A DNA stretch of 64,000 bases from assembly GCF_000152885.1 (NCBI RefSeq), contig NZ_CH672405.1, positions 14,472 to 78,471 of the forward strand, written 5' to 3'. The notes beneath the pieces were generated by a model, which worked only from the letters and a program-made list of their open reading frames with translations, was not told the origin of the DNA and did not search any database. Source of the DNA: Idiomarina baltica OS145. GTDB taxonomy: Bacteria > Pseudomonadota > Gammaproteobacteria > Enterobacterales > Alteromonadaceae. Below are positions 1 to 64,000 of the stretch, in pieces. The position numbers and the translations under genes were made by a program. How positions within the stretch are numbered: the stretch's first letter is position 1; each line of letters begins with the position of its first letter.

Positions 1-570
1 TTGCAAGTTTTCAAGAAGCTCTTCACGCTCTGCACTGTTTTCTTTCTCGATAACTGCGCGGCGAGAAACAACAACGTTGTTGCGCTTCTGATCAAGCTTG
101 ATAACTTTGAATTCAAGGTCTTTGTTTTCAAGGTGTGCAGTTTCACGTACTGGACGTACGTCAACCAATGAACCTGGCAAGAACGCGCGAACGCCGCCAA
201 GATCCACAGTGAAACCACCTTTAACTTTACCAGAAATGATACCAGTAACAGTTGCGTTATCTTCGTATGCTTTTTCCAGCTGCAGCCAAGCTTCATAGCG
301 CTTAGCTTTTTCGCGTGAAAGAATTGTTTCACCGAAACCGTCTTCAACCGCGTCTAACGCTACGTCGATCTCGTCACCTACGGTGATTTCAAGTTCGCCG
401 TCAGCATTACGGAATTGTTCGGCAGGGATAGCACTTTCAGATTTCAGGCCTGCGTCGACTAAAACAAGATCTTTTTCGATCGCAACGACAGTACCTTTAA
501 CGATAGAACCCGGACGAGTTTCGACTTCTTTCAGGCTCTCTTCAAACAGCTGTGCAAAATTTTCTGACAT
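1..570 (-). CDS. rpsA: 30S ribosomal protein S1 (N-terminal part; runs off the window)
   Basis: Only the first 190 codons are in the window; the gene continues beyond base 1. The protein begins [13 protein letters not shown] and contains the first S1/OB repeat (about residues 20-87: [41 protein letters not shown]) and most of the second ([30 protein letters not shown]). S1 binds mRNA at the small subunit and helps start translation on weak or structured leaders; E. coli S1 is 557 residues. It lies downstream of cmk on the same strand, as in many gammaproteobacteria. The start is the ATG at 568-570, with no strong Shine-Dalgarno sequence, as is typical for rpsA. Confidence 0.97.
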
Positions 571-687
571 ATGTATTAACTTCACTTTTTAGATGACATC
601 CACTGGACATCCTGTTCAGCGGGGTTATTAAATTCACCTGCACGTATCCTTACAGCAGGTCCCTAAATAGCTCGTCTTAATGACCAG
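571..687 (-). promoter_or_regulatory. rpsA leader with GGA-bearing hairpins
   Basis: The gap between cmk and rpsA can fold on the minus strand. ACCTGC/GCAGGT (636-660) closes a loop containing GGA, and a segment nearer the start has two direct copies of GGATGTC (about 594-612). The ribosome-binding region just before the ATG is weak. In E. coli the rpsA leader has GGA-loop hairpins and no canonical Shine-Dalgarno, and S1 represses its own translation there. That this leader works the same way is inference from layout. Confidence 0.4.
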
Positions 688-1380
688 CTAGCTAGTTTGT
701 GACAGTTTGCTATGTGCAAACTCCATAACCGAATCGACGACTTCCTCTATGCTTTTGTCACTTGAATCGATGTACAAAGCATCTTCGGCCGGTTTAAGCG
801 GTGCGACAGCACGATTTGTGTCGCGATCGTCGCGCTCTTTAATTTCGGTTATTAATTGGTCAATGTTAGCATCAAAACCTTTTTCCTTCAATTGCAGGAA
901 GCGACGTTGTGCACGCTCCTCAGCAGAGGCGGTCAAGAATACTTTGGCTTCAGCATCAGTAAATACCACTGTGCCCATATCTCGTCCGTCGGCAATCAGG
1001 CCTGGAAGCTCTTTGAAACCACGTTGACGCCTTAACAACGCTTCTCTAACCCTTGGTAGCGCAGCGATCTTAGATGCCATGTTACCCACGCTTTCAGTGC
1101 GAATTGTCAGGGTTACATCCTCACCTTCTAAGATGATATGCGTTAGGCTTTTGTCTTCCTCGGCTTCGAATTTCACATCTAGGTGTGAAGCTAACGTGAC
1201 AAGTTTTTCTTCTTCTTCGGGCCTAAAGTCGTGATGAATCGCGGCTAATGCCAAAACACGATAGATTGCGCCACTATCAAGAAGATGCCAGCCTAATTTC
1301 TCGGCCAACAAACGGCTCACTGTGCCTTTGCCTGAGCCACTTGGCCCATCGATTGTAATTACGGGTACGCGAGTCGCCAT
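688..1380 (-). CDS. cmk: Cytidylate kinase
   Basis: Transfers phosphate from ATP to CMP and dCMP in the cytoplasm, feeding CTP and dCTP synthesis. With the chosen start the protein is 230 residues, close to E. coli Cmk (227). It opens [20 protein letters not shown], a P-loop typical of the family, followed by the CMP-binding segment ([12 protein letters not shown]) and [10 protein letters not shown] with the lid region. An in-frame upstream extension of 27 codons to 1461 exists, but the ATG at 1380 has an AGAGGA Shine-Dalgarno seven bases upstream and matches homologues. It sits between aroA and rpsA in the usual order, with its own candidate promoter (TATAAT on the minus strand at 1424-1429). 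Confidence 0.96.
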
Positions 1381-1423
1381 AAATTCCTCTATTTGCCCTG
1401 CTCTTTGCAGATTTAAGCGCGCA

Positions 1424-1429
1424 ATTATA
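1424..1429 (-). promoter_or_regulatory. Candidate -10 element of the cmk promoter
   Basis: A perfect TATAAT reads on the minus strand in the aroA-cmk gap, about 44 bases before the cmk ATG. No good -35 hexamer is visible at 17 bases. The placement would let cmk-rpsA be transcribed separately from gyrA-serC-hisC-aroA. Confidence 0.4.
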
Positions 1430-1468
1430 CTGATTTGTGAAAATTTTGCATCTTTTGTCACGCGCCGT

Positions 1469-1489
1469 TTACATCAAAGTTTGATGTAA
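1469..1489. repeat. Perfect 21-bp palindrome between aroA and cmk
   Basis: Two 10-base arms, TTACATCAAA and TTTGATGTAA, flank a single central base. It starts nine bases after the aroA stop (minus-strand reading) and lies about 40 bases upstream of the candidate cmk -10. There is no T-run after it on either strand, so it does not look like an intrinsic terminator; it could be an operator or an RNA hairpin at the aroA 3' end. I do not recognise the binding protein. Confidence 0.5.
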
Positions 1490-1498
1490 GACTATATT

Positions 1499-2803
1499 TT
1501 AATCGTGACAAAGCCGTGAAAACTCATCAAAAAATTGCGGATAGGTCTTCGAGCAGCATTGAGGATCGTTGATGCTGACGCCTACCGGAGAAAACGCAAT
1601 CAAGGCACTACACATCGCCATGCGGTGATCATCATAGGTATCTAGCAAAGCATGTTGCCAATGCGCTGGAGCCATCACTGATAAATAATCTTCGCCCTCT
1701 TCCACCTGAGCGCCGACTTTACGCAATTCAGCCGCCATCGCCGCCAATCGGTCGGTTTCTTTTACGCGCCAACTAGCGACGTTACGAATCACCGTCGTTC
1801 CTTGAGCAAATAATGCCATAGGAGCGAGCGTCATTGCGGCATCAGGCAGATTATTGCAATCCACATCGATGGCTTTCAATTCAGTGCTCCGGGATACACG
1901 AATTGCGTTATCCAACATCTCGACGTTTGCTCCCATTTGCTGCGCTAGTTCAGCAAAATGTACGTCGCCCTGAATTGAATTTTTACCCACGCCATAAATC
2001 GTGATTGGACCACCACTAATTGCTGCCGCGCCGATCCAGTAGCTCGCTCCGCTTGCATCACCTTCAACAAAGTAACTGCCTGGCGAACGATAGCTCTGGC
2101 GACCGGGAATTTTGTAATGACGGTCACTGTGTTTATCAATTTGAATGCCAAAATCACGCAGCATCGATAAGGTGAGTTCGATATAAGGAACCGAGATAAC
2201 CTCGTTCACTAATAACAATTCGCTGTCGTCAGCAAGCAAAGGTAAAGCCATCAACAACGCCGAGATGTATTGGCTCGACGCGCTGCCATCAATAGTCACC
2301 TCTCCGCCCTTAAAACCACTCTCGATAGTCAACGGTAAGAAACCGGGTTCTGCATGACACTGAATGTTTGCGCCGGCCGCGGTTAAGCTGTCAATTAACG
2401 CCGCGATTGGACGCTCGCGCATGCGCGCATTGCCATCAAGCCGCATCACTTGCGTGTTGCTCAATGAGGCGGCGAGCACAGCGACAAGAGGACGGACGGC
2501 AGTGCCTGCATTGCCAAGATAGAGTTCGTTATGAGCGGGTTGCCAACGGCCACCACAGCCTTCGACTTGGTATTCGGAGGGATCCAAATCACTGCGTTTA
2601 ACAGATACGCCGAGTGTCGTTAAGGCATCGATCATGCGCGCCGTATCATCACTTTCAAGCACATTCTTTAAGGTCACAGGTTGGCCACACAATGCCGCCA
2701 TCAGCAGTGCACGGTTTGAGATGCTCTTCGAACCCGGCAGTGTAACCGTGCCGCTACACGCTGAACGCGGTGCAAGGTGTAGCGGATCAGGTAAATTCAA
2801 CAA
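1499..2803 (-). CDS. aroA: 3-phosphoshikimate 1-carboxyvinyltransferase (EPSP synthase)
   Basis: Joins phosphoenolpyruvate to shikimate-3-phosphate, the sixth step of the shikimate pathway. The N-terminal signature LPGSKSISNRALL, the LYLGNAGTAVRPL segment, DGNARMRERPI and, near the C-terminus, the RVKETDRL and DDHRMAM motifs are all present. It follows hisC on the same strand. No ATG is available. I prefer TTG at 2803 because AAAGG lies seven bases upstream and the distance to LPGSKS then matches E. coli AroA. The frame stays open to TTG at 2824, which would overlap hisC by 11 bases. The likely order gyrA-serC-hisC-aroA suggests one amino-acid transcript. Confidence 0.95.
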   Translation of the reverse strand: MLNLPDPLHLAPRSACSGTVTLPGSKSISNRALLMAALCGQPVTLKNVLESDDTARMIDALTTLGVSVKRSDLDPSEYQVEGCGGRWQPAHNELYLGNAGTAVRPLVAVLAASLSNTQVMRLDGNARMRERPIAALIDSLTAAGANIQCHAEPGFLPLTIESGFKGGEVTIDGSASSQYISALLMALPLLADDSELLLVNEVISVPYIELTLSMLRDFGIQIDKHSDRHYKIPGRQSYRSPGSYFVEGDASGASYWIGAAAISGGPITIYGVGKNSIQGDVHFAELAQQMGANVEMLDNAIRVSRSTELKAIDVDCNNLPDAAMTLAPMALFAQGTTVIRNVASWRVKETDRLAAMAAELRKVGAQVEEGEDYLSVMAPAHWQHALLDTYDDHRMAMCSALIAFSPVGVSINDPQCCSKTYPQFFDEFSRLCHD

Positions 2804-2813
2804 CGTAATACCT

Positions 2814-3917
2814 TTATTTAACAATGCGCTCCATCGCTTCGATGAACGCTTGGTTCTCTTCTGGCAGACCGATACTTACACGCAGATGATGAGGTAATTC
2901 GTAGCCTGCGACTGGACGTACAATCACGCCTTCATGCAATAATTTTTGATAAATATCATCAGCGTCCGATCCCACTTCAATAGTGAGGAAGTTGCCGTAC
3001 GAAGGAATATAATTAAAGTTGTGTTGTTCGCAAAAGCGAATCAACTGCTGCATCCCTTGTGCATTGACGCGCACCGCTTCAGCGAGATAATCATCATCGT
3101 CTAATGCCACTTCCGCCGCTTTCAATGACAGCGCATTAACATTAAACGGTTGGCGAATACGGTTCATTAAGTCGGCAATCGCCGCAGAGCTCACCGAAAA
3201 GCCAGCACGTAACCCTGCAAGGCCATAGGCTTTTGAAAAGGTGCGTGTCACAACCAAATTATCGAATTCAGCTAACCACTCAATTGAAGGCGCGCGCTCG
3301 TCATTCGGAATATATTCGTAATAGGCTTCATCAAGCACAACCAAAACGTTATCAGGTACTTGTTTGACAAAGCTATACAACGCATCTGTAGTCAAAAATG
3401 TGCCCGTCGGATTATTTGGGTTAGCGACGAATATCATTTTGGTTTTGGGCGTTATCGCCGCCAGCATCCCCTCAAGGTCATGCCCATAATCCTTTGCAGG
3501 AACCGCGACAGGCGTAGCTCCAATTGCTTTCGTCACCAATGGATAAACAACAAACGCATGCTGAGAAAAAATAACTTCGTGTTGATCACTGACAAAGGTA
3601 CGCGCTAATAGCTCGAGTACGTCATTTGAGCCATTACCTAAGGTCACTTGATTTGTCGCTACCGAGAACTTGTCAGCAATTTTGCTTTTGAGATAAAAGC
3701 CATTAGCGTCCGGGTAACGAATTAAATCATCGATTTCACCCTGAAGGGCTTGCTTGACACGAGCACTAATACCCAACGGATTCTCATTTGAAGCCAACTT
3801 AACGACTTTATCTAAGCCCAATTCGCGCTGCAGTTCATCCATCGGTTTACCCGCTTGATAGGGTTGTAATTCCCTAACGCCGGGATTCGCCATCTGGGTT
3901 GCATCAAACTTTGCCAT
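2814..3917 (-). CDS. hisC: Histidinol-phosphate aminotransferase
   Basis: PLP-dependent aminotransferase converting imidazole-acetol phosphate and glutamate to histidinol phosphate; copies in this setting often also transaminate aromatic keto acids. The fold type I motifs are clear: KLASNENPLG near the N-terminus, NPNNPTGT, DEAYYEY with the PLP-binding Asp and Tyr, and TFSKAYGLAGLRAGF carrying the Schiff-base lysine. Placement between serC and aroA, rather than in a his operon, resembles the hisC2 copy next to shikimate genes in Pseudomonas-type genomes; pheA, common there, is absent here. The ATG at 3917 is preferred over 3923 because GAAGGA sits six bases before it. Confidence 0.94.
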   Translation of the reverse strand: MAKFDATQMANPGVRELQPYQAGKPMDELQRELGLDKVVKLASNENPLGISARVKQALQGEIDDLIRYPDANGFYLKSKIADKFSVATNQVTLGNGSNDVLELLARTFVSDQHEVIFSQHAFVVYPLVTKAIGATPVAVPAKDYGHDLEGMLAAITPKTKMIFVANPNNPTGTFLTTDALYSFVKQVPDNVLVVLDEAYYEYIPNDERAPSIEWLAEFDNLVVTRTFSKAYGLAGLRAGFSVSSAAIADLMNRIRQPFNVNALSLKAAEVALDDDDYLAEAVRVNAQGMQQLIRFCEQHNFNYIPSYGNFLTIEVGSDADDIYQKLLHEGVIVRPVAGYELPHHLRVSIGLPEENQAFIEAMERIVK

Positions 3918-3958
3918 GCTCATTCCTTCTTTTGTTCTTTTATTTTTTATAAGCAGAT

Positions 3959-5044
3959 TTAGCCGTGGGTACGCTCAAACTCGCGCATAAAGTCGATCAA
4001 CGCCTCGACGCCTTCATAAGGCATGGCATTATATAGACTCGCGCGCATGCCACCGACAAATCGGTGACCTTTGAGACCGACTAGGCCTGCCTGATGAGCT
4101 TGCTCTAGAAAGTGCTTGTCGAGCTCATCGTCAGCTAACTGAAAGGGTACATTCATAATAGAACGATAGTCAGGGTGAACTTCATTTCGATAGAAGTCAG
4201 ACGCGTCAACATAGTCATACAAAGCACTCGCTTTGCGTTGATTAAGTTCGCCAATACCCGCAAGACCGCCTTGTCTTTTAAGCCACTTAAACACGAGCCC
4301 AGAGAGGTACCATGCAAAGGTGTTGGGCGTGTTGTACATTGAGTTGTCTTTGGCCTGTAACTGATAGTCCATAATCGAACTCACTTCAGGTTGTGGTTGA
4401 CCTAAAAGTGACTTTTTAACAATCGCGATAGCAAAACCTGAAGGACCAATGTTTTTTTGAGCGCCTGCATAAATAACCCCAAAACGACTGACATCGAGTG
4501 GTGCTGACAGGATATTAGACGACATATCGGCAACGATAGGCGCCTGCACATCAGGAATATCATGAATCGCAATGCCGTCGACTGTCTCATTCGGGCAATA
4601 GTGGAAGTAACGCGCATTGTTACTTAATTGCCATTCACTCGCGGGTTGGATACGTTTGCCCTGCTCTGTTTGTTCAGCTGCGCCCACCACATTAACTTGG
4701 CTCACATACTTCTCAGCCTCTCGAATGGCATATCCTGACCAAGTGCCGCAATCAAGATAATCGACAGTGTCTGTTTTTGCTGCAATGTTTTGTGGCACGG
4801 CAGAGAACTGACCGCGACCACCGCCTTGCAAAAACAGTACATGATAGTCGTCCGGCACATTAAGCAACTCTCGCAAGTCTTGCTCCGCTTCTTGTGCCAT
4901 TTTTACGTAAGCAGGATCACGGTGTGAAAACTCCATCACCGAGACACCTGTACCGTTCCATTGTAAGAACTCTTCTTGTGCTTGCAGCATGACCTCGGCC
5001 GGCAACATCGCCGGCCCGGCCGAAAAGTTAAAGATCTTACTCAT
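3959..5044 (-). CDS. serC: Phosphoserine aminotransferase
   Basis: PLP enzyme that makes 3-phosphoserine from 3-phosphohydroxypyruvate in serine synthesis and acts in pyridoxine synthesis. The 361-residue protein matches the family length. It begins [15 protein letters not shown], carries the [13 protein letters not shown] loop and the PLP lysine motif [12 protein letters not shown], and ends with the MRASLYNAM segment. Its ATG overlaps the gyrA stop by eight bases (ATGAGTAA), so translation is probably coupled to gyrA. hisC follows 41 bases after its stop. Confidence 0.97.
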
Positions 5045-7676
5045 CGTTTGCCTCAGATTTATCAGACGGCTGTTGCTCGGATGTTGCTTCGCTTACTTCA
5101 CCCTCAACGACCACGTCTTCAAGTTCGTCCTCGTCGACTTCATCAATGCGTTGTAAGCCAACCACTTGTTCGTCGTCACCAGTACGGATTAAACGCACGC
5201 CTTGGGTGTTACGACCCACCATCGAAACTTCATTGACGCGCGTACGAACCAGCGTGCCTTTGTTACTGATGAGCATGATTTCGTTGCCATCCACGACTTC
5301 CATCGCGCCGACGACAGCACCATTACGTTCGCTGACTTTTATTGACACGACACCCTTAGTAGCGCGGCTCTTAGTCGGATATTCCTCAACCAAGGTGCGT
5401 TTACCAAAGCCGTTTTCTGTGACCGTCAGAATCGCCGCTTGTTGTTCATCTTCGTAAGTGCCCGGAACGATAAGGCTGACGACTTTCTGACCTTCTTCGA
5501 GACGGATACCACGCACACCGGTAGCCGTACGACCCATTGAACGTACTTGGTCCTCTCTAAAGCGAACGACTTTACCGCCGTCTGAGAACAGCATAATCTC
5601 TTGCTCACCATCGGTGATATCAACACCGATTAATTCGTCGCCTTCATTCAGGTTGAGCGCAATAATACCGCCGTTACGTGGGCGCGAGTATTCAGGTAAT
5701 GGTGTTTTCTTCACCGTGCCGTGCTTAGTCGCCATGATGACGAACTTATCTTCTGGATAATCACGGGTTGGTAGAATCGCCGTAATACGCTCATCCGATT
5801 CAAGCGGTAATAGGTTGACAATAGGCTTACCGCGCGAAGCGCGACTCGCCAACGGCAACTGGTAGACCTTCATCCAATAAATGCGACCACGGGTCGAGAA
5901 ACATAAGATGGTGTCGTGCGTATTGGCAACCCACAGGCGTTCAACGAAGTCGTCGTCTTTCATCTTCGTGGCTGCTTTACCTTTACCACCACGGCGTTGC
6001 GCTTCGTACTCAGTTAATGGCTGATACTTCACATAGCCTTCGTGAGACAGCGTTACCACAACGTCTTCTTCGTTGATCAAGTCTTCCATGCTGATATCGT
6101 GCGCAGCCGCGGTGATTTCCGTTTTACGTGCATCACCGAAGTTGTCACGAATTTCAACCAACTCTTCGCGAATCACTTCCATCAAACGTTCAGTTGAGCG
6201 CAAGATATGCAGGAGTTCTTCGATCTGTTTCAACAGACCTTTATATTCGTCTAGGATCTTCTCGTGCTCTAAGCCGGTCAGCTTATGCAAGCGAAGATCC
6301 AAAATAGCCTGTGCTTGCTCTTCGGTCAGGTAGTAGCTACCGTCACGAATACCGTACTCTTCTGGTAAGTGTTCAGGACGTGCTGCATCCACACCCGCGG
6401 ATTCGAGCATTGCCGCGACATTGCCTAACTGCCAGCCACGCGCGACCAAACCCTGCTTAGCTTCTGCTGGGGTTGGCGAGCGGCGAATAAGCTCAATCAC
6501 TTCATCGATATTCGCGAGTGAAATCGCCAAGCCTTCTAAAATGTGAGCGCGTTCACGCGCTTTGCGTAATTCATATACCGAGCGACGTGTCACCACTTCA
6601 CGGCGATGACGAACGAATGCGTCTAACACCTGATAAAGGTTGAACAGCTTAGGTTGGCCTTTATCAAGCGCAACCATGTTAATACCGAACACGACTTGCA
6701 TTTGCGTGTTGGCGTACAAGTGGTTGAGTACCACTTCGCCGACATCACCACGACGAATCTCGATAACGATACGCATACCGTCTTTGTCCGACTCATCGCG
6801 CAAGCCACTGATACCCTCAAGGCGTTTTTCTTTTACCAACTCAGCGATTTTCTCGATCAAGCGCGCTTTGTTCACCTGATATGGAATTTCACTGACGATA
6901 ATGCTTTCACGACCCGACTTTTCGTCAACTTCGACCTCGGCTTTAGCACGCAAATGAATGCGGCCGCGACCTGTTTTGTAGGCCTCGACAATGCCAGAAC
7001 GGCCCGAGATTGACGCCGCCGTTGGGAAGTCAGGTCCCGGAATAAACTCCATCAGCTCTTCAATGCTGATTTCTGGATTATCAATCAGCGCTAAGGTGCC
7101 ATTGATAACTTCGGTTAGGTTATGTGGAGGAATGTTGGTTGCCATGCCCACCGCTATACCCGACGAACCATTGACCATCAGGTTAGGCACTTTAGTTGGC
7201 AACACGTCTGGAATGCGCTCGGTACCATCGTAGTTATCAACAAAATCGACCGTTTCTTTGTCGAGATCGGCTAACAACTGATGGGCAATTTTCTCCATCC
7301 GAATTTCGGTATAACGCATGGCTGCGGCTGAATCACCGTCAACTGAACCGAAGTTACCTTGACCATCAACCAAGGTGTAGCGCAGCGAGAACGGTTGTGC
7401 CATACGCACGATGGTATCATAAACCGCACTGTCGCCATGTGGGTGATATTTACCGATAACGTCACCCACCACACGGGCAGACTTTTTATAGGGTTTGTTG
7501 AAGTCATTCCGCAATTCATTCATCGCGAAAAGTACGCGACGATGCACGGGTTTCAAACCATCCCGAACATCTGGAAGCGCTCGACCCACAATCACGCTCA
7601 TCGCGTAATCAAGATAAGAACTTTTTAATTCATCCTCGATATTGATGGGTGAGACTTCTCTAGCCAGATCGCTCAT
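5037..7676 (-). CDS. gyrA: DNA gyrase subunit A
   Basis: Breaks and rejoins DNA in the gyrase A2B2 tetramer, introducing negative supercoils. The 879-residue protein has the winged-helix breakage domain with catalytic Tyr122 in AMRYTEIRM, the coiled-coil region, and a six-bladed C-terminal wrapping domain with the GyrA box QRRGGKG. In the quinolone-resistance region, residues 81-87 read GDSAVYD, so Ser83 and Asp87 (E. coli numbering matches) are the susceptible type. The tail is acidic, as in other gammaproteobacteria. It is divergent from ubiG across 150 bases and begins the minus-strand set gyrA-serC-hisC-aroA. Confidence 0.98.
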
Positions 7677-7743
7677 ATATGTATCCCTAAACTCAAGCTA
7701 TACTTAATCGTTGTTATAATTAATTAGGTATTGTACCCGTCAC

Positions 7744-7767
7744 AGGGTGAACACGCACCCTCTTTTT
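7744..7767 (+). terminator. Terminator-like hairpin in the gyrA-ubiG divergent region
   Basis: AGGGTG and CACCCT form a six-pair stem around a six-base loop, followed by CTTTTT. It lies about 60 bases before ubiG and some 25 bases after a TATAAT at 7715-7720. No plus-strand gene upstream would need terminating, so it may attenuate the ubiG transcript or have no function. Confidence 0.3.
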
Positions 7768-7826
7768 CAAAAACGTCCGCTGATGTAAACTCTATAGAAG
7801 TTACGCCAATTTGGAACCTCTAACAC

Positions 7827-8561
7827 ATGTCAGAACGAGCCTCTTTAAGAGCCCTTAGCAATAACGTTGACGAAAAAGAAATCGAAAAATTCTCCGCCCT
7901 TGCTTCGCGGTGGTGGGACACCGAGGGCGAATTCAAACCGCTACATCAAATTAATCCACTGCGATTAACCTTTATTGAACAGCAAGTAGGCGGGTTATTC
8001 AACAAGCATGTTGTTGATGTCGGTTGCGGTGGTGGTTTATTAACCGAAGGTATGGCAAGTCGTGGTGCTCGAGTAACCGGTATCGATCTCGCTCACGACT
8101 CGTTAGAGGTCGCTCGGTTACATGCATTGGAATCGCAACTCAGTATCGACTATCAACAAGTCAGCGCTGAAAACTTTGCTGCAGAAAATTCCGCACAGTT
8201 TGATGTCGTCACGTGTCTGGAAATGCTCGAACACGTTCCTGACCCTGCGGCCATTGTAAGCGCGGTATGTGAGATGGTTAAACCCGGCGGTTACGCTATT
8301 TTCTCGACGTTAAATCGCAACGTGAAGTCTTGGCTGCTGGGTATTGTGGCAGCTGAACATGTTTTACGTTGGGTGCCCAAAGGGACTCACCAGCATCAAC
8401 GATTTATCAAGCCTTCTGAATTGCTGCGTATGACAGATGCCCATGGATTGCAAGCAATGAAGATGAATGGCATCGTATATAAGCCATTGCAAGGCTTTAT
8501 GCTAGACGAACATGATGTCGACGTGAATTACATCGTTGCACTTCATAAACCAGACCGTTAA
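7827..8561 (+). CDS. ubiG: Bifunctional ubiquinone O-methyltransferase UbiG
   Basis: SAM-dependent enzyme that carries out both O-methylations in ubiquinone synthesis. The 244 residues include the family opening (NNVDEKEIEKFSALASRWWDTEGEFKPLHQINPLR), the SAM-binding motif VVDVGCGGGLLTEGMA (from residue 62) and the substrate region HVPDPAAIV and STLNRNVKSW. It sits head to head with gyrA, the arrangement of E. coli. A weak GGAACC sequence precedes the ATG. The phosphatase gene starts 17 bases after its stop, so the two are probably cotranscribed. Confidence 0.97.
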   Translation: MSERASLRALSNNVDEKEIEKFSALASRWWDTEGEFKPLHQINPLRLTFIEQQVGGLFNKHVVDVGCGGGLLTEGMASRGARVTGIDLAHDSLEVARLHALESQLSIDYQQVSAENFAAENSAQFDVVTCLEMLEHVPDPAAIVSAVCEMVKPGGYAIFSTLNRNVKSWLLGIVAAEHVLRWVPKGTHQHQRFIKPSELLRMTDAHGLQAMKMNGIVYKPLQGFMLDEHDVDVNYIVALHKPDR

Positions 8562-8578
8562 CTCATTAGGGAACTCGC

Positions 8579-9241
8579 GTGAACAAACATCCGGTAGCTG
8601 CAGTTTTGTTTGACCTCGATGGCACATTATTAGATTCAGCACCGGATTTGGGCTTTGCGCTTAATCAAGTCTGTCGCGAAAATGGACTTCCGGAGATACC
8701 CGCAGAGGTATTTACGCCTGTTGCTTCGCACGGTTCTCGTGGGTTATTAGGTTTAACGCAATTGGATGAGGATGCGCTACTTGCGCTAAAACCAAGGTTT
8801 CTCGATATCTATCGCAGCAACTTAGCGCTTCACAGTAAGTTATTTGACGGTATCGAGATGTTACTGAGTTCGCTTCGCCGCAATCAGATTAAAATAGGTA
8901 TCGTCACCAATAAACCAGAGTTTCTTACGCACCCTCTGATTGCGCAGTTTGAAGCATTACAAAGTATCTCGGTAGTCGTCTGTGGTGATACATTGGAAGA
9001 AGCCAAACCGTCTCCCAAACCACTTTACTACGCAGCAGAACAACTTGCTGTCGATCCCAAGGACTGTGTGTATATAGGCGATGCAGAACGCGATATCGTG
9101 GCCGGGCGTAATGCAGGTATGGTGACGGTACTTGCAGAGTATGGCTATATCTCGAGTACTGACCAACCACAACAATGGTTAGCGGACTACACCATCGCTC
9201 ACCCCAATGCCTTGATGGAGCTACTCGCTTTACCAAAGTAG
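8579..9241 (+). CDS. HAD-superfamily phosphatase (phosphoglycolate / MurNAc-6-phosphate phosphatase type)
   Basis: A 220-residue HAD-IA hydrolase with the DxDGT nucleophile motif at residues 12-16 (FDLDGTLLDS), the Thr of motif II in VTNKPE, the motif III lysine in EEAKPSPKPLYY and the acidic motif IV GDAERDI. Such enzymes dephosphorylate small sugar or carboxylic acid phosphates. In Pseudomonas the gene after ubiG is mupP (N-acetylmuramic acid 6-phosphate phosphatase), often annotated gph, so MupP is a reasonable guess but not provable here. The start is GTG at 8579, right before MNKHPVAAVLFDLDG; a GGGAA sequence lies just upstream. Confidence 0.88.
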   Translation: MNKHPVAAVLFDLDGTLLDSAPDLGFALNQVCRENGLPEIPAEVFTPVASHGSRGLLGLTQLDEDALLALKPRFLDIYRSNLALHSKLFDGIEMLLSSLRRNQIKIGIVTNKPEFLTHPLIAQFEALQSISVVVCGDTLEEAKPSPKPLYYAAEQLAVDPKDCVYIGDAERDIVAGRNAGMVTVLAEYGYISSTDQPQQWLADYTIAHPNALMELLALPK

Positions 9242-9427
9242 ATGTTCTAAATCGTTCATTTTTTTAATAGTTTTTATGACACCTTTTTTGCATAGAACGC
9301 TTGTTTCTAAAGGCATGATTTTTTCAACTAAAAAATTATAAAATTTACACTTTCACGCAAGCCTATGCACGATAAGCGCTTGCAAAATTTCAAGCGGCTT
9401 TAAACGAATATTTACTACTAAATAGAC

Positions 9428-9456
9428 TTGATCGATGTGCGGGTTGTATCTAGTAT
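9428..9456 (+). promoter_or_regulatory. Candidate sigma70 promoter of nrdAB
   Basis: TTGATC and TAGTAT hexamers are separated by exactly 17 bases. Transcription would begin near 9463, giving a leader of about 105 bases that contains both NrdR boxes. Confidence 0.5.
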
Positions 9457-9472
9457 GCCTGTAACACATCGA

Positions 9473-9488
9473 CTACTAGATATTGTGT
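9473..9488 (+). promoter_or_regulatory. NrdR box 1
   Basis: The 16-mer CTACTAGATATTGTGT matches the palindromic NrdR consensus (ACACAATATATWGTGT) at 12 of 16 positions, with the right half perfect. It lies just after the predicted transcription start. Confidence 0.6.
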
Positions 9489-9513
9489 TCATTTGGTGTA
9501 CAGACCGAAAATC

Positions 9514-9529
9514 ACACAATATCTTGTGG
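9514..9529 (+). promoter_or_regulatory. NrdR box 2
   Basis: The 16-mer ACACAATATCTTGTGG matches the NrdR consensus at 14 of 16 positions. It starts 41 bases after box 1, close to four helical turns, so both sites face the same side of DNA, as expected for tandem NrdR binding. NrdR represses ribonucleotide reductase genes when dATP is high. Confidence 0.75.
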
Positions 9530-9568
9530 CCACAAATCTATAACAAACAGCTAAGAGTCGGCGCTAAA

Positions 9569-11902
9569 ATGAACGAGCAACTTTTCGTTACCAAACGCAG
9601 TGGTCAACGCGAACCGCTGAATTTAGATAAGATTCATCGTGTCATCATGTGGGCTGCAGAAGGCCTTAATAATGTTTCTGCTTCTCAAGTCGAAATTAAG
9701 TCACATATTCAGTTCTATGATGGGATCAAAACCGAAGATATTCATGAAACCATTATCAAAGCAGCGGCTGACCTAATTTCAGAGGAAGCGCCTGACTATC
9801 AGTATATGGCTGCGCGTCTGGCCATTTTTCACTTACGAAAGCGTGCGTACGGCAAGTTTGAGCCCCCTCGCCTCTACGACCATGTCAAGAAAATGGTTGA
9901 TGAGAAGCGTTACGACGCACATTTGCTAGAAGATTTTAGTGAGCAAGAATTCGACCAGATGGACGAGATCATTGATCACTGGCGTGACATGAACTTTTCT
10001 TACGCTGCAGTTAAGCAGCTAGAGAATAAGTACTTGGTGCAGAACCGAGTCACCGGTGATATCTACGAAAGTGCTCAGTTTCTTTATATTTTAGTGGCGG
10101 CTTGTTTATTCGCTAATTACCCTAAGTCCACTCGCATGGACTACATCAAGCGCTTTTATGACGCGACATCAACGTTCAAAATATCGTTGCCAACGCCTAT
10201 CATGTCTGGCGTGCGCACGCCGACCCGCCAGTTCAGTTCATGTGTATTGATTGAGACGGGCGATAGCCTTGACTCAATTAACGCGACAGCCAGTGCTATT
10301 GTTAAATACGTATCACAACGCGCGGGTATTGGTATCAATGCCGGACGTATTCGCGCACTCGGTAGCCCTATTCGCAATGGTGAAGCGTTCCATACGGGTT
10401 GTATCCCATTCTATAAGTATTTCCAAACAGCAGTGAAAAGCTGTTCTCAAGGCGGTGTACGTGGTGGCGCGGCAACGCTGTTTTATCCGCTGTGGCACCT
10501 TGAGATTGAAAACCTGTTGGTACTTAAAAACAACCGTGGTGTGGAAGAAAACCGTGTTCGCCATCTCGACTACGGTGTGCAGTTCAATCGCTTGATGTAT
10601 CAACGCCTCGTCAAAGATGACTTCATCACACTGTTTAGTCCATCGGATGTGCCTGGCTTGTATGACGCATTCTTTGAAGATCAAGAAGAGTTCGAGCGTC
10701 TCTACGTCCAATACGAAAACGATGAAAATATTCGTAAGAAGCGTATTAAAGCCATCGAGCTGTTTAGCTTGTTTATGCAAGAGCGTGCGAGCACCGGCCG
10801 AATTTATGTGCAAAACGTCGATCACTGTAATACTCACAGTCCGTTCGATTCAAAAGTTGCGCCTGTTCGTCAGAGCAACCTGTGCTTAGAGATTGCGCTA
10901 CCGACCAAGCCACTCAGTCACGTCAATGACGAAGAAGGTGAAATTGCGCTATGTACTTTATCAGCGTTTAACTTAGGTAAAATCGAATCGCTCAGCGATT
11001 TCGAAGAGCTCGCGGATCTTGCCGTGCGTGCACTCGACAGTTTACTTGATTATCAAGAATACCCGGTACCTGCGGCTTATAACGCCACCATGAACCGTAG
11101 AACGCTCGGTATAGGGGTCATTAACTTTGCGTACTATTTAGCTAAACACGGCGTGAAGTATTCCGATGGTTCAGCCAACGGTCTTGTGCACCGTACCTTT
11201 GAAGCGATTCAGTTCTATTTGATGAAAGCGTCAATGGAACTCGCTAAAGAGAAAGGCAAATGCCCTAAATTCAATGAAACCACCTACTCTCAAGGTATTT
11301 TACCGACAGATACCTACAAGAAAGATTTAGATGCGTTTTGTTCAGAACCACTCCACCTCGACTGGGAGCAGCTCCGTAAGGACATTCAAGAACACGGCAT
11401 GCGTAACTCAACGTTGTCCGCCTTGATGCCTTCAGAAACGTCGTCGCAAATCTCTAACGCGACCAATGGTATCGAACCACCGCGTGGGTTTGTCAGTGTC
11501 AAAGCCTCTAAAGACGGTGTGACAAAGCAAGTGGTGCCCGATTACGAAAACCTGAAAAACAATTACGAGCTATTGTGGCAGATCCCGGATAACAAGGGAT
11601 ATTTGCAACTGGTCGGCATTATGCAGAAGTTTGTCGATCAAACTATCTCGGCCAACACCAATTACGACCCGGGTAAGTTCAATGGTGCTAAGGTACCGAT
11701 GAAACAATTACTTCAGGATCTATTAACAGCGTATAAGATGGGTGTGAAAACACTTTACTATCACAATACGCGCGACGGTGCAGCCGATAACCAATCCGAC
11801 ATTTCCGCCGAACAAAAGCGTCAACGTAAGCAAAGTGATCGCCCTGCCGAGGTGGTGATTGAAGAAGACGACGATTGCGCAGGCGGTGCGTGCAAGATTT
11901 AA
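9569..11902 (+). CDS. nrdA: Ribonucleoside-diphosphate reductase, class Ia alpha subunit
   Basis: Large subunit that reduces ribonucleoside diphosphates for DNA synthesis. From the ATG at 9569 it is 777 residues (E. coli 761). An N-terminal ATP-cone (about residues 5-95, MNEQLFVTKRSGQREPLNLDKIHRV) supports dATP feedback. The barrel carries the redox cysteines in SSCVLIETGDS and SNLCLEIALPT, and the C-terminal CAGGAC shuttles electrons from glutaredoxin or thioredoxin. The longer frame to 9428 would add 47 non-conserved residues across the NrdR boxes. nrdB, a ferredoxin and grxA follow. Confidence 0.97.
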   Translation: MNEQLFVTKRSGQREPLNLDKIHRVIMWAAEGLNNVSASQVEIKSHIQFYDGIKTEDIHETIIKAAADLISEEAPDYQYMAARLAIFHLRKRAYGKFEPPRLYDHVKKMVDEKRYDAHLLEDFSEQEFDQMDEIIDHWRDMNFSYAAVKQLENKYLVQNRVTGDIYESAQFLYILVAACLFANYPKSTRMDYIKRFYDATSTFKISLPTPIMSGVRTPTRQFSSCVLIETGDSLDSINATASAIVKYVSQRAGIGINAGRIRALGSPIRNGEAFHTGCIPFYKYFQTAVKSCSQGGVRGGAATLFYPLWHLEIENLLVLKNNRGVEENRVRHLDYGVQFNRLMYQRLVKDDFITLFSPSDVPGLYDAFFEDQEEFERLYVQYENDENIRKKRIKAIELFSLFMQERASTGRIYVQNVDHCNTHSPFDSKVAPVRQSNLCLEIALPTKPLSHVNDEEGEIALCTLSAFNLGKIESLSDFEELADLAVRALDSLLDYQEYPVPAAYNATMNRRTLGIGVINFAYYLAKHGVKYSDGSANGLVHRTFEAIQFYLMKASMELAKEKGKCPKFNETTYSQGILPTDTYKKDLDAFCSEPLHLDWEQLRKDIQEHGMRNSTLSALMPSETSSQISNATNGIEPPRGFVSVKASKDGVTKQVVPDYENLKNNYELLWQIPDNKGYLQLVGIMQKFVDQTISANTNYDPGKFNGAKVPMKQLLQDLLTAYKMGVKTLYYHNTRDGAADNQSDISAEQKRQRKQSDRPAEVVIEEDDDCAGGACKI

Positions 11903-11917
11903 TAAGGAGCGATTTGC

Positions 11918-13051
11918 GTGTCTTATTCAACGTTTAACCAAGAACAAACTAATCCGTTGGCCGAACCCATGTTTTTTGGGAACTCGGTCAACGTTGCACG
12001 TTACGACCAACAAAAGCACAGTATTTTTGAAAAGCTTATCGAAAAACAGATAAGCTTCTTCTGGCGTCCAGAGGAAGTCGACGTGAGTCGTGATCGTGTT
12101 GACTTTAACAAGTTAACCGCCAGTGAAAAGCATGTGTTTATTTCAAATTTGAAATATCAAACACTGCTCGACTCGATCCAAGGTCGAAGCCCTAACATTG
12201 CGCTACTGCCTATCGTTTCGCTGCCTGAGCTCGAAACTTGGATTGAAACATGGTCTTTCTTTGAGACCATTCACTCGCGTTCGTACACGCATATTCTGCG
12301 TAACTTGTTTAGCGATCCAAGTGAAATTTTCGAAGATATCGTCATTAATGACCAAATCAAATTGCGCGCTAACGACATCTCTCGTTACTACGACGATTTG
12401 ATTTTCTACACGCAGCTGTGGCAAACCCATGGCGAGGGCAAGATCACCGTCGATGGTGAAGAGCATAACGTGACTCGCCGCGAACTGAAGAAAAAACTCT
12501 TCTTGTGCATCAACTCAGTTAACGCGTTAGAAGCGATTCGTTTTTATGTCAGTTTTGCCTGTACCTTCGCATTTGCAGAGCGCGAACTCATGGAAGGCAA
12601 CGCAAAAATCATTCGTCTTATTGCGCGCGATGAGAACGTACATCTAACCTCGACACAGCACATGATCAACCTGTGGCAAGACGGTGAGGACGATCCTGAA
12701 ATGGCTGAGATCGCCGAAGAACTCGCCGACGAAGCCTATGAGATCTTCATGACAGCCGTTAAGCAAGAAAAACAATGGGCCCATTACCTGTTTAGAGATG
12801 GCTCCATGATTGGTCTTAATGAAAGTATGTTGTGTCAGTACGTCGAATATATTGCCAACTTGCGTATGCAGGCGATCGGCTATGATGCGCCTTTCCCGGA
12901 GCAGCGCTCAAACCCATTGCCGTGGATGAATAAATACTTGGTATCCGATAACGTACAGGTTGCACCACAAGAGGCTGAAATCAGTTCTTACTTGGTCGGT
13001 CAGATCGACAGCAGTGTGGATGCCTCGGACTTAGGCGACTTTGACCTTTAG
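11918..13051 (+). CDS. nrdB: Ribonucleoside-diphosphate reductase, class Ia beta subunit
   Basis: Small subunit that houses the diiron centre and tyrosyl radical used by NrdA. The 377 residues match E. coli NrdB (376). The segment [11 protein letters not shown] has the spacing of E. coli Glu115, His118 and radical Tyr122; the remaining iron ligands fall in [12 protein letters not shown] and [13 protein letters not shown]. The C-terminal tail ([11 protein letters not shown]) resembles the NrdA-docking peptide. The GTG start at 11918 has AAGGAG eight bases upstream, and the gene follows nrdA by 15 bases. Confidence 0.97.
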
Positions 13052-13059
13052 CGCGCCTG

Positions 13060-13323
13060 ATGACAGCGAAACTGTTTAAAGTCAAAGTCAACGGTCAGCA
13101 TGAGCTGACCGTTGACGCTTCAGAAGGCACTTTACTCGATGCGCTCGAAAAGCATCAGTTAGAGGTACATTATCACTGTAAAAGTGGTTTTTGCGGTGCC
13201 TGTCGTTCTAAACTCAAAAGTGGCTCAGTTCGCTATTTGACGGATCCCCTCGCCTACGTACGTAAAGGAGACTTCCTACCCTGCTGTTGTGTCCCTGAAT
13301 CCGACCTTGATATCGAACATTAA
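13060..13323 (+). CDS. yfaE: 2Fe-2S ferredoxin of the NrdB-maintenance (YfaE) type
   Basis: Plant-type [2Fe-2S] ferredoxin of 87 residues. The cluster cysteines are in HCKSGFCGACRSKL (C-x4-C-x2-C) plus a later cysteine in LPCCCVPESD. In E. coli YfaE sits directly after nrdB and supplies electrons that rebuild the diferric-tyrosyl radical cofactor; the same position here, eight bases after nrdB, supports that role. There is no strong Shine-Dalgarno, so translation may be coupled to nrdB. Confidence 0.92.
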   Translation: MTAKLFKVKVNGQHELTVDASEGTLLDALEKHQLEVHYHCKSGFCGACRSKLKSGSVRYLTDPLAYVRKGDFLPCCCVPESDLDIEH

Positions 13324-13367
13324 TCTCACCATTCGAAAAAAACGATAACCGCCATCGTTCGGATACA

Positions 13368-13396
13368 TTGTAGAGCACCGGTTAAATATGGATAAT
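13368..13396 (+). promoter_or_regulatory. Candidate promoter of grxA
   Basis: TTGTAG (13368-13373), a 17-base spacer and GATAAT (13391-13396) lie about 30 bases before the grxA ATG, so grxA may have its own promoter in addition to read-through from nrdAB. Confidence 0.4.
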
Positions 13397-13427
13397 AGAG
13401 TCAAATTCAAGGATTCGAGGATTATTC

Positions 13428-13694
13428 ATGTTTACAGTTATTTTTGGTCGCCCAGGTTGTCCTTTTTGTGTTCGCGCTAAAGAAGTCGCTGAACAGTTAA
13501 AAGCAGACCGTGATGACTTCGATTATCGTTACGTTGATATTCATGAAGAAGGCATCACCAAAGCTGATTTAGAAAAAACAGTCGGGAAACCAGTGCACAC
13601 AGTGCCACAGATTTTCGTTGATGAAACACATGTTGGTGGCTTCACCGAATTCGAAGCCTATGCTAAAGAGCACCTAGGTTTATACGCCGCTTAA
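13428..13694 (+). CDS. grxA: Glutaredoxin 1 (GrxA family)
   Basis: An 88-residue glutaredoxin with the dithiol active site CPFC at residues 11-14, the TVPQIFVDETHVGGFTEF glutathione-binding segment, and high similarity to E. coli Grx1 throughout (DDFDYRYVDIHEEGITKADL). It reduces the NrdA disulfide with glutathione, which fits its place right after nrdAB and the ferredoxin. GAGGA precedes the ATG. A hairpin terminator shared with convergent hrpA follows. Confidence 0.96.
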   Translation: MFTVIFGRPGCPFCVRAKEVAEQLKADRDDFDYRYVDIHEEGITKADLEKTVGKPVHTVPQIFVDETHVGGFTEFEAYAKEHLGLYAA

Positions 13695-13720
13695 TTCTTT
13701 TGATTAGGTGAGCAAAAAAT

Positions 13721-13742
13721 AAAGGCACCTCAAGGTGCCTTT
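13721..13742. terminator. Bidirectional terminator between grxA and hrpA
   Basis: AAAGGCACC and GGTGCCTTT pair around a four-base loop. On the minus strand the stem is followed by TATTTTTTG, a good U-tract for hrpA; on the plus strand the tail is shorter (TTTATAT). The hrpA stop codon (13730-13732) lies inside the hairpin. Confidence 0.75.
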
Positions 13743-16700
13743 ATATCGTTTATGGCTTGCTTAATCCGCTTCTCGGACACAGGGTATTTAGTCCCCAGCG
13801 TCTGCGCAAAGAGTGACACGCGTAACTCTTGAATCATCCAATAGATCTCTCGAACCTCAGTTGGTACGATACGACGATAGCGTTTAACCAACGCATTGTA
13901 GCTCTCAGTCAATTCATCAAGCATTAACGTTGCCAGCCTGTCCTTGTTCGGATTTTCAGGTAACTTTTCCAGACGACGCTGCAACGCACTCAAGTAGCGT
14001 TCAATATCTTGCAACCGTTCGGCACCAACCTCAGATACAAAACCGCGATAAACAAGTGACTCAACCTGCTTCTGCACATCGCCACGCGATTGAATCTGGT
14101 CCAATGGGATTTTTCCTTTCAGTTGTTTCTTCAAATCGTTGGAGCGGATTAAACATTGCTCAACTTGCTGCGCGATACGCTCAACGCGCTCATTCAGCTC
14201 AGCACGGGTTTTTTCCACTAAAGCGTTGAACGCAGACTCCGTGCGAACCTCGTCTTGCTCCGCAACAAAATCTTGATACAGATTATCCACTGCCGCATCG
14301 ATACAGTCCTTGATAAGTGCATCAACTTTACCCCAGGGGTTAAAGTACATCGCCAGCTTGGCTTTATTAGACAAGCTTTTCTGTAAGTATTTGATAGGGG
14401 AAGGCACTTGTTTAAGCACTAAGGCACGAATTCCTTGTGCATGCGCCAGCTCCGCCTCTTTTTGATGATCGAACATCTGAACTTGTAATTGATCATCAGG
14501 CGTTACCGTTACCGCTGGGTATGCCCGCATTTCAAAACCGTGCTGCTTTTCGCTTACCACCTTGGGCAAATCGTTGATCGACCAGGTTTCCAATGGTTCA
14601 CGTTCAACTTCCTGCCCCGCGGTCTTATCAAGACGCGCCTGTACGCGACCCGATAGCGCATTTTTAAGCGCCGTGAGGTCACGGCCCTGACGTATTAGCT
14701 TCTTACCATCAAGAATTTTAAAATTCATTTGCAAGTGAGCATCAATTTGTTCGGGCTTAAAGTCACTGGGCTCCACTCGCACGCCCGTCATACGCAGTAG
14801 CTTCCTACACATGGCTTCAAGCAGACTCAACTCACCCGGTTCAATATCCGCAAATACGGCCTGAGCAAAGTTAGGTGCCGGCACAAAGTTTCTGCGAATC
14901 GGCTTGGGCAATGATTTAATCAACGCGGTTATTCGTTCTTCACGCAACGCGGGAATATGCCAGTCAAATCCTTCATTTTCGACTTGATTGAGAATTGCCA
15001 ACTGAATATTCACCGAAACCCCATCATCTTCAGCGGAGGGTTCAAAATGATAGCTCAGCGGCAATTTAAGGTTACCCTGTCGCCAAAACTCGGGGTAACT
15101 TTGTTCCGTAATATGGCTGGTATCTGCGTCAATCAAATCGTCACGCTTGAAGAACAGCAACTTAGGCTCAGACTTTGCTGCCTTATGCCACCAGCCTGCG
15201 AGTAGCTTCTCGTTATAAATTCCCTCTGGAATATGACGCTCGTACGCCTCAAATAATTCCTGTTCATCAACGAGGATATCCCGACGGCGCGATTTTTCCT
15301 CCAGCGCTTGTACACTCGCGATCAAATCCAGATTGTGCTTGATAAAAGGCAATTGACGTTTGATTTGGCCCTGCGCCAGCCCCTCACGAATAAAAATATG
15401 TCGCGCGAGCGTGGGATCGATGGGACCAAACTGTACGCGCCGACGCGCCACCAGTATCAGCCCGAGCAACGTCACTTGCTCGTCAGCAACAACGCTGCCT
15501 TGTTTGGCTTCAAAATGTGGTTCAAGATACTGTTTCTTAACCAAATGCCCAGCAGCCTGCTCAACCCACTCAGGCTCAACTTTGGCGTTAACGCGCGCAT
15601 ATAACTTTGATGTTTCAACGAGTTCAGCACTGACAACCCATTTAGGTGGTCGTCCAAATAAATGAGAGCCGGGGAAAATATGAAAGCGAGTTTGACGCGT
15701 ACCCTGATACTCGTGCTTGGCATCCTTTAAACCGACTTGAGACAGTAAGCCTGCGAGTAGTGCTCGGTGCACCTGTTCGTAAGTCGCCGCTTCCTCATTA
15801 ATGCGTAATCCTAACTCACGTGCCGTTTGTCGGCTTTGGGTATAGACATCCTGCCATTCACGCACACGTAAAAAATGCAGGAACTCTTTCTTTAATTGCT
15901 TACGAAACTGATTACCTGAGAGTGCTTGCTGTTGCTCTCTTAAATAATTCCATAAGTTGAGAAAACTCATAAAGTCTGAATTGTCATCGGCAAACCGTGC
16001 GTGTGCTTGGTCCGACTTTTCCTTTGCATCACTCGGGCGCTCGCGAGGATCTTGAATACTGAGCGCCGAGGTAATAATCAGCATTTCGCGCACGCAGCCC
16101 TGCTCATGTCCGGCGAGCACCATACGTGCGAGTTTAGGGTCGAGCGGTAAACGTGCCAGTTGTCGACCGGTGTCTGTTAATCGTGGTTGCTGTTGTTTTC
16201 GGTTGGGCGCAATCGCGTTGAGTTCTTCCAGCAGATTTAAACCATCTTTAATAAAACGTTCATCCGGTTTCTGGACAAATGGAAAGCGCCTAATATCGCC
16301 CAGTCGCATCGCGGACATCTGCAATATAACTGCCGCCAAATTAGTCCGCAGAATTTCAGGATCGGTATATTCAGGACGGCTGAGAAAGTCTTCTTCGCTA
16401 TATAGACGAATGCAAATGCCGGGCCCCACGCGACCACAACGACCTTTACGCTGATTCGCGCTTGCTTGCGAAATCGGTTCAATAGGAAGACGCTGTACTT
16501 TAGTTCGGTACGAATAACGACTCATGCGCACGGTACCCGGATCGATCACGTAGCGTATGCCTGGCACCGTCAGTGATGTCTCCGCAACGTTAGTCGCAAT
16601 CACCACACGCCGTTGGCTGTGCGACTGAAAGACACGGTTCTGCTCACTCGACGATAACCGCGCATAGAGCGGCAACACTTCGGTATCGCGCAATTGCAGT

Positions 16701-17674
16701 TCTTGAATCGCCTCCGCGTAATCACGTATTTCACGTTCGCCGCTGGCGAAAATCAAAATATCACCGGGACCTTCAGCTTGCAGCTCTTGCACCGCATCTA
16801 ATAAACTTGCCAGAACATCATTCTGAGCCTCAGGTTGCTCCGATGGGTCACGATAACGCACTTCGACGGGGTACGTGCGCCCGCTTACAGTGAGTACAGG
16901 CGCATTATCAAAATGCTTAGAGAAGCGTTCGGTTTCGATAGTGGCGGAGGTGATAATAATTTTAAGATCCGGGCGCTTGCGACGTAGTTGGTGTAACACG
17001 CCAAGCAAAAAATCGATATTTAAGCTCCGTTCATGCGCCTCATCGATGACAATTGCGTCATACTGTAGCAATAAAGGGTCATTTTGCAGCTCCGACAATA
17101 ACATACCATCGGTCATTAATTTGACCGCAGTGGTCGGTGCCGTTTCGTCTTGAAAACGGATCTTATAACCGACCTGCTGCTTTTGCGTATCACCGAGCTC
17201 TTCACCTATACGCGCGGCGACACTACGTGCCGCCAGTCGACGAGGTTGCGTGTGTGCGATAGTGCCTTTGCGTCCATACCCCAGCTCTAGCAACATCTTA
17301 GGTAACTGAGTCGTTTTACCCGAACCCGTTTCACCCGCAATAATGACCACCGGATGTTCGCGCATCGCTGTTAAAATACGCTCGCGTTCCTGCGCGACCG
17401 GCAGTTGTTCGGGGTAATCCAGTTTAAATTGTTGCTCTTGCCGCGCGAGCAAATGCAATTGCGCTGTCTCGATATCTTGCTCAATTTGGCTTTGAACGCG
17501 CACGCGTCGCTCAGTATCTTTAATTTTGACACTGCCACGCAGTCGCCCTCTAAGAAGCGCGGCATCCGCTAACGTACATTCTGCCAGTGCATTTGCAAAT
17601 TTATCGAGCACCTGTTTTTGCGCTTGTTTTTGCTCCGCAGATAGCGGTTTAGTTTTTTTGGGGGTACGACTCAT
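13730..17674 (-). CDS. hrpA: ATP-dependent RNA helicase HrpA
   Basis: Very large DEAH-box helicase (1314 residues; E. coli 1300) implicated in mRNA processing and rescue of stalled ribosomes. Walker A is GETGSGKTTQLPK (Lys120) and the Walker B box is IDEAHERS, followed by SATIE, the helicase C domain ending QRKGRCGRVGPG, the HA2 and OB-fold regions and the long HrpA-specific C-terminal domain (DUF3418). It is convergent with grxA, and its stop lies in the shared terminator. The peptidase gene ends 11 bases upstream, so the two may share a transcript. Confidence 0.97.
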   Translation of the reverse strand: MSRTPKKTKPLSAEQKQAQKQVLDKFANALAECTLADAALLRGRLRGSVKIKDTERRVRVQSQIEQDIETAQLHLLARQEQQFKLDYPEQLPVAQERERILTAMREHPVVIIAGETGSGKTTQLPKMLLELGYGRKGTIAHTQPRRLAARSVAARIGEELGDTQKQQVGYKIRFQDETAPTTAVKLMTDGMLLSELQNDPLLLQYDAIVIDEAHERSLNIDFLLGVLHQLRRKRPDLKIIITSATIETERFSKHFDNAPVLTVSGRTYPVEVRYRDPSEQPEAQNDVLASLLDAVQELQAEGPGDILIFASGEREIRDYAEAIQELQLRDTEVLPLYARLSSSEQNRVFQSHSQRRVVIATNVAETSLTVPGIRYVIDPGTVRMSRYSYRTKVQRLPIEPISQASANQRKGRCGRVGPGICIRLYSEEDFLSRPEYTDPEILRTNLAAVILQMSAMRLGDIRRFPFVQKPDERFIKDGLNLLEELNAIAPNRKQQQPRLTDTGRQLARLPLDPKLARMVLAGHEQGCVREMLIITSALSIQDPRERPSDAKEKSDQAHARFADDNSDFMSFLNLWNYLREQQQALSGNQFRKQLKKEFLHFLRVREWQDVYTQSRQTARELGLRINEEAATYEQVHRALLAGLLSQVGLKDAKHEYQGTRQTRFHIFPGSHLFGRPPKWVVSAELVETSKLYARVNAKVEPEWVEQAAGHLVKKQYLEPHFEAKQGSVVADEQVTLLGLILVARRRVQFGPIDPTLARHIFIREGLAQGQIKRQLPFIKHNLDLIASVQALEEKSRRRDILVDEQELFEAYERHIPEGIYNEKLLAGWWHKAAKSEPKLLFFKRDDLIDADTSHITEQSYPEFWRQGNLKLPLSYHFEPSAEDDGVSVNIQLAILNQVENEGFDWHIPALREERITALIKSLPKPIRRNFVPAPNFAQAVFADIEPGELSLLEAMCRKLLRMTGVRVEPSDFKPEQIDAHLQMNFKILDGKKLIRQGRDLTALKNALSGRVQARLDKTAGQEVEREPLETWSINDLPKVVSEKQHGFEMRAYPAVTVTPDDQLQVQMFDHQKEAELAHAQGIRALVLKQVPSPIKYLQKSLSNKAKLAMYFNPWGKVDALIKDCIDAAVDNLYQDFVAEQDEVRTESAFNALVEKTRAELNERVERIAQQVEQCLIRSNDLKKQLKGKIPLDQIQSRGDVQKQVESLVYRGFVSEVGAERLQDIERYLSALQRRLEKLPENPNKDRLATLMLDELTESYNALVKRYRRIVPTEVREIYWMIQELRVSLFAQTLGTKYPVSEKRIKQAINDIKAP

Positions 17675-17685
17675 AAACGCCCGCT

Positions 17686-18738
17686 TTAATCCTCATCTTT
17701 GTAAATCGCAGTATGCACTTTGCCATTGCGAATATAACCCCGGTACATACCTTCGGTGTTAAACGGTGTTGCAATGTGACCTTGTGCATCCATAATAATG
17801 ACACCACCTGTGCCACCCGCTTGTTCTAAAATACCATGAATAACCGCATCACCCGCTTCTTGCACGGTTTGATTCTGATACTTAACACGCGAACAAATAT
17901 CCGCAGCCACATGATAACGAATAAAATACTCGCCATGTCCAGTTGCTGATACACCACAACTACTATTGTCCGCCCAAGTGCCAGCGCCAATAATCGGTGA
18001 ATCCCCTATTCTACCATAACGCTTAGCAGTCATCCCGCCGGTTGATGTACCAGCACTGAGGTTACCCGACTGATCCAGTGCAACAGCGCCCACGGTGCCG
18101 TATTTATAATCGAGATCGAGATAGCGCCAAGCTTGTTGTTCCGGTTGCTCACTTTTACGAATCGTTTGTTTGGCTTTAATTAACTGCTGATAACGATGTT
18201 CGGTGTCAAAGTAGCTGTTATCAACCAACGCTAAGCCTTGCTGCTGAGCAAATTGTGCCGCGCCGTCGCCACTCAACATCACATGGACCGACTTATCCAT
18301 AACCGTACGCGCCAATTCAATCGGGCTTTTTACGGTTTTTACGCCCGCGACAGCACCGGCATTCCCCGTCTCCCCGTTCATGATCGAGGCATCAAGCTCA
18401 TGCTCGCCATCCCAGGTATACACCGCGCCTTTACCCGCATTAAATAACGGTGAATCCTCCATCACTTGAATCGCATGAATCACCGCGTCGGTGCTACTGC
18501 CGCCATGCTCAAGTACTGCATAACCCGCCTGCAGAGCCTCTTCGAGTTTCGCGTGGTACGCGGCCTCTTGTTCTGCGGTTAAATTAGCTCGGGTAATCGT
18601 GCCTGCACCGCCGTGAATAACCAGAGCAATGGGTGTCTTGTTATCCGTGGACTCATGTGTTTCAGCTTTCGTTGCCGCGGTAGTGAACGTTCCCGCCAAT
18701 GCAAGCGTAAGCATAGTCAGTGTTGTTTTTATTTTCAT
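17686..18738 (-). CDS. iaaA: Isoaspartyl peptidase / type III L-asparaginase, exported
   Basis: N-terminal-nucleophile hydrolase of 350 residues that cleaves beta-aspartyl dipeptides and L-asparagine after self-processing. The first ~25 residues (MKIKTTLTMLTLALAGTFTTAATKA) form a signal peptide, so it should act in the periplasm. The processing site is YKYGTVGAVA with nucleophile Thr215, and IHGGAGTI and TSTGGMTAKRYGRIGDSPIIGAGTWAD complete the family signature. AAGGAT sits seven bases before the ATG. hrpA follows; no functional link is obvious. Confidence 0.93.
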   Translation of the reverse strand: MKIKTTLTMLTLALAGTFTTAATKAETHESTDNKTPIALVIHGGAGTITRANLTAEQEAAYHAKLEEALQAGYAVLEHGGSSTDAVIHAIQVMEDSPLFNAGKGAVYTWDGEHELDASIMNGETGNAGAVAGVKTVKSPIELARTVMDKSVHVMLSGDGAAQFAQQQGLALVDNSYFDTEHRYQQLIKAKQTIRKSEQPEQQAWRYLDLDYKYGTVGAVALDQSGNLSAGTSTGGMTAKRYGRIGDSPIIGAGTWADNSSCGVSATGHGEYFIRYHVAADICSRVKYQNQTVQEAGDAVIHGILEQAGGTGGVIIMDAQGHIATPFNTEGMYRGYIRNGKVHTAIYKDED

Positions 18739-18819
18739 GGTTCTATCCTTAATGACGGATTCGAACTACACATTACAGGGTAATCGACACCACAATGCAA
18801 TGTTTTTGGAGGTAACTCT

Positions 18820-19059
18820 ATGCCCACTTATCGCGTTAACTACGATCATCTTGGTGCACCCGAGCAGGTGCAACTCAACGTACCGACGGTTGAGCATTCA
18901 GATAGCGATCGCGACTTGCGCGACGAAATCGCTCGTCGACTCGCTGAGCGTGTTCTACCTCATGCCGAGCTGGCGGTTAATCACGATGACCACCGTAACG
19001 TCGAAGAAAAACTCTACAAAGCGTACGACTTAAAAATCACTCAAATTGAGCGCCTTTAG
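18820..19059 (+). CDS. Small hypothetical protein, 79 residues
   Basis: I do not recognise the family. The ATG has an excellent TGGAGGTAA ribosome-binding site, and codon use resembles the neighbours, so it is likely real. The product is charged and soluble: a beta-like start (MPTYRVNYDHLG), an Arg/Asp/Glu-rich middle (SDSDRDLRDEIARRLAERVLP) and a polar end. No signal peptide, membrane helix or cysteine is present. It is divergent from the isoaspartyl peptidase and 98 bases upstream of sbcB. Confidence 0.75.
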   Translation: MPTYRVNYDHLGAPEQVQLNVPTVEHSDSDRDLRDEIARRLAERVLPHAELAVNHDDHRNVEEKLYKAYDLKITQIERL

Positions 19060-19157
19060 TTGCCGCTCTTAACGACTTCAATATCAAAGTGCTAATATTG
19101 CAGGGCTACCAACAATGGTGTAGCCTCCAAGCCAACTAAATTAAGCCGGTATGAGAC

Positions 19158-20618
19158 ATGCAATCCGTTCCAGAAAATAATAAAAACCAACCCACCTTCT
19201 ACTGGCACGACTACGAAACGTGGGGTGCACGGCCACTGATTGATAGGCCTGCGCAATTTGCTGGGATGCGCACCACGTTGGACTTTCAACCCGTGGGACG
19301 CCCTCTAACGATCTATGCGCAACCCACGCCGGACTTTTTACCCGACCCCGAAGCGGTACTCATTACCGGGATCACTCCGCAATATGCGCTGAATCAGGGC
19401 GTTAACGAAGCCAACTTTGCGCAAGCTATTGTGCAAGAGATGAGTCAACCTAATACCATTATTATTGGCTATAACAATATTCGATTTGACGATGAAGTAA
19501 CGCGCTCACTGTGTTATCGCAATTTTTATGACCCCTATGCTCATACTTGGCAAAACGGTAATTCGCGCTGGGACCTGATTGATGTGGTACGCGCCTGTTA
19601 CGCACTGCGTCCCGAGGGTATTCATTGGCCGGAGGACGAAGATGGCCGTGTGACCTTGCGACTTGAAAAGTTGACCCAAGCAAACCGTATTGATCATGGG
19701 CAAGCGCATGATGCTATGTCCGATGTCCGAGCGACCATCGCGATGGCACAACTGCTTGCAGAAAAGCAACCGAAACTGTGGCAGTTTGCCTTACAGCATC
19801 GCCATAAGAATGACCTGATGAACCTCATTAATTGGCAGCAGATTAAGCCTTTGGTGCACGTCTCGGGTTTGTATGGCGCCGATAATTTCTTCGTATCGGC
19901 TGTGCTGCCGATTGGTTTTCACGCTCAACGTGCTAACGCACTGATCGCTTGGGATCTACGTATTAATCCAGCAGATTTTGCGGATTATTCGACTGAGCAA
20001 TTACGAGATTTACTCTTTGCCTCACGTCAGCAGCATGAAACCAACGGAACCCAACGACCCGGCGCCACCCAGATTACGCTAAATCGTTGCCCGTTCTTAG
20101 CGCCGCTGGCAACGCTGACTGCGGAAGCGCAACAGCGTACCCAAATCGACTTGGCCACGCTTAGGGAGCGGACTCGTTGGTTAGCCGAGAACAGTGACTT
20201 CCGTGATCGCATCATGGCGATTTTTGATAGCGCACTCGAGCATGGCGAACAGCCGCCTTTAGACGTTGATCAACGCTTATACGATGGTTTCTTCGACGCC
20301 CAAGATAAGCAGAACTTACAGATGATCCGTGCGATGAGACCCGAACAGTTAGCCGGTATTGAGCTGAACACGCAAGATAACCGTCTACCCGAGCTGTTGT
20401 TTCGCTATCGTGCACGGAATTATCCGGCGACACTCGATCAAAGCGAGCTCCAACGCTGGCAGCAGTTCTGTCGTCAACGCCTTACTGAACCTACCAACGG
20501 GCAACTTTCGATAACCGAGTTTGCAGAAAAACTTGAAGGTTTAGCGCAGCAGTATCAGGATAATAAACATCGCATGCAGCTGCTGAAATCACTTTATGAC
20601 TACGCACAAGGGCTTTGA
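19158..20618 (+). CDS. sbcB: Exodeoxyribonuclease I
   Basis: 3'-5' single-strand DNA exonuclease used in mismatch repair and recombination. The 486 residues align along the whole length with E. coli ExoI (475): the DEDD motif in FYWHDYETWGARP, GYNNIRFDDEVTRSLCYRNFYDPYA, the NSRWDLIDVVRACYALRPEGI stretch, and HDAMSDVRATIAMA, followed by the SH3-like and C-terminal helical domains. The ribosome-binding site is weak. The GMC oxidoreductase gene begins inside its last 23 bases. Confidence 0.97.
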   Translation: MQSVPENNKNQPTFYWHDYETWGARPLIDRPAQFAGMRTTLDFQPVGRPLTIYAQPTPDFLPDPEAVLITGITPQYALNQGVNEANFAQAIVQEMSQPNTIIIGYNNIRFDDEVTRSLCYRNFYDPYAHTWQNGNSRWDLIDVVRACYALRPEGIHWPEDEDGRVTLRLEKLTQANRIDHGQAHDAMSDVRATIAMAQLLAEKQPKLWQFALQHRHKNDLMNLINWQQIKPLVHVSGLYGADNFFVSAVLPIGFHAQRANALIAWDLRINPADFADYSTEQLRDLLFASRQQHETNGTQRPGATQITLNRCPFLAPLATLTAEAQQRTQIDLATLRERTRWLAENSDFRDRIMAIFDSALEHGEQPPLDVDQRLYDGFFDAQDKQNLQMIRAMRPEQLAGIELNTQDNRLPELLFRYRARNYPATLDQSELQRWQQFCRQRLTEPTNGQLSITEFAEKLEGLAQQYQDNKHRMQLLKSLYDYAQGL

Positions 20619-22218
20619 ACACAGTTTTGACTATATCATCGTCGGTGGTGGATCGGCTGGCTGTGTGCTTGCCAATCGACTGAGTGAAGACGGACGATTC
20701 CGCATTTTACTCTTAGAAGCTGGGCGCAAGCCGCCCGGCTTTTTCTCCGCGATGCCCTCTGGCTTTGCCCGCTTTATTCATAGCCCTACCTTTAATTGGC
20801 TGTACCGCGGCCAAAGCTTCGCTCAACAAACAACCTACACACCTCGGGGTAAGGGCTTAGGTGGCTCAAGTGCCATCAATGCAATGATTTACTGCCGAGG
20901 TAGTCAACAAGACTATCAGCGCTGGGCAGATGCCGCTGGCCACGAGTGGAGTTATGCTGCATTACTTCCCTACTTTAAAAAGTCCGAAGCCAATCAGCGT
21001 GGTGCTAGCTATTACCATGGCGCTCGAGGTCCGTTGAAAGTCAGTGATAAAGTACCCTATTACCCCGTCTGCCGTGCATTTGTGGAAGCCTGCCAAGAAC
21101 TCGGACTGCCGTATAATCATGATTTTAATGGCGATACCTTAACAGGTGCAGGCCCATTTCAATTTACCATGGCGAATGGTGAGCGCTGTAGCACCTATAA
21201 AGCTTACTTAAAACCGGTGGCAGACCGACATAACTTAACCATACTGTCGGGTTACGATGTTCGTCGTGTTCTATTTGATGGGCACAATGCTCAAGGTGTG
21301 GAGGCGTTTTCTAAGGGACAAAAACACCATTTTTATGCGCACCGCGAAGTCATTCTCGCCGCTGGAGCACTCGCATCACCTGTTATCTTGCAACGTTCCG
21401 GCATTGGTGACAGCGAATCACTTAAATCGGTGCATGTCCCGGTGGTCTACCATGCGCCCGAAGTGGGTAACAATCTTGCCGAACACGCGGATATTTGTAT
21501 CCATGTGAAAAATAAAAAACGGAATGGACTGACACTCACGCCTTGGGGTCTAGTGAAACTCTTACCCGCGCTTTTGTACTACCTTATCAATAAAAACGGA
21601 CAATTAAGCCATTCATTGGCCGAGGTAGGTGCATTTTTCGATGTAAGCGATAACGATTGGGCGAATGAAAATGAGCCTAGGTTTCAGTGCCACGTGTTAC
21701 CCGTCATGTTTAAAGATTCGGGTTATAACTGGTGGCCCACATTAAAGCATGGCTTCAGTATTCATGTCTGTTTGCTCCGGCCTGAGTCACGCGGAAGCAT
21801 TCAAATTAACCCCGAGGATCCGTTTGGAAAGCCACTCATCAATTACCGTTTTTTCGAAAACCCCAATGACTTAGTCGCGTTGACAGCAGCGGTTAAAAAG
21901 GTGTGTAACTTACTCGAGACCGATGCCTTGAAGCCATTCGTAGGTAAACGGTTGTTTCCTCGCCCCTACAATCGAGATAGCGAACTCGCCCAGCAAATTA
22001 CCGAGGAAATCGGCCTGATCTACCACCCTGTAGGCACGTGTCGGATGGGTCAAGACCAGCATTCCGTCGTTAATCCACGATGCTGTGTGCGCGGAGTCAA
22101 CAAATTACGAGTTATTGATGCGTCAATAATGCCAACGCCTATCAGTGGTAATACCAACGCACCTACCATCGCTATAGCTGAAAAAGGCGCCGACTTGATT
22201 AAAGCCGACGCCTTTTAA
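20596..22218 (+). CDS. GMC-family FAD oxidoreductase (choline/alcohol dehydrogenase-like)
   Basis: A 540-residue flavoprotein of the glucose-methanol-choline family. The FAD-binding site is FDYIIVGGGSAGCVLANRL (from about residue 11), followed by the GMC signature PRGKGLGGSSAINAMIYCRG and the C-terminal catalytic His region YHPVGTCRMG with the PTPISGNTNAPT motif. Likely substrates are alcohols or amino alcohols; without betaine or BetI genes nearby, choline is not favoured. The ATG at 20596 overlaps sbcB by 23 bases and is the only ATG before the FAD motif. A hairpin overlapping its stop may end the transcript. Confidence 0.9.
   Translation: MTTHKGFEHSFDYIIVGGGSAGCVLANRLSEDGRFRILLLEAGRKPPGFFSAMPSGFARFIHSPTFNWLYRGQSFAQQTTYTPRGKGLGGSSAINAMIYCRGSQQDYQRWADAAGHEWSYAALLPYFKKSEANQRGASYYHGARGPLKVSDKVPYYPVCRAFVEACQELGLPYNHDFNGDTLTGAGPFQFTMANGERCSTYKAYLKPVADRHNLTILSGYDVRRVLFDGHNAQGVEAFSKGQKHHFYAHREVILAAGALASPVILQRSGIGDSESLKSVHVPVVYHAPEVGNNLAEHADICIHVKNKKRNGLTLTPWGLVKLLPALLYYLINKNGQLSHSLAEVGAFFDVSDNDWANENEPRFQCHVLPVMFKDSGYNWWPTLKHGFSIHVCLLRPESRGSIQINPEDPFGKPLINYRFFENPNDLVALTAAVKKVCNLLETDALKPFVGKRLFPRPYNRDSELAQQITEEIGLIYHPVGTCRMGQDQHSVVNPRCCVRGVNKLRVIDASIMPTPISGNTNAPTIAIAEKGADLIKADAF
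22182..22216 (+). terminator. Possible terminator at the GMC oxidoreductase stop codon
   Basis: AAAAGGCG and CGCCTTTT pair around a 19-base loop at the end of the coding sequence, followed by AACTTTTTT. The large loop makes it weaker than the other terminators here. Confidence 0.4.
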
Positions 22219-22242
22219 CTTTTTTCCATAAATTATACGCGT

Positions 22243-24576
22243 TTATTTTTGATGCAGTTTTCCGACCTTAAATAGACGCGCTAACGCAGGGATCAAGATC
22301 AGCGCACCGAGCATATTCCAAAGGAACATAAAGGTCAGCAAAATCCCCATATCCGCTTGGAACTTAATCGGTGAGAAGATCCACGTCGCGACACCAATCG
22401 CTAACGTCAATCCAGTAAAGCCGACCGCTTTACCCGTGTTCTCAAGTGCATAACGATAGGTAGCAGGCAGATCCATACCACGTTGCAGGCCTTCCTTAAC
22501 CTTACTGTAAATATAGATGCCATAGTCGACACCAATACCGACACCGAGTGCAATAACAGGCAAGGTCGCAACTTTAATGCCTATCCCTAACACCGCCATT
22601 AACCCTTGACTCATGACCGTCGTAAAGGCGAGAGGAAGCACAATACAAGCCACTGTGCGTAAGCTTCTAAAGGTGATTAAGCAAAGGAAAATCACTACAC
22701 CATAGACCCACAACAGCATTTTGTTCTGGGCGCTCTCAATGACGGAGTTTGTTGCTGCTTCAATACCTGAGTTACCCGCCGCCATCAGCAAATCAATACC
22801 TTCTTTTTGGTAGTTCTGCTTAAACGACTCCACAGAGGCGACCACATTCTTCAATGTTTCCGCTTTATGATCATCAAGGTATATAATAATCGGCGCCATC
22901 GAACAATCGTTGTTAATTAAGCCATCTGGAATACGGCTCAACGATGCGTTGGTAACAAACTGGTTGCGGTTTAAGGTGAACCACTTTAGGTTACCTTCGT
23001 TAATGGCAAACATCCCCATCTTCGATACGTATACGATGGATTTGACATCTTGGACACCATTGGTGTTTTGCATATGCCAACTAAAGCGATCCATAAACTC
23101 AAGGTTATTATACGCGATACATTGCTGTGGTTCAGTCGCAGCCATCACAACAAAAATATCAGTGCTTGAGCTGTAGTTATCAACGATGTAGGCATTATCA
23201 AGATTATAGCGGCTATCAGGACGTAGTTCCGGCGAACCTTTATCTAAGTCACCAATTTGCATCTGCTGACCATAATAAAGACCCCATGCCAATAACACTA
23301 TCGCAATACCCAAGGTACTGTAGGCCCACTTCGGTTGAGCAAACTTCTCAAAGGTACGCACCACGATGTGTTTTTCGCTTTCCGCTTTGCGGTGATACTC
23401 GACACCTTTATCAGATACCCCGAAGTACGACATCAAAATAGGTAATAAACCTAAGTTAGTCAGTACCACAACCGCTACACCGATACTGGCCGCAATCGCA
23501 AGCTCTTTTATCACAGCGATATCAATCACCATCAGCGTGGTAAAGCCAATCGCATCACTCGCCAATGCGGTTAGACCCGCAATGTATAAGCTCCGAAAAG
23601 CAAGCTTGGACGCTTCAAATTTGTCGAAACCATGCGTGCGATTGTAACCAATGGCATTAATAATTTGCACACCGTGAGAGACGCCAATAGCAAACACCAA
23701 AAACGGTACTAGCATCGAGTATGGGTTTATCCCGCTACCAATCAGGTCGATAATTCCCAGTTGCCAAATCACGGCAATGATTGAGCAGCCCAGTACGGTG
23801 AAGGTACTACGCCAGCAGCGACTGTACACATACAACATAGCCAAAGTGATAAGGATCGCTAGCAAGAAGAACAAACCCACTTGCTCGGCACCATCGATCA
23901 AATCACCAATCAACTTGGCAAAACCGGTAATGTGAATACCAATTTCATCACTTTGATATTTGTCACGTACTAAGGTTTCTAAGCGCTCCGAAAATTCCCC
24001 ATAATCCAGCTTTTCGCCCGTTTCGGGATTCACTTCGTCGAGAGGGACATAAATGATAGTTGACTCGAAGTTGTTCGCAACCAGGTTACCCACCTCACCG
24101 GAGCGAAGCACATTTTCCCTCAGTTGAGCGATGGACTCTTTGCCACCATCGTAACCGTCTGGGATAACCGGGCCGCCCACAAAGCCTTCCTCAGTGACTT
24201 CCATCCAACGTACATTGGGTGTCCATAAGCTTCGTAAACCTGAGCGATTAACACCAGGGATGTAGAACACTTCGTCGGTAATTTGCTTGACCGTTTCTTG
24301 GAACTCAGGCTCAAAAATATCGCCTTGCTTATTTTCAACGGCAATACGCACCACGTTGCCAAGACTCGATAGATCCTTTTGGTATTCAAAATAATTTTGA
24401 ATAAACGGATGCTGAGTCGGAATCATTTTGGTGAAAGAAGCGTCTGGGCGCACTTGAACGGCGTTGTAGCCCAGCACAAGGGTAACCGCCGCAAATAACA
24501 GTAACCAACCTAAACGAAACTTGAATAATGCCCGCTCGAGTAAAGAGGGTTTTTTATTTTCGATATTATTATCCAC
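22243..24576 (-). CDS. RND superfamily exporter (MMPL/sterol-sensing-domain type)
   Basis: A 777-residue inner-membrane protein with the RND layout: TM1 near residues 17-37, a large periplasmic domain, a bundle of helices (about 230-420, including LLAILITLAMLYVYSR and SMLVPFLVFAIGVSHGVQIINAIG), a second periplasmic domain and a C-terminal helix bundle with LPVIALGVGIGVDYGIYIYS. It belongs to the MMPL/HpnN-like exporters of lipids or hydrophobic compounds rather than AcrB drug pumps; no membrane-fusion partner is present. The start is GTG, one base after the YCF48-like gene. These families recur together and are thought to handle envelope lipids or hydrophobic substrates. Confidence 0.9.
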   Translation of the reverse strand: MDNNIENKKPSLLERALFKFRLGWLLLFAAVTLVLGYNAVQVRPDASFTKMIPTQHPFIQNYFEYQKDLSSLGNVVRIAVENKQGDIFEPEFQETVKQITDEVFYIPGVNRSGLRSLWTPNVRWMEVTEEGFVGGPVIPDGYDGGKESIAQLRENVLRSGEVGNLVANNFESTIIYVPLDEVNPETGEKLDYGEFSERLETLVRDKYQSDEIGIHITGFAKLIGDLIDGAEQVGLFFLLAILITLAMLYVYSRCWRSTFTVLGCSIIAVIWQLGIIDLIGSGINPYSMLVPFLVFAIGVSHGVQIINAIGYNRTHGFDKFEASKLAFRSLYIAGLTALASDAIGFTTLMVIDIAVIKELAIAASIGVAVVVLTNLGLLPILMSYFGVSDKGVEYHRKAESEKHIVVRTFEKFAQPKWAYSTLGIAIVLLAWGLYYGQQMQIGDLDKGSPELRPDSRYNLDNAYIVDNYSSSTDIFVVMAATEPQQCIAYNNLEFMDRFSWHMQNTNGVQDVKSIVYVSKMGMFAINEGNLKWFTLNRNQFVTNASLSRIPDGLINNDCSMAPIIIYLDDHKAETLKNVVASVESFKQNYQKEGIDLLMAAGNSGIEAATNSVIESAQNKMLLWVYGVVIFLCLITFRSLRTVACIVLPLAFTTVMSQGLMAVLGIGIKVATLPVIALGVGIGVDYGIYIYSKVKEGLQRGMDLPATYRYALENTGKAVGFTGLTLAIGVATWIFSPIKFQADMGILLTFMFLWNMLGALILIPALARLFKVGKLHQK

Positions 24577-24577
24577 G

Positions 24578-25750
24578 CTACTCTAGCCCCTTTTCCGCTG
24601 TGTCACTTTGGGTTGTTTTTGCTGGCCAATAGTAAATACCAGAACGACTGGTCAGTACTTTTTCGCCGTTAAATTCAACCATATCGCCGAATACAGCACT
24701 ACTTGGATGTGTGTGTTCAGTCACGTCGAGAGAGGGCGTAATTTCTAAAATGACACCTGAGTTACCCACGATCCATTGAGTACCTTTAGTATCCGCGTAG
24801 CCACTCATCAAGTTGGCATCCGCAGGGCTATCAATTGCGGTATAACGCTCACCTAAGTCGTCCGAGACAAAAATATTGCCACGTAGTCCATAGGTCCATA
24901 ACCGACCTTGGTTATCAAAGTGAGCACCAAACAATGAACCATCGTACGGCGGTGCAACCGACGACCATGATGCGCCGCCATCTTGGCTCGCATACGCGGT
25001 ACCCGCTTCACCGGCGATAAATACATTGTCGCCCTGCGTAGCGATGGCGTTTAAGTGAAAACCATTTGGGTTATCTAGACGACCACTAATAAGTTGCCAA
25101 TTCGCCCCCTTATCTTGGCTGACCAACAAAGTGTTGTAAGCGCCTACCGCCAGCACATCGCCATTGGCTAGCGTTTTAATATCTAATATCGGTTTTGAAG
25201 GGCCTGTCTCTTGTTTTGCACGTTGTGCATTTTCTAAATAGAACTTGGCATCATCGAGCGCCCACTGCAAATCACCCGACTCATCACCGTCTGCGGCTAT
25301 TTTTTGTTCGAGTTCTGCAATGCGTTGCTGATAAAACGCAACTTCAAGATCGAGCAGATCAAAGCCATCAAAGATACGCTGCCAAGTATTGCCGCCATCG
25401 GTCGTTTTTAATATCACGCCATGGTGACCTGCGGCATAGCCTATCGAGTCAGATTCGAAGTCGACACTGGTCAGTAACACACTGGTCGGAACATTAGCCT
25501 GTTTCCATGTGTTACTATTGAGATCTCGAGTAATGATATTGCCATGTGAGCCGACCGCAACAAGGCGGTTAGATAGCTTAGCGGTTGCAATAAGCGGGTT
25601 TTTTATAATTAGTTTGCTGCTTGCTTGCATTGCCGGCGCGTAAATCACATCAAATTCTTGCTGCGACGACACATCGGTTTCTTGTGCGAATGCAAAAGTG
25701 CTCAAAACCCCACTGAGCAACAACCCAATATGGGTTGGGGACAGACGCAT
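24578..25750 (-). CDS. YCF48-like beta-propeller protein, exported
   Basis: A 390-residue protein with an N-terminal signal peptide (MRLSPTHIGLLLSGVLSTFAFA). It then shows repeats typical of YCF48/BNR propellers: GYAAGHHGVILKTTDGGNTWQR, LLVSQDKGANWQ, VFIAGEAGTAYASQDGGASWS and WIVGNSGVILEITPS. A short helical insert (about 130-180, LEVAFYQQRIAELEQKIAADGDESGDL) interrupts the propeller. The ATG has a perfect AGGAGG five bases upstream. In many proteobacteria this type lies beside an RND/MMPL exporter and DUF1302/DUF1329 proteins, as it partly does here; its biochemical role is unknown. Confidence 0.88.
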   Translation of the reverse strand: MRLSPTHIGLLLSGVLSTFAFAQETDVSSQQEFDVIYAPAMQASSKLIIKNPLIATAKLSNRLVAVGSHGNIITRDLNSNTWKQANVPTSVLLTSVDFESDSIGYAAGHHGVILKTTDGGNTWQRIFDGFDLLDLEVAFYQQRIAELEQKIAADGDESGDLQWALDDAKFYLENAQRAKQETGPSKPILDIKTLANGDVLAVGAYNTLLVSQDKGANWQLISGRLDNPNGFHLNAIATQGDNVFIAGEAGTAYASQDGGASWSSVAPPYDGSLFGAHFDNQGRLWTYGLRGNIFVSDDLGERYTAIDSPADANLMSGYADTKGTQWIVGNSGVILEITPSLDVTEHTHPSSAVFGDMVEFNGEKVLTSRSGIYYWPAKTTQSDTAEKGLE

Positions 25751-25912
25751 GGAACCTCCTAAACAAAAAAAATGTCTTAGAATTGTATAAGGTTATATTC
25801 ATTTGAAAACCTTTTTCGCATATTTTCCTGCTTTTTTTAGTGAAACTATTGTCTTACAGGTCTAACCTCTGGCAAAGTGATGTACGAAAGTAGAACAACA
25901 AGGAAATTACCC

Positions 25913-27265
25913 ATGAATAAACTGATGCTAAAAGCGGGTGTATTCGCCCTATCAGTTATCTCCGCCAGCGTAATGGCTAAGGTCACGCCTGACCAAGCCG
26001 ATCGTTTAGGCAAGGATTTAACACCGATTGGTGCTGAAAAAGCCGGTAATGCAGACGGTTCAATTCCAGCTTGGAATGGTGGTTATTCTGATGCAAGCGT
26101 TGAGATTGTGCGCGGCACGGACCCGTTCGCAAGTGACGAACCACTGTTCACGATTACTCACGATAACCTCGATCAATATAAAGACAACCTGACGCCAGGT
26201 CAGATTGCGATGTTTAATAAATATGACGATTACAAAATGATCGTTTATCCAACGCGTCGCTCTGCAACCTACCCTGACTCACTTTGGCCAAAAATTAAAA
26301 AGAACGCAGAGAATGCTGAGTTAGTTGCGGGCGGTAATGGTATTCAAAACTTCGAAGTTACAACTATCCCATTCCCGATTCCGGAAACAGGTGTTGAAGC
26401 GGTTTGGAACCATATCACGCGTTTCCGTGGTGGTAAGGTTACCCGTAACGTTGCCCAGTTCCCAGTATTGGCAAGTGGTGATTTTGTTCCCGTTGAACTA
26501 AAAGAAACTCTAGTATTCCCAGAGTACCTGGAATCAGGCCGTGGTCCAGAAGATGACAACATCCTGTTCTATTTCCTACAAGAAGTAGAAGCGCCTGCAC
26601 GTTTAACAGGTACTGTATTGTTGGTACATGAAACCATTAACCAGGTTAAAGAAGGTCGTCGCGCGTGGATCTACAACGCCGGTCAACGCCGCGTTCGTCG
26701 TGCGCCTAATGTAGCCTATGATGGACCAGGTACGGCAGCTGATGGTCTTCGTACCTCAGACAACCTTGATATGTACAATGGTGCACCGGACAAGTATAAC
26801 TGGGAGTTAAAAGGTAAGAAGGAAGTTTATATTCCTTATAACAACTTCAAAATCATGAACCCTGAATTGGATTATGATGAAATTATCCAAGCAGGTCACA
26901 TGAATCAGGACCTCATCCGTTATGAAAAACATCGCGTGTGGGTTGTCGAAGGCACCCTTAAAGACGGTGAGCGCCACATCTATTCTAAGCGTACCATGTA
27001 CTTAGATGAAGATACGTGGACAGCGTCTATCATTGACCATTACGATGGTCGTGGTGAATTATGGCGTGTCGGTGAAGCGCTTAATACTCAGTTCTATAAT
27101 CAGGACGTGCCTTGGATGGCAGCCGAAGCATTGTACGACCTTAACTCAGGTCGCTACATCTCATTGGGCTTAGGCAATGAAGAGAGTGATTACATGGATT
27201 GGGACATTGAACCTAACCGTAATGACTTTACTACTAACGCATTGCGTCGCACGGGTTTCCGTTAA
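25913..27265 (+). CDS. DUF1329 outer-membrane/periplasmic protein
   Basis: A 450-residue exported protein: signal peptide MNKLMLKAGVFALSVISASVMA, then DUF1329 features (KVTPDQADRLGKDLTPIGAEKAGNADGSIPAWNGG near the N-terminus; GQRRVRRAPNVAYDGPGTAADGLRTSDNLDMYNGAPDKYNWELKGKKEVYIPYN in the middle). The family is related to lipoprotein-carrier folds and is usually paired with DUF1302; no DUF1302 gene is in this window. The ATG at 25913 with AAGGAA upstream is chosen over the longer frame from 25877 because the signal peptide begins there. It is divergent from the YCF48/RND pair and probably works with them at the envelope. Confidence 0.9.
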   Translation: MNKLMLKAGVFALSVISASVMAKVTPDQADRLGKDLTPIGAEKAGNADGSIPAWNGGYSDASVEIVRGTDPFASDEPLFTITHDNLDQYKDNLTPGQIAMFNKYDDYKMIVYPTRRSATYPDSLWPKIKKNAENAELVAGGNGIQNFEVTTIPFPIPETGVEAVWNHITRFRGGKVTRNVAQFPVLASGDFVPVELKETLVFPEYLESGRGPEDDNILFYFLQEVEAPARLTGTVLLVHETINQVKEGRRAWIYNAGQRRVRRAPNVAYDGPGTAADGLRTSDNLDMYNGAPDKYNWELKGKKEVYIPYNNFKIMNPELDYDEIIQAGHMNQDLIRYEKHRVWVVEGTLKDGERHIYSKRTMYLDEDTWTASIIDHYDGRGELWRVGEALNTQFYNQDVPWMAAEALYDLNSGRYISLGLGNEESDYMDWDIEPNRNDFTTNALRRTGFR

Positions 27266-27290
27266 GCCGTACGCTTTGCAAGCATCAGAA

Positions 27291-27320
27291 AAGGAGGCAT
27301 CAGCCTCCTTTTTTATTTTT
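27291..27320. terminator. Bidirectional terminator after the DUF1329 gene
   Basis: AAGGAGGC and GCCTCCTT pair around ATCA, followed on the plus strand by TTTTATTTTT. On the minus strand it is followed by TTTTC, so it can also serve the convergent dehydrogenase gene. Confidence 0.85.
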
Positions 27321-28203
27321 CCCAATCGCCTGCTAATTTATCTAATCGTACCATCAAGCTTGACGTGTCCCAGCGTGAGCCACCGAGGCTTTGCACTTCA
27401 GCATAGTATTGATCAATCATCGCAGTCGACGGCAGCGCAGCTCCGTGGCGATTAGCCTCTGCAATCGCAATACCCAAGTCTTTACGCATCCAGTCAACGG
27501 CAAAGCCGTGATCATATTCTTGGTCCCACATGGTTCTGTACCGGTTAACTAACTGCCAGGAACCAGCAGCGCCAGCGCCAATTGCATCGACCAATGCATC
27601 GGGGTCAAGGCCAACTTTTCGTGCCAAATGCAGACCTTCAGCGACGCCTTGAATGACGTTGGCAATACACACCTGATTAACCATTTTAGCAAGTTGACCC
27701 TTGCCGGCTTCACCCATACGAACGATTTTCTTCGCGTAGCAGTTCAATACAGGTTGCGCTTTATCAAAGGTTGCTTGTTCACCACCGACCATCGTTGTAG
27801 GAATGCCCTTCTCGGCGCCTGCTTGGCCGCCAGAAACCGGAGCATCTAAGAATTCGCCCTGATGTTGCGTAACTGCCGTATCGAGCTCACGCGCAAGATC
27901 GGCCGATGCCGTCGTATGGTCAATAACGATTGCGCCTGACTTCAACTGCGCGAGTAAGCCGTCCTCACCATAAAAAACGCTACGCACATCGTCATCATTA
28001 CCCACGCATACCATCACAAAGTCTGCATCAGCCGCCGCTTGAGCGGGTGTATCGGCACGACAACCTTGATACTCATTAACCCACTGCTCGGCTTTGCTCG
28101 ATGTGCGGTTATAAACGCAAACATCAAACCCTTGTTGCTGAAGATGCCCAGCCATTGGGTAGCCCATCACACCCAAACCAATAAAACTACAGCGTTGTCC
28201 CAT
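27313..28203 (-). CDS. NAD(P)-dependent beta-hydroxyacid dehydrogenase (3-hydroxyisobutyrate/tartronate-semialdehyde type)
   Basis: A 296-residue member of the beta-hydroxyacid dehydrogenase family. It has the Rossmann motif CSFIGLGVMGYPMAGHL, the substrate-binding signature DAPVSGGQAGAEKG and the catalytic lysine in GKGQLAKMVNQVC, with a helical C-terminal domain. The exact substrate (3-hydroxyisobutyrate, tartronate semialdehyde, or a short aldehyde as for YihU) cannot be told from sequence; no valine- or glyoxylate-pathway genes are nearby. GGGAGA precedes the ATG. cmoM ends 13 bases upstream on the same strand. Confidence 0.88.
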   Translation of the reverse strand: MGQRCSFIGLGVMGYPMAGHLQQQGFDVCVYNRTSSKAEQWVNEYQGCRADTPAQAAADADFVMVCVGNDDDVRSVFYGEDGLLAQLKSGAIVIDHTTASADLARELDTAVTQHQGEFLDAPVSGGQAGAEKGIPTTMVGGEQATFDKAQPVLNCYAKKIVRMGEAGKGQLAKMVNQVCIANVIQGVAEGLHLARKVGLDPDALVDAIGAGAAGSWQLVNRYRTMWDQEYDHGFAVDWMRKDLGIAIAEANRHGAALPSTAMIDQYYAEVQSLGGSRWDTSSLMVRLDKLAGDWEK

Positions 28204-28216
28204 ACGTTTTCTCCCT

Positions 28217-28993
28217 TTACTTGTCCGGCTTGCGAATCAACCAATGTTGATAACGACCTAACTCTCGAAACGGTGATTGTTGATTATATTCCATTTCAAG
28301 ATCCAACAACTCATCATAGCGTTGCTGGTGCTCGACTTCGCGCAGATAGTCATGAAAACAGCGCACGCCCGTTTTAGTATCCACCTGCAAGCCCGCCTCT
28401 GAGAGCCACTTTTCAACATCCTGCGGCCTGCGCGGCTGTTGAGGACTTAAACGGACCGTTTTTTTAACTTTTAAGCCGCGCGCTATATAATCAAAATTAC
28501 CATAGACCGCATTTGCCATTAATTGTGCATCGCGATTATAAAACATTAAGGACAAAGTTCCGCCAGGCTTAAGTAATTGAGATAAGCACTGAATTGCCTG
28601 CTCACCGTCTTCAACCCATTCGAGTACCGCGTGGCATAACACCAAACTGAACTGTTGATCAGGTAACTGCGCTGTGAGCGCTTCGAGTGGAGCCACGATG
28701 TACTGAGCTCTTCGTGTTAAACCTAATTGCTCATGATTTTGTTGTGCTTCTTCGACCATATCGGCAGCAATATCAGTGTGAATCACCGCATGCCCTTTCG
28801 TAAGAAACCACTCATTCACTTGGCCTAAGCCTGCGCCAACATCCAATATTGTTCGCTTAGGCCCATCAATGAGTGGCGCTAAGTCACGCTTCAACACGGC
28901 CATGCGCAGTCGGCCCTTGGTCGAGCCGTAAATATTTCGGGCGAACTTTTGACTGATACCCGTGAAATTGCCACGTGCTTGTTTTTTATTCAT
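28217..28993 (-). CDS. cmoM: tRNA 5-carboxymethoxyuridine methyltransferase
   Basis: SAM-dependent enzyme that methylates cmo5U34 to mcmo5U in certain tRNAs. The 258 residues match E. coli CmoM (formerly SmtA): FARNIYGSTKGRLRMAVLKRDL, the SAM motif ILDVGAGLGQVNEWF, LVLCHAVLEWVEDGEQAI, LSLMFYNRDAQLMANAVYGNFDYI and KTGVRCFHDYLRE. Its ATG overlaps the ybgI stop (ATGA), indicating translational coupling. cmoA and cmoB are not in the window. Confidence 0.94.
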   Translation of the reverse strand: MNKKQARGNFTGISQKFARNIYGSTKGRLRMAVLKRDLAPLIDGPKRTILDVGAGLGQVNEWFLTKGHAVIHTDIAADMVEEAQQNHEQLGLTRRAQYIVAPLEALTAQLPDQQFSLVLCHAVLEWVEDGEQAIQCLSQLLKPGGTLSLMFYNRDAQLMANAVYGNFDYIARGLKVKKTVRLSPQQPRRPQDVEKWLSEAGLQVDTKTGVRCFHDYLREVEHQQRYDELLDLEMEYNQQSPFRELGRYQHWLIRKPDK

Positions 28994-29751
28994 GCTGGGT
29001 TATCGATATCGACAAAGCTCACGTCGAGGTTAAATTGCTGTTCCAAATGTTCACCGAGTGCTTTGGCTCCGTAGCGTTCGGTCGCATGATGCCCAGCGGC
29101 GAAAAAGGCAATCCCCTGCTCGCGAGCACTGTGCACCGTTTGTTCTGATACCTCGCCGGTGATAAATGCATCAACACCGAGCGCGACAGCCTCGTCAATA
29201 AACCCTTGCCCACCACCTGTGCACCATGCCAACCGCCGAATAGGTTGCTGACACGGAACATAGCACGTTAAATCGCGGTTGAGCTTTTCTATCAACGCAT
29301 CCGCTAACTGTTCGCTTGTGTAGGGTTGTTCAACATGACCAAGCATCAATACATTGCCAGGATCGCTCGGGTTAGCCGTACCGTCGATTGACCAATTCAT
29401 TAGCTTGGCCAATTGCGCGTTATTGCCCAATGAAGGGTGGGCATCGAGCGGCAAATGATAGGCAATCAAGTTGATATCGGCTTCCAACAACGCCTTAATA
29501 CGACGTTTTTTCATCCCCACAATAGGTTGATGTTCATTTTTCCAGAAGTAACCATGATGCACTAATAAGGCATCAACGTCCGCAGCAACGGCTGCATCGA
29601 CCAACGCCTGACTCGCAGTAACACCTGTCATGATACGCTTTACATGCGACTTGCCTGCCACTTGCAAACCGTTGGGGCAAAAATCCTTTATTTGACGTAC
29701 TTTTAACAACTCATCTAAATAGTCAGTGAGCTGACTTACTTCAATTGTCAT
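28990..29751 (-). CDS. ybgI: Nif3-like dinuclear metal-centre protein (YbgI family)
   Basis: A 253-residue Nif3/YbgI-family protein that forms hexamers with a two-metal site; the physiological substrate is not settled (GTP cyclohydrolase I type 2 is often written without proof). Metal ligands are visible in LLVHHGYFWKNE, YHLPLDAH and FFAAGHHATERYG. The start has AGGTGA upstream. It overlaps cmoM by four bases and is divergent from the lysine-rich small protein. Confidence 0.92.
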   Translation of the reverse strand: MTIEVSQLTDYLDELLKVRQIKDFCPNGLQVAGKSHVKRIMTGVTASQALVDAAVAADVDALLVHHGYFWKNEHQPIVGMKKRRIKALLEADINLIAYHLPLDAHPSLGNNAQLAKLMNWSIDGTANPSDPGNVLMLGHVEQPYTSEQLADALIEKLNRDLTCYVPCQQPIRRLAWCTGGGQGFIDEAVALGVDAFITGEVSEQTVHSAREQGIAFFAAGHHATERYGAKALGEHLEQQFNLDVSFVDIDNPA

Positions 29752-29869
29752 TTATTCACCTACTTTTACGGCGTGTTTGCAACTTATTTTACCTTAAATT
29801 AGACATAAATCCGAAAAAACGGTATAAACGGTCAGGTAGATTACTTTTTAATCGTTTCTGTTAAATTTT

Positions 29870-29875
29870 TATAAT
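29870..29875 (+). promoter_or_regulatory. Candidate -10 for the lysine-rich protein gene
   Basis: A perfect TATAAT lies 17 bases before the ATG at 29893, in a strongly AT-rich divergent region; no good -35 is visible, and such a short leader makes the assignment tentative. Confidence 0.35.
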
Positions 29876-29892
29876 CGAATAGGGTTTGATTA

Positions 29893-30237
29893 ATGAGCAA
29901 ACTGGATAAAGAGAAAGTTCTTGCAGATTACACCGCAGCTTACAAGAAAGCACACGGTAAGGCGCCATCCATTGAGGCCAAAAGCGGTTGGTACAGTGTA
30001 AACGGTGGTAAAAACGTTCGTTTAGCTCAGCTTGCGGAAGAAGCAGAGTCACTTGCTGCGGGCTCAGTCACAGCGCCCGCAAAAAAAGAGAGCAAACCCA
30101 AAGCAGCGGCGTCCAAATCAGCGCCCAAAAAAGCTACCGTAAAATCCAGTGGCAAAGGCGGATTAACGGCAAAAGAGCTGTGGCAACAGAAATTGCAACA
30201 AAAATCCGGTCGCTGTCGCTTCCCTAGAGGGTCTTAA
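29893..30237 (+). CDS. Small basic protein with Ala/Lys-rich tail, 114 residues
   Basis: I do not recognise a named family. Residues 1-55 look like a small folded domain (MSKLDKEKVLADYTAAYKK... GWYSVNGGKNVRLAQLAEEAESL). Residues 58-95 are Ala/Lys/Ser-rich low complexity (APAKKESKPKAAASKSAPKK), much like histone-H1-type tails, and the end is again ordered and basic. This suggests nucleic-acid binding, but no function is shown. AGGG lies nine bases before the ATG, and a very strong terminator follows, so it is probably a single-gene transcript. Confidence 0.78.
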   Translation: MSKLDKEKVLADYTAAYKKAHGKAPSIEAKSGWYSVNGGKNVRLAQLAEEAESLAAGSVTAPAKKESKPKAAASKSAPKKATVKSSGKGGLTAKELWQQKLQQKSGRCRFPRGS

Positions 30238-30244
30238 AGGAACT

Positions 30245-30272
30245 AAAAAACCAACCCTTCGGTTGGTTTTTT
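30245..30272. terminator. Strong bidirectional terminator
   Basis: A 12-pair perfect stem, AAAAAACCAACC with GGTTGGTTTTTT, around the stable loop CTTC. U-tracts are present in both readings, so it ends the lysine-rich gene and the convergent small gene. Confidence 0.9.
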
Positions 30273-30274
30273 AT

Positions 30275-30526
30275 TTATAGCACATCGGGGTTTTTACCTG
30301 CGACACGATCGATAGGGACTCGGATTTTGCGGTAGCGGTACACGATAAACTCTTCACGTTTAAAGCTAATGAGCTCATCACCAAAATCAGCCTGAGATAC
30401 CACATAAGAGCCATCTTTATTTTGTTGCTTTACAATACCTAGCTTACCGCAGTGGGGACCTCTTTTTACAAAAATGGTCTGACCGTTAATGCGCGGATTA
30501 TTGTAAGAAAACGTCGGTCCTGCCAT
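30275..30526 (-). CDS. Small KOW-like hypothetical protein, about 83 residues
   Basis: A short basic protein, MAGPTFSYNNPRINGQTIFVK... The stretch GQTIFVKRGPHCGKLGIVKQQ resembles a KOW-type beta-hairpin, followed by a charged strand-rich region ending RKIRVPIDRV. KOW-like folds often bind RNA or ribosomal proteins; that role is inference. I prefer ATG at 30526, with GAG seven bases upstream, over the TTG at 30553. It shares the strong terminator and lies 57 bases after the ten-gene operon reading in the same direction, but seems separate from it. Confidence 0.65.
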   Translation of the reverse strand: MAGPTFSYNNPRINGQTIFVKRGPHCGKLGIVKQQNKDGSYVVSQADFGDELISFKREEFIVYRYRKIRVPIDRVAGKNPDVL

Positions 30527-30610
30527 AAATGACTCATACACCCTAATATTCAAAGATGCTTATTATATCGACCAGCGCCCTATTTTCTACAACCATTTCT
30601 TGTAAATGCG

Positions 30611-31162
30611 CTACTGCTTTCCGATATAGAGCGTAATTTCACCCACGGGCAAGCCGTATTTATACATTTGCGTGCGGTTAATCATATTGTTTTCATCAAC
30701 CAAGTACATCCAATCATCCAACGAGAGCGCCATCATTTCGCCATCGACTTCAACCTGTAACACGTATTCCCAGTTAAGTGCATTACCCGCTGTGGTACCA
30801 ACAGCGACACCTTCAACATCCGATGCTCGCCCCTCGTAGGTGTTGGGACCCGTTTTTGTGAGCTTCCAAATACGTTCATGTGTGCGACCGTCCGCGTAGG
30901 TGAATTGCTCGTCAAGTGTGCCTTGGTTACCATCCCAAGAGCCTTGCATTTGCACGGTAAAACGCTGAATGACCTTACCAGAGTAATCTTGCACGACACC
31001 ATGAGCGACCAAATCGCCCTTAAAAAACTCCTCTAACTGTAACTTCGGTTGCTCACCTTGATACTCTTCTATCGCTGTTGAACACGCCGAAAGCGATAAC
31101 AAGGCAACCACTGCCAATAGCCATTGAGATACACGCTTATTACTGTTTTCCAACCAGCTCAT
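30611..31162 (-). CDS. DUF3833 lipoprotein
   Basis: A 183-residue protein with a lipoprotein signal (WLLAVVALLSLSAC, lipobox LSAC) and the DUF3833 features LEEFFKGDLVAHGVVQDYSGKVIQRF, FTYADGRTHERIWKL and DDWMYLVDENNMINRTQMYKYGLPVGEITLYI. It should be anchored in the envelope facing the periplasm. The ATG at 31162 has GAGGAAAGAG directly upstream and overlaps the chalcone-isomerase-like gene by 23 bases. It is the last gene of the ten-gene operon; the family recurs with Cfa-like enzymes, DUF1365 and photolyase in marine gammaproteobacteria. Function unknown. Confidence 0.87.
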   Translation of the reverse strand: MSWLENSNKRVSQWLLAVVALLSLSACSTAIEEYQGEQPKLQLEEFFKGDLVAHGVVQDYSGKVIQRFTVQMQGSWDGNQGTLDEQFTYADGRTHERIWKLTKTGPNTYEGRASDVEGVAVGTTAGNALNWEYVLQVEVDGEMMALSLDDWMYLVDENNMINRTQMYKYGLPVGEITLYIGKQ

Positions 31163-31682
31163 CTCTTTCCTCCTCAAAACGCGACTCAGGTGATAACCAA
31201 ATCGCTAAAAATTGTTCAGTAAACTGACTCGAGTTAATCACACCCAAGCTTTTATCGCCTTGATAAAATGCCGCATAACCCTCTTTGGTCTCTTTCAATA
31301 AGATACAGTCATCTTCTTTGATATCAGGCCACATTTCCGAAAGCTTATCTAACCACTGCGACTGTTCCTGACTATTGAAGCCAAGTTTCTCCCACTCTTC
31401 TGACGTGGTTTCCACCAACTCCTTTGCTTCAATATCACGTAAGTAGCGCAACAATAGAGCTTTGCGTTGCTGCTTGCGCTGCGACCAGTCAAAATCGCCA
31501 TCTGTCGTATAAAGGAAGGCATCGTAAACGTCCCAAAACAGCACACTGAGACGTGTTTGACCAACTTCTTTATATTCATCAGCCAATGGCTTCTTACATT
31601 CACCGATAGATTGTGCGCCGACAGCCGTGCTTAGCCCAGCACATACTAAGGCACTTGCTAAAGCTAATGACTTGGTTTTCAT
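31140..31682 (-). CDS. Chalcone-isomerase-like periplasmic protein
   Basis: A 180-residue protein with a signal peptide (MKTKSLALASALVCAGLSTAVGA) and the chalcone-isomerase-like fold signature (VGQTRLSVLFWDVYDAFLYTTDGDF, then KALLLRYLRDIEAKELVETTSEEWEKLGF). Bacterial members of this fold probably bind fatty acids or similar ligands rather than flavonoids; the ligand here is unknown. Its start codon overlaps the DUF2878 stop (ATGA). Association with the lipid-modifying genes of the operon favours a lipid-related role. Confidence 0.82.
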   Translation of the reverse strand: MKTKSLALASALVCAGLSTAVGAQSIGECKKPLADEYKEVGQTRLSVLFWDVYDAFLYTTDGDFDWSQRKQQRKALLLRYLRDIEAKELVETTSEEWEKLGFNSQEQSQWLDKLSEMWPDIKEDDCILLKETKEGYAAFYQGDKSLGVINSSQFTEQFLAIWLSPESRFEEERDELVGKQ

Positions 31683-32188
31683 AGAACTAACCTCTCATTT
31701 GGACTGGCTCGCATAGCACGACAGAAAAACAACATAAAGAGTCCCCACACAACCGCGTAGACGAGTAACGTAAAGAATAGCGATTCAGCCGTCCCCGCAC
31801 CGAACCCTAATCCAACATAGTAAGTAAACGGACCAGAAACTGCGCCTAATAAGGCTGCAACGAACGGCATCTTAACGAGCCAATCCAATGCGACCGGTGC
31901 CATCGCAGCAAATCCGACCCATAACAACGCCAACCACAACGGAAAAACCGAGCCCACAAAGTCAATCGCACCGAGGCTAATGGCTATCGCCTCGAGTAAT
32001 AAGCCCACAGCTAACAGTTGTGCCATTTTCTTAACGGGTATTTCAGCAATCCAGTAGCTATAGGCAAATTGGGCGATGGCCAGCACAATAGTCAGCCATA
32101 GGTAATCACTCCGTCCTGCAACTGCACTTAACCACAATAAGTTAAACAGTACGAAGCTAACGATCTTGTGTTGTAGCGAAGTTGACAT
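31679..32188 (-). CDS. DUF2878 membrane protein
   Basis: A 169-residue integral membrane protein with about five hydrophobic helices (IVSFVLFNLLWLSAVAG, LWLTIVLAIAQFAYSYWI, LLAVGLLLEAIAISLGA, WLALLWVGFAAMAPVAL, SLFFTLLVYAVVWGLFMLFF). It matches the DUF2878 family, found with Cfa-like methyltransferases. AAGGAG lies seven bases before the ATG. Nothing catalytic can be read from it. Confidence 0.85.
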   Translation of the reverse strand: MSTSLQHKIVSFVLFNLLWLSAVAGRSDYLWLTIVLAIAQFAYSYWIAEIPVKKMAQLLAVGLLLEAIAISLGAIDFVGSVFPLWLALLWVGFAAMAPVALDWLVKMPFVAALLGAVSGPFTYYVGLGFGAGTAESLFFTLLVYAVVWGLFMLFFCRAMRASPNERLVL

Positions 32189-32207
32189 AGGTCTCCTTGG
32201 AAGCGCC

Positions 32208-33440
32208 TTATGACGTTTTGGATGCAGTGACTTGTACTACAGATACGGTCTTTTCTAAAAATCCGCCTTCGCAATAGCCAAAATAATAATTCCACAAGCG
32301 CGAAAATCGAGCATCGTAACCAAACTGCTCTAATTCACCGGCACGACCATTAAACCGATCACGCCAAGCCGCTAATGTCTTGGCATAACTCTCACCAAAA
32401 TCTCGCACATCGCGAACCACCAACGATGTTTCTTTCTTAAATAAATCGGTCATGAGAGAGAGCGATGGTAAAAAGCCACCGGGGAAAATATGTTTCTGTA
32501 TGAAGTCGACCGAGCGGGAATAACTCGCGTAACGTTGGTCAGCAATCGTAATCGCCTGAATACACATCAGTCCATTCTGCTTTAGGCGTTCATTACAAAC
32601 TTGGAAAAAACCAGGCAAATAACGCTTACCGACCGCTTCGATCATTTCGACCGATACCAATTTATCGTACTGACCGGTGAGGTCGCGATAGTCTTCTTTC
32701 AACAGTGTGATACGGTCTTCCAGTCCGAGCGATTTGATACGCTCCGCTACATATTGATACTGCTCTTCTGAAATCGTTGTAGTCGTCACTTGACAGCCAT
32801 AATTCTGCGCAGCAAAAATTGCTAAGCCACCCCAGCCAGTGCCTATTTCTAAGAGGTGATCCGTCGGCTTCAACTCCAATTTCCGACACAGACGATCCAT
32901 TTTATTCAATTGCGCTTGTTCAAGTGTCTCGTTGCCTTGTAAGAACAGAGCACTCGAGTACTGCATATTTGTGTCTAAAAAGCGGGTGTACAGCTCATTA
33001 CCTAAATCATAGTGTGCCGAAATATTCTTCTTAGCTTGCGCCTTGTGATTTCGGTTGGCCCAATGACGGTATTTATTAATTGGAAAGGTGAGCCAAGCGA
33101 CTTTTCGCTCCAATTTATCAAGCGCGTCCATATTGCGAGCAAATACCTGGATCACTGCCGTTAAATTTGGTGTTTCCCACGCTTTATCAATAAAGAGTTC
33201 AGCCGCGCCAATACTGCCACCGGTCAACAAGCGCACATAAAATTTAGCGTCTAATACATTTATCTCAGCGCATAAGTCTGAAGACTTATCTCCATAATGA
33301 CCGACCAGTTTGCCTTGTTCTTTAACAATCAACTGGCCTTCGCCTAAATGAGCAAGCAACGCCTGCGTCATACGTTTTGCTGCTTTATCTATCCAGCCGT
33401 AAGTCAGCGGTGCTTGCATTACAGTTTCGCCTTGAGACAT
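32208..33440 (-). CDS. cfa: Cyclopropane-fatty-acyl-phospholipid synthase family methyltransferase
   Basis: A 410-residue SAM-dependent enzyme of the Cfa family, acting on unsaturated acyl chains of membrane phospholipids. The N-terminal lipid-binding domain is followed by YDLGNELYTRFLDTNMQYSSALF, the SAM site LLEIGTGWGGLAIFAAQNYG, VSVEMIEAVGKRYLPGFF and IQKHIFPGGFLPS, all characteristic. In Rhodobacter the Cfa-like gene of the SigE-ChrR regulon takes part in making modified (trans/furan) fatty acids during singlet-oxygen stress; the same could hold here. GGTACG lies seven bases before the ATG. It follows DUF1365 by 12 bases. Confidence 0.92.
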   Translation of the reverse strand: MSQGETVMQAPLTYGWIDKAAKRMTQALLAHLGEGQLIVKEQGKLVGHYGDKSSDLCAEINVLDAKFYVRLLTGGSIGAAELFIDKAWETPNLTAVIQVFARNMDALDKLERKVAWLTFPINKYRHWANRNHKAQAKKNISAHYDLGNELYTRFLDTNMQYSSALFLQGNETLEQAQLNKMDRLCRKLELKPTDHLLEIGTGWGGLAIFAAQNYGCQVTTTTISEEQYQYVAERIKSLGLEDRITLLKEDYRDLTGQYDKLVSVEMIEAVGKRYLPGFFQVCNERLKQNGLMCIQAITIADQRYASYSRSVDFIQKHIFPGGFLPSLSLMTDLFKKETSLVVRDVRDFGESYAKTLAAWRDRFNGRAGELEQFGYDARFSRLWNYYFGYCEGGFLEKTVSVVQVTASKTS

Positions 33441-33452
33441 CGATCGTACCCT

Positions 33453-34190
33453 TTATCTAGTCTTACTTTTTTTTGTTTTAGGATGGTCGTATATGGGAAT
33501 GCGCTTGATGAACAACTTTAACGCTTGCCAATAAATTCCACCGATTATTCTTAGCGCCATAAACGGCACAGTTTTTATTACGTGTTTTATTGATTTACGG
33601 TTTAACTCACTTCTAGACAACTTCATGCCTGCGATAAACTCAGCCCTTTCGCGGCAAGCTTTTATGGTTACCGACAACTTATCAGTTGGTGGCTCGATAT
33701 ACCATCGATAACGCATATCCATCGGGTTGAAAGGAGAAACATGGAATGCCTTTTCGTGCTCAGGCACAGTTTCGGCCAAGTCAACAAGGTAATAGTGCCT
33801 CTCCAGCCAAGGTGTATTGCTGACCTCAGCGAGCACGTGGGTAAAGTGCTCACCCTGCTGCAGAAAATATAGGTTGAGAGGAGAGAAATAAATACCAAAA
33901 GTTCGCAGATTACCGACAAACCAGATTCGACCGCTAAGCGCTCGCGAATTGAGCTGGTTCATTTTTTCAAGCACAGCGGTTTTTAGGTCCCCTGTTGAGC
34001 CCCGTAGGTAATCATTACGTCTGAACCACAGCGGCGCAAAGCCTCGGGTACTGAGCCAGCGGCTTTGCTGGTGTACCTCGTCAAGCTCGTCTAGGCACAC
34101 GCACCACTGCATAAACCGATAGTTAAACTGATGATGTTTTGGGGTTCGGCGTTCATGAAAAACTTGCCCCCAATAGATACCGCTATCCAT
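33453..34190 (-). CDS. DUF1365 protein
   Basis: A 245-residue DUF1365 member, beginning MDSGIYWGQVFHERRTPKHHQFNYRFMQWCVCLDEL, with FGIYFSPLNLYFLQQGE and EKAFHVSPFNPMDMRYRW in the middle. The family almost always sits between an FAD-dependent amine oxidase and a Cfa-like methyltransferase, as here, and belongs to the ChrR-regulated set in Rhodobacter. No catalytic motif is recognised. It overlaps the FAD oxidase gene by eight bases. Confidence 0.9.
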   Translation of the reverse strand: MDSGIYWGQVFHERRTPKHHQFNYRFMQWCVCLDELDEVHQQSRWLSTRGFAPLWFRRNDYLRGSTGDLKTAVLEKMNQLNSRALSGRIWFVGNLRTFGIYFSPLNLYFLQQGEHFTHVLAEVSNTPWLERHYYLVDLAETVPEHEKAFHVSPFNPMDMRYRWYIEPPTDKLSVTIKACRERAEFIAGMKLSRSELNRKSIKHVIKTVPFMALRIIGGIYWQALKLFIKRIPIYDHPKTKKSKTR

Positions 34191-35457
34191 TATCTACATT
34201 AAGCTCCGGCGCAATCATATTAACCACGTCTATGGCACTGTGTACACCGTCTTCATGGAAGCCGCTGTACCAGTAAGCACCACAAAAATAGGTGTTGCGA
34301 TGACCATTGATCAGGTCTCTATCTTTGCGGGCAGCCATTGAGGTTGTGCTGTATTGAGGGTGTGCATAAAACAGTTTTTTAATCACCTTGTCCGGATCAA
34401 CAGCCTCACTATTATTGAGCGTAACAAGGTAGTGCGCTTGCGTCTTTAAACCCTGCAAAATATTCATGCTGTAGGTCACTGAACTTGGTTCGCGCTGCGC
34501 CGACTCACCGACTCTTAAACGATAATTCCAGCTTGCCCAAGCGGCCTTTCGAAGCGGCAATAGAGCACGGTCGGTGTGCAATACAACCTCATTTAGTTTA
34601 TAGGGGATGCTACCCAAAATACGCTTTTCGGCATCATTAGCGTCTGCTAGCAATGCCAATGCTTGGTCGCTGTGACAAGCAAACACAACACGATCGAAGT
34701 GTTCAACATGACCATCTAAGAAGGTTAACGATGCGCCATTCTCAGTGCGTCGGACTTCACTAATATCTTGAGACAAACGAATACGGTCACTAAATTTAGC
34801 GGTTAATTTGGGAATGTAAGCGCTAGAACCACCTTCAATCGTATGCCACTGGGGGCGATTGCTGATGTCCAACAGACCATGGTTTAAGAAAAAGCGCAAG
34901 AAAAAGCCTAATGGAAACTGGTAGGCATCTTTAATACTTGATGACCAAATCGCGGAGATCATCGGTAGCAAATAATAATGCGCGACTTGCTCATCTAAAT
35001 CCAGCGAATCGATGAACTCACCCAAGGTTATATGGTCGTTATCGCTATTCTCTTTTGCAGCCTTTTTTGCCGCTTCGTTAAACGTAACAATACCTTTAAG
35101 CAATCTATAAAACTTGGGTCGAAACAAGTTACGTTTTTGGGCAAACAAAGTAAGTAAAGTATGTCCGTTATACTCAAGACCTGACTCTGGATCTTGCACA
35201 CTAAAGCTCATTTCAGTGTCCCGCCACGTCACACCCACTTCAGTCATTAGACGTTTGAAACGCGGATAGGTTCGGTCATTAAACACGATAAAGCCCGTAT
35301 CGACACCAACAGGGCCTTTCTCATCATTGACCTCAATGGTATTTGTATGACCGCCGATATAATCGTTTTTTTCGAATACCGTCACCTCATGGTGGTCAGT
35401 TAAGTAATATGCCGTTGTTAAGCCTGCAATACCACTTCCTACAACTGCTATTTTCAT
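34183..35457 (-). CDS. FAD-dependent amine-oxidase-like oxidoreductase
   Basis: A 424-residue flavoprotein with the N-terminal dinucleotide site MKIAVVGSGIAGLTTAYYL and YIGGHTNTIEV, and the C-terminal FAD motif YFCGAYWYSGFHEDGVHSAIDVV. It is the amine-oxidase/desaturase-like protein that accompanies DUF1365 and Cfa-like genes; a role in oxidising or desaturating acyl chains is plausible but unproven. Its ATG begins one base inside the SDR stop, so the chain of overlapping genes continues. Confidence 0.9.
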   Translation of the reverse strand: MKIAVVGSGIAGLTTAYYLTDHHEVTVFEKNDYIGGHTNTIEVNDEKGPVGVDTGFIVFNDRTYPRFKRLMTEVGVTWRDTEMSFSVQDPESGLEYNGHTLLTLFAQKRNLFRPKFYRLLKGIVTFNEAAKKAAKENSDNDHITLGEFIDSLDLDEQVAHYYLLPMISAIWSSSIKDAYQFPLGFFLRFFLNHGLLDISNRPQWHTIEGGSSAYIPKLTAKFSDRIRLSQDISEVRRTENGASLTFLDGHVEHFDRVVFACHSDQALALLADANDAEKRILGSIPYKLNEVVLHTDRALLPLRKAAWASWNYRLRVGESAQREPSSVTYSMNILQGLKTQAHYLVTLNNSEAVDPDKVIKKLFYAHPQYSTTSMAARKDRDLINGHRNTYFCGAYWYSGFHEDGVHSAIDVVNMIAPELNVDNG

Positions 35458-36182
35458 TAATTTCCCTTCGACATACGTTTACTGAGCGCTACTTGCCACG
35501 CTTGAGGCAGAATAGACATGGTTTTTAACATCAATGTAAAAATGGTAGGAAAACCGATATCTCGTTTGTTCTTGTCGATACCTTTGCGGATACACTGAGA
35601 GGCATAATCGACAGAAACTCGCATCGGCATTTCAAAATCGTTAGCATCGGTCATCGGGGTTTTAACAAACCCCGGTGAAATCGAGAGCACCCGAATACCT
35701 TTAGGGGCAAGATCCACTTCGAGTGAGCGACTAATATAATGAATCGCTGCTTTTGATCCGCCATAGGCTTGAGCCCGCGTAAATGGCAATAGTCGTGCAA
35801 GACTACCTACCAGCACTAATTTCGAACCTGGTTGAAGCGTCCGCAACAAACCTTGCACGCAATTCATTGTGCCTTGCACATTAACGGTAAATACCCGTTC
35901 AAAGAGCTCTGCGTCAAATGATTCAATATCCAAGTATTCACAGACACCCGCACTCAAAATGGCAACATCGATTTGATTGATTGATCCCAAAAGCTCAATT
36001 GTTTTATCGCGATCAACCGTGTCGAATTGTAACGTTTCGACATAGTCAGGGAACTCGTCTGCCAATTTTTTCAGCGCATCGGCGTTGCGCCCGCAAGCGA
36101 CCACGTTATGACCCTCGCAGGCATAGTCCGCAACGAGTTGTTGACCAATCCCACTGGTAGCACCGGTGATGAGTACTTTCAT
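35457..36182 (-). CDS. Short-chain dehydrogenase/reductase
   Basis: A 241-residue classical SDR. The cofactor motif is MKVLITGATSGIGQQLV (TGxxxGIG), NAG is replaced by SAG (ILSAGVCEY), and the active site has the Ser of LVGSLARL with Y-x-x-x-K in AYGGSKAAIHY. The C-terminal segment is hydrophobic and basic, possibly membrane-associated. Homologues lie in the same ChrR-type clusters. The substrate is unknown. Confidence 0.9.
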   Translation of the reverse strand: MKVLITGATSGIGQQLVADYACEGHNVVACGRNADALKKLADEFPDYVETLQFDTVDRDKTIELLGSINQIDVAILSAGVCEYLDIESFDAELFERVFTVNVQGTMNCVQGLLRTLQPGSKLVLVGSLARLLPFTRAQAYGGSKAAIHYISRSLEVDLAPKGIRVLSISPGFVKTPMTDANDFEMPMRVSVDYASQCIRKGIDKNKRDIGFPTIFTLMLKTMSILPQAWQVALSKRMSKGN

Positions 36183-36613
36183 GATGACACCAGCCTCTGT
36201 TTGATCTTATCAATAACAAACCCGACCAAAGGTACATGCTCGTATAACATGGCACCCAAATCATAGTGGTCTTCTTGTAATCTTATTTTTTCGTCTTCAA
36301 ACTGAACATGTGAAACGCCTGGAAGAATGATTTCACGACCGTTGGCGAGCTTTGGATGCGAAAATCGCATTTGCCAACTCAAGTAGGCCTGCTTATCACC
36401 AATGACTTCGTCTTCAAACGTAAAATGACAATACTCTACGTTTTCCATCGTGTGCTCAAAATAGTTGCGCAAGTCATCTCGGCCCACGACTTGGTGAATG
36501 GGATCATTAAACGCAACATCGTCATGATATATCGAGTCTAAATCATCGAGTTGATCCGTCGAAAATTCCTCGTAAAAGCTCTTAAGCTTTTCCACTAACT
36601 CTTTGTTATCCAT
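36179..36613 (-). CDS. NTF2/SnoaL-like protein
   Basis: A 144-residue single-domain protein with the NTF2-like (SnoaL) pattern: a helical start (ELVEKLKSFYEEFSTDQLDDLDSIYHDDVAFNDPIHQVVGRDDLRNYFEHTM) followed by long strands (CHFTFEDEVIGDKQAYLSWQMRF). These folds bind small ligands or act as isomerases; no catalytic assignment is possible. It overlaps the photolyase gene by eight bases and the SDR by four. Confidence 0.87.
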   Translation of the reverse strand: MDNKELVEKLKSFYEEFSTDQLDDLDSIYHDDVAFNDPIHQVVGRDDLRNYFEHTMENVEYCHFTFEDEVIGDKQAYLSWQMRFSHPKLANGREIILPGVSHVQFEDEKIRLQEDHYDLGAMLYEHVPLVGFVIDKIKQRLVSS

Positions 36614-38012
36614 TTTTCACCTGCTTAAACGTCGATAAAAATCGCTCACGCGCCTCGCTATGATCGACTATTGGAGACACGTACCCCGTTTTATGCTGTT
36701 TCAAATACGAATGTGGCCAATGAATATGTTTACTCGGTACATCCGCTAGTTCTTTTATCCAAGTACGAATGTAGATTCCGTCGGGATCAAACTTCTCACT
36801 CTGGCGGACAGGATTAAAAACCCGAAAATAAGGGACCGCATCAGTACCAACCGATGCACTCCATTGCCAGCCGCCGTTGTTAGCTGGAAAGCTGCCGTCC
36901 ACAAGGTTACGCATAAAGTACTGCTCTCCTTTGCGCCAGTCGATCAGTAGATCTTTGACTAAAAAATTAGCCACGATCATACGTAAACGATTGTGCATCC
37001 ATCCGGTCTCATTGAGCTGTCGCATGCCGGCATCGACGATAGGAAAGCCTGTGCGCCCGTCACACCAAGCTTGAAAATCTTCTTCAGCGTCTCGCCAAGG
37101 TAACCCTTGGGTTTCTGTCTGATAGTTCTCTCCTCGACTTAATCGAGGTTCATGAAACATGAGATGCTGATAAAACTCTCGCCACGCAACTTCTGTTAGC
37201 CAGGTGTCTGCGCCGGGCTCGAGCCCATACGGAAACTCTGGTGACAATGACGAGAGTGCGCGCGCTACAGTTTTCGGCGCAATCGCTCCCATTTCAAAGT
37301 ATGCAGACATCATCGAGGTGCCATCAACGGAGGGTTCATCGCGACGCGCTTTGTATTCGTCAACCTGATGTTCAATAAATTGACCCAGTTTACCCATAAT
37401 GGCTTGTCGTCCGACCGGGTAGGTTTGACTATTTTTACGCTCTAACGGACACTGCGGTAGCTCGGTACTGCTCGCTACGGTATTTTCAACGCGCCAAGAC
37501 TCTGGCGTCCAATCGCTGATTTTAGCAACCTCAGTACGCCAAGCTCGGTTAAATGGCGTGAATACCTTGTAGTAGCCGCCCTGTTTTGTTTCCACAGCCT
37601 CTGGCGGCACGAGTAAGTTACCGTCAAATAACTGAAACTCGATATCACGCTGCTCAAAGCATGCCCTGGCTTGCTTATCACGTTCTATCTCATCCAGTGG
37701 ATACTCTCTATTTGCGTATACCGTATTGACTTTATGTTTCTCACAGAAATCGGCAATCGTTGCGCCACTTTGGCTAAATCGATCGATTGTAAAAATCGAA
37801 AAACCAATTCCTTTGTCAGCGAGCTCCTGCTTAAACTCTGCTAAATGACGCCACCATAAATCGACTTTAATGGGCGCCCAGTCATGCGCCTGCCAAGTAC
37901 GCTGGGGTACTAAAAATAACGCATAAACGTGTTTGTGATTAAGACAGGCTGCATCGAGCGCCGGATTGTCTACCGTTCTCAAGTCACTTCTAAACCAAAC
38001 AACTGCCGCCAT
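36606..38012 (-). CDS. phrB: Deoxyribodipyrimidine photo-lyase
   Basis: Blue-light flavoenzyme that splits cyclobutane pyrimidine dimers. The 468 residues fit class I CPD photolyases: the N-terminal Rossmann antenna domain (AAVVWFRSDLRTVDNPALDAACL), then the FAD domain with TWLTEVAWREFYQHLM, GRTGFPIVDAGMRQLNETGWMHNRLRMIVANFL, LVDGSFPANNGGWQWSASVGTDA and FDPDGIYIRTWIKEL. It lies two bases after the DUF523/DUF1722 gene, as E. coli ybgA-phrB. Photolyase is also part of the SigE-ChrR regulon in Rhodobacter. Confidence 0.96.
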   Translation of the reverse strand: MAAVVWFRSDLRTVDNPALDAACLNHKHVYALFLVPQRTWQAHDWAPIKVDLWWRHLAEFKQELADKGIGFSIFTIDRFSQSGATIADFCEKHKVNTVYANREYPLDEIERDKQARACFEQRDIEFQLFDGNLLVPPEAVETKQGGYYKVFTPFNRAWRTEVAKISDWTPESWRVENTVASSTELPQCPLERKNSQTYPVGRQAIMGKLGQFIEHQVDEYKARRDEPSVDGTSMMSAYFEMGAIAPKTVARALSSLSPEFPYGLEPGADTWLTEVAWREFYQHLMFHEPRLSRGENYQTETQGLPWRDAEEDFQAWCDGRTGFPIVDAGMRQLNETGWMHNRLRMIVANFLVKDLLIDWRKGEQYFMRNLVDGSFPANNGGWQWSASVGTDAVPYFRVFNPVRQSEKFDPDGIYIRTWIKELADVPSKHIHWPHSYLKQHKTGYVSPIVDHSEARERFLSTFKQVKNG

Positions 38013-38014
38013 AG

Positions 38015-38950
38015 TTATAGTCCATATCTTAATTTTAAATCTTCAGGGTATGGTGTGACATACCACTGTTCGGCTAGATATTCATTGGGAAACTCACGTA
38101 AGTAATGACGAATAAGCGTCAAGGGAGCCATAAGCGGTAACGTACCATCGTGATAGTCGAGTATTAGTTGACTTAATTCGTGCTTTTGCTCTTTATCTAA
38201 ATGCTGCTTGAAGTAACCTTGAATATGCTGCAATACATTCGTGTGGTTACGCCTTGAAGCCGGCTTACTAAGCGCGTTCATAACTTGTAAGATGTAACGT
38301 TGGCAGAAGCCCTCATCAATTGATTTTGCTTCACCGACCTCGCGCCCCAGGGCGCGATATTCGGCTTGGTTGTGAGCCATCAAAATCAATTTAGACTGTG
38401 TGTGAAATTTCAATAATGCCGACTTACTCAACGGATGCGGCAAGGATTTCCAGCGACCGTATAAAAATACACGCAAGATAAAGTTTTCTCGTAAGTGAGG
38501 GTCATTCAGACGACCATCTTCCTCAAGCGGTAGTGCAGGTTCCAATTCATGCAATCGCTCGGCAAACAAGCCCATCGCCTCTTTGCGCGCGCTGCCGGTT
38601 TTAGGATCGTAGAGTTTTACCCGCTCCATACCGCAACTAGGTGACTTCGCGCACAACACGTAACCCGATAGATCCTTAAGTTTTGGTTGAACTCGGTCTG
38701 CAAAACTTTTCAATGAATCGGTTACGTCTTCACCGGTTTTAGGGATGACAGCGCGTATCTGCTGATCGTGAAACTCAAGCCTAATGGTGGGTCGAGGCAC
38801 TGGTAACCCAATACCCACTTCCGGGCAAAACTTGACAAATTCTACGTGTTTGGCAAGTTCATTTTCACAAAAAGGTGAACGCTTATGTCCACCATCGAAA
38901 CGCACTTCGTCACCCAATAAACAGGCACTTATTCCAACTTTTAGACGCAT
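38015..38950 (-). CDS. DUF523 + DUF1722 protein (YbgA type)
   Basis: A 311-residue two-domain protein. The N-terminal DUF523 part contains LKVGISACLLGDEVRFDGGHKRS, FCPEVGIGLPVPRPTIRL and SYVLCAKSPSCGMERVKLY-like segments with conserved cysteines. The C-terminal DUF1722 part (from about residue 180) has LLKFHTQSKLILMAHNQAEYRALG and HYLREFPNEYLAEQWYVTPYPEDLKLRYGL. It is a usual partner of photolyase. The ATG at 38950 has GGAG six bases upstream; the TTG three bases earlier is less likely. First gene of the ten-gene operon. Confidence 0.9.
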   Translation of the reverse strand: MRLKVGISACLLGDEVRFDGGHKRSPFCENELAKHVEFVKFCPEVGIGLPVPRPTIRLEFHDQQIRAVIPKTGEDVTDSLKSFADRVQPKLKDLSGYVLCAKSPSCGMERVKLYDPKTGSARKEAMGLFAERLHELEPALPLEEDGRLNDPHLRENFILRVFLYGRWKSLPHPLSKSALLKFHTQSKLILMAHNQAEYRALGREVGEAKSIDEGFCQRYILQVMNALSKPASRRNHTNVLQHIQGYFKQHLDKEQKHELSQLILDYHDGTLPLMAPLTLIRHYLREFPNEYLAEQWYVTPYPEDLKLRYGL

Positions 38951-39065
38951 CAAAACTCCGTTTATTTACAAGCTTATAATACATTATATATATTGTTGCA
39001 TCGATGTTGCCATCTACCATAACGGACTTACAGCAAAAAAGGTTTGCTTAAGTTATACAAATTTA

Positions 39066-39090
39066 GATCCAAGCTGAATAAGCATGCGTA
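39066..39090 (+). promoter_or_regulatory. Candidate ECF-sigma promoter of the LON-domain gene
   Basis: GATCC (39066-39070), 16 bases, then CGTA (39087-39090), about 40 bases before the ATG at 39132. The same element precedes the sigma factor gene with a 17-base gap. The -35 part resembles the TGATCC-type site reported for the Rhodobacter SigE; the -10 part is read from the two copies here. Confidence 0.45.
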
Positions 39091-39131
39091 AAGCATGTTA
39101 AATCAAACCAAATTCAGGATAGTTGTATCGT

Positions 39132-39710
39132 ATGGAAAAAGTGCAGCGTTTACCCTTATTTCCCTTGACGGCGCATGTCATGCCGAATGGGAAGCTTAAA
39201 TTGCGCATCTTCGAACAACGCTACACACGTCTAGTTAAACAGTGCATGGCAAACCAAAGCGAGTTTGTGGTGTGCATGTTTGACCCGGGTATCGACAAAT
39301 ATGATGCTGACTATATTCTGCCCTTTGGCACCGCAGTCACTATTGTTGACTTTGAAATGCTCAACGATGGCTTTCTGGGTATTACTGTACAAGGTGAACG
39401 TCGAGTTCACATAAAACATCACGAATTCGAGGAGGATGGGCTTCGAATCGGTGACGTCGAAGCGCTTCCTTTGTGGCAGCCGACACCGATTACGGATGAG
39501 GTTGCCGTGCTTAAAGAACGCCTTGAAGAAATTTATGGTGTTTACCCAGAACTTGGTGATTTGTATGATGAAAAACCGTTTGAACAACTCGATTGGGTGT
39601 GCCAGCGTTGGCTGGAAATTTTGCCACTCGACGTTCACACCAAACAAGAGTTAATTAAATCGCAATCAAGTGAGCAAGTTGCTGATTATCTGCTAAACTT
39701 GGTTACGTAA
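39132..39710 (+). CDS. LON substrate-binding-domain protein
   Basis: A 192-residue protein consisting of the Lon N-terminal (LonN/PUA-like) domain alone: VQRLPLFPLTAHVMPNGKLKLRIFEQRYTRLVKQC, FGTAVTIVDFEMLNDGFLGITVQGERRVHI, then a helical segment. It lacks the ATPase and protease domains. Such stand-alone proteins occur next to ECF/ChrR clusters in marine gammaproteobacteria; the job is unknown, possibly binding damaged proteins. I choose the ATG at 39132 over TTG at 39123 because AGGA is only three bases from the TTG. Confidence 0.85.
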   Translation: MEKVQRLPLFPLTAHVMPNGKLKLRIFEQRYTRLVKQCMANQSEFVVCMFDPGIDKYDADYILPFGTAVTIVDFEMLNDGFLGITVQGERRVHIKHHEFEEDGLRIGDVEALPLWQPTPITDEVAVLKERLEEIYGVYPELGDLYDEKPFEQLDWVCQRWLEILPLDVHTKQELIKSQSSEQVADYLLNLVT

Positions 39711-39726
39711 CTTTTTTGAGATCGAC

Positions 39727-39753
39727 TGATCCAAACTTAAACTTGTTCTCGTA
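39727..39753 (+). promoter_or_regulatory. Candidate autoregulated promoter of the ECF sigma gene
   Basis: TGATCC (39727-39732) then CGTA (39750-39753) with a 17-base gap, about 30 bases before the first possible start. The match to the element at 39066-39090 suggests both genes are read by the sigma factor encoded next door. Confidence 0.5.
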
Positions 39754-39830
39754 GTTAGATATACCAACTAACAACAATAGCAGGTCTAGTTATGCAAACG
39801 GTGACATCTCATACTTCACAACGGGGAGTT

Positions 39831-40412
39831 ATGACCACATCCCAGCAGGACACTGCAGAAAAAGCTGCGCAACTTCTGGCTCAGATTGCTGAAACGCGTA
39901 GCCGTCAAGCGTTCAGTGAATTGTTCTCACATTTTGCACCTAAGTTGCAAGCTTATGGAACGCGTCAGTTTGGTAACGAGCAAACTGCGATGGATCTTGT
40001 GCAAGAAACAATGACAAATGTGTGGCACAAGGCACATTTATTTAAGGCCGATAAGGGTTCACCTTCGACTTGGATTTTCACAATTGCGCGCAATATTCGT
40101 TTCGATTTATTAAGAAAGAATAAAAAGCGCAAGGATGATATAAGTGCTGATGAACTATGGCCAATTCTGGCCGAGCAGAATGATAACTTAGACGACGATT
40201 ACGCGTTGGACCAAGACATTCTGTTGCAAGAGATTTCTCATTACTACGGTCAGTTGCCAGATGCGCAACGTATCGTGGTAGAAAAAATATATGTCGAGGG
40301 TAAGTCGCAGCAAGAAGTTTCCGACTCTCTTGGAATTCCATTGGGCACGGTTAAGTCTCGTACGCGCCTTGCATTAAAGAAATTGAAAGAGTTAATAGTT
40401 GAGCATGATTAA
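39831..40412 (+). CDS. rpoE: ECF RNA polymerase sigma factor (SigE/ChrR-partner type)
   Basis: A 193-residue ECF sigma factor. Region 2 includes FSELFSHFAPKLQAYGTRQFGNEQTAMDLVQETMTNVWHKAHLF and STWIFTIARNIRFDLLRKNKKRK; region 4 has the helix-turn-helix GKSQQEVSDSLGIPLGTVKSRTRLALKKLKEL. The ATG at 39831 with GGGGAG upstream is preferred; an in-frame ATG at 39792 is possible. It overlaps the ChrR-type anti-sigma, which fixes it as the ECF11 type that answers singlet oxygen in Rhodobacter. It is probably autoregulated. Confidence 0.93.
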   Translation: MTTSQQDTAEKAAQLLAQIAETRSRQAFSELFSHFAPKLQAYGTRQFGNEQTAMDLVQETMTNVWHKAHLFKADKGSPSTWIFTIARNIRFDLLRKNKKRKDDISADELWPILAEQNDNLDDDYALDQDILLQEISHYYGQLPDAQRIVVEKIYVEGKSQQEVSDSLGIPLGTVKSRTRLALKKLKELIVEHD

Positions 40413-41085
40413 GTCACATCCCTCTGAAGCAATTTTGTATCAGTACGCTTCAGGCGACCTTAGTGCATCAATGACATTAGTTGTTGGTACACATATTGAT
40501 ATGTGCCCTATTTGCAAACGAACGGTTTGTGAAATAGAGGAAGATTTATGTAGCAAACATTTGGATAGTCTTGTTGAAACGATTTGCGCGCCCTCCAAAG
40601 GTGCTATGTCGAAGACTCAATGCGACCAAATGTTAGAGGCGATTTTTAACTCTCAGGCTAAACCAGCGGCTCAACGCGAAGACTTAGTTAGCCTTGAGGG
40701 TCGTCGCTTTAATTTACCGACGACTTTGGCGCACAACGCTCATCGTATCGGAGAATGGACTCATTTAGTGGGTAAGCTATGGAGAGCACCGGTTGATTTG
40801 TCCGATGATGGTCAGACCAACTTAATTTACATGGAACCTGGTGCGCAAGTACCGGAACATACTCACAAAGGGCAAGAAGCCACACTTGTGATTGATGGTG
40901 TATTTAACGATGAGCACGATGCCTATTATGACGGTGATTTTATCTTGTTGGATGCGGATCGTAAGCACACACCTCGTACTGCGACGGAAGACTGCTTGAC
41001 CCTTGCGACATTAGACGCACCGTTGTTCTTTACATCGGGTATCAGTCGCCTGCTTAATCCATTTAGTAGTTTATTTTTTCGCTAA
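40405..41085 (+). CDS. chrR: ChrR-type zinc-binding, cupin-domain anti-sigma factor
   Basis: A 226-residue anti-sigma with two domains. The N-terminal zinc domain (about residues 1-80) has HIDMCPIC, the H-x3-C-x2-C motif of zinc anti-sigma factors, with the upstream His in the HPSEAILYQYASG segment. The C-terminal cupin (about 120-205) shows YMEPGAQVPEHTHKGQEATLVIDGVFNDEHDAYYDGDFI with metal-binding His residues. In Rhodobacter the cupin is needed for the singlet-oxygen response. The ATG overlaps the sigma stop (ATGATTAA), keeping the two in balance. Confidence 0.93.
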   Translation: MIKSHPSEAILYQYASGDLSASMTLVVGTHIDMCPICKRTVCEIEEDLCSKHLDSLVETICAPSKGAMSKTQCDQMLEAIFNSQAKPAAQREDLVSLEGRRFNLPTTLAHNAHRIGEWTHLVGKLWRAPVDLSDDGQTNLIYMEPGAQVPEHTHKGQEATLVIDGVFNDEHDAYYDGDFILLDADRKHTPRTATEDCLTLATLDAPLFFTSGISRLLNPFSSLFFR

Positions 41086-41108
41086 CGTTTTAAGCATAAC
41101 GTAATAAA

Positions 41109-41134
41109 AAAGCCCGAGCTATTGCTCGGGCTTT
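41109..41134. terminator. Bidirectional terminator between chrR and ihfA
   Basis: AAAGCCCGAGC and GCTCGGGCTTT pair around TATT, followed by GTGTTTT on the plus strand and TTTTTATTAC on the minus strand. It overlaps the ihfA stop. Confidence 0.9.
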
Positions 41135-41415
41135 GTGTTTTCTACGCGACTTTTGAATTTTTGACCGGGTTTAAAGCTCACCACTCGGCGAGCTGAAATA
41201 GGAATATCCTCACCCGTTTTTGGATTACGGCCTGGGCGCTGATTCTTTGTTCGAAGTTCAAAGTTACCAAAGCCTGATAACTTGACCATTTCCCCCGACT
41301 CTAAAACAGAACGTATTTCTTCAAAAAACGCCTCTACTAAATCCTTAGCGTCTTGCTTACTTACACCGTACTTGTCAAAAAGTACCTCAGCGAGTTCTGC
41401 TTTAGTCAGCGCCAT
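41119..41415 (-). CDS. ihfA: Integration host factor subunit alpha
   Basis: A 98-residue DNA-bending protein (HU/IHF family) that pairs with IhfB. It reads [38 protein letters not shown] and then [45 protein letters not shown], with the proline-containing arm (GRNPKTG) that intercalates into DNA. It lies three bases after pheT, the E. coli order. AGGAT precedes the ATG. Confidence 0.97.
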
Positions 41416-41418
41416 ATC

Positions 41419-43803
41419 CTAATCCCTCAAGGTTGCATCAAACTCCGACTGTAACGTCGATACTAGCTTTTCCATAATGCCGTTTATTTCGGTTTCTTCA
41501 AGGGTCTTTTCGTTATCTTGAAGTGTGACAGAAAGAGCTAAGCTACGCTTACCTTCTGGCAAGTTATCGCCTTGGTAAACGTCAAATAAGTTTAGGTCAA
41601 TCAACTGATTAACGCCAATGTTCTTCAACGTAGTTAACACTTCACCCGCCGCGATACGTTCATCTAAAACAACCGCTAAGTCTCGGCGGATACTCGGAAA
41701 CCGCGACACGGGTTGAGCCGATGGAATACTACGTTGGTTAATCGCATCAAGTTGCAATTCGAACACAAAAGCACGTTGATTAAGACCGAATGTCTTCTCA
41801 AACTTAGGATGTAAGGCGCCCATATAGCCAATGCACCGCTCACCACGGTATATCGCAGCAGACTGTCCTGGATGCAGAGCGCTGTGTTCGCTCGCTACAA
41901 AACGAACATCATTGATACCCGTTTTTTTCAACAAGGCTTCGACATCACCTTTTACATCATAGAAGTCAACGCCACGGTCTTCTGCCGACCAATGTTCGCC
42001 ATAGGCCTTACCTGAACGCACGCCAGAAAACATCGGTTGCTGCACCACACCATTTTCAGCCGCTTCATCAGGGATAAAGCGTAAGCCTGTTTCGACAAAA
42101 GCTAACACTGATTGCTGACGCTTTTGGTTATGCGCTAGCGCATTCAATAGGCCTGGCCACAAGCTTAACCGCATTGATGACATGTCCACCGAAATAGGAT
42201 GGGGTAATGTTAGCGATGCACTTTCATCAAATAACGCCGCTTGATGTTTCGGGTCTACGAAGCTATACGTAATTGCTTCTTGATAGCCCCGCTCAATCAT
42301 CGCATCCACTAAGCGATGTGTGCTGATCAGTGATTCCTGTTGTGGGCGCATACGTAATTGTGCAGCAGGCGCAGCTGCCTGAAAATTGTTATACCCAAAT
42401 ACGCGCGCAACCTCTTCGATAAGATCTTCTTCAATGGCAATATCAAATCGATAAGTCGGCACTTTGACCAACCACTCGCCTGTCTCCACTTTGACGTCAA
42501 AGCCTAGACGCTCGAGAATTTCAGTCACGCGAGCAGCTTCAATATCAATTCCTAATACACTCGTGAGGCGTGCCGCACGCAGCGTCACTTCAGCTGGCTT
42601 AGGTAGATGCTCGTCTGATTTGGCTTCGACGATAGGACCTGCTTCACCACCACAAATTTCAATCAACAACTGTGTTGCGCGCTCCATGGCTTGGCGTTGC
42701 AATTCTGGGTCAACACCGCGTTCATAACGATGAGACGCATCCGTGTGCAAACCAAAACGACGTGCTTTACCTAAAATCGCATCAGGCGCGAAGAATGCGC
42801 TTTCGAGGAATATATCTTTGCTTTCTCGTGTTACACCACTGCCGAGACCACCATAAACGCCCGCCATAGCCAATGCCTGCTTGTCATCAGCAATAACTAG
42901 CACATCGTCATCGAGTTTCACTTCTTGCTCATCCAATAAAGTTAAGGTCTCACCTTTATTGGCATAGCGCACATGAACATCGCCTTGAATGCGGTCGAGG
43001 TCGAATGCGTGCATCGGGTGGCCCAGCTCCAACAAGACGTAGTTGGTGATATCAACCACAGGATCAATGCTACGTATACCACTGCGACGCAGTTTCTCAC
43101 TCATCCACAACGGTGTTTGTTGCTTAACGTCAACATTCTTTACTACGCGCCCCAAGTAACGAGGGCACCCAACCGGTGCATCTAAATGAATTGCTTTGGC
43201 GTCTTCGAGAGTTGCTTCAACAGCGTCAACTGTCGGCTCGGACACATCAATGTTATTCAGTACACCGACCTCACGTGCTATGCCACGAATACTCAGGCAG
43301 TCACCGCGGTTGGGTGTTAAATCGATATCAATACTTAAGTCATCCAGACCCAAGTACTCACGGTAATCTTTGCCGATGGGTGCGTCTGAAGGTAGCTCAA
43401 TGATACCGTCGTGGTCATCAATTAGACCCAGCTCTTTAAACGAGCACAACATACCATGCGATGGATGTCCGCGCAGCTTTGCCTTCTTAATTTTGAAGTC
43501 ACCCGGTAATACCGCGCCAACCTTAGCGACCACAACCATTAAATCCTTACGGCAGTTCGGTGCACCGCAAACGATATCAAGTAATTCATTCTCACCCACA
43601 TCGACTTTAGTGACCTGTAACTTATCGGCGTCTGGATGAGGACCGCATTCAACGACTTTACCAACGACAACAGTATGAAAGTCTGCTGCAACGGGCTCTA
43701 AACCATCAACCTCAAGGCCAGCCATACTGAGTTGCTCACTCAGCGCTTCACTAGAAATGTCTGGATTGACCCAACTTCTTAGCCAATTTTCACTAAATTT
43801 CAT
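41419..43803 (-). CDS. pheT: Phenylalanyl-tRNA synthetase beta subunit
   Basis: 794 residues (E. coli 795), cytoplasmic, forming the (alpha-beta)2 enzyme with PheS. Domains in order: the EMAP/tRNA-binding domain (about 40-150, VVVGKVVECGPHPDADKLQVTKVDVG), B3/B4 editing domain, B5 domain, and the C-terminal FDX-ACB domain (about 700-794, PVSRFPSIRRDLAVVLDE). All are intact. It is translated 13 bases after pheS and followed at once by ihfA. Confidence 0.97.
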   Translation of the reverse strand: MKFSENWLRSWVNPDISSEALSEQLSMAGLEVDGLEPVAADFHTVVVGKVVECGPHPDADKLQVTKVDVGENELLDIVCGAPNCRKDLMVVVAKVGAVLPGDFKIKKAKLRGHPSHGMLCSFKELGLIDDHDGIIELPSDAPIGKDYREYLGLDDLSIDIDLTPNRGDCLSIRGIAREVGVLNNIDVSEPTVDAVEATLEDAKAIHLDAPVGCPRYLGRVVKNVDVKQQTPLWMSEKLRRSGIRSIDPVVDITNYVLLELGHPMHAFDLDRIQGDVHVRYANKGETLTLLDEQEVKLDDDVLVIADDKQALAMAGVYGGLGSGVTRESKDIFLESAFFAPDAILGKARRFGLHTDASHRYERGVDPELQRQAMERATQLLIEICGGEAGPIVEAKSDEHLPKPAEVTLRAARLTSVLGIDIEAARVTEILERLGFDVKVETGEWLVKVPTYRFDIAIEEDLIEEVARVFGYNNFQAAAPAAQLRMRPQQESLISTHRLVDAMIERGYQEAITYSFVDPKHQAALFDESASLTLPHPISVDMSSMRLSLWPGLLNALAHNQKRQQSVLAFVETGLRFIPDEAAENGVVQQPMFSGVRSGKAYGEHWSAEDRGVDFYDVKGDVEALLKKTGINDVRFVASEHSALHPGQSAAIYRGERCIGYMGALHPKFEKTFGLNQRAFVFELQLDAINQRSIPSAQPVSRFPSIRRDLAVVLDERIAAGEVLTTLKNIGVNQLIDLNLFDVYQGDNLPEGKRSLALSVTLQDNEKTLEETEINGIMEKLVSTLQSEFDATLRD

Positions 43804-43816
43804 GTTCGCCGCCCTC

Positions 43817-44833
<1,017 letters not shown>

Positions 44834-44856
44834 CTATTCTAACGAAAAAGCCATAA

Positions 44857-44883
44857 AAAAGGGAGCCAAATTGGCTCCCTTTT
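44857..44883 (-). terminator. Hairpin terminator/attenuator between rplT and pheS
   Basis: On the minus strand AAAAGGGAGCC and GGCTCCCTTTT pair around a five-base loop and run into TTTATGG. It can end part of the thrS-infC-rpmI-rplT transcript before pheST. A second, weaker hairpin (ATCGG...CCGAT, about 44888-44922) lies just upstream and could compete. Confidence 0.7.
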
Positions 44884-44922
44884 AAATCTGTTTATCGGTT
44901 TTTGGCAAAGCCTTTTTGCCGA

Positions 44923-45276
44923 TTACAGTGCACCTTTCGCCTTTTCAACCAAGGCTGCAAAACCGCTTTGGTCATGTACAGCGATGTCGGCAAGGATTTT
45001 GCGATCGATTTCTACCGATGCTTTCTTCAGACCGTTGATAAAGCGGCTGTATGACAAACCGTTTTGACGCGCTGCCGCATTGATACGAACAATCCACAAT
45101 TGACGGAATTGACGTTTCTTGTTGCGACGGTCACGGTATGCGTATTGACCTGCTTTAGTAACTGCCTGCACCGCAACGCGATATACGCGACTACGAGCAC
45201 CATAATAACCTTTCGCCTGCTTTAGGACTTTCTTGTGACGCGCACGCGCGATCACACCACGTTTAACTCGTGCCAT
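44923..45276 (-). CDS. rplT: 50S ribosomal protein L20
   Basis: 117 residues, the family length. It begins [35 protein letters not shown], a basic N-terminal helix that threads into 23S rRNA, with [40 protein letters not shown]-type middle. L20 assembles early and, in E. coli, represses rpmI-rplT. It follows rpmI by 14 bases with a strong AGGAGG. Confidence 0.98.
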
Positions 45277-45290
45277 TTGCTAATCCCTCC

Positions 45291-45488
45291 TTACGCGTAT
45301 GGTAACATACGATCGACTAATTTGACGTCGGCCTCGTGGACCATGCTCTTCGCGCGAAGCTGACGCTTACGCTTAGGTGTCTTCTTAGTCAGAATGTGAC
45401 GCAAGTGAGATTGCTTGCACTTGTAACCGCCTGAAGCAGTCTTTTTAAAGCGCTTTGACGCGCCCTTGTTTGATTTCATTTTTGGCAT
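45291..45488 (-). CDS. rpmI: 50S ribosomal protein L35
   Basis: 65 residues, very basic: [45 protein letters not shown]. It is the standard partner of L20 and lies between infC and rplT. CGGAG is seven to eight bases before the ATG. Confidence 0.98.
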
Positions 45489-45530
45489 GAAATAAAACTC
45501 CGCATTGTTGATTAAAAGTGTGACAGGGTG

Positions 45531-45565
45531 AGTTCAACCGAGGCTGAACTACTTGTGTACCACAA
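45531..45565 (-). promoter_or_regulatory. Two adjacent hairpins in the infC-rpmI gap
   Basis: TTGTG/CACAA around TAC (45553-45565), and AGTTCA/TGAACT around an eight-base loop (45531-45550), lie just after the infC stop and upstream of rpmI. In E. coli, L20 represses rpmI-rplT by binding a structured region here. A similar role is inferred only from position. Confidence 0.35.
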
Positions 45566-46108
45566 TCACTTCTTAGCCGGTGCCAGAACCATAATCATCT
45601 GGCGACCTTCGGCCCTTCTAGGGAACGACTCAACAGTTGAGATTTCGTCTAAATCGTCTTTAATACGAGTTAGCAGCTCAATACCCAACTCTTGGTGTGC
45701 CATTTCCCGGCCACGGAAACGGATAGTGACTTTAGTTTTGTCACCTCCCTCGAGGAAACGACGCAGGTTGCGCAGTTTTACCTGGTAGTCGCCCTCATCT
45801 GTGCCAGGTCGGAATTTGACTTCCTTAACCTGAATCTGTTTCTGCTTTTTCTTCTGCTCTTTCTGGTCTTTACTCTTTTCGTAGAGAAACTTACCGTAAT
45901 CCATAAGGCGGCAGACAGGTGGCTCAGCATTTGGACTCATTTCGACCAAATCAACACCAGCATCCTCTGCTGCTTCAAGAGCTTCATTGATACTTACAAT
46001 ACCGATCTGTTCACCTTCCGTGCCAATTAAGCGAACTTCATTAACACGAATTTCGTCATTGATACGATTTTTGTCAGCGCTTTTCTGAGTTCTTTTTCCG
46101 CCTTTAAT
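45566..46108 (-). CDS. infC: Translation initiation factor IF-3 (ATT start)
   Basis: 180 residues when started at the ATT at 46106-46108, preceded by GGAGGAATAAACC. It then reads [28 protein letters not shown], an almost exact match to the E. coli start, and continues with [71 protein letters not shown] shorter ATG start at 45949 would remove the N-terminal domain. IF-3 rejects non-standard start codons, so an AUU start gives autoregulation, as known for E. coli infC. It is 20 bases after thrS. Confidence 0.96.
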
Positions 46109-46128
46109 GGTTTATTCCTCCAAACTAA

Positions 46129-48045
46129 TTAATTGATTTTGCGTGTACGCACTTCTGCTTGTAACTGCTCAACAAACTGTTCGAGCGGAAACTTACCTAA
46201 GTCTTCACCGCTACGAGTACGAACCGCAACCTCGCCAGCCTCGACTTCTTTGTCGCCGACAACTAGCAAATAGGGAACACGTTTTAAAGTGTGTTCTCGG
46301 ATTTTAAAGCCTATCTTCTCATTTCTCAAGTCGGCTGATGCACGAATTCCCTTTTCATTCAGGGATTTCACTACTTTATTGACGTAATCGCGTTGATTAT
46401 CGGTAATATTCATCAACACGACTTGCGTCGGTGCGAGCCACAACGGGAAATTCCCCGCATACTCTTCAATAAGAATGCCCATAAAACGTTCAAGTGAGCC
46501 GAGAATGGCTCGGTGAATCATCACAGGCGTATGGCGATCGTTATCTTCACCTACATAAGTCGCATTTAAACGACCTGGTAACGCGAAATCTAACTGTATT
46601 GTACCACACTGCCACGCACGACCTAAGCAATCGAACAAAGTAAATTCAATTTTAGGACCGTAGAAGGCACCTTCACCGGGTAAATAGGTGAAGTCGATAT
46701 CATGCGCTTTCAAGGCATCCGCTAAAGCTTTTTCACTGCGATCCCAAGTTGCATCATCACCGAGGCGTTTCTCAGGGCGTGTTGAAAGCTTCACATCGAT
46801 CTTATCGAAACCAAAGGTTTCGTATGTTTCGTAGACCATTTTGATACACGCAGCGACTTCGTCTTGCACCTGATCTTCTGTACAAAAAACGTGCGCATCG
46901 TCTTGTGTAAAGCCACGTACACGCATCAGTCCGTGCAACGCACCTGAAGGTTCATTCCGGTGACACGATCCAAACTCGGCCATACGTAATGGCAGATCAC
47001 GGTAAGACTTAAGACCTTGGTTAAAGATCTGTACGTGACCTGGGCAGTTCATTGGTTTTACCGCGTACTCGCGGTTTTCCGATGATGTCGTAAACATCAG
47101 GTCTGAGAACTTCTCCCAATGACCCGACTTTTCCCACAATACTCGGTCCATCATCATCGGACCTTTCACTTCTTGGTATTGATATTCACGAAGCTTTTCG
47201 CGCACGAAGTCTTCAAGTTCGCGGAAAATGGTCCAACCGTTATGGTGCCAAAATACCATACCTGGCGCTTCTTCTTGCCAGTGGAACAGGTCTTGTGCCT
47301 TACCAATCTTACGGTGATCGCGTTTTTCGGCCTCTTCTAACCGTTGCAGATACGCTTTTAACTGTTTTTTATCCGCCCACGCAGTACCGTAAACACGTTG
47401 CAACATCTTGTTATCTGAGTTACCACGCCAGTATGCGCCCGCCATTTTCATCACTTTAAAGTGTTGGCAGAATTTCATCGTTGGCACGTGTGGTCCACGG
47501 CACATATCAATGTATTCTTCGTGGTGGTAAAGACCCGGGTTGGCATCCGTTGGAATATCTTCGTCGAGAATTTCGACTTTGTATGGTTCATGGCGCTCTA
47601 CAAACGTCTCACGCGCTTCTTGCCAACTCACCTTCTTCTTAATGACCTGATACTCAGTTTTCGCCAGTTCTTTCATGCGTTTTTCAAGTTTATCGAGGTC
47701 GTCCTGCGTTAATGTGTGGTCAACGTCAACATCGTAATAGAACCCGTTATCGATGACTGGGCCTATCGCCATTTTTGCGTCCGGCCATAATTGCTTAAAC
47801 GCGTGACCTAATAAGTGAGCACAAGAGTGACGAATAATATGTAAACCGTCATCGTCTTTCGGTGTCACGATCTCAATACGCGCATCGTGTTCAATCATTT
47901 CACAGGCATCGACGAGTTCACCGTCAATACGGCCTGCTACGGTGGCTTTAGCTAAACCAGCACCAATATCTTGAGCCACATCCAAAATGGATACAGGTTG
48001 ATCAAATTCGCGTTGACTACCGTCAGGGAGAGTGATTACAGGCAT
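46129..48045 (-). CDS. thrS: Threonyl-tRNA synthetase
   Basis: 638 residues (E. coli 642). Domains: TGS (1-62, [24 protein letters not shown]), the N2 editing domain with [16 protein letters not shown] and a CRGPH site, the class II catalytic core ([57 protein letters not shown] in several motifs; [15 protein letters not shown]), and the anticodon domain (from about 535). AAGGAA precedes the ATG. Its leader carries two tRNA-Thr anticodon-arm mimics and is probably autoregulated. It is the first gene of thrS-infC-rpmI-rplT-pheST-ihfA. Confidence 0.98.
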
Positions 48046-48065
48046 GAAACTTCCTTTCTACAGTG

Positions 48066-48086
48066 GTGACACCTACCAAGTGCCAC
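48066..48086 (-). promoter_or_regulatory. thrS operator hairpin 1 (tRNA-Thr anticodon-arm mimic, next to the ribosome site)
   Basis: On the minus strand GTGGCAC pairs with GTGTCAC (seven pairs, one G-U) around the seven-base loop TTGGTAG. Read as an anticodon loop it has U33, anticodon GGU at 34-36 and A37, that is tRNA-Thr(GGU). It lies at -21 to -41 from the thrS ATG, immediately upstream of the AAGGAA ribosome-binding site, the place of domain 2 of the E. coli thrS operator. Confidence 0.8.
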
Positions 48087-48125
48087 ATGCGCTAACATCG
48101 ATTCTTTGTCGAACCATACGAAATT

Positions 48126-48154
48126 GTTTACGTTCGGTACCATCGAACGTAAAC
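48126..48154 (-). promoter_or_regulatory. thrS operator hairpin 2 (second anticodon-arm mimic, distal)
   Basis: On the minus strand GTTTACGTTCG and CGAACGTAAAC form a perfect 11-pair stem around the seven-base loop ATGGTAC, again U33-GGU-A37. It spans -81 to -109, matching the place of domain 4 of the E. coli thrS operator. Its 5' edge coincides with the predicted transcription start. Confidence 0.8.
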
Positions 48155-48158
48155 CCAC

Positions 48159-48187
48159 ACTATAATGCAGGCTTTTTGTGAGAGCAA
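48159..48187 (-). promoter_or_regulatory. Candidate thrS promoter
   Basis: On the minus strand TTGCTC (48182-48187), a 17-base spacer and TATAGT (48159-48164). Transcription would begin near 48152, at the base of the distal operator hairpin. A plus-strand TATAAT (48161-48166) overlaps it and may serve the EamA gene. Confidence 0.45.
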
Positions 48188-48196
48188 GGGTAACAC

Positions 48197-49081
48197 ATGG
48201 ATCTAGCGAGTGTTTGGGGGCAGCTAGCAGCGTTAACAGCAGCCGCTTTTTGGGCAGTGGCTTCGATACTTTATCATCGCGCCGGTGCTCACTTCTCAGC
48301 GTTACAAATGAATCTCATCAAAGGCGTAATTGCCAGTCCGTTGCTATTCGGTATGAGTGCCCTGTTTGGCGCACCGTTGGTATTTAGTGCAGGGCCCTGG
48401 TTACTCGCCCTCAGCGGAGTAATTGGTATTACCGTAGGCGACAGCTGCCATTTTGCCGCATTGCGCCGTTTGGGCCCCTGGCACGCGATGCTACTCGAAT
48501 ACTTAGCGCCACCTCTAGCTGCGTTTATGGCTTGGTTGTTTTTAAACGACGGCCTTTCTGGTATCGAAATTATCGGTGCGCTAGTGACTTTGTTGGGTGT
48601 TTTATTGGTCGTCACTGAACGTGCGCCGAATCAGCAGCCGTCGCTGTCCATCAGCGGTATCCTGTTTGGCTGTGGTGCTGCCTTCTGTCAAGCAACTGGG
48701 CTGGTAATGGCTTTTTCGGTATTACAAAATGATCTTATTGATCCGCTCAGTGCGGCATTTATTCGCCTTGCGGCCGGTTCTATTCTATTAGCGCTGATTG
48801 TTGGAATATCACAACGCCACGCTTTTCAAGCCATTTTTCGCCAGTGCCGAGCCATTAACCCACTGCCACTGCTGGGTGCTATCTTTTTTGGCACCTTTTT
48901 AGCGATTTGGTTACAGCAGCTATCTATTGCACATATTAATCCGGGTTTAACACAAACACTTCTGTCCACTGCACCACTTTTTTTAATTCCAATTTCTTTA
49001 TTGAAAAAACAAAAGATTACCGTGCGTTCGCTGTTCGGCGCACTGGTATCATTAGGTGGTATTGCGATTCTCTTTCTATAA
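48197..49081 (+). CDS. EamA-family (DMT) transporter
   Basis: A 294-residue inner-membrane protein with about ten helices in two EamA repeats (for example AALTAAAFWAVASILYH, GPWLLALSGVIGITVGDSCHFAALRRLGPWHAMLLEYLAPPLAAFMAWLFLNDG and PLLGAIFFGTFLAIWLQQLSIAHINPGLTQTLLSTAPLFLIPISL in sections). DMT proteins usually export amino acids or other metabolites; the substrate is unknown. AAGGGT lies before the ATG. Divergent from thrS; its promoter region overlaps the distal thrS operator hairpin. Confidence 0.9.
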   Translation: MDLASVWGQLAALTAAAFWAVASILYHRAGAHFSALQMNLIKGVIASPLLFGMSALFGAPLVFSAGPWLLALSGVIGITVGDSCHFAALRRLGPWHAMLLEYLAPPLAAFMAWLFLNDGLSGIEIIGALVTLLGVLLVVTERAPNQQPSLSISGILFGCGAAFCQATGLVMAFSVLQNDLIDPLSAAFIRLAAGSILLALIVGISQRHAFQAIFRQCRAINPLPLLGAIFFGTFLAIWLQQLSIAHINPGLTQTLLSTAPLFLIPISLLKKQKITVRSLFGALVSLGGIAILFL

Positions 49082-49116
49082 TTAAGGCTACCCTAAAAAA
49101 CCAAACGGTGACCGTT

Positions 49117-49326
49117 ATGCACGAGGAAGACCTGACCCATGCAATCGTCCGTTGCCCCCACTGCGGGCATACGACGCAACTCGGTGTAGATAGCAGTAAT
49201 GGCGATCAGGATTACCAAGAAGAATGTTCAGCCTGCGGTGACCTGATTCATATCCAACTCACCGTCGACCCCATTAACGCACAAACTCGTTTAAAGGTCG
49301 ACGGCAATGATGAACAATTCTATTGA
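49117..49326 (+). CDS. CPXCG-motif cysteine-rich protein
   Basis: A 69-residue protein with two CxxC zinc-knuckle-like pairs: IVRCPHCGHTTQ and EECSACGDLIHI. It matches the small CPXCG cysteine-rich family, whose function is unknown; metal binding is likely. The ATG at 49117 follows GGTGA by five bases; GTG at 49108 is also open. It overlaps the end of the convergent riboflavin synthase gene by seven bases. Confidence 0.85.
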   Translation: MHEEDLTHAIVRCPHCGHTTQLGVDSSNGDQDYQEECSACGDLIHIQLTVDPINAQTRLKVDGNDEQFY

Positions 49327-49931
49327 CCGCGTGCAGCGAGGACGCGCTCCACCGTTGTGACAGTCGTGATAGTTTGTTGGTCCATCTCAATGTTCACATT
49401 ATCGCCTGGCTTCAGTGCAGCCAAGTTCGTTAAACGCAATGTTTCGGGTATAAGGTGCAAACTAAATTTATTATCCTGTACCTGTCCCACCGTCAAACTC
49501 GCACCATTCACGGCAATAAAGCCCTTCGCGAACAAATAAGGTACTTGAGCTTGCGGTAACGACAACCAAGCTGACCAATTATGTTCACTGACTTCAATAT
49601 CAAGGATCGAAGCGGTGCAATGAATGTGCCCTGATACGTAGTGACCGCCCATTTCATCGCCAACCCGCAACGAGCGTTCGAAGTTAACCTCCGAGCCTAC
49701 TTTCAGTTCGCCTAGGTTAGTCAGCCGCAGCGTTTCATCAATCACATCAAATGAAACCTGTGTCTCATCAAAGTGAACCACTGTTAAGCAAACACCGTTT
49801 ATCGCTATACTGGCCCCCAGTTGAACGCCATCAACATGATGTGGCTCGACTGAGACGGTCAAATGACGAAAATCGCCCTTATCAGTCAGCGATTCCACTT
49901 TGGCTTTGGTTTGAACAATACCTGTGAACAT
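49320..49931 (-). CDS. ribE: Riboflavin synthase alpha subunit
   Basis: A 203-residue lumazine-binding protein with two tandem repeats: MFTGIVQTKAKVESL to about residue 97, and GGHYVSGHIHCTASIL onward, each ending in DETLRLTNLGELKVGS / PETLRLTNLAALKPGD. It dismutates two 6,7-dimethyl-8-ribityllumazines to riboflavin. It resembles the stand-alone E. coli enzyme (RibC/RibE), not the copy found in rib operons, and no other rib gene or FMN riboswitch is seen here. It is head to head with the DUF3080 gene with seven bases between start codons. Confidence 0.94.
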   Translation of the reverse strand: MFTGIVQTKAKVESLTDKGDFRHLTVSVEPHHVDGVQLGASIAINGVCLTVVHFDETQVSFDVIDETLRLTNLGELKVGSEVNFERSLRVGDEMGGHYVSGHIHCTASILDIEVSEHNWSAWLSLPQAQVPYLFAKGFIAVNGASLTVGQVQDNKFSLHLIPETLRLTNLAALKPGDNVNIEMDQQTITTVTTVERVLAARGQ

Positions 49932-49938
49932 TTAACTT

Positions 49939-51000
49939 ATGTCCTTAGCTAACAACACAATGCTGACCAGTTTAAAGCTTTTAGTTACGCGACTCCAGCC
50001 AAAGCGTTGTGTTAACGCATGGATAGTGGCAATTTTGTTAGTTTCGTTGGTGGGTTGTTCGCAGCCCTCGACTGTATCCAGTTTGCACGCTCTACACGAG
50101 CGCGTAGCCTTTACCTTAGATATTGAATTAACGCCGCTCACATTCGAGCCCCGACCGCCGCAGTTACCTGACGTTCGCGTCCTCAAGCCGACGGCATCAA
50201 CACCCACTATGCGCTTTTTAACAGCGCTACAACTGAATCATTGTCGCGCGGGTCAACTGATTGCTGAACGCAATAGTGCATTAGGTCGCCTTGATGATGG
50301 ATTCTCTCGTTTTCAAGATGATCAAAGCCTCATTAAAGCGCTCAGACAATGTGCTAAGTCACCGCAGTCAGAAGCTTTTGCTGCTGAACTCATTACCGCT
50401 GCGCAGCAACTGAGCGACACAACGTCTGCTCGTCTGGCACGCGCGCTTGCAACGGACAAAGGGCTCAGGCACGCGCTAACGATGGCTGCAACGCCATTAG
50501 TAACCATTTCCGACACTGAATTTAGTCACAGTATAAATGCGTTGAATGCGGTCACTTCATGGCTTGAGGAGCCAAATACAGCCGTTGACCTTAATGAGCC
50601 CTTAAAAGTCTTGGCGCAAGAAAACTACTTGCCTCAACTGATGCGAAGCATCGCTGAGTACTCTGTTTTACTCACGCAATTTTCCGAGCAGCTGGATAAC
50701 CTTGCTCAGCCTGCCGGTTGCTTATCGAAAGGTATACCCGAGCGCGCTCACCGTTTACATAGCGCCTTTATTTCAGTTTTTATCAAACAAACACAAGGCG
50801 ACTTAGCGGATATACAACGCCAGTACCAGCGTTTTAGCGAGGCATTAAACACGCTTGCAATGAAAGCGCCACAACCTGAGCTTAAACACTATTTAAATCA
50901 ATGGGCCCTTTACGACGCGCGGTTAACGCAAGCAACTAAGTCTTTCGTCCAACCCTGGCAACAGTTTTTTGAAGCATGTGGATTTAAGGCTGGACGCTAA
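49939..51000 (+). CDS. DUF3080 lipoprotein
   Basis: A 353-residue protein. After a long basic N-region comes a lipoprotein signal (NAWIVAILLVSLVGC, lipobox LVGC near residue 40) and the DUF3080 body: ALHERVAFTLDIELTPLTFEPRPPQLPDVR, LTALQLNHCRAGQLIAERNSALGR, then a long helical domain. The role is unknown; it should be a membrane-anchored periplasmic protein. ATG at 49960 could be the real start, giving a signal of more usual length and moving it away from the divergent riboflavin synthase gene. Confidence 0.83.
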   Translation: MSLANNTMLTSLKLLVTRLQPKRCVNAWIVAILLVSLVGCSQPSTVSSLHALHERVAFTLDIELTPLTFEPRPPQLPDVRVLKPTASTPTMRFLTALQLNHCRAGQLIAERNSALGRLDDGFSRFQDDQSLIKALRQCAKSPQSEAFAAELITAAQQLSDTTSARLARALATDKGLRHALTMAATPLVTISDTEFSHSINALNAVTSWLEEPNTAVDLNEPLKVLAQENYLPQLMRSIAEYSVLLTQFSEQLDNLAQPAGCLSKGIPERAHRLHSAFISVFIKQTQGDLADIQRQYQRFSEALNTLAMKAPQPELKHYLNQWALYDARLTQATKSFVQPWQQFFEACGFKAGR

Positions 51001-51057
51001 ATTTCGTACACTTTGGTGATTTAACAAGCAAACACACGCTATCCGATAAAAAAGTAC

Positions 51058-51086
51058 TTGCATGCTTAACTTCAAATCAATAATAT
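51058..51086 (+). promoter_or_regulatory. Promoter of tRNA-Val
   Basis: TTGCAT (51058-51063), a 17-base spacer and TAATAT (51081-51086), followed by the GC-rich discriminator AGCGCCCG. A GC-rich discriminator is typical of stable-RNA promoters under stringent control. Confidence 0.65.
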
Positions 51087-51117
51087 AGCGCCCGTCTTCA
51101 CGACAACCCCAAACAGT

Positions 51118-51194
<77 letters not shown>

Positions 51195-51315
51195 CTTCCT
51201 TAAATTTAACAATTTTTATTTTTATACCCTCTGATCCGCTCAAGTTGCTCTATTCGTAAGTTTCGCACATAGTTAATCTGCATCGTCAGTACACTTACCT
51301 GTAGCGAGGAGCTTC

Positions 51316-52314
51316 ATGAGCCAATATAAAGCAATTAAACTAGTCAAACGTCCTCAGCCTGGTCCTGTCTCCAAGGATATTTTCGAGATCGTTGAACTCG
51401 ATCGTCCCAGCGTCGACGACGGTCAAATACTGATTAAACAAACCCACATGTCATTGGATCCCGCCATGTTTGGCTGGATGAGCCCAGACAAAGAAAGTTA
51501 TATTCCACCGGTTGAACTCGGCTCTGTGATGCGCAGTTCAGGTGTCGGTGAAGTCGTTGCAAGTAAACACCCTGATTTTGCCGAAGGCGATCGCGTCATG
51601 GGAATGATGGGCTGGCAGGAGTATGCGCTCAGCGATGGTCAAGGAATTAATAAAGTGCAAACAGGTGCGCCCGATGAAATGGTGCTTTCGGTGTTTGCTC
51701 TTCCCGGCCTTACCGCAACACAAGGTCTATTAAACGTGGGGAAACCCAAACAAGGTGAAACGTTGGTAGTCACAGGCGCAGCCGGTTCCGTCGGCTCGAT
51801 TGTCGGTCAAATGGCGAAAGCCGATGGCCTCTCGGTTATTGGCGTAGTCGGTTCAGACGAAAAAGCAGAGTGGATTGTTAACGAACTTGGGTTTGACGGC
51901 GCAGTCAACTACAAGACTGATGACATTCCCGCCAAGTTAGCTGAATTAACGCCAAATGGCATTGACCTCTATTTTGAGAATACCGGCGGTCCGATTCAAC
52001 ATGCGGTCATGGGACGCATGAATGCACATGGACGCATTGTTGTCTGTGGCATGATTGCGGATTACGATAAAGAGCAACCAAGCCCTGGACCGAGCTGGAT
52101 TCCAATCATCAAGAAGCGACTGACAATTCAGGGCTTCACGATGCCGGATCATTTTGATCAAATCCCCACCTTACTGAAACAATTAACGCCTTACGTGACA
52201 AATGGCGATATCAAATATCGGGCTCACGTACTTGAAGGCTTAGAGTCGGCGATTGAAGGACTTAACATGTTTCTAAGTGGTGAGAACCAAGGTAAATTAT
52301 TAGTCAAACTCTAA
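51316..52314 (+). CDS. NADP-dependent oxidoreductase, MDR superfamily (CurA/leukotriene-B4-dehydrogenase type)
   Basis: A 332-residue medium-chain reductase without zinc sites. It begins YKAIKLVKRPQPGPVSKDIFEIVELD, has GMMGWQEYALSDGQ, the Rossmann motif TLVVTGAAGSVGSIVGQMAKADG and NGIDLYFENTGGPIQHAVMGRMNAHGRIVVCGMIADYD, matching E. coli CurA (YncB)-like alkenal/one reductases. The likely job is detoxifying alpha,beta-unsaturated carbonyls. GAGGAGC lies before the ATG. A strong hairpin ends the gene. Confidence 0.9.
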   Translation: MSQYKAIKLVKRPQPGPVSKDIFEIVELDRPSVDDGQILIKQTHMSLDPAMFGWMSPDKESYIPPVELGSVMRSSGVGEVVASKHPDFAEGDRVMGMMGWQEYALSDGQGINKVQTGAPDEMVLSVFALPGLTATQGLLNVGKPKQGETLVVTGAAGSVGSIVGQMAKADGLSVIGVVGSDEKAEWIVNELGFDGAVNYKTDDIPAKLAELTPNGIDLYFENTGGPIQHAVMGRMNAHGRIVVCGMIADYDKEQPSPGPSWIPIIKKRLTIQGFTMPDHFDQIPTLLKQLTPYVTNGDIKYRAHVLEGLESAIEGLNMFLSGENQGKLLVKL

Positions 52315-52321
52315 TAACTGA

Positions 52322-52348
52322 GCCACTTGCGTTGTATACGCAAGTGGC
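52322..52348. terminator. Hairpin terminator between the reductase and XRE genes
   Basis: GCCACTTGCGT and ACGCAAGTGGC form an 11-pair stem around TGTAT, followed by ATTTTA on the plus strand; on the minus strand the tail is weak. It ends the CurA-like gene. Confidence 0.7.
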
Positions 52349-52358
52349 ATTTTACCCA

Positions 52359-52550
52359 CTAGTCGTCAGAAAAAACGTCTTCAATAGTGCATTGGAATAC
52401 CTTGGCAATTTTAAATGCTAGCGGTAAGCTCGGATCAAACTTTCCTGTTTCAATCGCATTGATTGTTTGACGTGAAACCGACAATGCCTGCGCAAGATCA
52501 TTCTGAGTCCAGTTTCTCTCAGCTCTTAACACTTTGAGTCGGTTTTTCAT
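52359..52550 (-). CDS. XRE-family helix-turn-helix regulator
   Basis: A 63-residue protein that is a single HTH_3 domain: RLKVLRAERNWTQNDLAQALSVSRQTINAIETGKFDPSLPLAFKIAKVFQCTIEDVF. Such tiny regulators usually accompany a small membrane protein and repress their own operon. It overlaps the membrane-protein gene by four bases, and a palindrome lies at the operon promoter. Confidence 0.92.
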   Translation of the reverse strand: MKNRLKVLRAERNWTQNDLAQALSVSRQTINAIETGKFDPSLPLAFKIAKVFQCTIEDVFSDD

Positions 52551-52954
52551 CGGTATTTCCTCATCCCTAATAAAAGCGCAACAATATAAGTGACGCCGAG
52601 TACCATCATCAAGTGTGAAATCTCAAAATCAAAACCCAACAAGCTATTTTGCGTTAGCGATGTCGCCGCAAGGCCTAAAACCACACTGATGCCAAGCGCT
52701 AAACTCATCGCCTCTAGCTGAACCTTTCGTTGCAGCTCGTCTTGATGGTCTAAGTGACGTTTGTTCGCCCATATCATGGCAGCACCCATAATGATGTTTA
52801 CTACGCTAGCTACATAAGTCATTGTCGAACTGTCCCACCATTGCTTAGGTCCGAAGCTCGCCAGCGCCAACGTAAGTACCCATAACCCTGTCCAAACCGC
52901 CAGTAATTTATTCGATCGGCACTGCTGTTGCTGCCACTCGTTACGTTCAGTCAT
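52547..52954 (-). CDS. Small four-helix membrane protein
   Basis: A 135-residue protein with four predicted helices: LLAVWTGLWVLTLALASFG, MTYVASVVNIIMGAAMIWA, MSLALGISVVLGLAATSLTQ and LMMVLGVTYIVALLLGMRKYR. A charged loop (NKRHLDHQDELQRKVQLEA) joins helices 2 and 3. The family name is not certain to me; it resembles the proteins paired with YozG-like regulators. The ATG at 52954 with GGAGA is chosen; the frame is open further upstream. First gene of the two-gene operon. Confidence 0.8.
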   Translation of the reverse strand: MTERNEWQQQQCRSNKLLAVWTGLWVLTLALASFGPKQWWDSSTMTYVASVVNIIMGAAMIWANKRHLDHQDELQRKVQLEAMSLALGISVVLGLAATSLTQNSLLGFDFEISHLMMVLGVTYIVALLLGMRKYR

Positions 52955-52970
52955 TTTTGTTCTCCATTTA

Positions 52971-53041
52971 GTAAAGTAAATAAAACACGTCATAATGTAA
53001 AATACACTTTACCATAGTAGCCGCACAAAGAATAAAGTCAA
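52971..53041 (-). promoter_or_regulatory. Promoter and candidate operator of the membrane protein-XRE operon
   Basis: On the minus strand TTGACT (53036-53041), 16 bases and TACTAT (53014-53019) form a promoter. Immediately downstream lies the palindrome GTAAAATACACTTTAC (52997-53012; arms GTAAA/TTTAC), and a further GTAAAGT at 52971-52977 forms an inverted pair with ACTTTAC at 53006-53012. Placement over the transcription start suits repression by the XRE protein. Confidence 0.5.
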
Positions 53042-53082
53042 GTTTATTTGACATGGCTAATGAGTAATTGCTGGTGAGTTCC

Positions 53083-54267
53083 TCAGCGCGCCAACTCAAC
53101 TCGGTTTCGACCGTTTCGCTTTCCTTTGTAAAGCATCTCATCAGCGCGCTGAATGAGCAGATCCAAGCTGCGCTCATTGCTTTTCATTGCGATACCGACG
53201 GTGATACTGACCGAAACTTGATTTAAGGGAGATGGTAACTCGATTGCGTTAACATTAGCGGTTAATCGCTGAGCTAACTTGACCGCCTCTTTATGGTGCG
53301 TGTTCGGCATCGCCACGATAAACTCTTCACCACCAAAACGACCCACCACATCGACACGTCGAAGCGATTGACGAATGGTTTTAGCAACCTGCTTAAGTAC
53401 CTCATCACCCCGCGTATGACCCCAAGTATCATTAATTTGCTTGAAGTGATCGACATCTATCATAAGTAAGCAAAATGCCGTGTTTTCGCGTAAAGCTCTT
53501 TCTAATAAAGCTTCAGCACGTTTAATGAAATGACTGCGCGTATCAAGCTCGGTTAAGGTATCCCGTTCGGCTAATCTTCTTAACTGTGCTTCGAGAGACT
53601 TTCGGTGTTCTACTTCTCGTTGCAAGGCTAAATTCTGGTCGCGCTCTTCATTTAATAAAGAAAACTGCTTACGTTGGAGTATTTCAAGTCTTAACAACGC
53701 GCAATAACCGACAATATTAGCCATGATAAGAAGAAGAACGAGACGAGTGGCAGTTGGTACGGAGACCTCGGCATAAGCTACTGAAGCTACTATAAATCCA
53801 ACACTGAGAAATCCACTCGCCCAACTGGCAATGGTTAATAAACTTGGAATGAGTAGGTAAAACGCCATGATGGCGACAACAACCGCCGTAATTTGAGTGT
53901 AAAGGCTTTCGGGTCTTAAAGGCACGATCGAGATAATACCCGCGGCAAGAACCCATAACGGCAAGGCATGAAGAAGTGGTTTTCGAGAAAAGTTACCAAC
54001 CCGTCCAAGAATTAATGCCAACACGACACAACTTGAAACCACGACCGCTCGCATCGATATTAAGGTAAAAAAATCAGTTGAATGACCGAGCAGATTATAG
54101 TCGGTGACAGCAAACATCGCGAAAATCAGGGAAACCAGCATCAGTGCTAAGCGAGAGTCATGCCTAACCCGTAATTTTATCGAGTCGCGATAGCTTGCTT
54201 CGCGCCGTGAATCCCTAAACTGCCCTGTTAGCCAATTAATGTCATTGTATTTTTGTTGTAATGACAA
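53083..54267 (-). CDS. Membrane-bound GGDEF diguanylate cyclase
   Basis: A protein of about 394 residues with six or so N-terminal helices (LALMLVSLIFAMFAVTDYNLL through LLIMANIVGYCALLRLEIL), a coiled coil (REVEHRKSLEAQLRRLAERD) and a C-terminal GGDEF domain with GRFGGEEFIVAMPN, the GGEEF active site, and the substrate segment DVDHFKQINDTWGHTRGDEVL. It should make cyclic di-GMP. No clear I-site (RxxD) is read before the GGEEF (RRVDVVGRFGGEEF carries RRVD, which may serve). I chose TTG at 54267 for its AAGGA; GTG at 54306 is also open. Confidence 0.9.
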   Translation of the reverse strand: MSLQQKYNDINWLTGQFRDSRREASYRDSIKLRVRHDSRLALMLVSLIFAMFAVTDYNLLGHSTDFFTLISMRAVVVSSCVVLALILGRVGNFSRKPLLHALPLWVLAAGIISIVPLRPESLYTQITAVVVAIMAFYLLIPSLLTIASWASGFLSVGFIVASVAYAEVSVPTATRLVLLLIMANIVGYCALLRLEILQRKQFSLLNEERDQNLALQREVEHRKSLEAQLRRLAERDTLTELDTRSHFIKRAEALLERALRENTAFCLLMIDVDHFKQINDTWGHTRGDEVLKQVAKTIRQSLRRVDVVGRFGGEEFIVAMPNTHHKEAVKLAQRLTANVNAIELPSPLNQVSVSITVGIAMKSNERSLDLLIQRADEMLYKGKRNGRNRVELAR

Positions 54268-54528
54268 GCGAGAAAGTCCTTGTACATAAGTTATGATGGT
54301 GAGCACCGTTATCGTAATTCACGCAGAACTGTTTAACAAATAAAATACGCTGAAGCCGAGAAAATAGACACGGCACTTGACGAATCTGTTGATTTAAGTG
54401 CGACACAAATATATATTCATAGCACAATGTTAAAAATAAGTATCCTTTTAATGTCATAGCGATTCGCTTGCATGTTATCTGCAATGTGAGTTCGATAGAC
54501 GTTGAGTTAACGGTAGCGAGGAACCGTG

Positions 54529-55371
54529 ATGCCGCGTAGAAGTAAATCATTAATCGAGGGGTTGCTCGACTTATTCTCAACTTGGCCTTGGTATATCAGT
54601 CTTTTTCTTGCCCCCATTACCTACTTTAGTATCAATCTCATTGTTCAGTCGCATACATGGGGTACCGTTGAAATAGACATTAATGATCCCACCAGCATGA
54701 CCGCTTATATGGCCCACTTCATGGGGCAACTGCTGTTACCTCTATTGCAATTTGCGCTCCCTGCACTTCTAATTTTGGCCAGTATCGTTTCATTAATAAA
54801 CGCTTTATCGAACCAACAACGCTATGAACGTGTTATCCAATCGTCCGAACCTGCCGTATTAAAAACTGTGGATTGGGAGCATTTTGAACAACTCGTTGGC
54901 GAATTTTTTAGCCGCGAGGGCTATCATGTGAAGCCAACACCTACTGGACCAGATGGTGGAATTGATTTAAGGATCGAACGAAACGGTCAGTTGTATTTGG
55001 TGCAATGTAAACAGTGGAAATATCGCAAAGTACCTGTTTCAGTCGTAAGGGAACTATTTGGTGTTGTCATAGCAGAAGGCGCCGCTGGTGGCTTTATCGT
55101 AACGTCTGGCGAGCTGACGCATGACGCGCACATTTTCGCAAAGGGAAAACCCATACATATTATCGATGGCGAAACCTTCCATCGATTTGTGCGACAACGC
55201 GAAAAAGCCGCTGTTAGATTTCCCCCAAGCCCAAACACACGTCCAACCACACAGGTTTGTCCCAAGTGTGAAGGGCCTATGGTAAAACGCATAGCCCGTC
55301 GTGGACCCAATAGGGGCGAATCTTTTTGGGGTTGCAAGCGGTTTCCAAAATGTCATGGCACGCGCCCATAG
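54529..55371 (+). CDS. Membrane-anchored Mrr-like nuclease with topoisomerase-type zinc ribbon
   Basis: A 280-residue protein with three parts. Two helices at the N-terminus (about 18-38 and 65-92) should anchor it in the membrane. An Mrr_cat domain (about 115-220) has VDWEHFEQLVGEFFSREGYHVKPTPTGPDGGIDLRIERNGQLYLVQCKQWK in sections, with the D..GGIDL...QCK catalytic pattern of PD-(D/E)XK nucleases. A C4 zinc ribbon ends it (VCPKCEGPMVKR...FWGCKRFPKCHGTRP). GAGGAA precedes the ATG at 54529. No methylase is adjacent, so a classic restriction pair is unlikely; the function is not established. Confidence 0.88.
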   Translation: MPRRSKSLIEGLLDLFSTWPWYISLFLAPITYFSINLIVQSHTWGTVEIDINDPTSMTAYMAHFMGQLLLPLLQFALPALLILASIVSLINALSNQQRYERVIQSSEPAVLKTVDWEHFEQLVGEFFSREGYHVKPTPTGPDGGIDLRIERNGQLYLVQCKQWKYRKVPVSVVRELFGVVIAEGAAGGFIVTSGELTHDAHIFAKGKPIHIIDGETFHRFVRQREKAAVRFPPSPNTRPTTQVCPKCEGPMVKRIARRGPNRGESFWGCKRFPKCHGTRP

Positions 55372-55400
55372 TGCTGGGTTAATCGCGTATGATGCGCGAC

Positions 55401-56102
55401 CTACGCAACATGGGTGTCATAGTAATTGAGTAAAAGAGATATTGCATCGTCAAGCGGCGAGTCACTTTTCAGGATGTCAGCACTGTCGAGTAGCAAACGC
55501 ATCATCACTTGGTTATCCTCCTCCTCTCGCCACATCTTAATGTAACTGCCCTCTCTATAGCCCCGTTGTTGGCGCACATGATTCAGCGCATTTTTCCCTA
55601 CGTAACTGATATAAACCGCTTCTGCAGTACCGTAGGCTTGATATAACATGCTAAATAGTTGCGTCAATGATTCATCACCAAAGCACAACGGACGGTTTAA
55701 GTCTGGGCGTCCTTCTAACGCAGTATGACGCAACAACCACCGGGCGTCTCGAGCTTCATCAGCATGGGCGCGAATACTCGCTTCAGCGAGCTTAAGTGCG
55801 GCTGTCTCAACGGGACTGGCACTGTCATCTTCTACCAAAATTTCGATAACGTCAGACACCGCGAAGTGCAGCACATCGATCAACTCCATATTGGCTTGGG
55901 CGTGGTCGACGGTTTGCTTTTTCCACCACTTGTAGCCAAGGTGTTCATAGCGTTCACCAAGCTCGACAATGACAGCCGCGAAATCATCACGGACCAGTTT
56001 TGGCGCTATCGGCCAGTGTGCATCGAGGCCCTGATTAAATTGAGTCTGTAACTTAGCAATTTGTTGGGCTTGTTTGACCGTTAATTGAGTATCGGCGGGC
56101 AT
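55401..56102 (-). CDS. dUTP diphosphatase, dimeric all-alpha type
   Basis: A 233-residue helical NTP pyrophosphatase of the dUTPase_2 family. It has the Mg-binding helices with ELGERYEHLGYKWWKKQTVDHAQANMELIDVLHFAVSDVIE in sections, a later acidic site (DESLTQLFSMLYQAYG), and the C-terminal YISYVGKNALNHVRQQRGYREGSYIKMW. It hydrolyses dUTP, keeping uracil out of DNA. This is unrelated to the trimeric Dut found near coaBC. ATG at 56102 with AAGGACG is chosen over a frame open to 56186. Confidence 0.87.
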   Translation of the reverse strand: MPADTQLTVKQAQQIAKLQTQFNQGLDAHWPIAPKLVRDDFAAVIVELGERYEHLGYKWWKKQTVDHAQANMELIDVLHFAVSDVIEILVEDDSASPVETAALKLAEASIRAHADEARDARWLLRHTALEGRPDLNRPLCFGDESLTQLFSMLYQAYGTAEAVYISYVGKNALNHVRQQRGYREGSYIKMWREEEDNQVMMRLLLDSADILKSDSPLDDAISLLLNYYDTHVA

Positions 56103-56192
56103 GAATGCGTCCTTGGTTGACGAATAGGGCAAAAGCGTACCGTATAGTAGCGGTTCGTAGGTTGCCCATGCAATAGGAAGGGTCAATAGATG

Positions 56193-56219
56193 TGGGTTAC
56201 CTGGAATACAGATAACCCA
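56193..56219 (-). other. Hairpin downstream of eda
   Basis: On the minus strand an 11-pair stem (TGGGTTATCTG with CAGGTAACCCA, one G-U) closes a five-base loop, nine bases after the eda stop. No T-run follows, so it is an RNA-stability or weak termination element rather than a clear intrinsic terminator. Confidence 0.45.
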
Positions 56220-56228
56220 GTTGCAACA

Positions 56229-56789
56229 TTACTTAGGCATGATCCATGAGCCACCCACGCAACTTACGTTAGGTAACGCGAGGTAGTCTTGGTAGTTGCT
56301 CTCGTTGATACCGCCTGTGGGGCAAAAGCGAATGTCAGGGAACGGTCCATGAATCGATTTCAATAATTTTACGCCGCCAACGGCTTCAGCCGGAAACAAC
56401 TTAAACCGATCATAGCCGTACTCGATCCCCATCATTAATTCAGATACGGTTGCAATGCCGGGAATCAATGGAATATCAGCGCCCTTGCCTGCCTCTAATA
56501 AAGCGGGCGTGGCACCTGGACTTATCGCAAATTGTGCGCCGGCCGTTTGCACTTGGGTAAGCTGAGTGATGTTTGTGACGGTACCCGCGCCAACAATAGC
56601 ATCGGGTAGCTCGCGGCGCATTTCCTCAATCGCGTGCAACGCAGCGGTCGTCCTTAAGGTCACTTCCAACACTTTAAAGCCTTGCTTACAAAGTGTTCTC
56701 CCGAGCGGCACAGCCTGTTGAATGTCATCAATGACAATGACTGGAATAACGCTTGACGCATTAAGAATATCGTTAGCAGAATAGTTCAT
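56229..56789 (-). CDS. eda: 2-dehydro-3-deoxyphosphogluconate aldolase, short C-terminus
   Basis: Cleaves KDPG to pyruvate and glyceraldehyde-3-phosphate, the last Entner-Doudoroff step. From the ATG at 56789 (GAGGA upstream, overlapping the glk stop) it is 186 residues. The catalytic Glu is in VLEVTLRTTAAL and the Schiff-base Lys in YDRFKLFPAEAVGG; GGINESNYQDYLALPNVSCVGGSW is intact. The protein ends at GGSWIMPK, where E. coli Eda goes on for about 20 residues. Alternative frames beyond the stop do not resume the family sequence, so the end looks genuinely short. Last gene of the zwf operon. Confidence 0.93.
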   Translation of the reverse strand: MNYSANDILNASSVIPVIVIDDIQQAVPLGRTLCKQGFKVLEVTLRTTAALHAIEEMRRELPDAIVGAGTVTNITQLTQVQTAGAQFAISPGATPALLEAGKGADIPLIPGIATVSELMMGIEYGYDRFKLFPAEAVGGVKLLKSIHGPFPDIRFCPTGGINESNYQDYLALPNVSCVGGSWIMPK

Positions 56790-56797
56790 TAGAGTCC

Positions 56798-57814
56798 TCA
56801 ATCGATATCAGCTGTCGCTGGTGCTTTACGCAATGTTTGTTTTAAGTACTGTGCCACGCCGCGCATGCCAGCATGTTCGGCGGTTATCACATAACAGGGA
56901 ATCGACTCGGCTAAATTACAGAAACGACCTTTTTGTTCAAATCGTGTTCTAAATTCGGAAGCGGCCATGAGTGGCAATAGTTTGGGTACCACGCCTCCTG
57001 CGATATACACACCGCCGCGAGTGTTAAGCGTGAGCGCAAGGTTGCCCGCAAAACTACCCAGGCTGGCAAAAAACTGATTGACGGTCTCTGTCGCTATCGC
57101 ATCGCAGTTAGTTAAAGCGCGCGCTCCAATTGTCTTCGCGCGCAACGGCGGTACTGCTCTGTCGTGGTAGTGCGCAATGGCTTGATAAAGGTTTTCAATG
57201 CCGGGGCCGGAAAGAAGACGTTCTGCTGATACCCGACCATCAAAACGACGTGCCAGAAATTCGTGAATCGCCCACTCCTTGTCATTAAGTGGTGCCCAAT
57301 CGGCATGCCCGCCCTCACCCGGCAACGGCATTACATCACCGTTAGGCATGTGCACCAAATGTCCTACACCGAGACCGGTACCTGCGCCAAGTACAGCACA
57401 GGGAGCCGTTTCCACCTTTTTACCGCCGCCGATTTTCTTCATCTCGCTTTTATCGAGTGTCAGCAAGCTCATCGCAGCGGCCGCAAAATCGTTTAATACG
57501 ATAAAACTGGTTAATCCCAGTGCTTCACGCGTACCACGCACGGAAAACTGCCAGTGGTGGTTAGTCATTTGAATCGAGTCACCCTCTGCCGGACAAGCAA
57601 TGGCAATCGCTACATGTTCTAACGCAACGTCTTGTTGCTCACGATAAGCAATGAGCGCATCAGTTAGATTCAAATAATCCGCACAAGGAAACACTTGTAT
57701 GCGATCGAGTTCAAAGGTTTTTAAGTTGATACGACCGAAACGCGCATTGGTACCACCAATATCTGCGACCACGGCAAATTCCGTGCTTAGGTCGAGTTGT
57801 GAGTCATTTACCAT
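56798..57814 (-). CDS. glk: Glucokinase
   Basis: A 338-residue ATP-dependent glucokinase of the ROK/Glk group. It has the phosphate site VVADIGGTNARFGRIN, the substrate region VAIACPAEGDSIQMTNHHWQFS with FIVLNDFAAAAMSLL, AVLGAGTGLGVGHLVHMPNGDVMPLPGEGGHADWAPL in sections and GGVYIAGGVVPKLL. It makes glucose-6-phosphate, the substrate of Zwf at the head of the operon. The ATG follows the edd stop directly, with AGGGAAGA before it. Confidence 0.95.
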   Translation of the reverse strand: MVNDSQLDLSTEFAVVADIGGTNARFGRINLKTFELDRIQVFPCADYLNLTDALIAYREQQDVALEHVAIAIACPAEGDSIQMTNHHWQFSVRGTREALGLTSFIVLNDFAAAAMSLLTLDKSEMKKIGGGKKVETAPCAVLGAGTGLGVGHLVHMPNGDVMPLPGEGGHADWAPLNDKEWAIHEFLARRFDGRVSAERLLSGPGIENLYQAIAHYHDRAVPPLRAKTIGARALTNCDAIATETVNQFFASLGSFAGNLALTLNTRGGVYIAGGVVPKLLPLMAASEFRTRFEQKGRFCNLAESIPCYVITAEHAGMRGVAQYLKQTLRKAPATADID

Positions 57815-59638
57815 TTACTGATCTTCCCTAAAGAGCACGGATGCGCCTGACTCAGCGCCACTCAAATTAGCTCGAAAGTTGCCAAACAACTCTCGTCCCA
57901 TGCCAAATTGATATTCTGATAAATCTGGCGCGACTATATCACGCGCATTGAGTTCATTCTCGTCAACAAGCACCTTTAAACGGGCATTTTCAAAGTCAAC
58001 GCTAACCAAGTCACCATCCTTGATCTTCGCGATCACCCCTCCATCGACCGCTTCGGGCGTTACGTGGATAGCCGCAGGCACTGTCCCTGATGCGCCTGAC
58101 ATACGCCCATCCGTGACTAAAGCCACGTGGTAACCGCGCTTTTGTAGAACACTCAGTGATGGCGTTAGCTTATGCAGCTCAGGCATACCGTTGGCTTTGG
58201 GTCCTTGATAACGCACAACGACTACACAATCTTTGTTGAGCTTATCCGCTTTGAATGCATCAACCAGTTCATGCTGGCTGGTAAACACCGCTGCCGGTGC
58301 AGTGATCGGTTTGATGCCCTCAGGTAGAGAGGATGTTTTGATGACCGCACGGCCCAAGTTACCAGACAGGACCTCTAAGCCTCCATGCTTATTGAATGCT
58401 TGGGTGTGCGGTCGTAAAACGTCTTCGTCGAGCGATTCTTCAGCAATATCGACCCAGGTCAGCTGCCCTTCTTCGGTGAGCGTTGGGCGCTGCTGATATT
58501 TGTCGAGCCCGTGGCCGACAACCGTCTCAACGTCGTTATGTAATAAACCGGCTCGCAATAGTTCACGAATTAAGAACGGCATACCGCCGGCGCGTTGAAA
58601 GTGATTAATATCCGCTTGTCCATTAGGATATATTCGTGTCAATAACGGCGTAACGGATGATAACTCAGCGAAATCATTCCAATCGACTTGATAACCTGCG
58701 GCTTTTGCTACCGCTACAAGGTGCATGGTGTGATTGGTCGAGCCGCCTGTTGCCAACAGACCAATGATCCCGTTTACGATAGTCTTAGCCGTCACAATTT
58801 CGCCGATAGGCCGATAATCGGCTCCCAGATCGGTGATACGCGTGACGTGCTGCGCAGCGGCACGAGTCAATTGCTCACGCAGTTCACTGCCAGGATTCAC
58901 GAACGAAGCACCGGGCAGGTGCAACCCCATCATCTCAATGACCAGCTGATTCGAGTTGGCGGTGCCGTAAAACGTGCACGTTCCCGCCGAGTGATAAGAT
59001 GCAGATTCAGCGTCAAGTAACTGTTCCTTATCAACTTTACCTTCCGCATAAAGCTCGCGGATACGCGCCTTTTCTTTATTAGAAATACCCGACGGCATGG
59101 GACCGGCAGGTACGAAAATAAATGGCATATGACCAAAGCTCAATGCAGCGATCAAAAGACCGGGTACGATCTTATCGCAAATGCCAAGCATCAAGCCGCC
59201 ATCAAACATGTTGTGTGACAAACTCACTGCGGTTGCCATGGCAATGACGTCGCGACTCAGTAGGCTCAACTCCATGCCCGGTTGTCCTTGCGTAACCCCG
59301 TCACACATAGCGGGCACACCGCCGGCGACTTGTGCGACACTGCCAACATCACGAATCGCCTTTTTTAGCTTTTCCGGATAATCATGGTAAGGCTGGTGAG
59401 CTGATAGCATATCGTTATACGCTGTCACGATACCAATATTAGCTTTCGTCAAGCTGCGCAGCTCACTTTTGTCCGATTGCCCACAAGCAGCAAATCCATG
59501 CGCTAAATTACCGCATGACAAAGCGCTACGATGCGGACCTTTGCGCCGCGCATGTTTCATGCGCTCCTGATATGCGTGACGTGTTGCTTCGCTGCGCGCT
59601 TCAATACGCTGCGTTACGCGTTCTACTACCGGATTCAT
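57815..59638 (-). CDS. edd: Phosphogluconate dehydratase
   Basis: 607-residue [4Fe-4S] dehydratase that turns 6-phosphogluconate into KDPG. It has [63 protein letters not shown]-type cysteine motifs, [15 protein letters not shown] and [23 protein letters not shown], all of the IlvD/Edd family. The Edd-specific C-terminal [15 protein letters not shown] is present. ATG at 59638 with AGAGG. It is followed at once by glk. Confidence 0.96.
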
Positions 59639-59647
59639 AAGCACCTC

Positions 59648-60352
59648 TTACGCGGCTGAATAGTAAACATTAATAGGTGTTGTTCCCGCGTGAACAAAAT
59701 CACTAATCGGATATTTTTTCGGATCAGGTTGCTCGAGCGCTGTTTGCAATACCGACCATTTATCATCGCCCGTAATGTGGAAAAACACATTATGACTGTT
59801 CAACAGGCGCTGTTTGGTTAAACTCAGTCGTGTATAAGGTGCCGTTATTGGCTGCGTCGCAATCAGTGCCTGCGGCTGAGTTAACCCAGCTTCAAGTTGC
59901 TCGCAACATGGAAAGAGTGAAGCGGTATGCCCGTCGTTACCCATGCCCAACACGACCACGTCAAATGTGGGTAAACTCGCTATTCTGGTTTCTAATGCTT
60001 TAGCAGCATTTTCAGCATGTTCATGACCTGTAAAAAGACTGACGTACTTAGCAGCAGCCGCTTTATTCTTCAATAAACAAGTTTTTATCAGCTTATCGTT
60101 GCTGTCGTCTGAATCGGGTAACACCCAGCGTTCATCAGCTAACAATATAGTAACCTTTGACCAATCAATAGACTGTTCATTAAGCTCAGAAAATAAAGGT
60201 TTCGGTGTGCGTCCACCGGATACCACTAAGGTCGCTTCGCCCTTTTGTTCGATGGCGCACGCAAGAATTTCTGCGATACGATCGCTTAATGAACTCGATA
60301 ATGCTTGGTTACTATCAAAAGTATTCACGTTGATTCCCTCTATTTTATTCAT
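59648..60352 (-). CDS. pgl: 6-phosphogluconolactonase
   Basis: A 234-residue hydrolase of 6-phosphogluconolactone of the DevB/NagB-like type. It has GEATLVVSGGRTPKPLFSEL, WSKVTILLADERWV, FDVVVLGMGNDGHTASLFP and FFHITGDDKWSVL, matching Pgl. It overlaps the zwf stop by eight bases (ATGAATAA), and edd begins nine bases after its stop. ATG at 60352 with GGAAGG; a second in-frame ATG at 60370 is inside zwf. Confidence 0.95.
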   Translation of the reverse strand: MNKIEGINVNTFDSNQALSSSLSDRIAEILACAIEQKGEATLVVSGGRTPKPLFSELNEQSIDWSKVTILLADERWVLPDSDDSNDKLIKTCLLKNKAAAAKYVSLFTGHEHAENAAKALETRIASLPTFDVVVLGMGNDGHTASLFPCCEQLEAGLTQPQALIATQPITAPYTRLSLTKQRLLNSHNVFFHITGDDKWSVLQTALEQPDPKKYPISDFVHAGTTPINVYYSAA

Positions 60353-61808
60353 CCCACTGCCTTCCGTCATGCGCTAATAAAGAAACGGCGGATACAGGTC
60401 CCCAGGTGCCTGCGTGATAAGGTTTTGGCGGTTGCTCGTTTTGTTCCCATGCCGCGAGAATGCCATCGACCCAACGCCACGCATACTCGACCTCGTCACG
60501 GTGCACAAATAAGTATTGGTTACCCTGCATTGCCTCGAGCATGAGCCGCTCATAGGCATCGGCAATACGCTTTTTCTCGAACGTTTCATCAAAACTTAAA
60601 TCCAGTGTGGTCGCCTTTAGGTGCATTTGTTTGCCAAGACCCGGGATTTTATTCAACATTTGCACTTCCACACCTTCGTCGGGTTGGAGGCGAATAACCA
60701 ATTTGTTTGGCTGTAAATCTGCGGTTGTATCGCTAAAGATGTTGTGAGGCTGCTTCTTAAATGTAATGACGACTTCACTGCGTTTTTCTGGCATGCGCTT
60801 GCCTGTACGCAAATAGAATGGAACACCTGACCAACGCCAGTTATCAATATTGACTTTTAGGGCGACAAAAGTTTCTGTATCGCTATTCTCGCGAGCGCCC
60901 TCTTCCTGCAAATAACCCGGTACTTTTTGCTCACCGATAAAACCACCTTGATACTGACCTCGTACCGAAACATCTTTGCAGTTTGACGTATCAATCGGTC
61001 GTAGAGCTTTCAAAACCTTTAACTTCTCCTCACGAATACTCTCTGCATCAAGCCGAGAGGGTGGCTCCATTGCAATGAGCGAGAGCACTTGCAGTAGATG
61101 ATTCTGCACCATATCACGTAACTGACCCGCGTCATCGTAATAGCTCCAACGCCCTTCGACACCCACTTTCTCGGCAGCCGTAATCTGAATATGGTCAATA
61201 GCCGAGTTGTCCCAGTTGGAAGCAAATAGTGCATTGGCAAAACGTAGCGCGAGCAAATTTAATACGGTTTCTTTACCGAGGTAATGGTCGATTCGATAGA
61301 TTTGACTCTCTTGAAAGTACTGCGCCACCGCTTGGTTAATCGTTTGTGAAGAAGCTAAATTGTGACCGATAGGTTTTTCCAGAATAACCCGCGTACTGTC
61401 ATGAATCAGTGACTGGCGGCTTAAGCCGGCGCAAATAGTGGCATACAGACTAGGTGGCGTAGCGAGATAAAACACGCGATCGACCTCATCGGAGGTCGAG
61501 GCTTTGAGTGCTTGGTAAGCTTCATCTTGAGAAAAATCCATTTCAACATAATGAAAGCGCTTACAAAAACGTGCCAATACATCGTCAACTAACTCATCGT
61601 TAGACACAAACGTTTGCAGCGTATCCTTAACGCGCTCTTCAAACTGGCTGGCACTTAATTCCTCTCTGGCGACACCAATAATTTTACTCTCTTGATGCAA
61701 TAACCCACTGCGATCTAATTGAAAAAGCGCAGGAATTAATTTGCGCCGTGACAGGTCACCCAGCACCCCGAATAACACTAAATCACTGCGTTGCAAACTG
61801 TCTGTCAT
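60345..61808 (-). CDS. zwf: Glucose-6-phosphate 1-dehydrogenase
   Basis: A 487-residue enzyme that oxidises glucose-6-phosphate with NADP(+) to the lactone. It shows the N-terminal dinucleotide site LVLFGVLGDLSRRKLIPALF, the active-site signature RIDHYLGKETVLNLLALRFAN with its catalytic His, and SGVPFYLRTGKRMPEK. GAGG precedes the ATG. First gene of zwf-pgl-edd-glk-eda; two HexR boxes lie in the gap to hexR. Confidence 0.97.
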   Translation of the reverse strand: MTDSLQRSDLVLFGVLGDLSRRKLIPALFQLDRSGLLHQESKIIGVAREELSASQFEERVKDTLQTFVSNDELVDDVLARFCKRFHYVEMDFSQDEAYQALKASTSDEVDRVFYLATPPSLYATICAGLSRQSLIHDSTRVILEKPIGHNLASSQTINQAVAQYFQESQIYRIDHYLGKETVLNLLALRFANALFASNWDNSAIDHIQITAAEKVGVEGRWSYYDDAGQLRDMVQNHLLQVLSLIAMEPPSRLDAESIREEKLKVLKALRPIDTSNCKDVSVRGQYQGGFIGEQKVPGYLQEEGARENSDTETFVALKVNIDNWRWSGVPFYLRTGKRMPEKRSEVVITFKKQPHNIFSDTTADLQPNKLVIRLQPDEGVEVQMLNKIPGLGKQMHLKATTLDLSFDETFEKKRIADAYERLMLEAMQGNQYLFVHRDEVEYAWRWVDGILAAWEQNEQPPKPYHAGTWGPVSAVSLLAHDGRQWDE

Positions 61809-61840
61809 GCATGCCTCGATTAATTTTAGTTGCTTGTTTT

Positions 61841-61855
61841 TGTAACTTTACTACA
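61841..61855. promoter_or_regulatory. HexR box near zwf
   Basis: TGTAACTTTACTACA matches the HexR palindrome TGTARTNNNAYTACA at all but one position. It is 33 bases before the zwf start, where binding would block zwf transcription. HexR releases DNA when KDPG accumulates. Confidence 0.75.
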
Positions 61856-61903
61856 TTTAGACTAGTTTAAGGGTGATAACTTTGTCAATATAACAAATAA
61901 TTT

Positions 61904-61918
61904 CGTAACTAAATTACA
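61904..61918. promoter_or_regulatory. HexR box near hexR
   Basis: CGTAACTAAATTACA is a second HexR-like palindrome (13 of 15), 19 bases before the hexR ATG. It suggests hexR represses itself and gap as well as the zwf operon. Confidence 0.65.
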
Positions 61919-61936
61919 TAATGAGTCGTAAAACAT

Positions 61937-62797
61937 ATGGATTTGATTAACCGTATCTCGTCAGAGCAGAGTCAGTTCAGCAAGTCTGAACGCAAAGTGG
62001 CTGCGCTGATTTTGCATGAGCCCGAGCAAGCCATCCACCGAAGCATTGCCAGTTTGGCGGCTCTGGCGGGTGTCAGCGAACCGACCGTCAATCGATTTTG
62101 TCGTCGCTTGGGATGCAAAGGCTATCCTGACTTTAAGTTACAGCTAGCACAAAGTCTGGCGCAAGGTACGCCGTACGTGAACCGCGATATCGAAGAGAAC
62201 GACAATGTTGATCAAATCACACAGAAAATTTTTGACTCAACATTAAATGCGTTGAGTATTGCGCGGCAGTCGCTGGATAGCCGCCCTATTGCTGCCACCG
62301 TTGAAGCCATGGTGAGTGCTCGAAAAATCGCATTTTTTGGTTTCGGTGCGTCCGCCTCTGTCGCCCACGACGCACAGAACAAATTTGCCCGATTTGATAC
62401 GCCATCGGTGTTTTCAGATGATCCACTGGTCCAACGTATGTGGGCTATTAATAGCGAACCTAATGACGTCCTTGTTTGCATAAGCCACACGGGCCGCACC
62501 AAGGCACTCTGTGAAATAGCTGCCATAGCACACAACAACAAGGCAACGGTCATCGGTATAACGGCACCGAATAGCCCACTATCCGAAAACTGTCAATTTA
62601 CTGTGTCGACAAACGTGCCCGAAGATACCGACCAATATATGCCAATGGCCTCTCGTATCGCTCAGTTGGTACTAATTGACGCGATCATTGCCGGTTACAC
62701 ATTGCAACGAGGCCCTAAATTTAGAGAAAAACTCGCGCGTGTAAAAGAGGGTCTCAAGGGCTCCCGTTACAGCAAACAAACCACAACAAAAGAATAG
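61937..62797 (+). CDS. hexR: HexR family transcriptional regulator of central carbon genes
   Basis: A 286-residue RpiR-family regulator. The N-terminal HTH is SKSERKVAALILHEPEQAIHRSIASLAALAGVSEPTVNRFCRRLGCKGYPDFKLQLAQSLAQGTPYVNRDI in sections; the C-terminal SIS domain (about 125-265) binds sugar phosphates (KIAFFGFGASASVAHDAQNKFARFDTPSVFSDDP, VPEDTDQYMPMASRIAQLVLIDAII). It aligns end to end with E. coli HexR. It is divergent from zwf and followed by gap 12 bases later. The likely inducer is KDPG. Confidence 0.95.
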   Translation: MDLINRISSEQSQFSKSERKVAALILHEPEQAIHRSIASLAALAGVSEPTVNRFCRRLGCKGYPDFKLQLAQSLAQGTPYVNRDIEENDNVDQITQKIFDSTLNALSIARQSLDSRPIAATVEAMVSARKIAFFGFGASASVAHDAQNKFARFDTPSVFSDDPLVQRMWAINSEPNDVLVCISHTGRTKALCEIAAIAHNNKATVIGITAPNSPLSENCQFTVSTNVPEDTDQYMPMASRIAQLVLIDAIIAGYTLQRGPKFREKLARVKEGLKGSRYSKQTTTKE

Positions 62798-62809
62798 TTA
62801 GGAGTAGTT

Positions 62810-63868
62810 ATGCCCATTCGTATAGCAATTAATGGTTTTGGACGAATCGGAAAAAATATTGTACGCGCTCTTTATGAACGAGGTCTGACTGACCATATCG
62901 AGCTCGTCGCGATTAACGACCTTGGCTCACCCGATGTACTTGCACATCTGCTTCAATTTGACACGGTTCACGGTCGATTTGCTGCACAAGTGGAAGCTGG
63001 CATCGATAGCTTGTCGATAGATAACCATACTGTAAGTGTTTACGCTGAGCGTGATCCGAGCCAGCTACCCTGGCAGGCACTAAACATTGATGTTGTACTA
63101 GAATGTACAGGCTTATTCACGGAACGCGATAAAGCCAAAGCACACATTGATGCTGGCGCAAAAAAAGTAATTATCTCTGCACCAGGCAAAAACGTTGATG
63201 CGACCGTCGTGTTCGGTGTTAATGATGAAATACTAACAGCAGACATGGATATTATTTCGAACGCCTCCTGCACAACTAACTGTTTAGCACCGGTGGCGAA
63301 AATACTGCACGAATCCCTGGGTATTGAGTCCGGTTTGATGACCACCGTGCATGCATACACTAACGATCAGCGCTTAACTGACTCCTATCACAGCGACTTA
63401 CAACGTGCCCGAGCAGCTGCACAAAACATGATTCCATCAAAAACAGGCGCAGCTGCCGCGGTTGGACTCGTTATTCCCGAGTTACAGGGTCGTTTTGATG
63501 GTTTGGCTGTGCGTGTCCCGACCCCGAATGTGTCTTTAGTGGACCTCAACTTTATCGCAGCACGTGATACAACCGTAGAAGAGGTGAACGCTATCGTTAA
63601 AGCCGCTACAAACCAAGCGCCTATGAGCCAGGTCTTGGCGATCAACGAGTTACCTTTGGTTTCCTCTGACTACAATCATAATGATCATTCGAGTATTTTT
63701 GATGCGCGCCAAACTCGGGTCAATGGACGATTAGTTAAAGTGATGGCGTGGTACGACAATGAATGGGGCTTTAGTAATCGTATGCTTGATAATACAATAG
63801 CTCTGATGAATGCGGCGTCCAAAAAGGTTGTCACAAATTCTAAACAAGAAGTTAATACCACACATTGA
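62810..63868 (+). CDS. gap: Glyceraldehyde-3-phosphate dehydrogenase, type I
   Basis: A 352-residue GAPDH. It has the NAD site [23 protein letters not shown], the catalytic Cys154 in [56 protein letters not shown] in sections, and [18 protein letters not shown]. The HAYTNDQ form is like Pseudomonas Gap enzymes rather than E. coli GapA. The AGGAG-preceded ATG lies 12 bases after hexR, so both are read from the HexR-controlled promoter. It takes the glyceraldehyde-3-phosphate made by Eda. Confidence 0.95.
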
Positions 63869-63892
63869 CGTTGTTAATTTTTTGTTCTAATT

Positions 63893-63908
63893 TGTGAAAG
63901 CGCTTACA
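63893..63908. promoter_or_regulatory. LacI-family-like operator upstream of the last gene
   Basis: TGTGAAAGCGCTTACA contains the palindrome AAGCGCTT and resembles the TGAAAGCGCTTTCA-type operators of LacI-family sugar regulators. It is 48 bases before the ATG at 63956. The regulator is not in the window. Confidence 0.5.
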
Positions 63909-63955
63909 TTTTATACGCAGCCGTACAACAAGAACGATGAATCAGGAATTCAATT

Positions 63956-64000
63956 ATGAACCCGATAACAACAAAAATACGCCCTATTGCTGCAGCGCTC
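63956..64000 (+). CDS. Start of an exported protein (partial, 15 codons)
   Basis: The ATG at 63956 follows CAGGAA and reads MNPITTKIRPIAAAL, which looks like the start of a signal peptide. In this type of neighbourhood, behind a sugar-type operator after gap, a TonB-dependent receptor or porin would be usual, but too little is visible to name it. Confidence 0.6.
   Translation, partial: MNPITTKIRPIAAAL

Follow-up and report, generated by a model that had tools for sequence, protein, structure and literature searches.

A probable two-arm threonyl-tRNA synthetase operator in the thrS leader of Idiomarina

The leader of the thrS gene of Idiomarina baltica OS145 is very probably a two-arm operator through which threonyl-tRNA synthetase (ThrRS) would act on its own mRNA, of the kind found in Escherichia coli. 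We analyzed a stretch of 64,000 nucleotides (hereafter the window) and compared its thrS leader with those of relatives. Two anticodon-like arms precede the gene, both stems covary, G35 and U36 of the loops are fixed while position 34 is free, the promoter is conserved and the ThrRS is full length. The binding, repression and competition in Idiomarina we infer from E. coli. A first-pass annotation, made from the letters of the window, had proposed a two-arm architecture mimicking tRNA-Thr, and the strong covariation in both stems together with the fixed GU at loop positions 35-36 supports it.

The gene (46129-48045, minus strand) codes for 638 aa. Its product aligns ungapped with E. coli ThrRS over 637 residues at 75% identity, full length and with the N-terminal domains kept. 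It is the single full-length copy of thrS in the genome (two other matches are short and 27-28% identical) and the closest named relative by ThrRS was Idiomarina sp. MD25a, with 99% identity. On the 3' side follow, on the same strand, infC, rpmI, rplT, pheS and pheT, names that rest on recognition and on the gene order of E. coli. The gene on the upstream side is divergent, starts at 48197 and looks like an EamA-type transporter. Both hairpins fall within the 119 bases that precede the start codon, together with a Shine-Dalgarno sequence, AAGGA, read from the sequence at 48052-48056 (minus strand).

Two hairpins with loops TTGGTAG and ATGGTAC and stems of 7 and 11 pairs had been described upstream of thrS, and our hairpin search confirmed both. 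The proximal one (48086-48066, minus strand, -41 to -21; GUGGCAC-UUGGUAG-GUGUCAC) has its loop at 48073-48079 and one G.U among the seven pairs. The distal one (48154-48126, minus strand, -109 to -81; GUUUACGUUCG-AUGGUAC-CGAACGUAAAC) has its loop at 48137-48143. Its 11 pairs are perfect in the window, but only about seven inner pairs are common to the genus, a conserved core of seven pairs at 48130-48150. An outer helix closes the proximal arm (48088-48090 pairing with 48060-48062, minus strand); its 3' side adjoins and partly overlaps the conserved CACUG motif at 48061-48065 and its outermost pair (1-31) also covaries. Between the arms runs a linker (48091-48125, minus strand) in which UUUC is invariant in all 17 aligned Idiomarina leaders and UUUCGUA appears in 11 of them. 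This linker is a possible ribosome docking stretch. In the E. coli type the corresponding domain 3 is an unpaired U-rich linker on which the 30S subunit docks; in the window the linker is not notably U-rich.

Over both strands of the window (128 kb) a loop NTGGTAN on a stem of at least seven pairs was found in exactly these two hairpins, the background being 167 hairpins with any 7-base loop and a stem of at least seven pairs, and 10 with at least 11. Among 20,000 dinucleotide shuffles of the leader, hairpins with a loop NNNGT[AG]N and at least six pairs occurred at least once in 717 and twice in 13, and such a hairpin with at least 11 pairs in eight. The leader, whose folding had been suggested as a check, has a folding energy 2.9 standard deviations better than that of its own shuffles, but the best single fold has a 9-pair stem with a 3-base loop that consumes part of the proximal loop. 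Folding energy alone therefore fails to show the 7-base proximal loop, which rests on covariation.

Two further candidates were considered in the leader. A leader peptide could start from the AUG in the distal loop, whose frame by eye stays open in the window as far as the beginning of thrS; we rejected it because the relatives whose loop is ACTGTAA or ATTGTAC lack this AUG. Five of 19 Idiomarina genomes (G005, G007, G008, G016 and G017) have a possible third arm in the linker, AAAAAAT-TTCGTAG-GTTTTTT or a shorter version of it. The window has UUUCGUA without such a stem, and we make no claim for a third CGU arm there.

The proximal arm was searched by its CACT anchor and stem only, the loop not being used, in 212 leaders (80 named loci, E. 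coli K-12 and 131 other genomes of the same order) that are not independent, as some species are present twice. At the level of the order, 132 of the 138 genomes searched had thrS, and leaders were taken from part of these. The anchor was present in 197 of the 212 leaders, and 190 had an arm with no more than one mismatch. Every one of these 190 anchored arms has GU at loop positions 35-36, and position 34 is occupied by G (113 arms), C (47), U (21) or A (9). The expectation of an invariant GGU in relatives did not hold: position 34 varies, and what is constant is G35 and U36. A fixed GU with a free position 34 is what would be expected of a site read by ThrRS. Among the 22 leaders without a qualifying arm, 15 have no CACT anchor and seven are anchored without an arm of at most one mismatch. 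One of the 22 (L150) has by eye an 8-base loop, five (G136, G104, G121, G062 and G164) have a similar arm with no CACT behind it and three (G154, G139 and G106) have, also by eye, an NGU loop in an imperfect hairpin; in the remaining ones we recognised no arm.

Aligning 80 distinct proximal arms, we found 98.4% of the cells paired, a value that is partly a matter of choice since the arms were preselected for at most one stem mismatch and for GU at 35-36. The changes of pair type are unaffected by this selection, and every one of the seven stem pairs shows two-sided changes somewhere in the alignment. Covariation over these 80 arms was 0.566, against 0.219 when shuffled and at most 0.158 when slid. 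The arm is unvarying in the 17 aligned Idiomarina leaders, so there is no covariation of it within the genus. At the same place E. coli K-12 has the arm GUGAUCU-UUCGUGU-GGGUCAC followed by CACUG, which we take as domain 2 of its operator. The proximal arm of Idiomarina is the homologue of this domain.

A covariance model built on the proximal arm (R1) was run on 369 Gammaproteobacteria genomes and matched at least 119 of them at E up to 0.01, a lower bound given the strict filters. In a sample of the phylum it matched 86 of 398 genomes, 83 of them Gammaproteobacteria and three of one other family (E 2e-5 to 4e-3). The match to the window had E 5.0e-11, with the same arm sequence present in the training set. 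The matches inspected, 30 loci and 20 stretches of the 119 genomes, were the stronger hits with a few chosen weaker ones. Of the loci, 27 precede a ThrRS start by script and two (L260 and L283) by eye, L284 being undecided; of the stretches, 17 precede ThrRS by script and two (G288 and G225) by eye, one having no ThrRS frame in the part read. In one genome the thrS operator occurs a second time (L311 in G472, contig C18), with no ThrRS frame in the stretch read after it. In another family of the class, two adjacent arms with CGU loops stand before thrS (L301 in G520, and L316 in G425, the latter by eye), which may represent a distinct version of the two-arm operator. Neither the window nor the thrS leader of E. 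coli had a relevant match in Rfam 15.

The distal arm is present in 19 of 19 Idiomarina genomes. In the alignment of 17 Idiomarina leaders (15 distinct, I. xiamenensis left out) two distal stem pairs change on both sides and stay paired, except that one of the two is broken in a single leader. Two metagenome bins titled Idiomarina, with ThrRS 80-82% identical (L173 and L176), had no GT-loop hairpin in the scan. For the family we used 121 leaders of 50 genera, a search having found thrS in 144 of 147 genomes, part of which were fetched. Choosing A[CT]NGTAN located 11-19 bases after a -10-like box, without use of the stem, we found 45 occurrences in the 121 leaders, 41 of them with five out of five flanking pairs, in 11 genera; six control triplets in the same test gave 14 occurrences and none with five out of five. 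Without the -10 condition the figures were 43 of 81, against 0 of 26 in antisense and 6 of 214 for eight control triplets. Covariation of the distal arm was 0.673, against 0.226 when shuffled and at most 0.155 when slid (30 distinct arms, four incompletely paired ones included). Whether related leaders would have compensatory changes, the check that had been proposed, got a clear answer, as both stems have them. Position 34 of the distal loop takes all four bases in the family; in Idiomarina itself the triplets GGU, UGU and AGU are found. It therefore looks as if the distal arm were read by something that needs G35 and U36 and not position 34. This NGU pattern fits reading by ThrRS better than a fixed GGU would, because Thr anticodons share only G35 and U36.

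The predicted promoter of thrS consists of a -35 element TTGCTC at 48182-48187 and a conserved -10 element TATAGT at 48159-48164 (minus strand). Of the 40 named loci L138-L177, 32 have the arrangement TTGCnn-17-TATAGT ahead of the leader and six a near variant; L172 and L175 have no promoter of this kind. A strict consensus promoter scan of the window did not report the thrS promoter. Judging from the -10 box at 48164-48159, transcription would start near 48152, so that the outermost distal pairs may be untranscribed. The first-pass annotation had placed the start at the distal stem, which is supported by TTGCnn-17-TATAGT: of the 11 named Idiomarina loci whose ThrRS is at least 86% identical, 10 have it. 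In these 11 (L138-L147 and L149) the -10 box is 102-162 bases before the ATG. Of the 14 named Pseudidiomarina loci, 12 have it at 68-73 bases (in L166 it lies at -92, and L175 yielded none). The leader of these 12 is only about 60 bases long and has no room for a distal arm; two arms are therefore not essential in the wider group. With promoter and proximal arm constant on either side, the distal arm looks like a module placed between them. As for experimentally mapped start sites, thrS is not mentioned in the available main-text passages of a paper on the primary transcriptome of Alteromonas (PMC5864184).

Other readings of the distal arm have to be weighed. As a perfect palindrome just after a -10 box it could be a DNA operator for a transcription factor. 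However, a DNA site would be expected to keep its arms, and here the stem changes are compensated, the loop keeps GUA and its position 34 varies, all of which makes this reading most improbable. It could also be a mere 5' stabilising hairpin that slows mRNA decay, and its location close to where the RNA is predicted to begin, seen in 11 genera, would suit such a role. A stabiliser needs no GUA loop, though, and among 7-base loops on stems of at least five pairs in the 121 family leaders GTA stands at 35-37 in 44, against six for the next triplet; we consider this explanation quite unlikely. A different alternative, attenuation, concerns what the 5' arm does. It might let ThrRS control an intrinsic terminator in the leader, or the terminated leader might be a small RNA that binds ThrRS, with the proximal arm adding control of translation. 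We regard this as possible but rather doubtful. In its favor, among the 102 family leaders outside Idiomarina a terminator-like hairpin was found in 23 of 23 with a 5' arm (a GTA-loop arm that follows a -10-like box by 11-19 bases) and in 17 of 79 without it, with a Fisher p of 2e-12 if the leaders were independent, which they are not; by genus the comparison was 10 of 10 against 10 of 39 (p 2e-5). The hairpin is downstream of the 5' arm or fused with it, and 18 of the 23 have the stem form CACCC-loop-GGGTG. The distal arm alone would have been made by the time RNA polymerase reaches it. In two species of genus g12 (G029 and G605) the arm is the terminator-like hairpin itself, with loop CUCGUAU or AUCGUAA, and a third of its four species (G632) carries CUCGUAU within a loop of eight bases. 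Eight of the 23 (L330, L335-L338, L340, L024 and L026) allowed the gene order to be read, and in all eight the closest frame upstream with 90 aa or more is divergent, which puts the hairpin inside the thrS leader. The nearest upstream frame is also divergent in I. xiamenensis (L149), Lacimicrobium (L211), L333 and L023; no tRNA genes were found in L023, L024, L026, L149 or L211. Two loci with a co-directional upstream gene, L150 and L169, have no terminator-like hairpin under the stricter definition described below.

Against attenuation, 18 of 19 Idiomarina, the window included, have no terminator-like hairpin, the sole carrier being I. xiamenensis. In the window the scan for such hairpins found no intrinsic terminator between the thrS promoter and the gene, and a consensus terminator scan reported one site there, the distal arm followed by AATTTCGTAT, with a poor T tract. 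The tie is looser when the -10 condition is dropped: the terminator-like hairpin is then present in 24 of 30 leaders that have a GTA-loop hairpin and in 16 of 72 that do not, and half of the six exceptions belong to genus g18 (L035, L382 and L398), with loop CUUGUAU and no -10-like box nearby. The sample also leans towards genera already seen with the hairpin: all listed genomes of g5, g10, g12, g15 and g377 were taken, because it had been seen in some of them, and the other genera were sampled. The antisense control is not empty, as a loose terminator definition gave 41 sense and 13 antisense hairpins in the 121 family leaders, while the stricter one gave 15 sense and one antisense in 173 deduplicated order-level leaders, their shuffles giving 1.1 on average. 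The hairpin of g12 would begin almost at +1, very early for termination. Moreover, the U tract could be a U-rich docking site for the 30S subunit as in E. coli, going by the available part of PMC3858243. Only tentatively, then, would we suggest that the thrS leader of the family is a two-level switch, in which ThrRS, on meeting the mimic at the extreme 5' end of the nascent RNA, would decide on read-through of the intrinsic terminator just downstream, and the second mimic would then control translation. If that were true, Idiomarina would have both arms and mostly no terminator, and Pseudidiomarina mostly the translational arm only. As an observation apart, we saw a terminator-like hairpin between the arms, or fused with the mimic (L042 and L372), in L149, L211, L024, L026, L330, L335-L338 and L340.

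Control of translation by ThrRS through both arms is the reading we prefer for Idiomarina, and the enzyme is consistent with it. N575, R583, R589, E600 and R609, which we take to be anticodon contacts of E. coli ThrRS, are identical in the Idiomarina protein. E. coli ThrRS structures match the enzyme by sequence, among them entry 1kog, presumably the complex of ThrRS with its operator. The tRNA-Thr anticodon loops of Idiomarina are UUGGUAA and CUUGUAA, and the proximal loop has six of the seven bases of UUGGUAA. These tRNA-Thr genes were taken from other Idiomarina genomes, since the E. coli tRNA-Thr(GGU) gene used as query gave only partial matches in the assembly itself; ARAGORN reported no tRNA-Thr among 22 loci, with a few of 36 matches not covered. 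According to the available parts of the respective papers, the E. coli thrS operator has two anticodon-like arms (PMC9976931), competes with tRNA for ThrRS (PMC7373986) and has a U-rich 30S docking site upstream of domain 2 (PMC3858243). By homology, both arms in Idiomarina would copy the anticodon stem-loop of tRNA-Thr, and when ThrRS is in excess of free tRNA-Thr a ThrRS dimer would bind both. The bound enzyme would cover the stretch before the Shine-Dalgarno sequence and block the 30S subunit, and tRNA-Thr, competing for the same site of ThrRS, would lift the block.

The likeness to the E. coli operator (domains 1-4) extends, going by the available parts of PMC9976931 and PMC3858243, to the gene, the place, a domain 2 homologue with CACUG, an upstream anticodon-like arm, NGU loops and a Shine-Dalgarno sequence after the arm. 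The loop of E. coli domain 2 has CGU, whereas the window has GGU in both loops. The distal arm of Idiomarina is a short, clean hairpin with a 7-base loop at the predicted 5' end, while domain 4 of E. coli folds as a long imperfect stem; the likeness of the two is one of form. In yeast, the AspRS and ThrRS-RPC10 mRNAs also have an anticodon-like hairpin that is bound by a synthetase (available parts of PMC9976931 and PMC9956033), but these cases are eukaryotic. T-box leaders of Gram positives also control a synthetase gene through tRNA, and some relatives of Idiomarina share with them a terminator-like hairpin. T-box leaders bind tRNA, whereas the Idiomarina leader imitates it, and Rfam matched no T-box in the window, nor anything at all in 47900-48400 at E up to 1.

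The thrS operator of E. coli is a classic case of tRNA mimicry in mRNA. Judging by titles and the openings of abstracts, we found no literature on how widely it is spread. The relatives amount to a set of natural mutants, with all four NGU loops, stems swapped base by base and leaders with one or two arms behind the same promoter, so that the role of the second arm can be directly tested. Since a terminator-like hairpin stands beside the 5' arm, this mimic might control transcription too. The main interest lies in the evolution of the second arm and in its tie to this hairpin.

Some minor features of the locus can be added. A terminator-like hairpin lies between rplT and pheS (44852-44884, minus strand), the position of the pheM leader in E. 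coli, and by eye no pheM-like peptide was seen between these genes. About 3 kb from thrS there is a tRNA-Val(GAC) gene (51118-51191, plus strand), and in several other Gammaproteobacteria an apparent tRNA-Val(GAC) gene stands, by eye, directly before the thrS operator. The start codon of infC appears to be AUU after GGAGG (46106-46108, minus strand), which we take to be the unusual start typical of IF3 genes.
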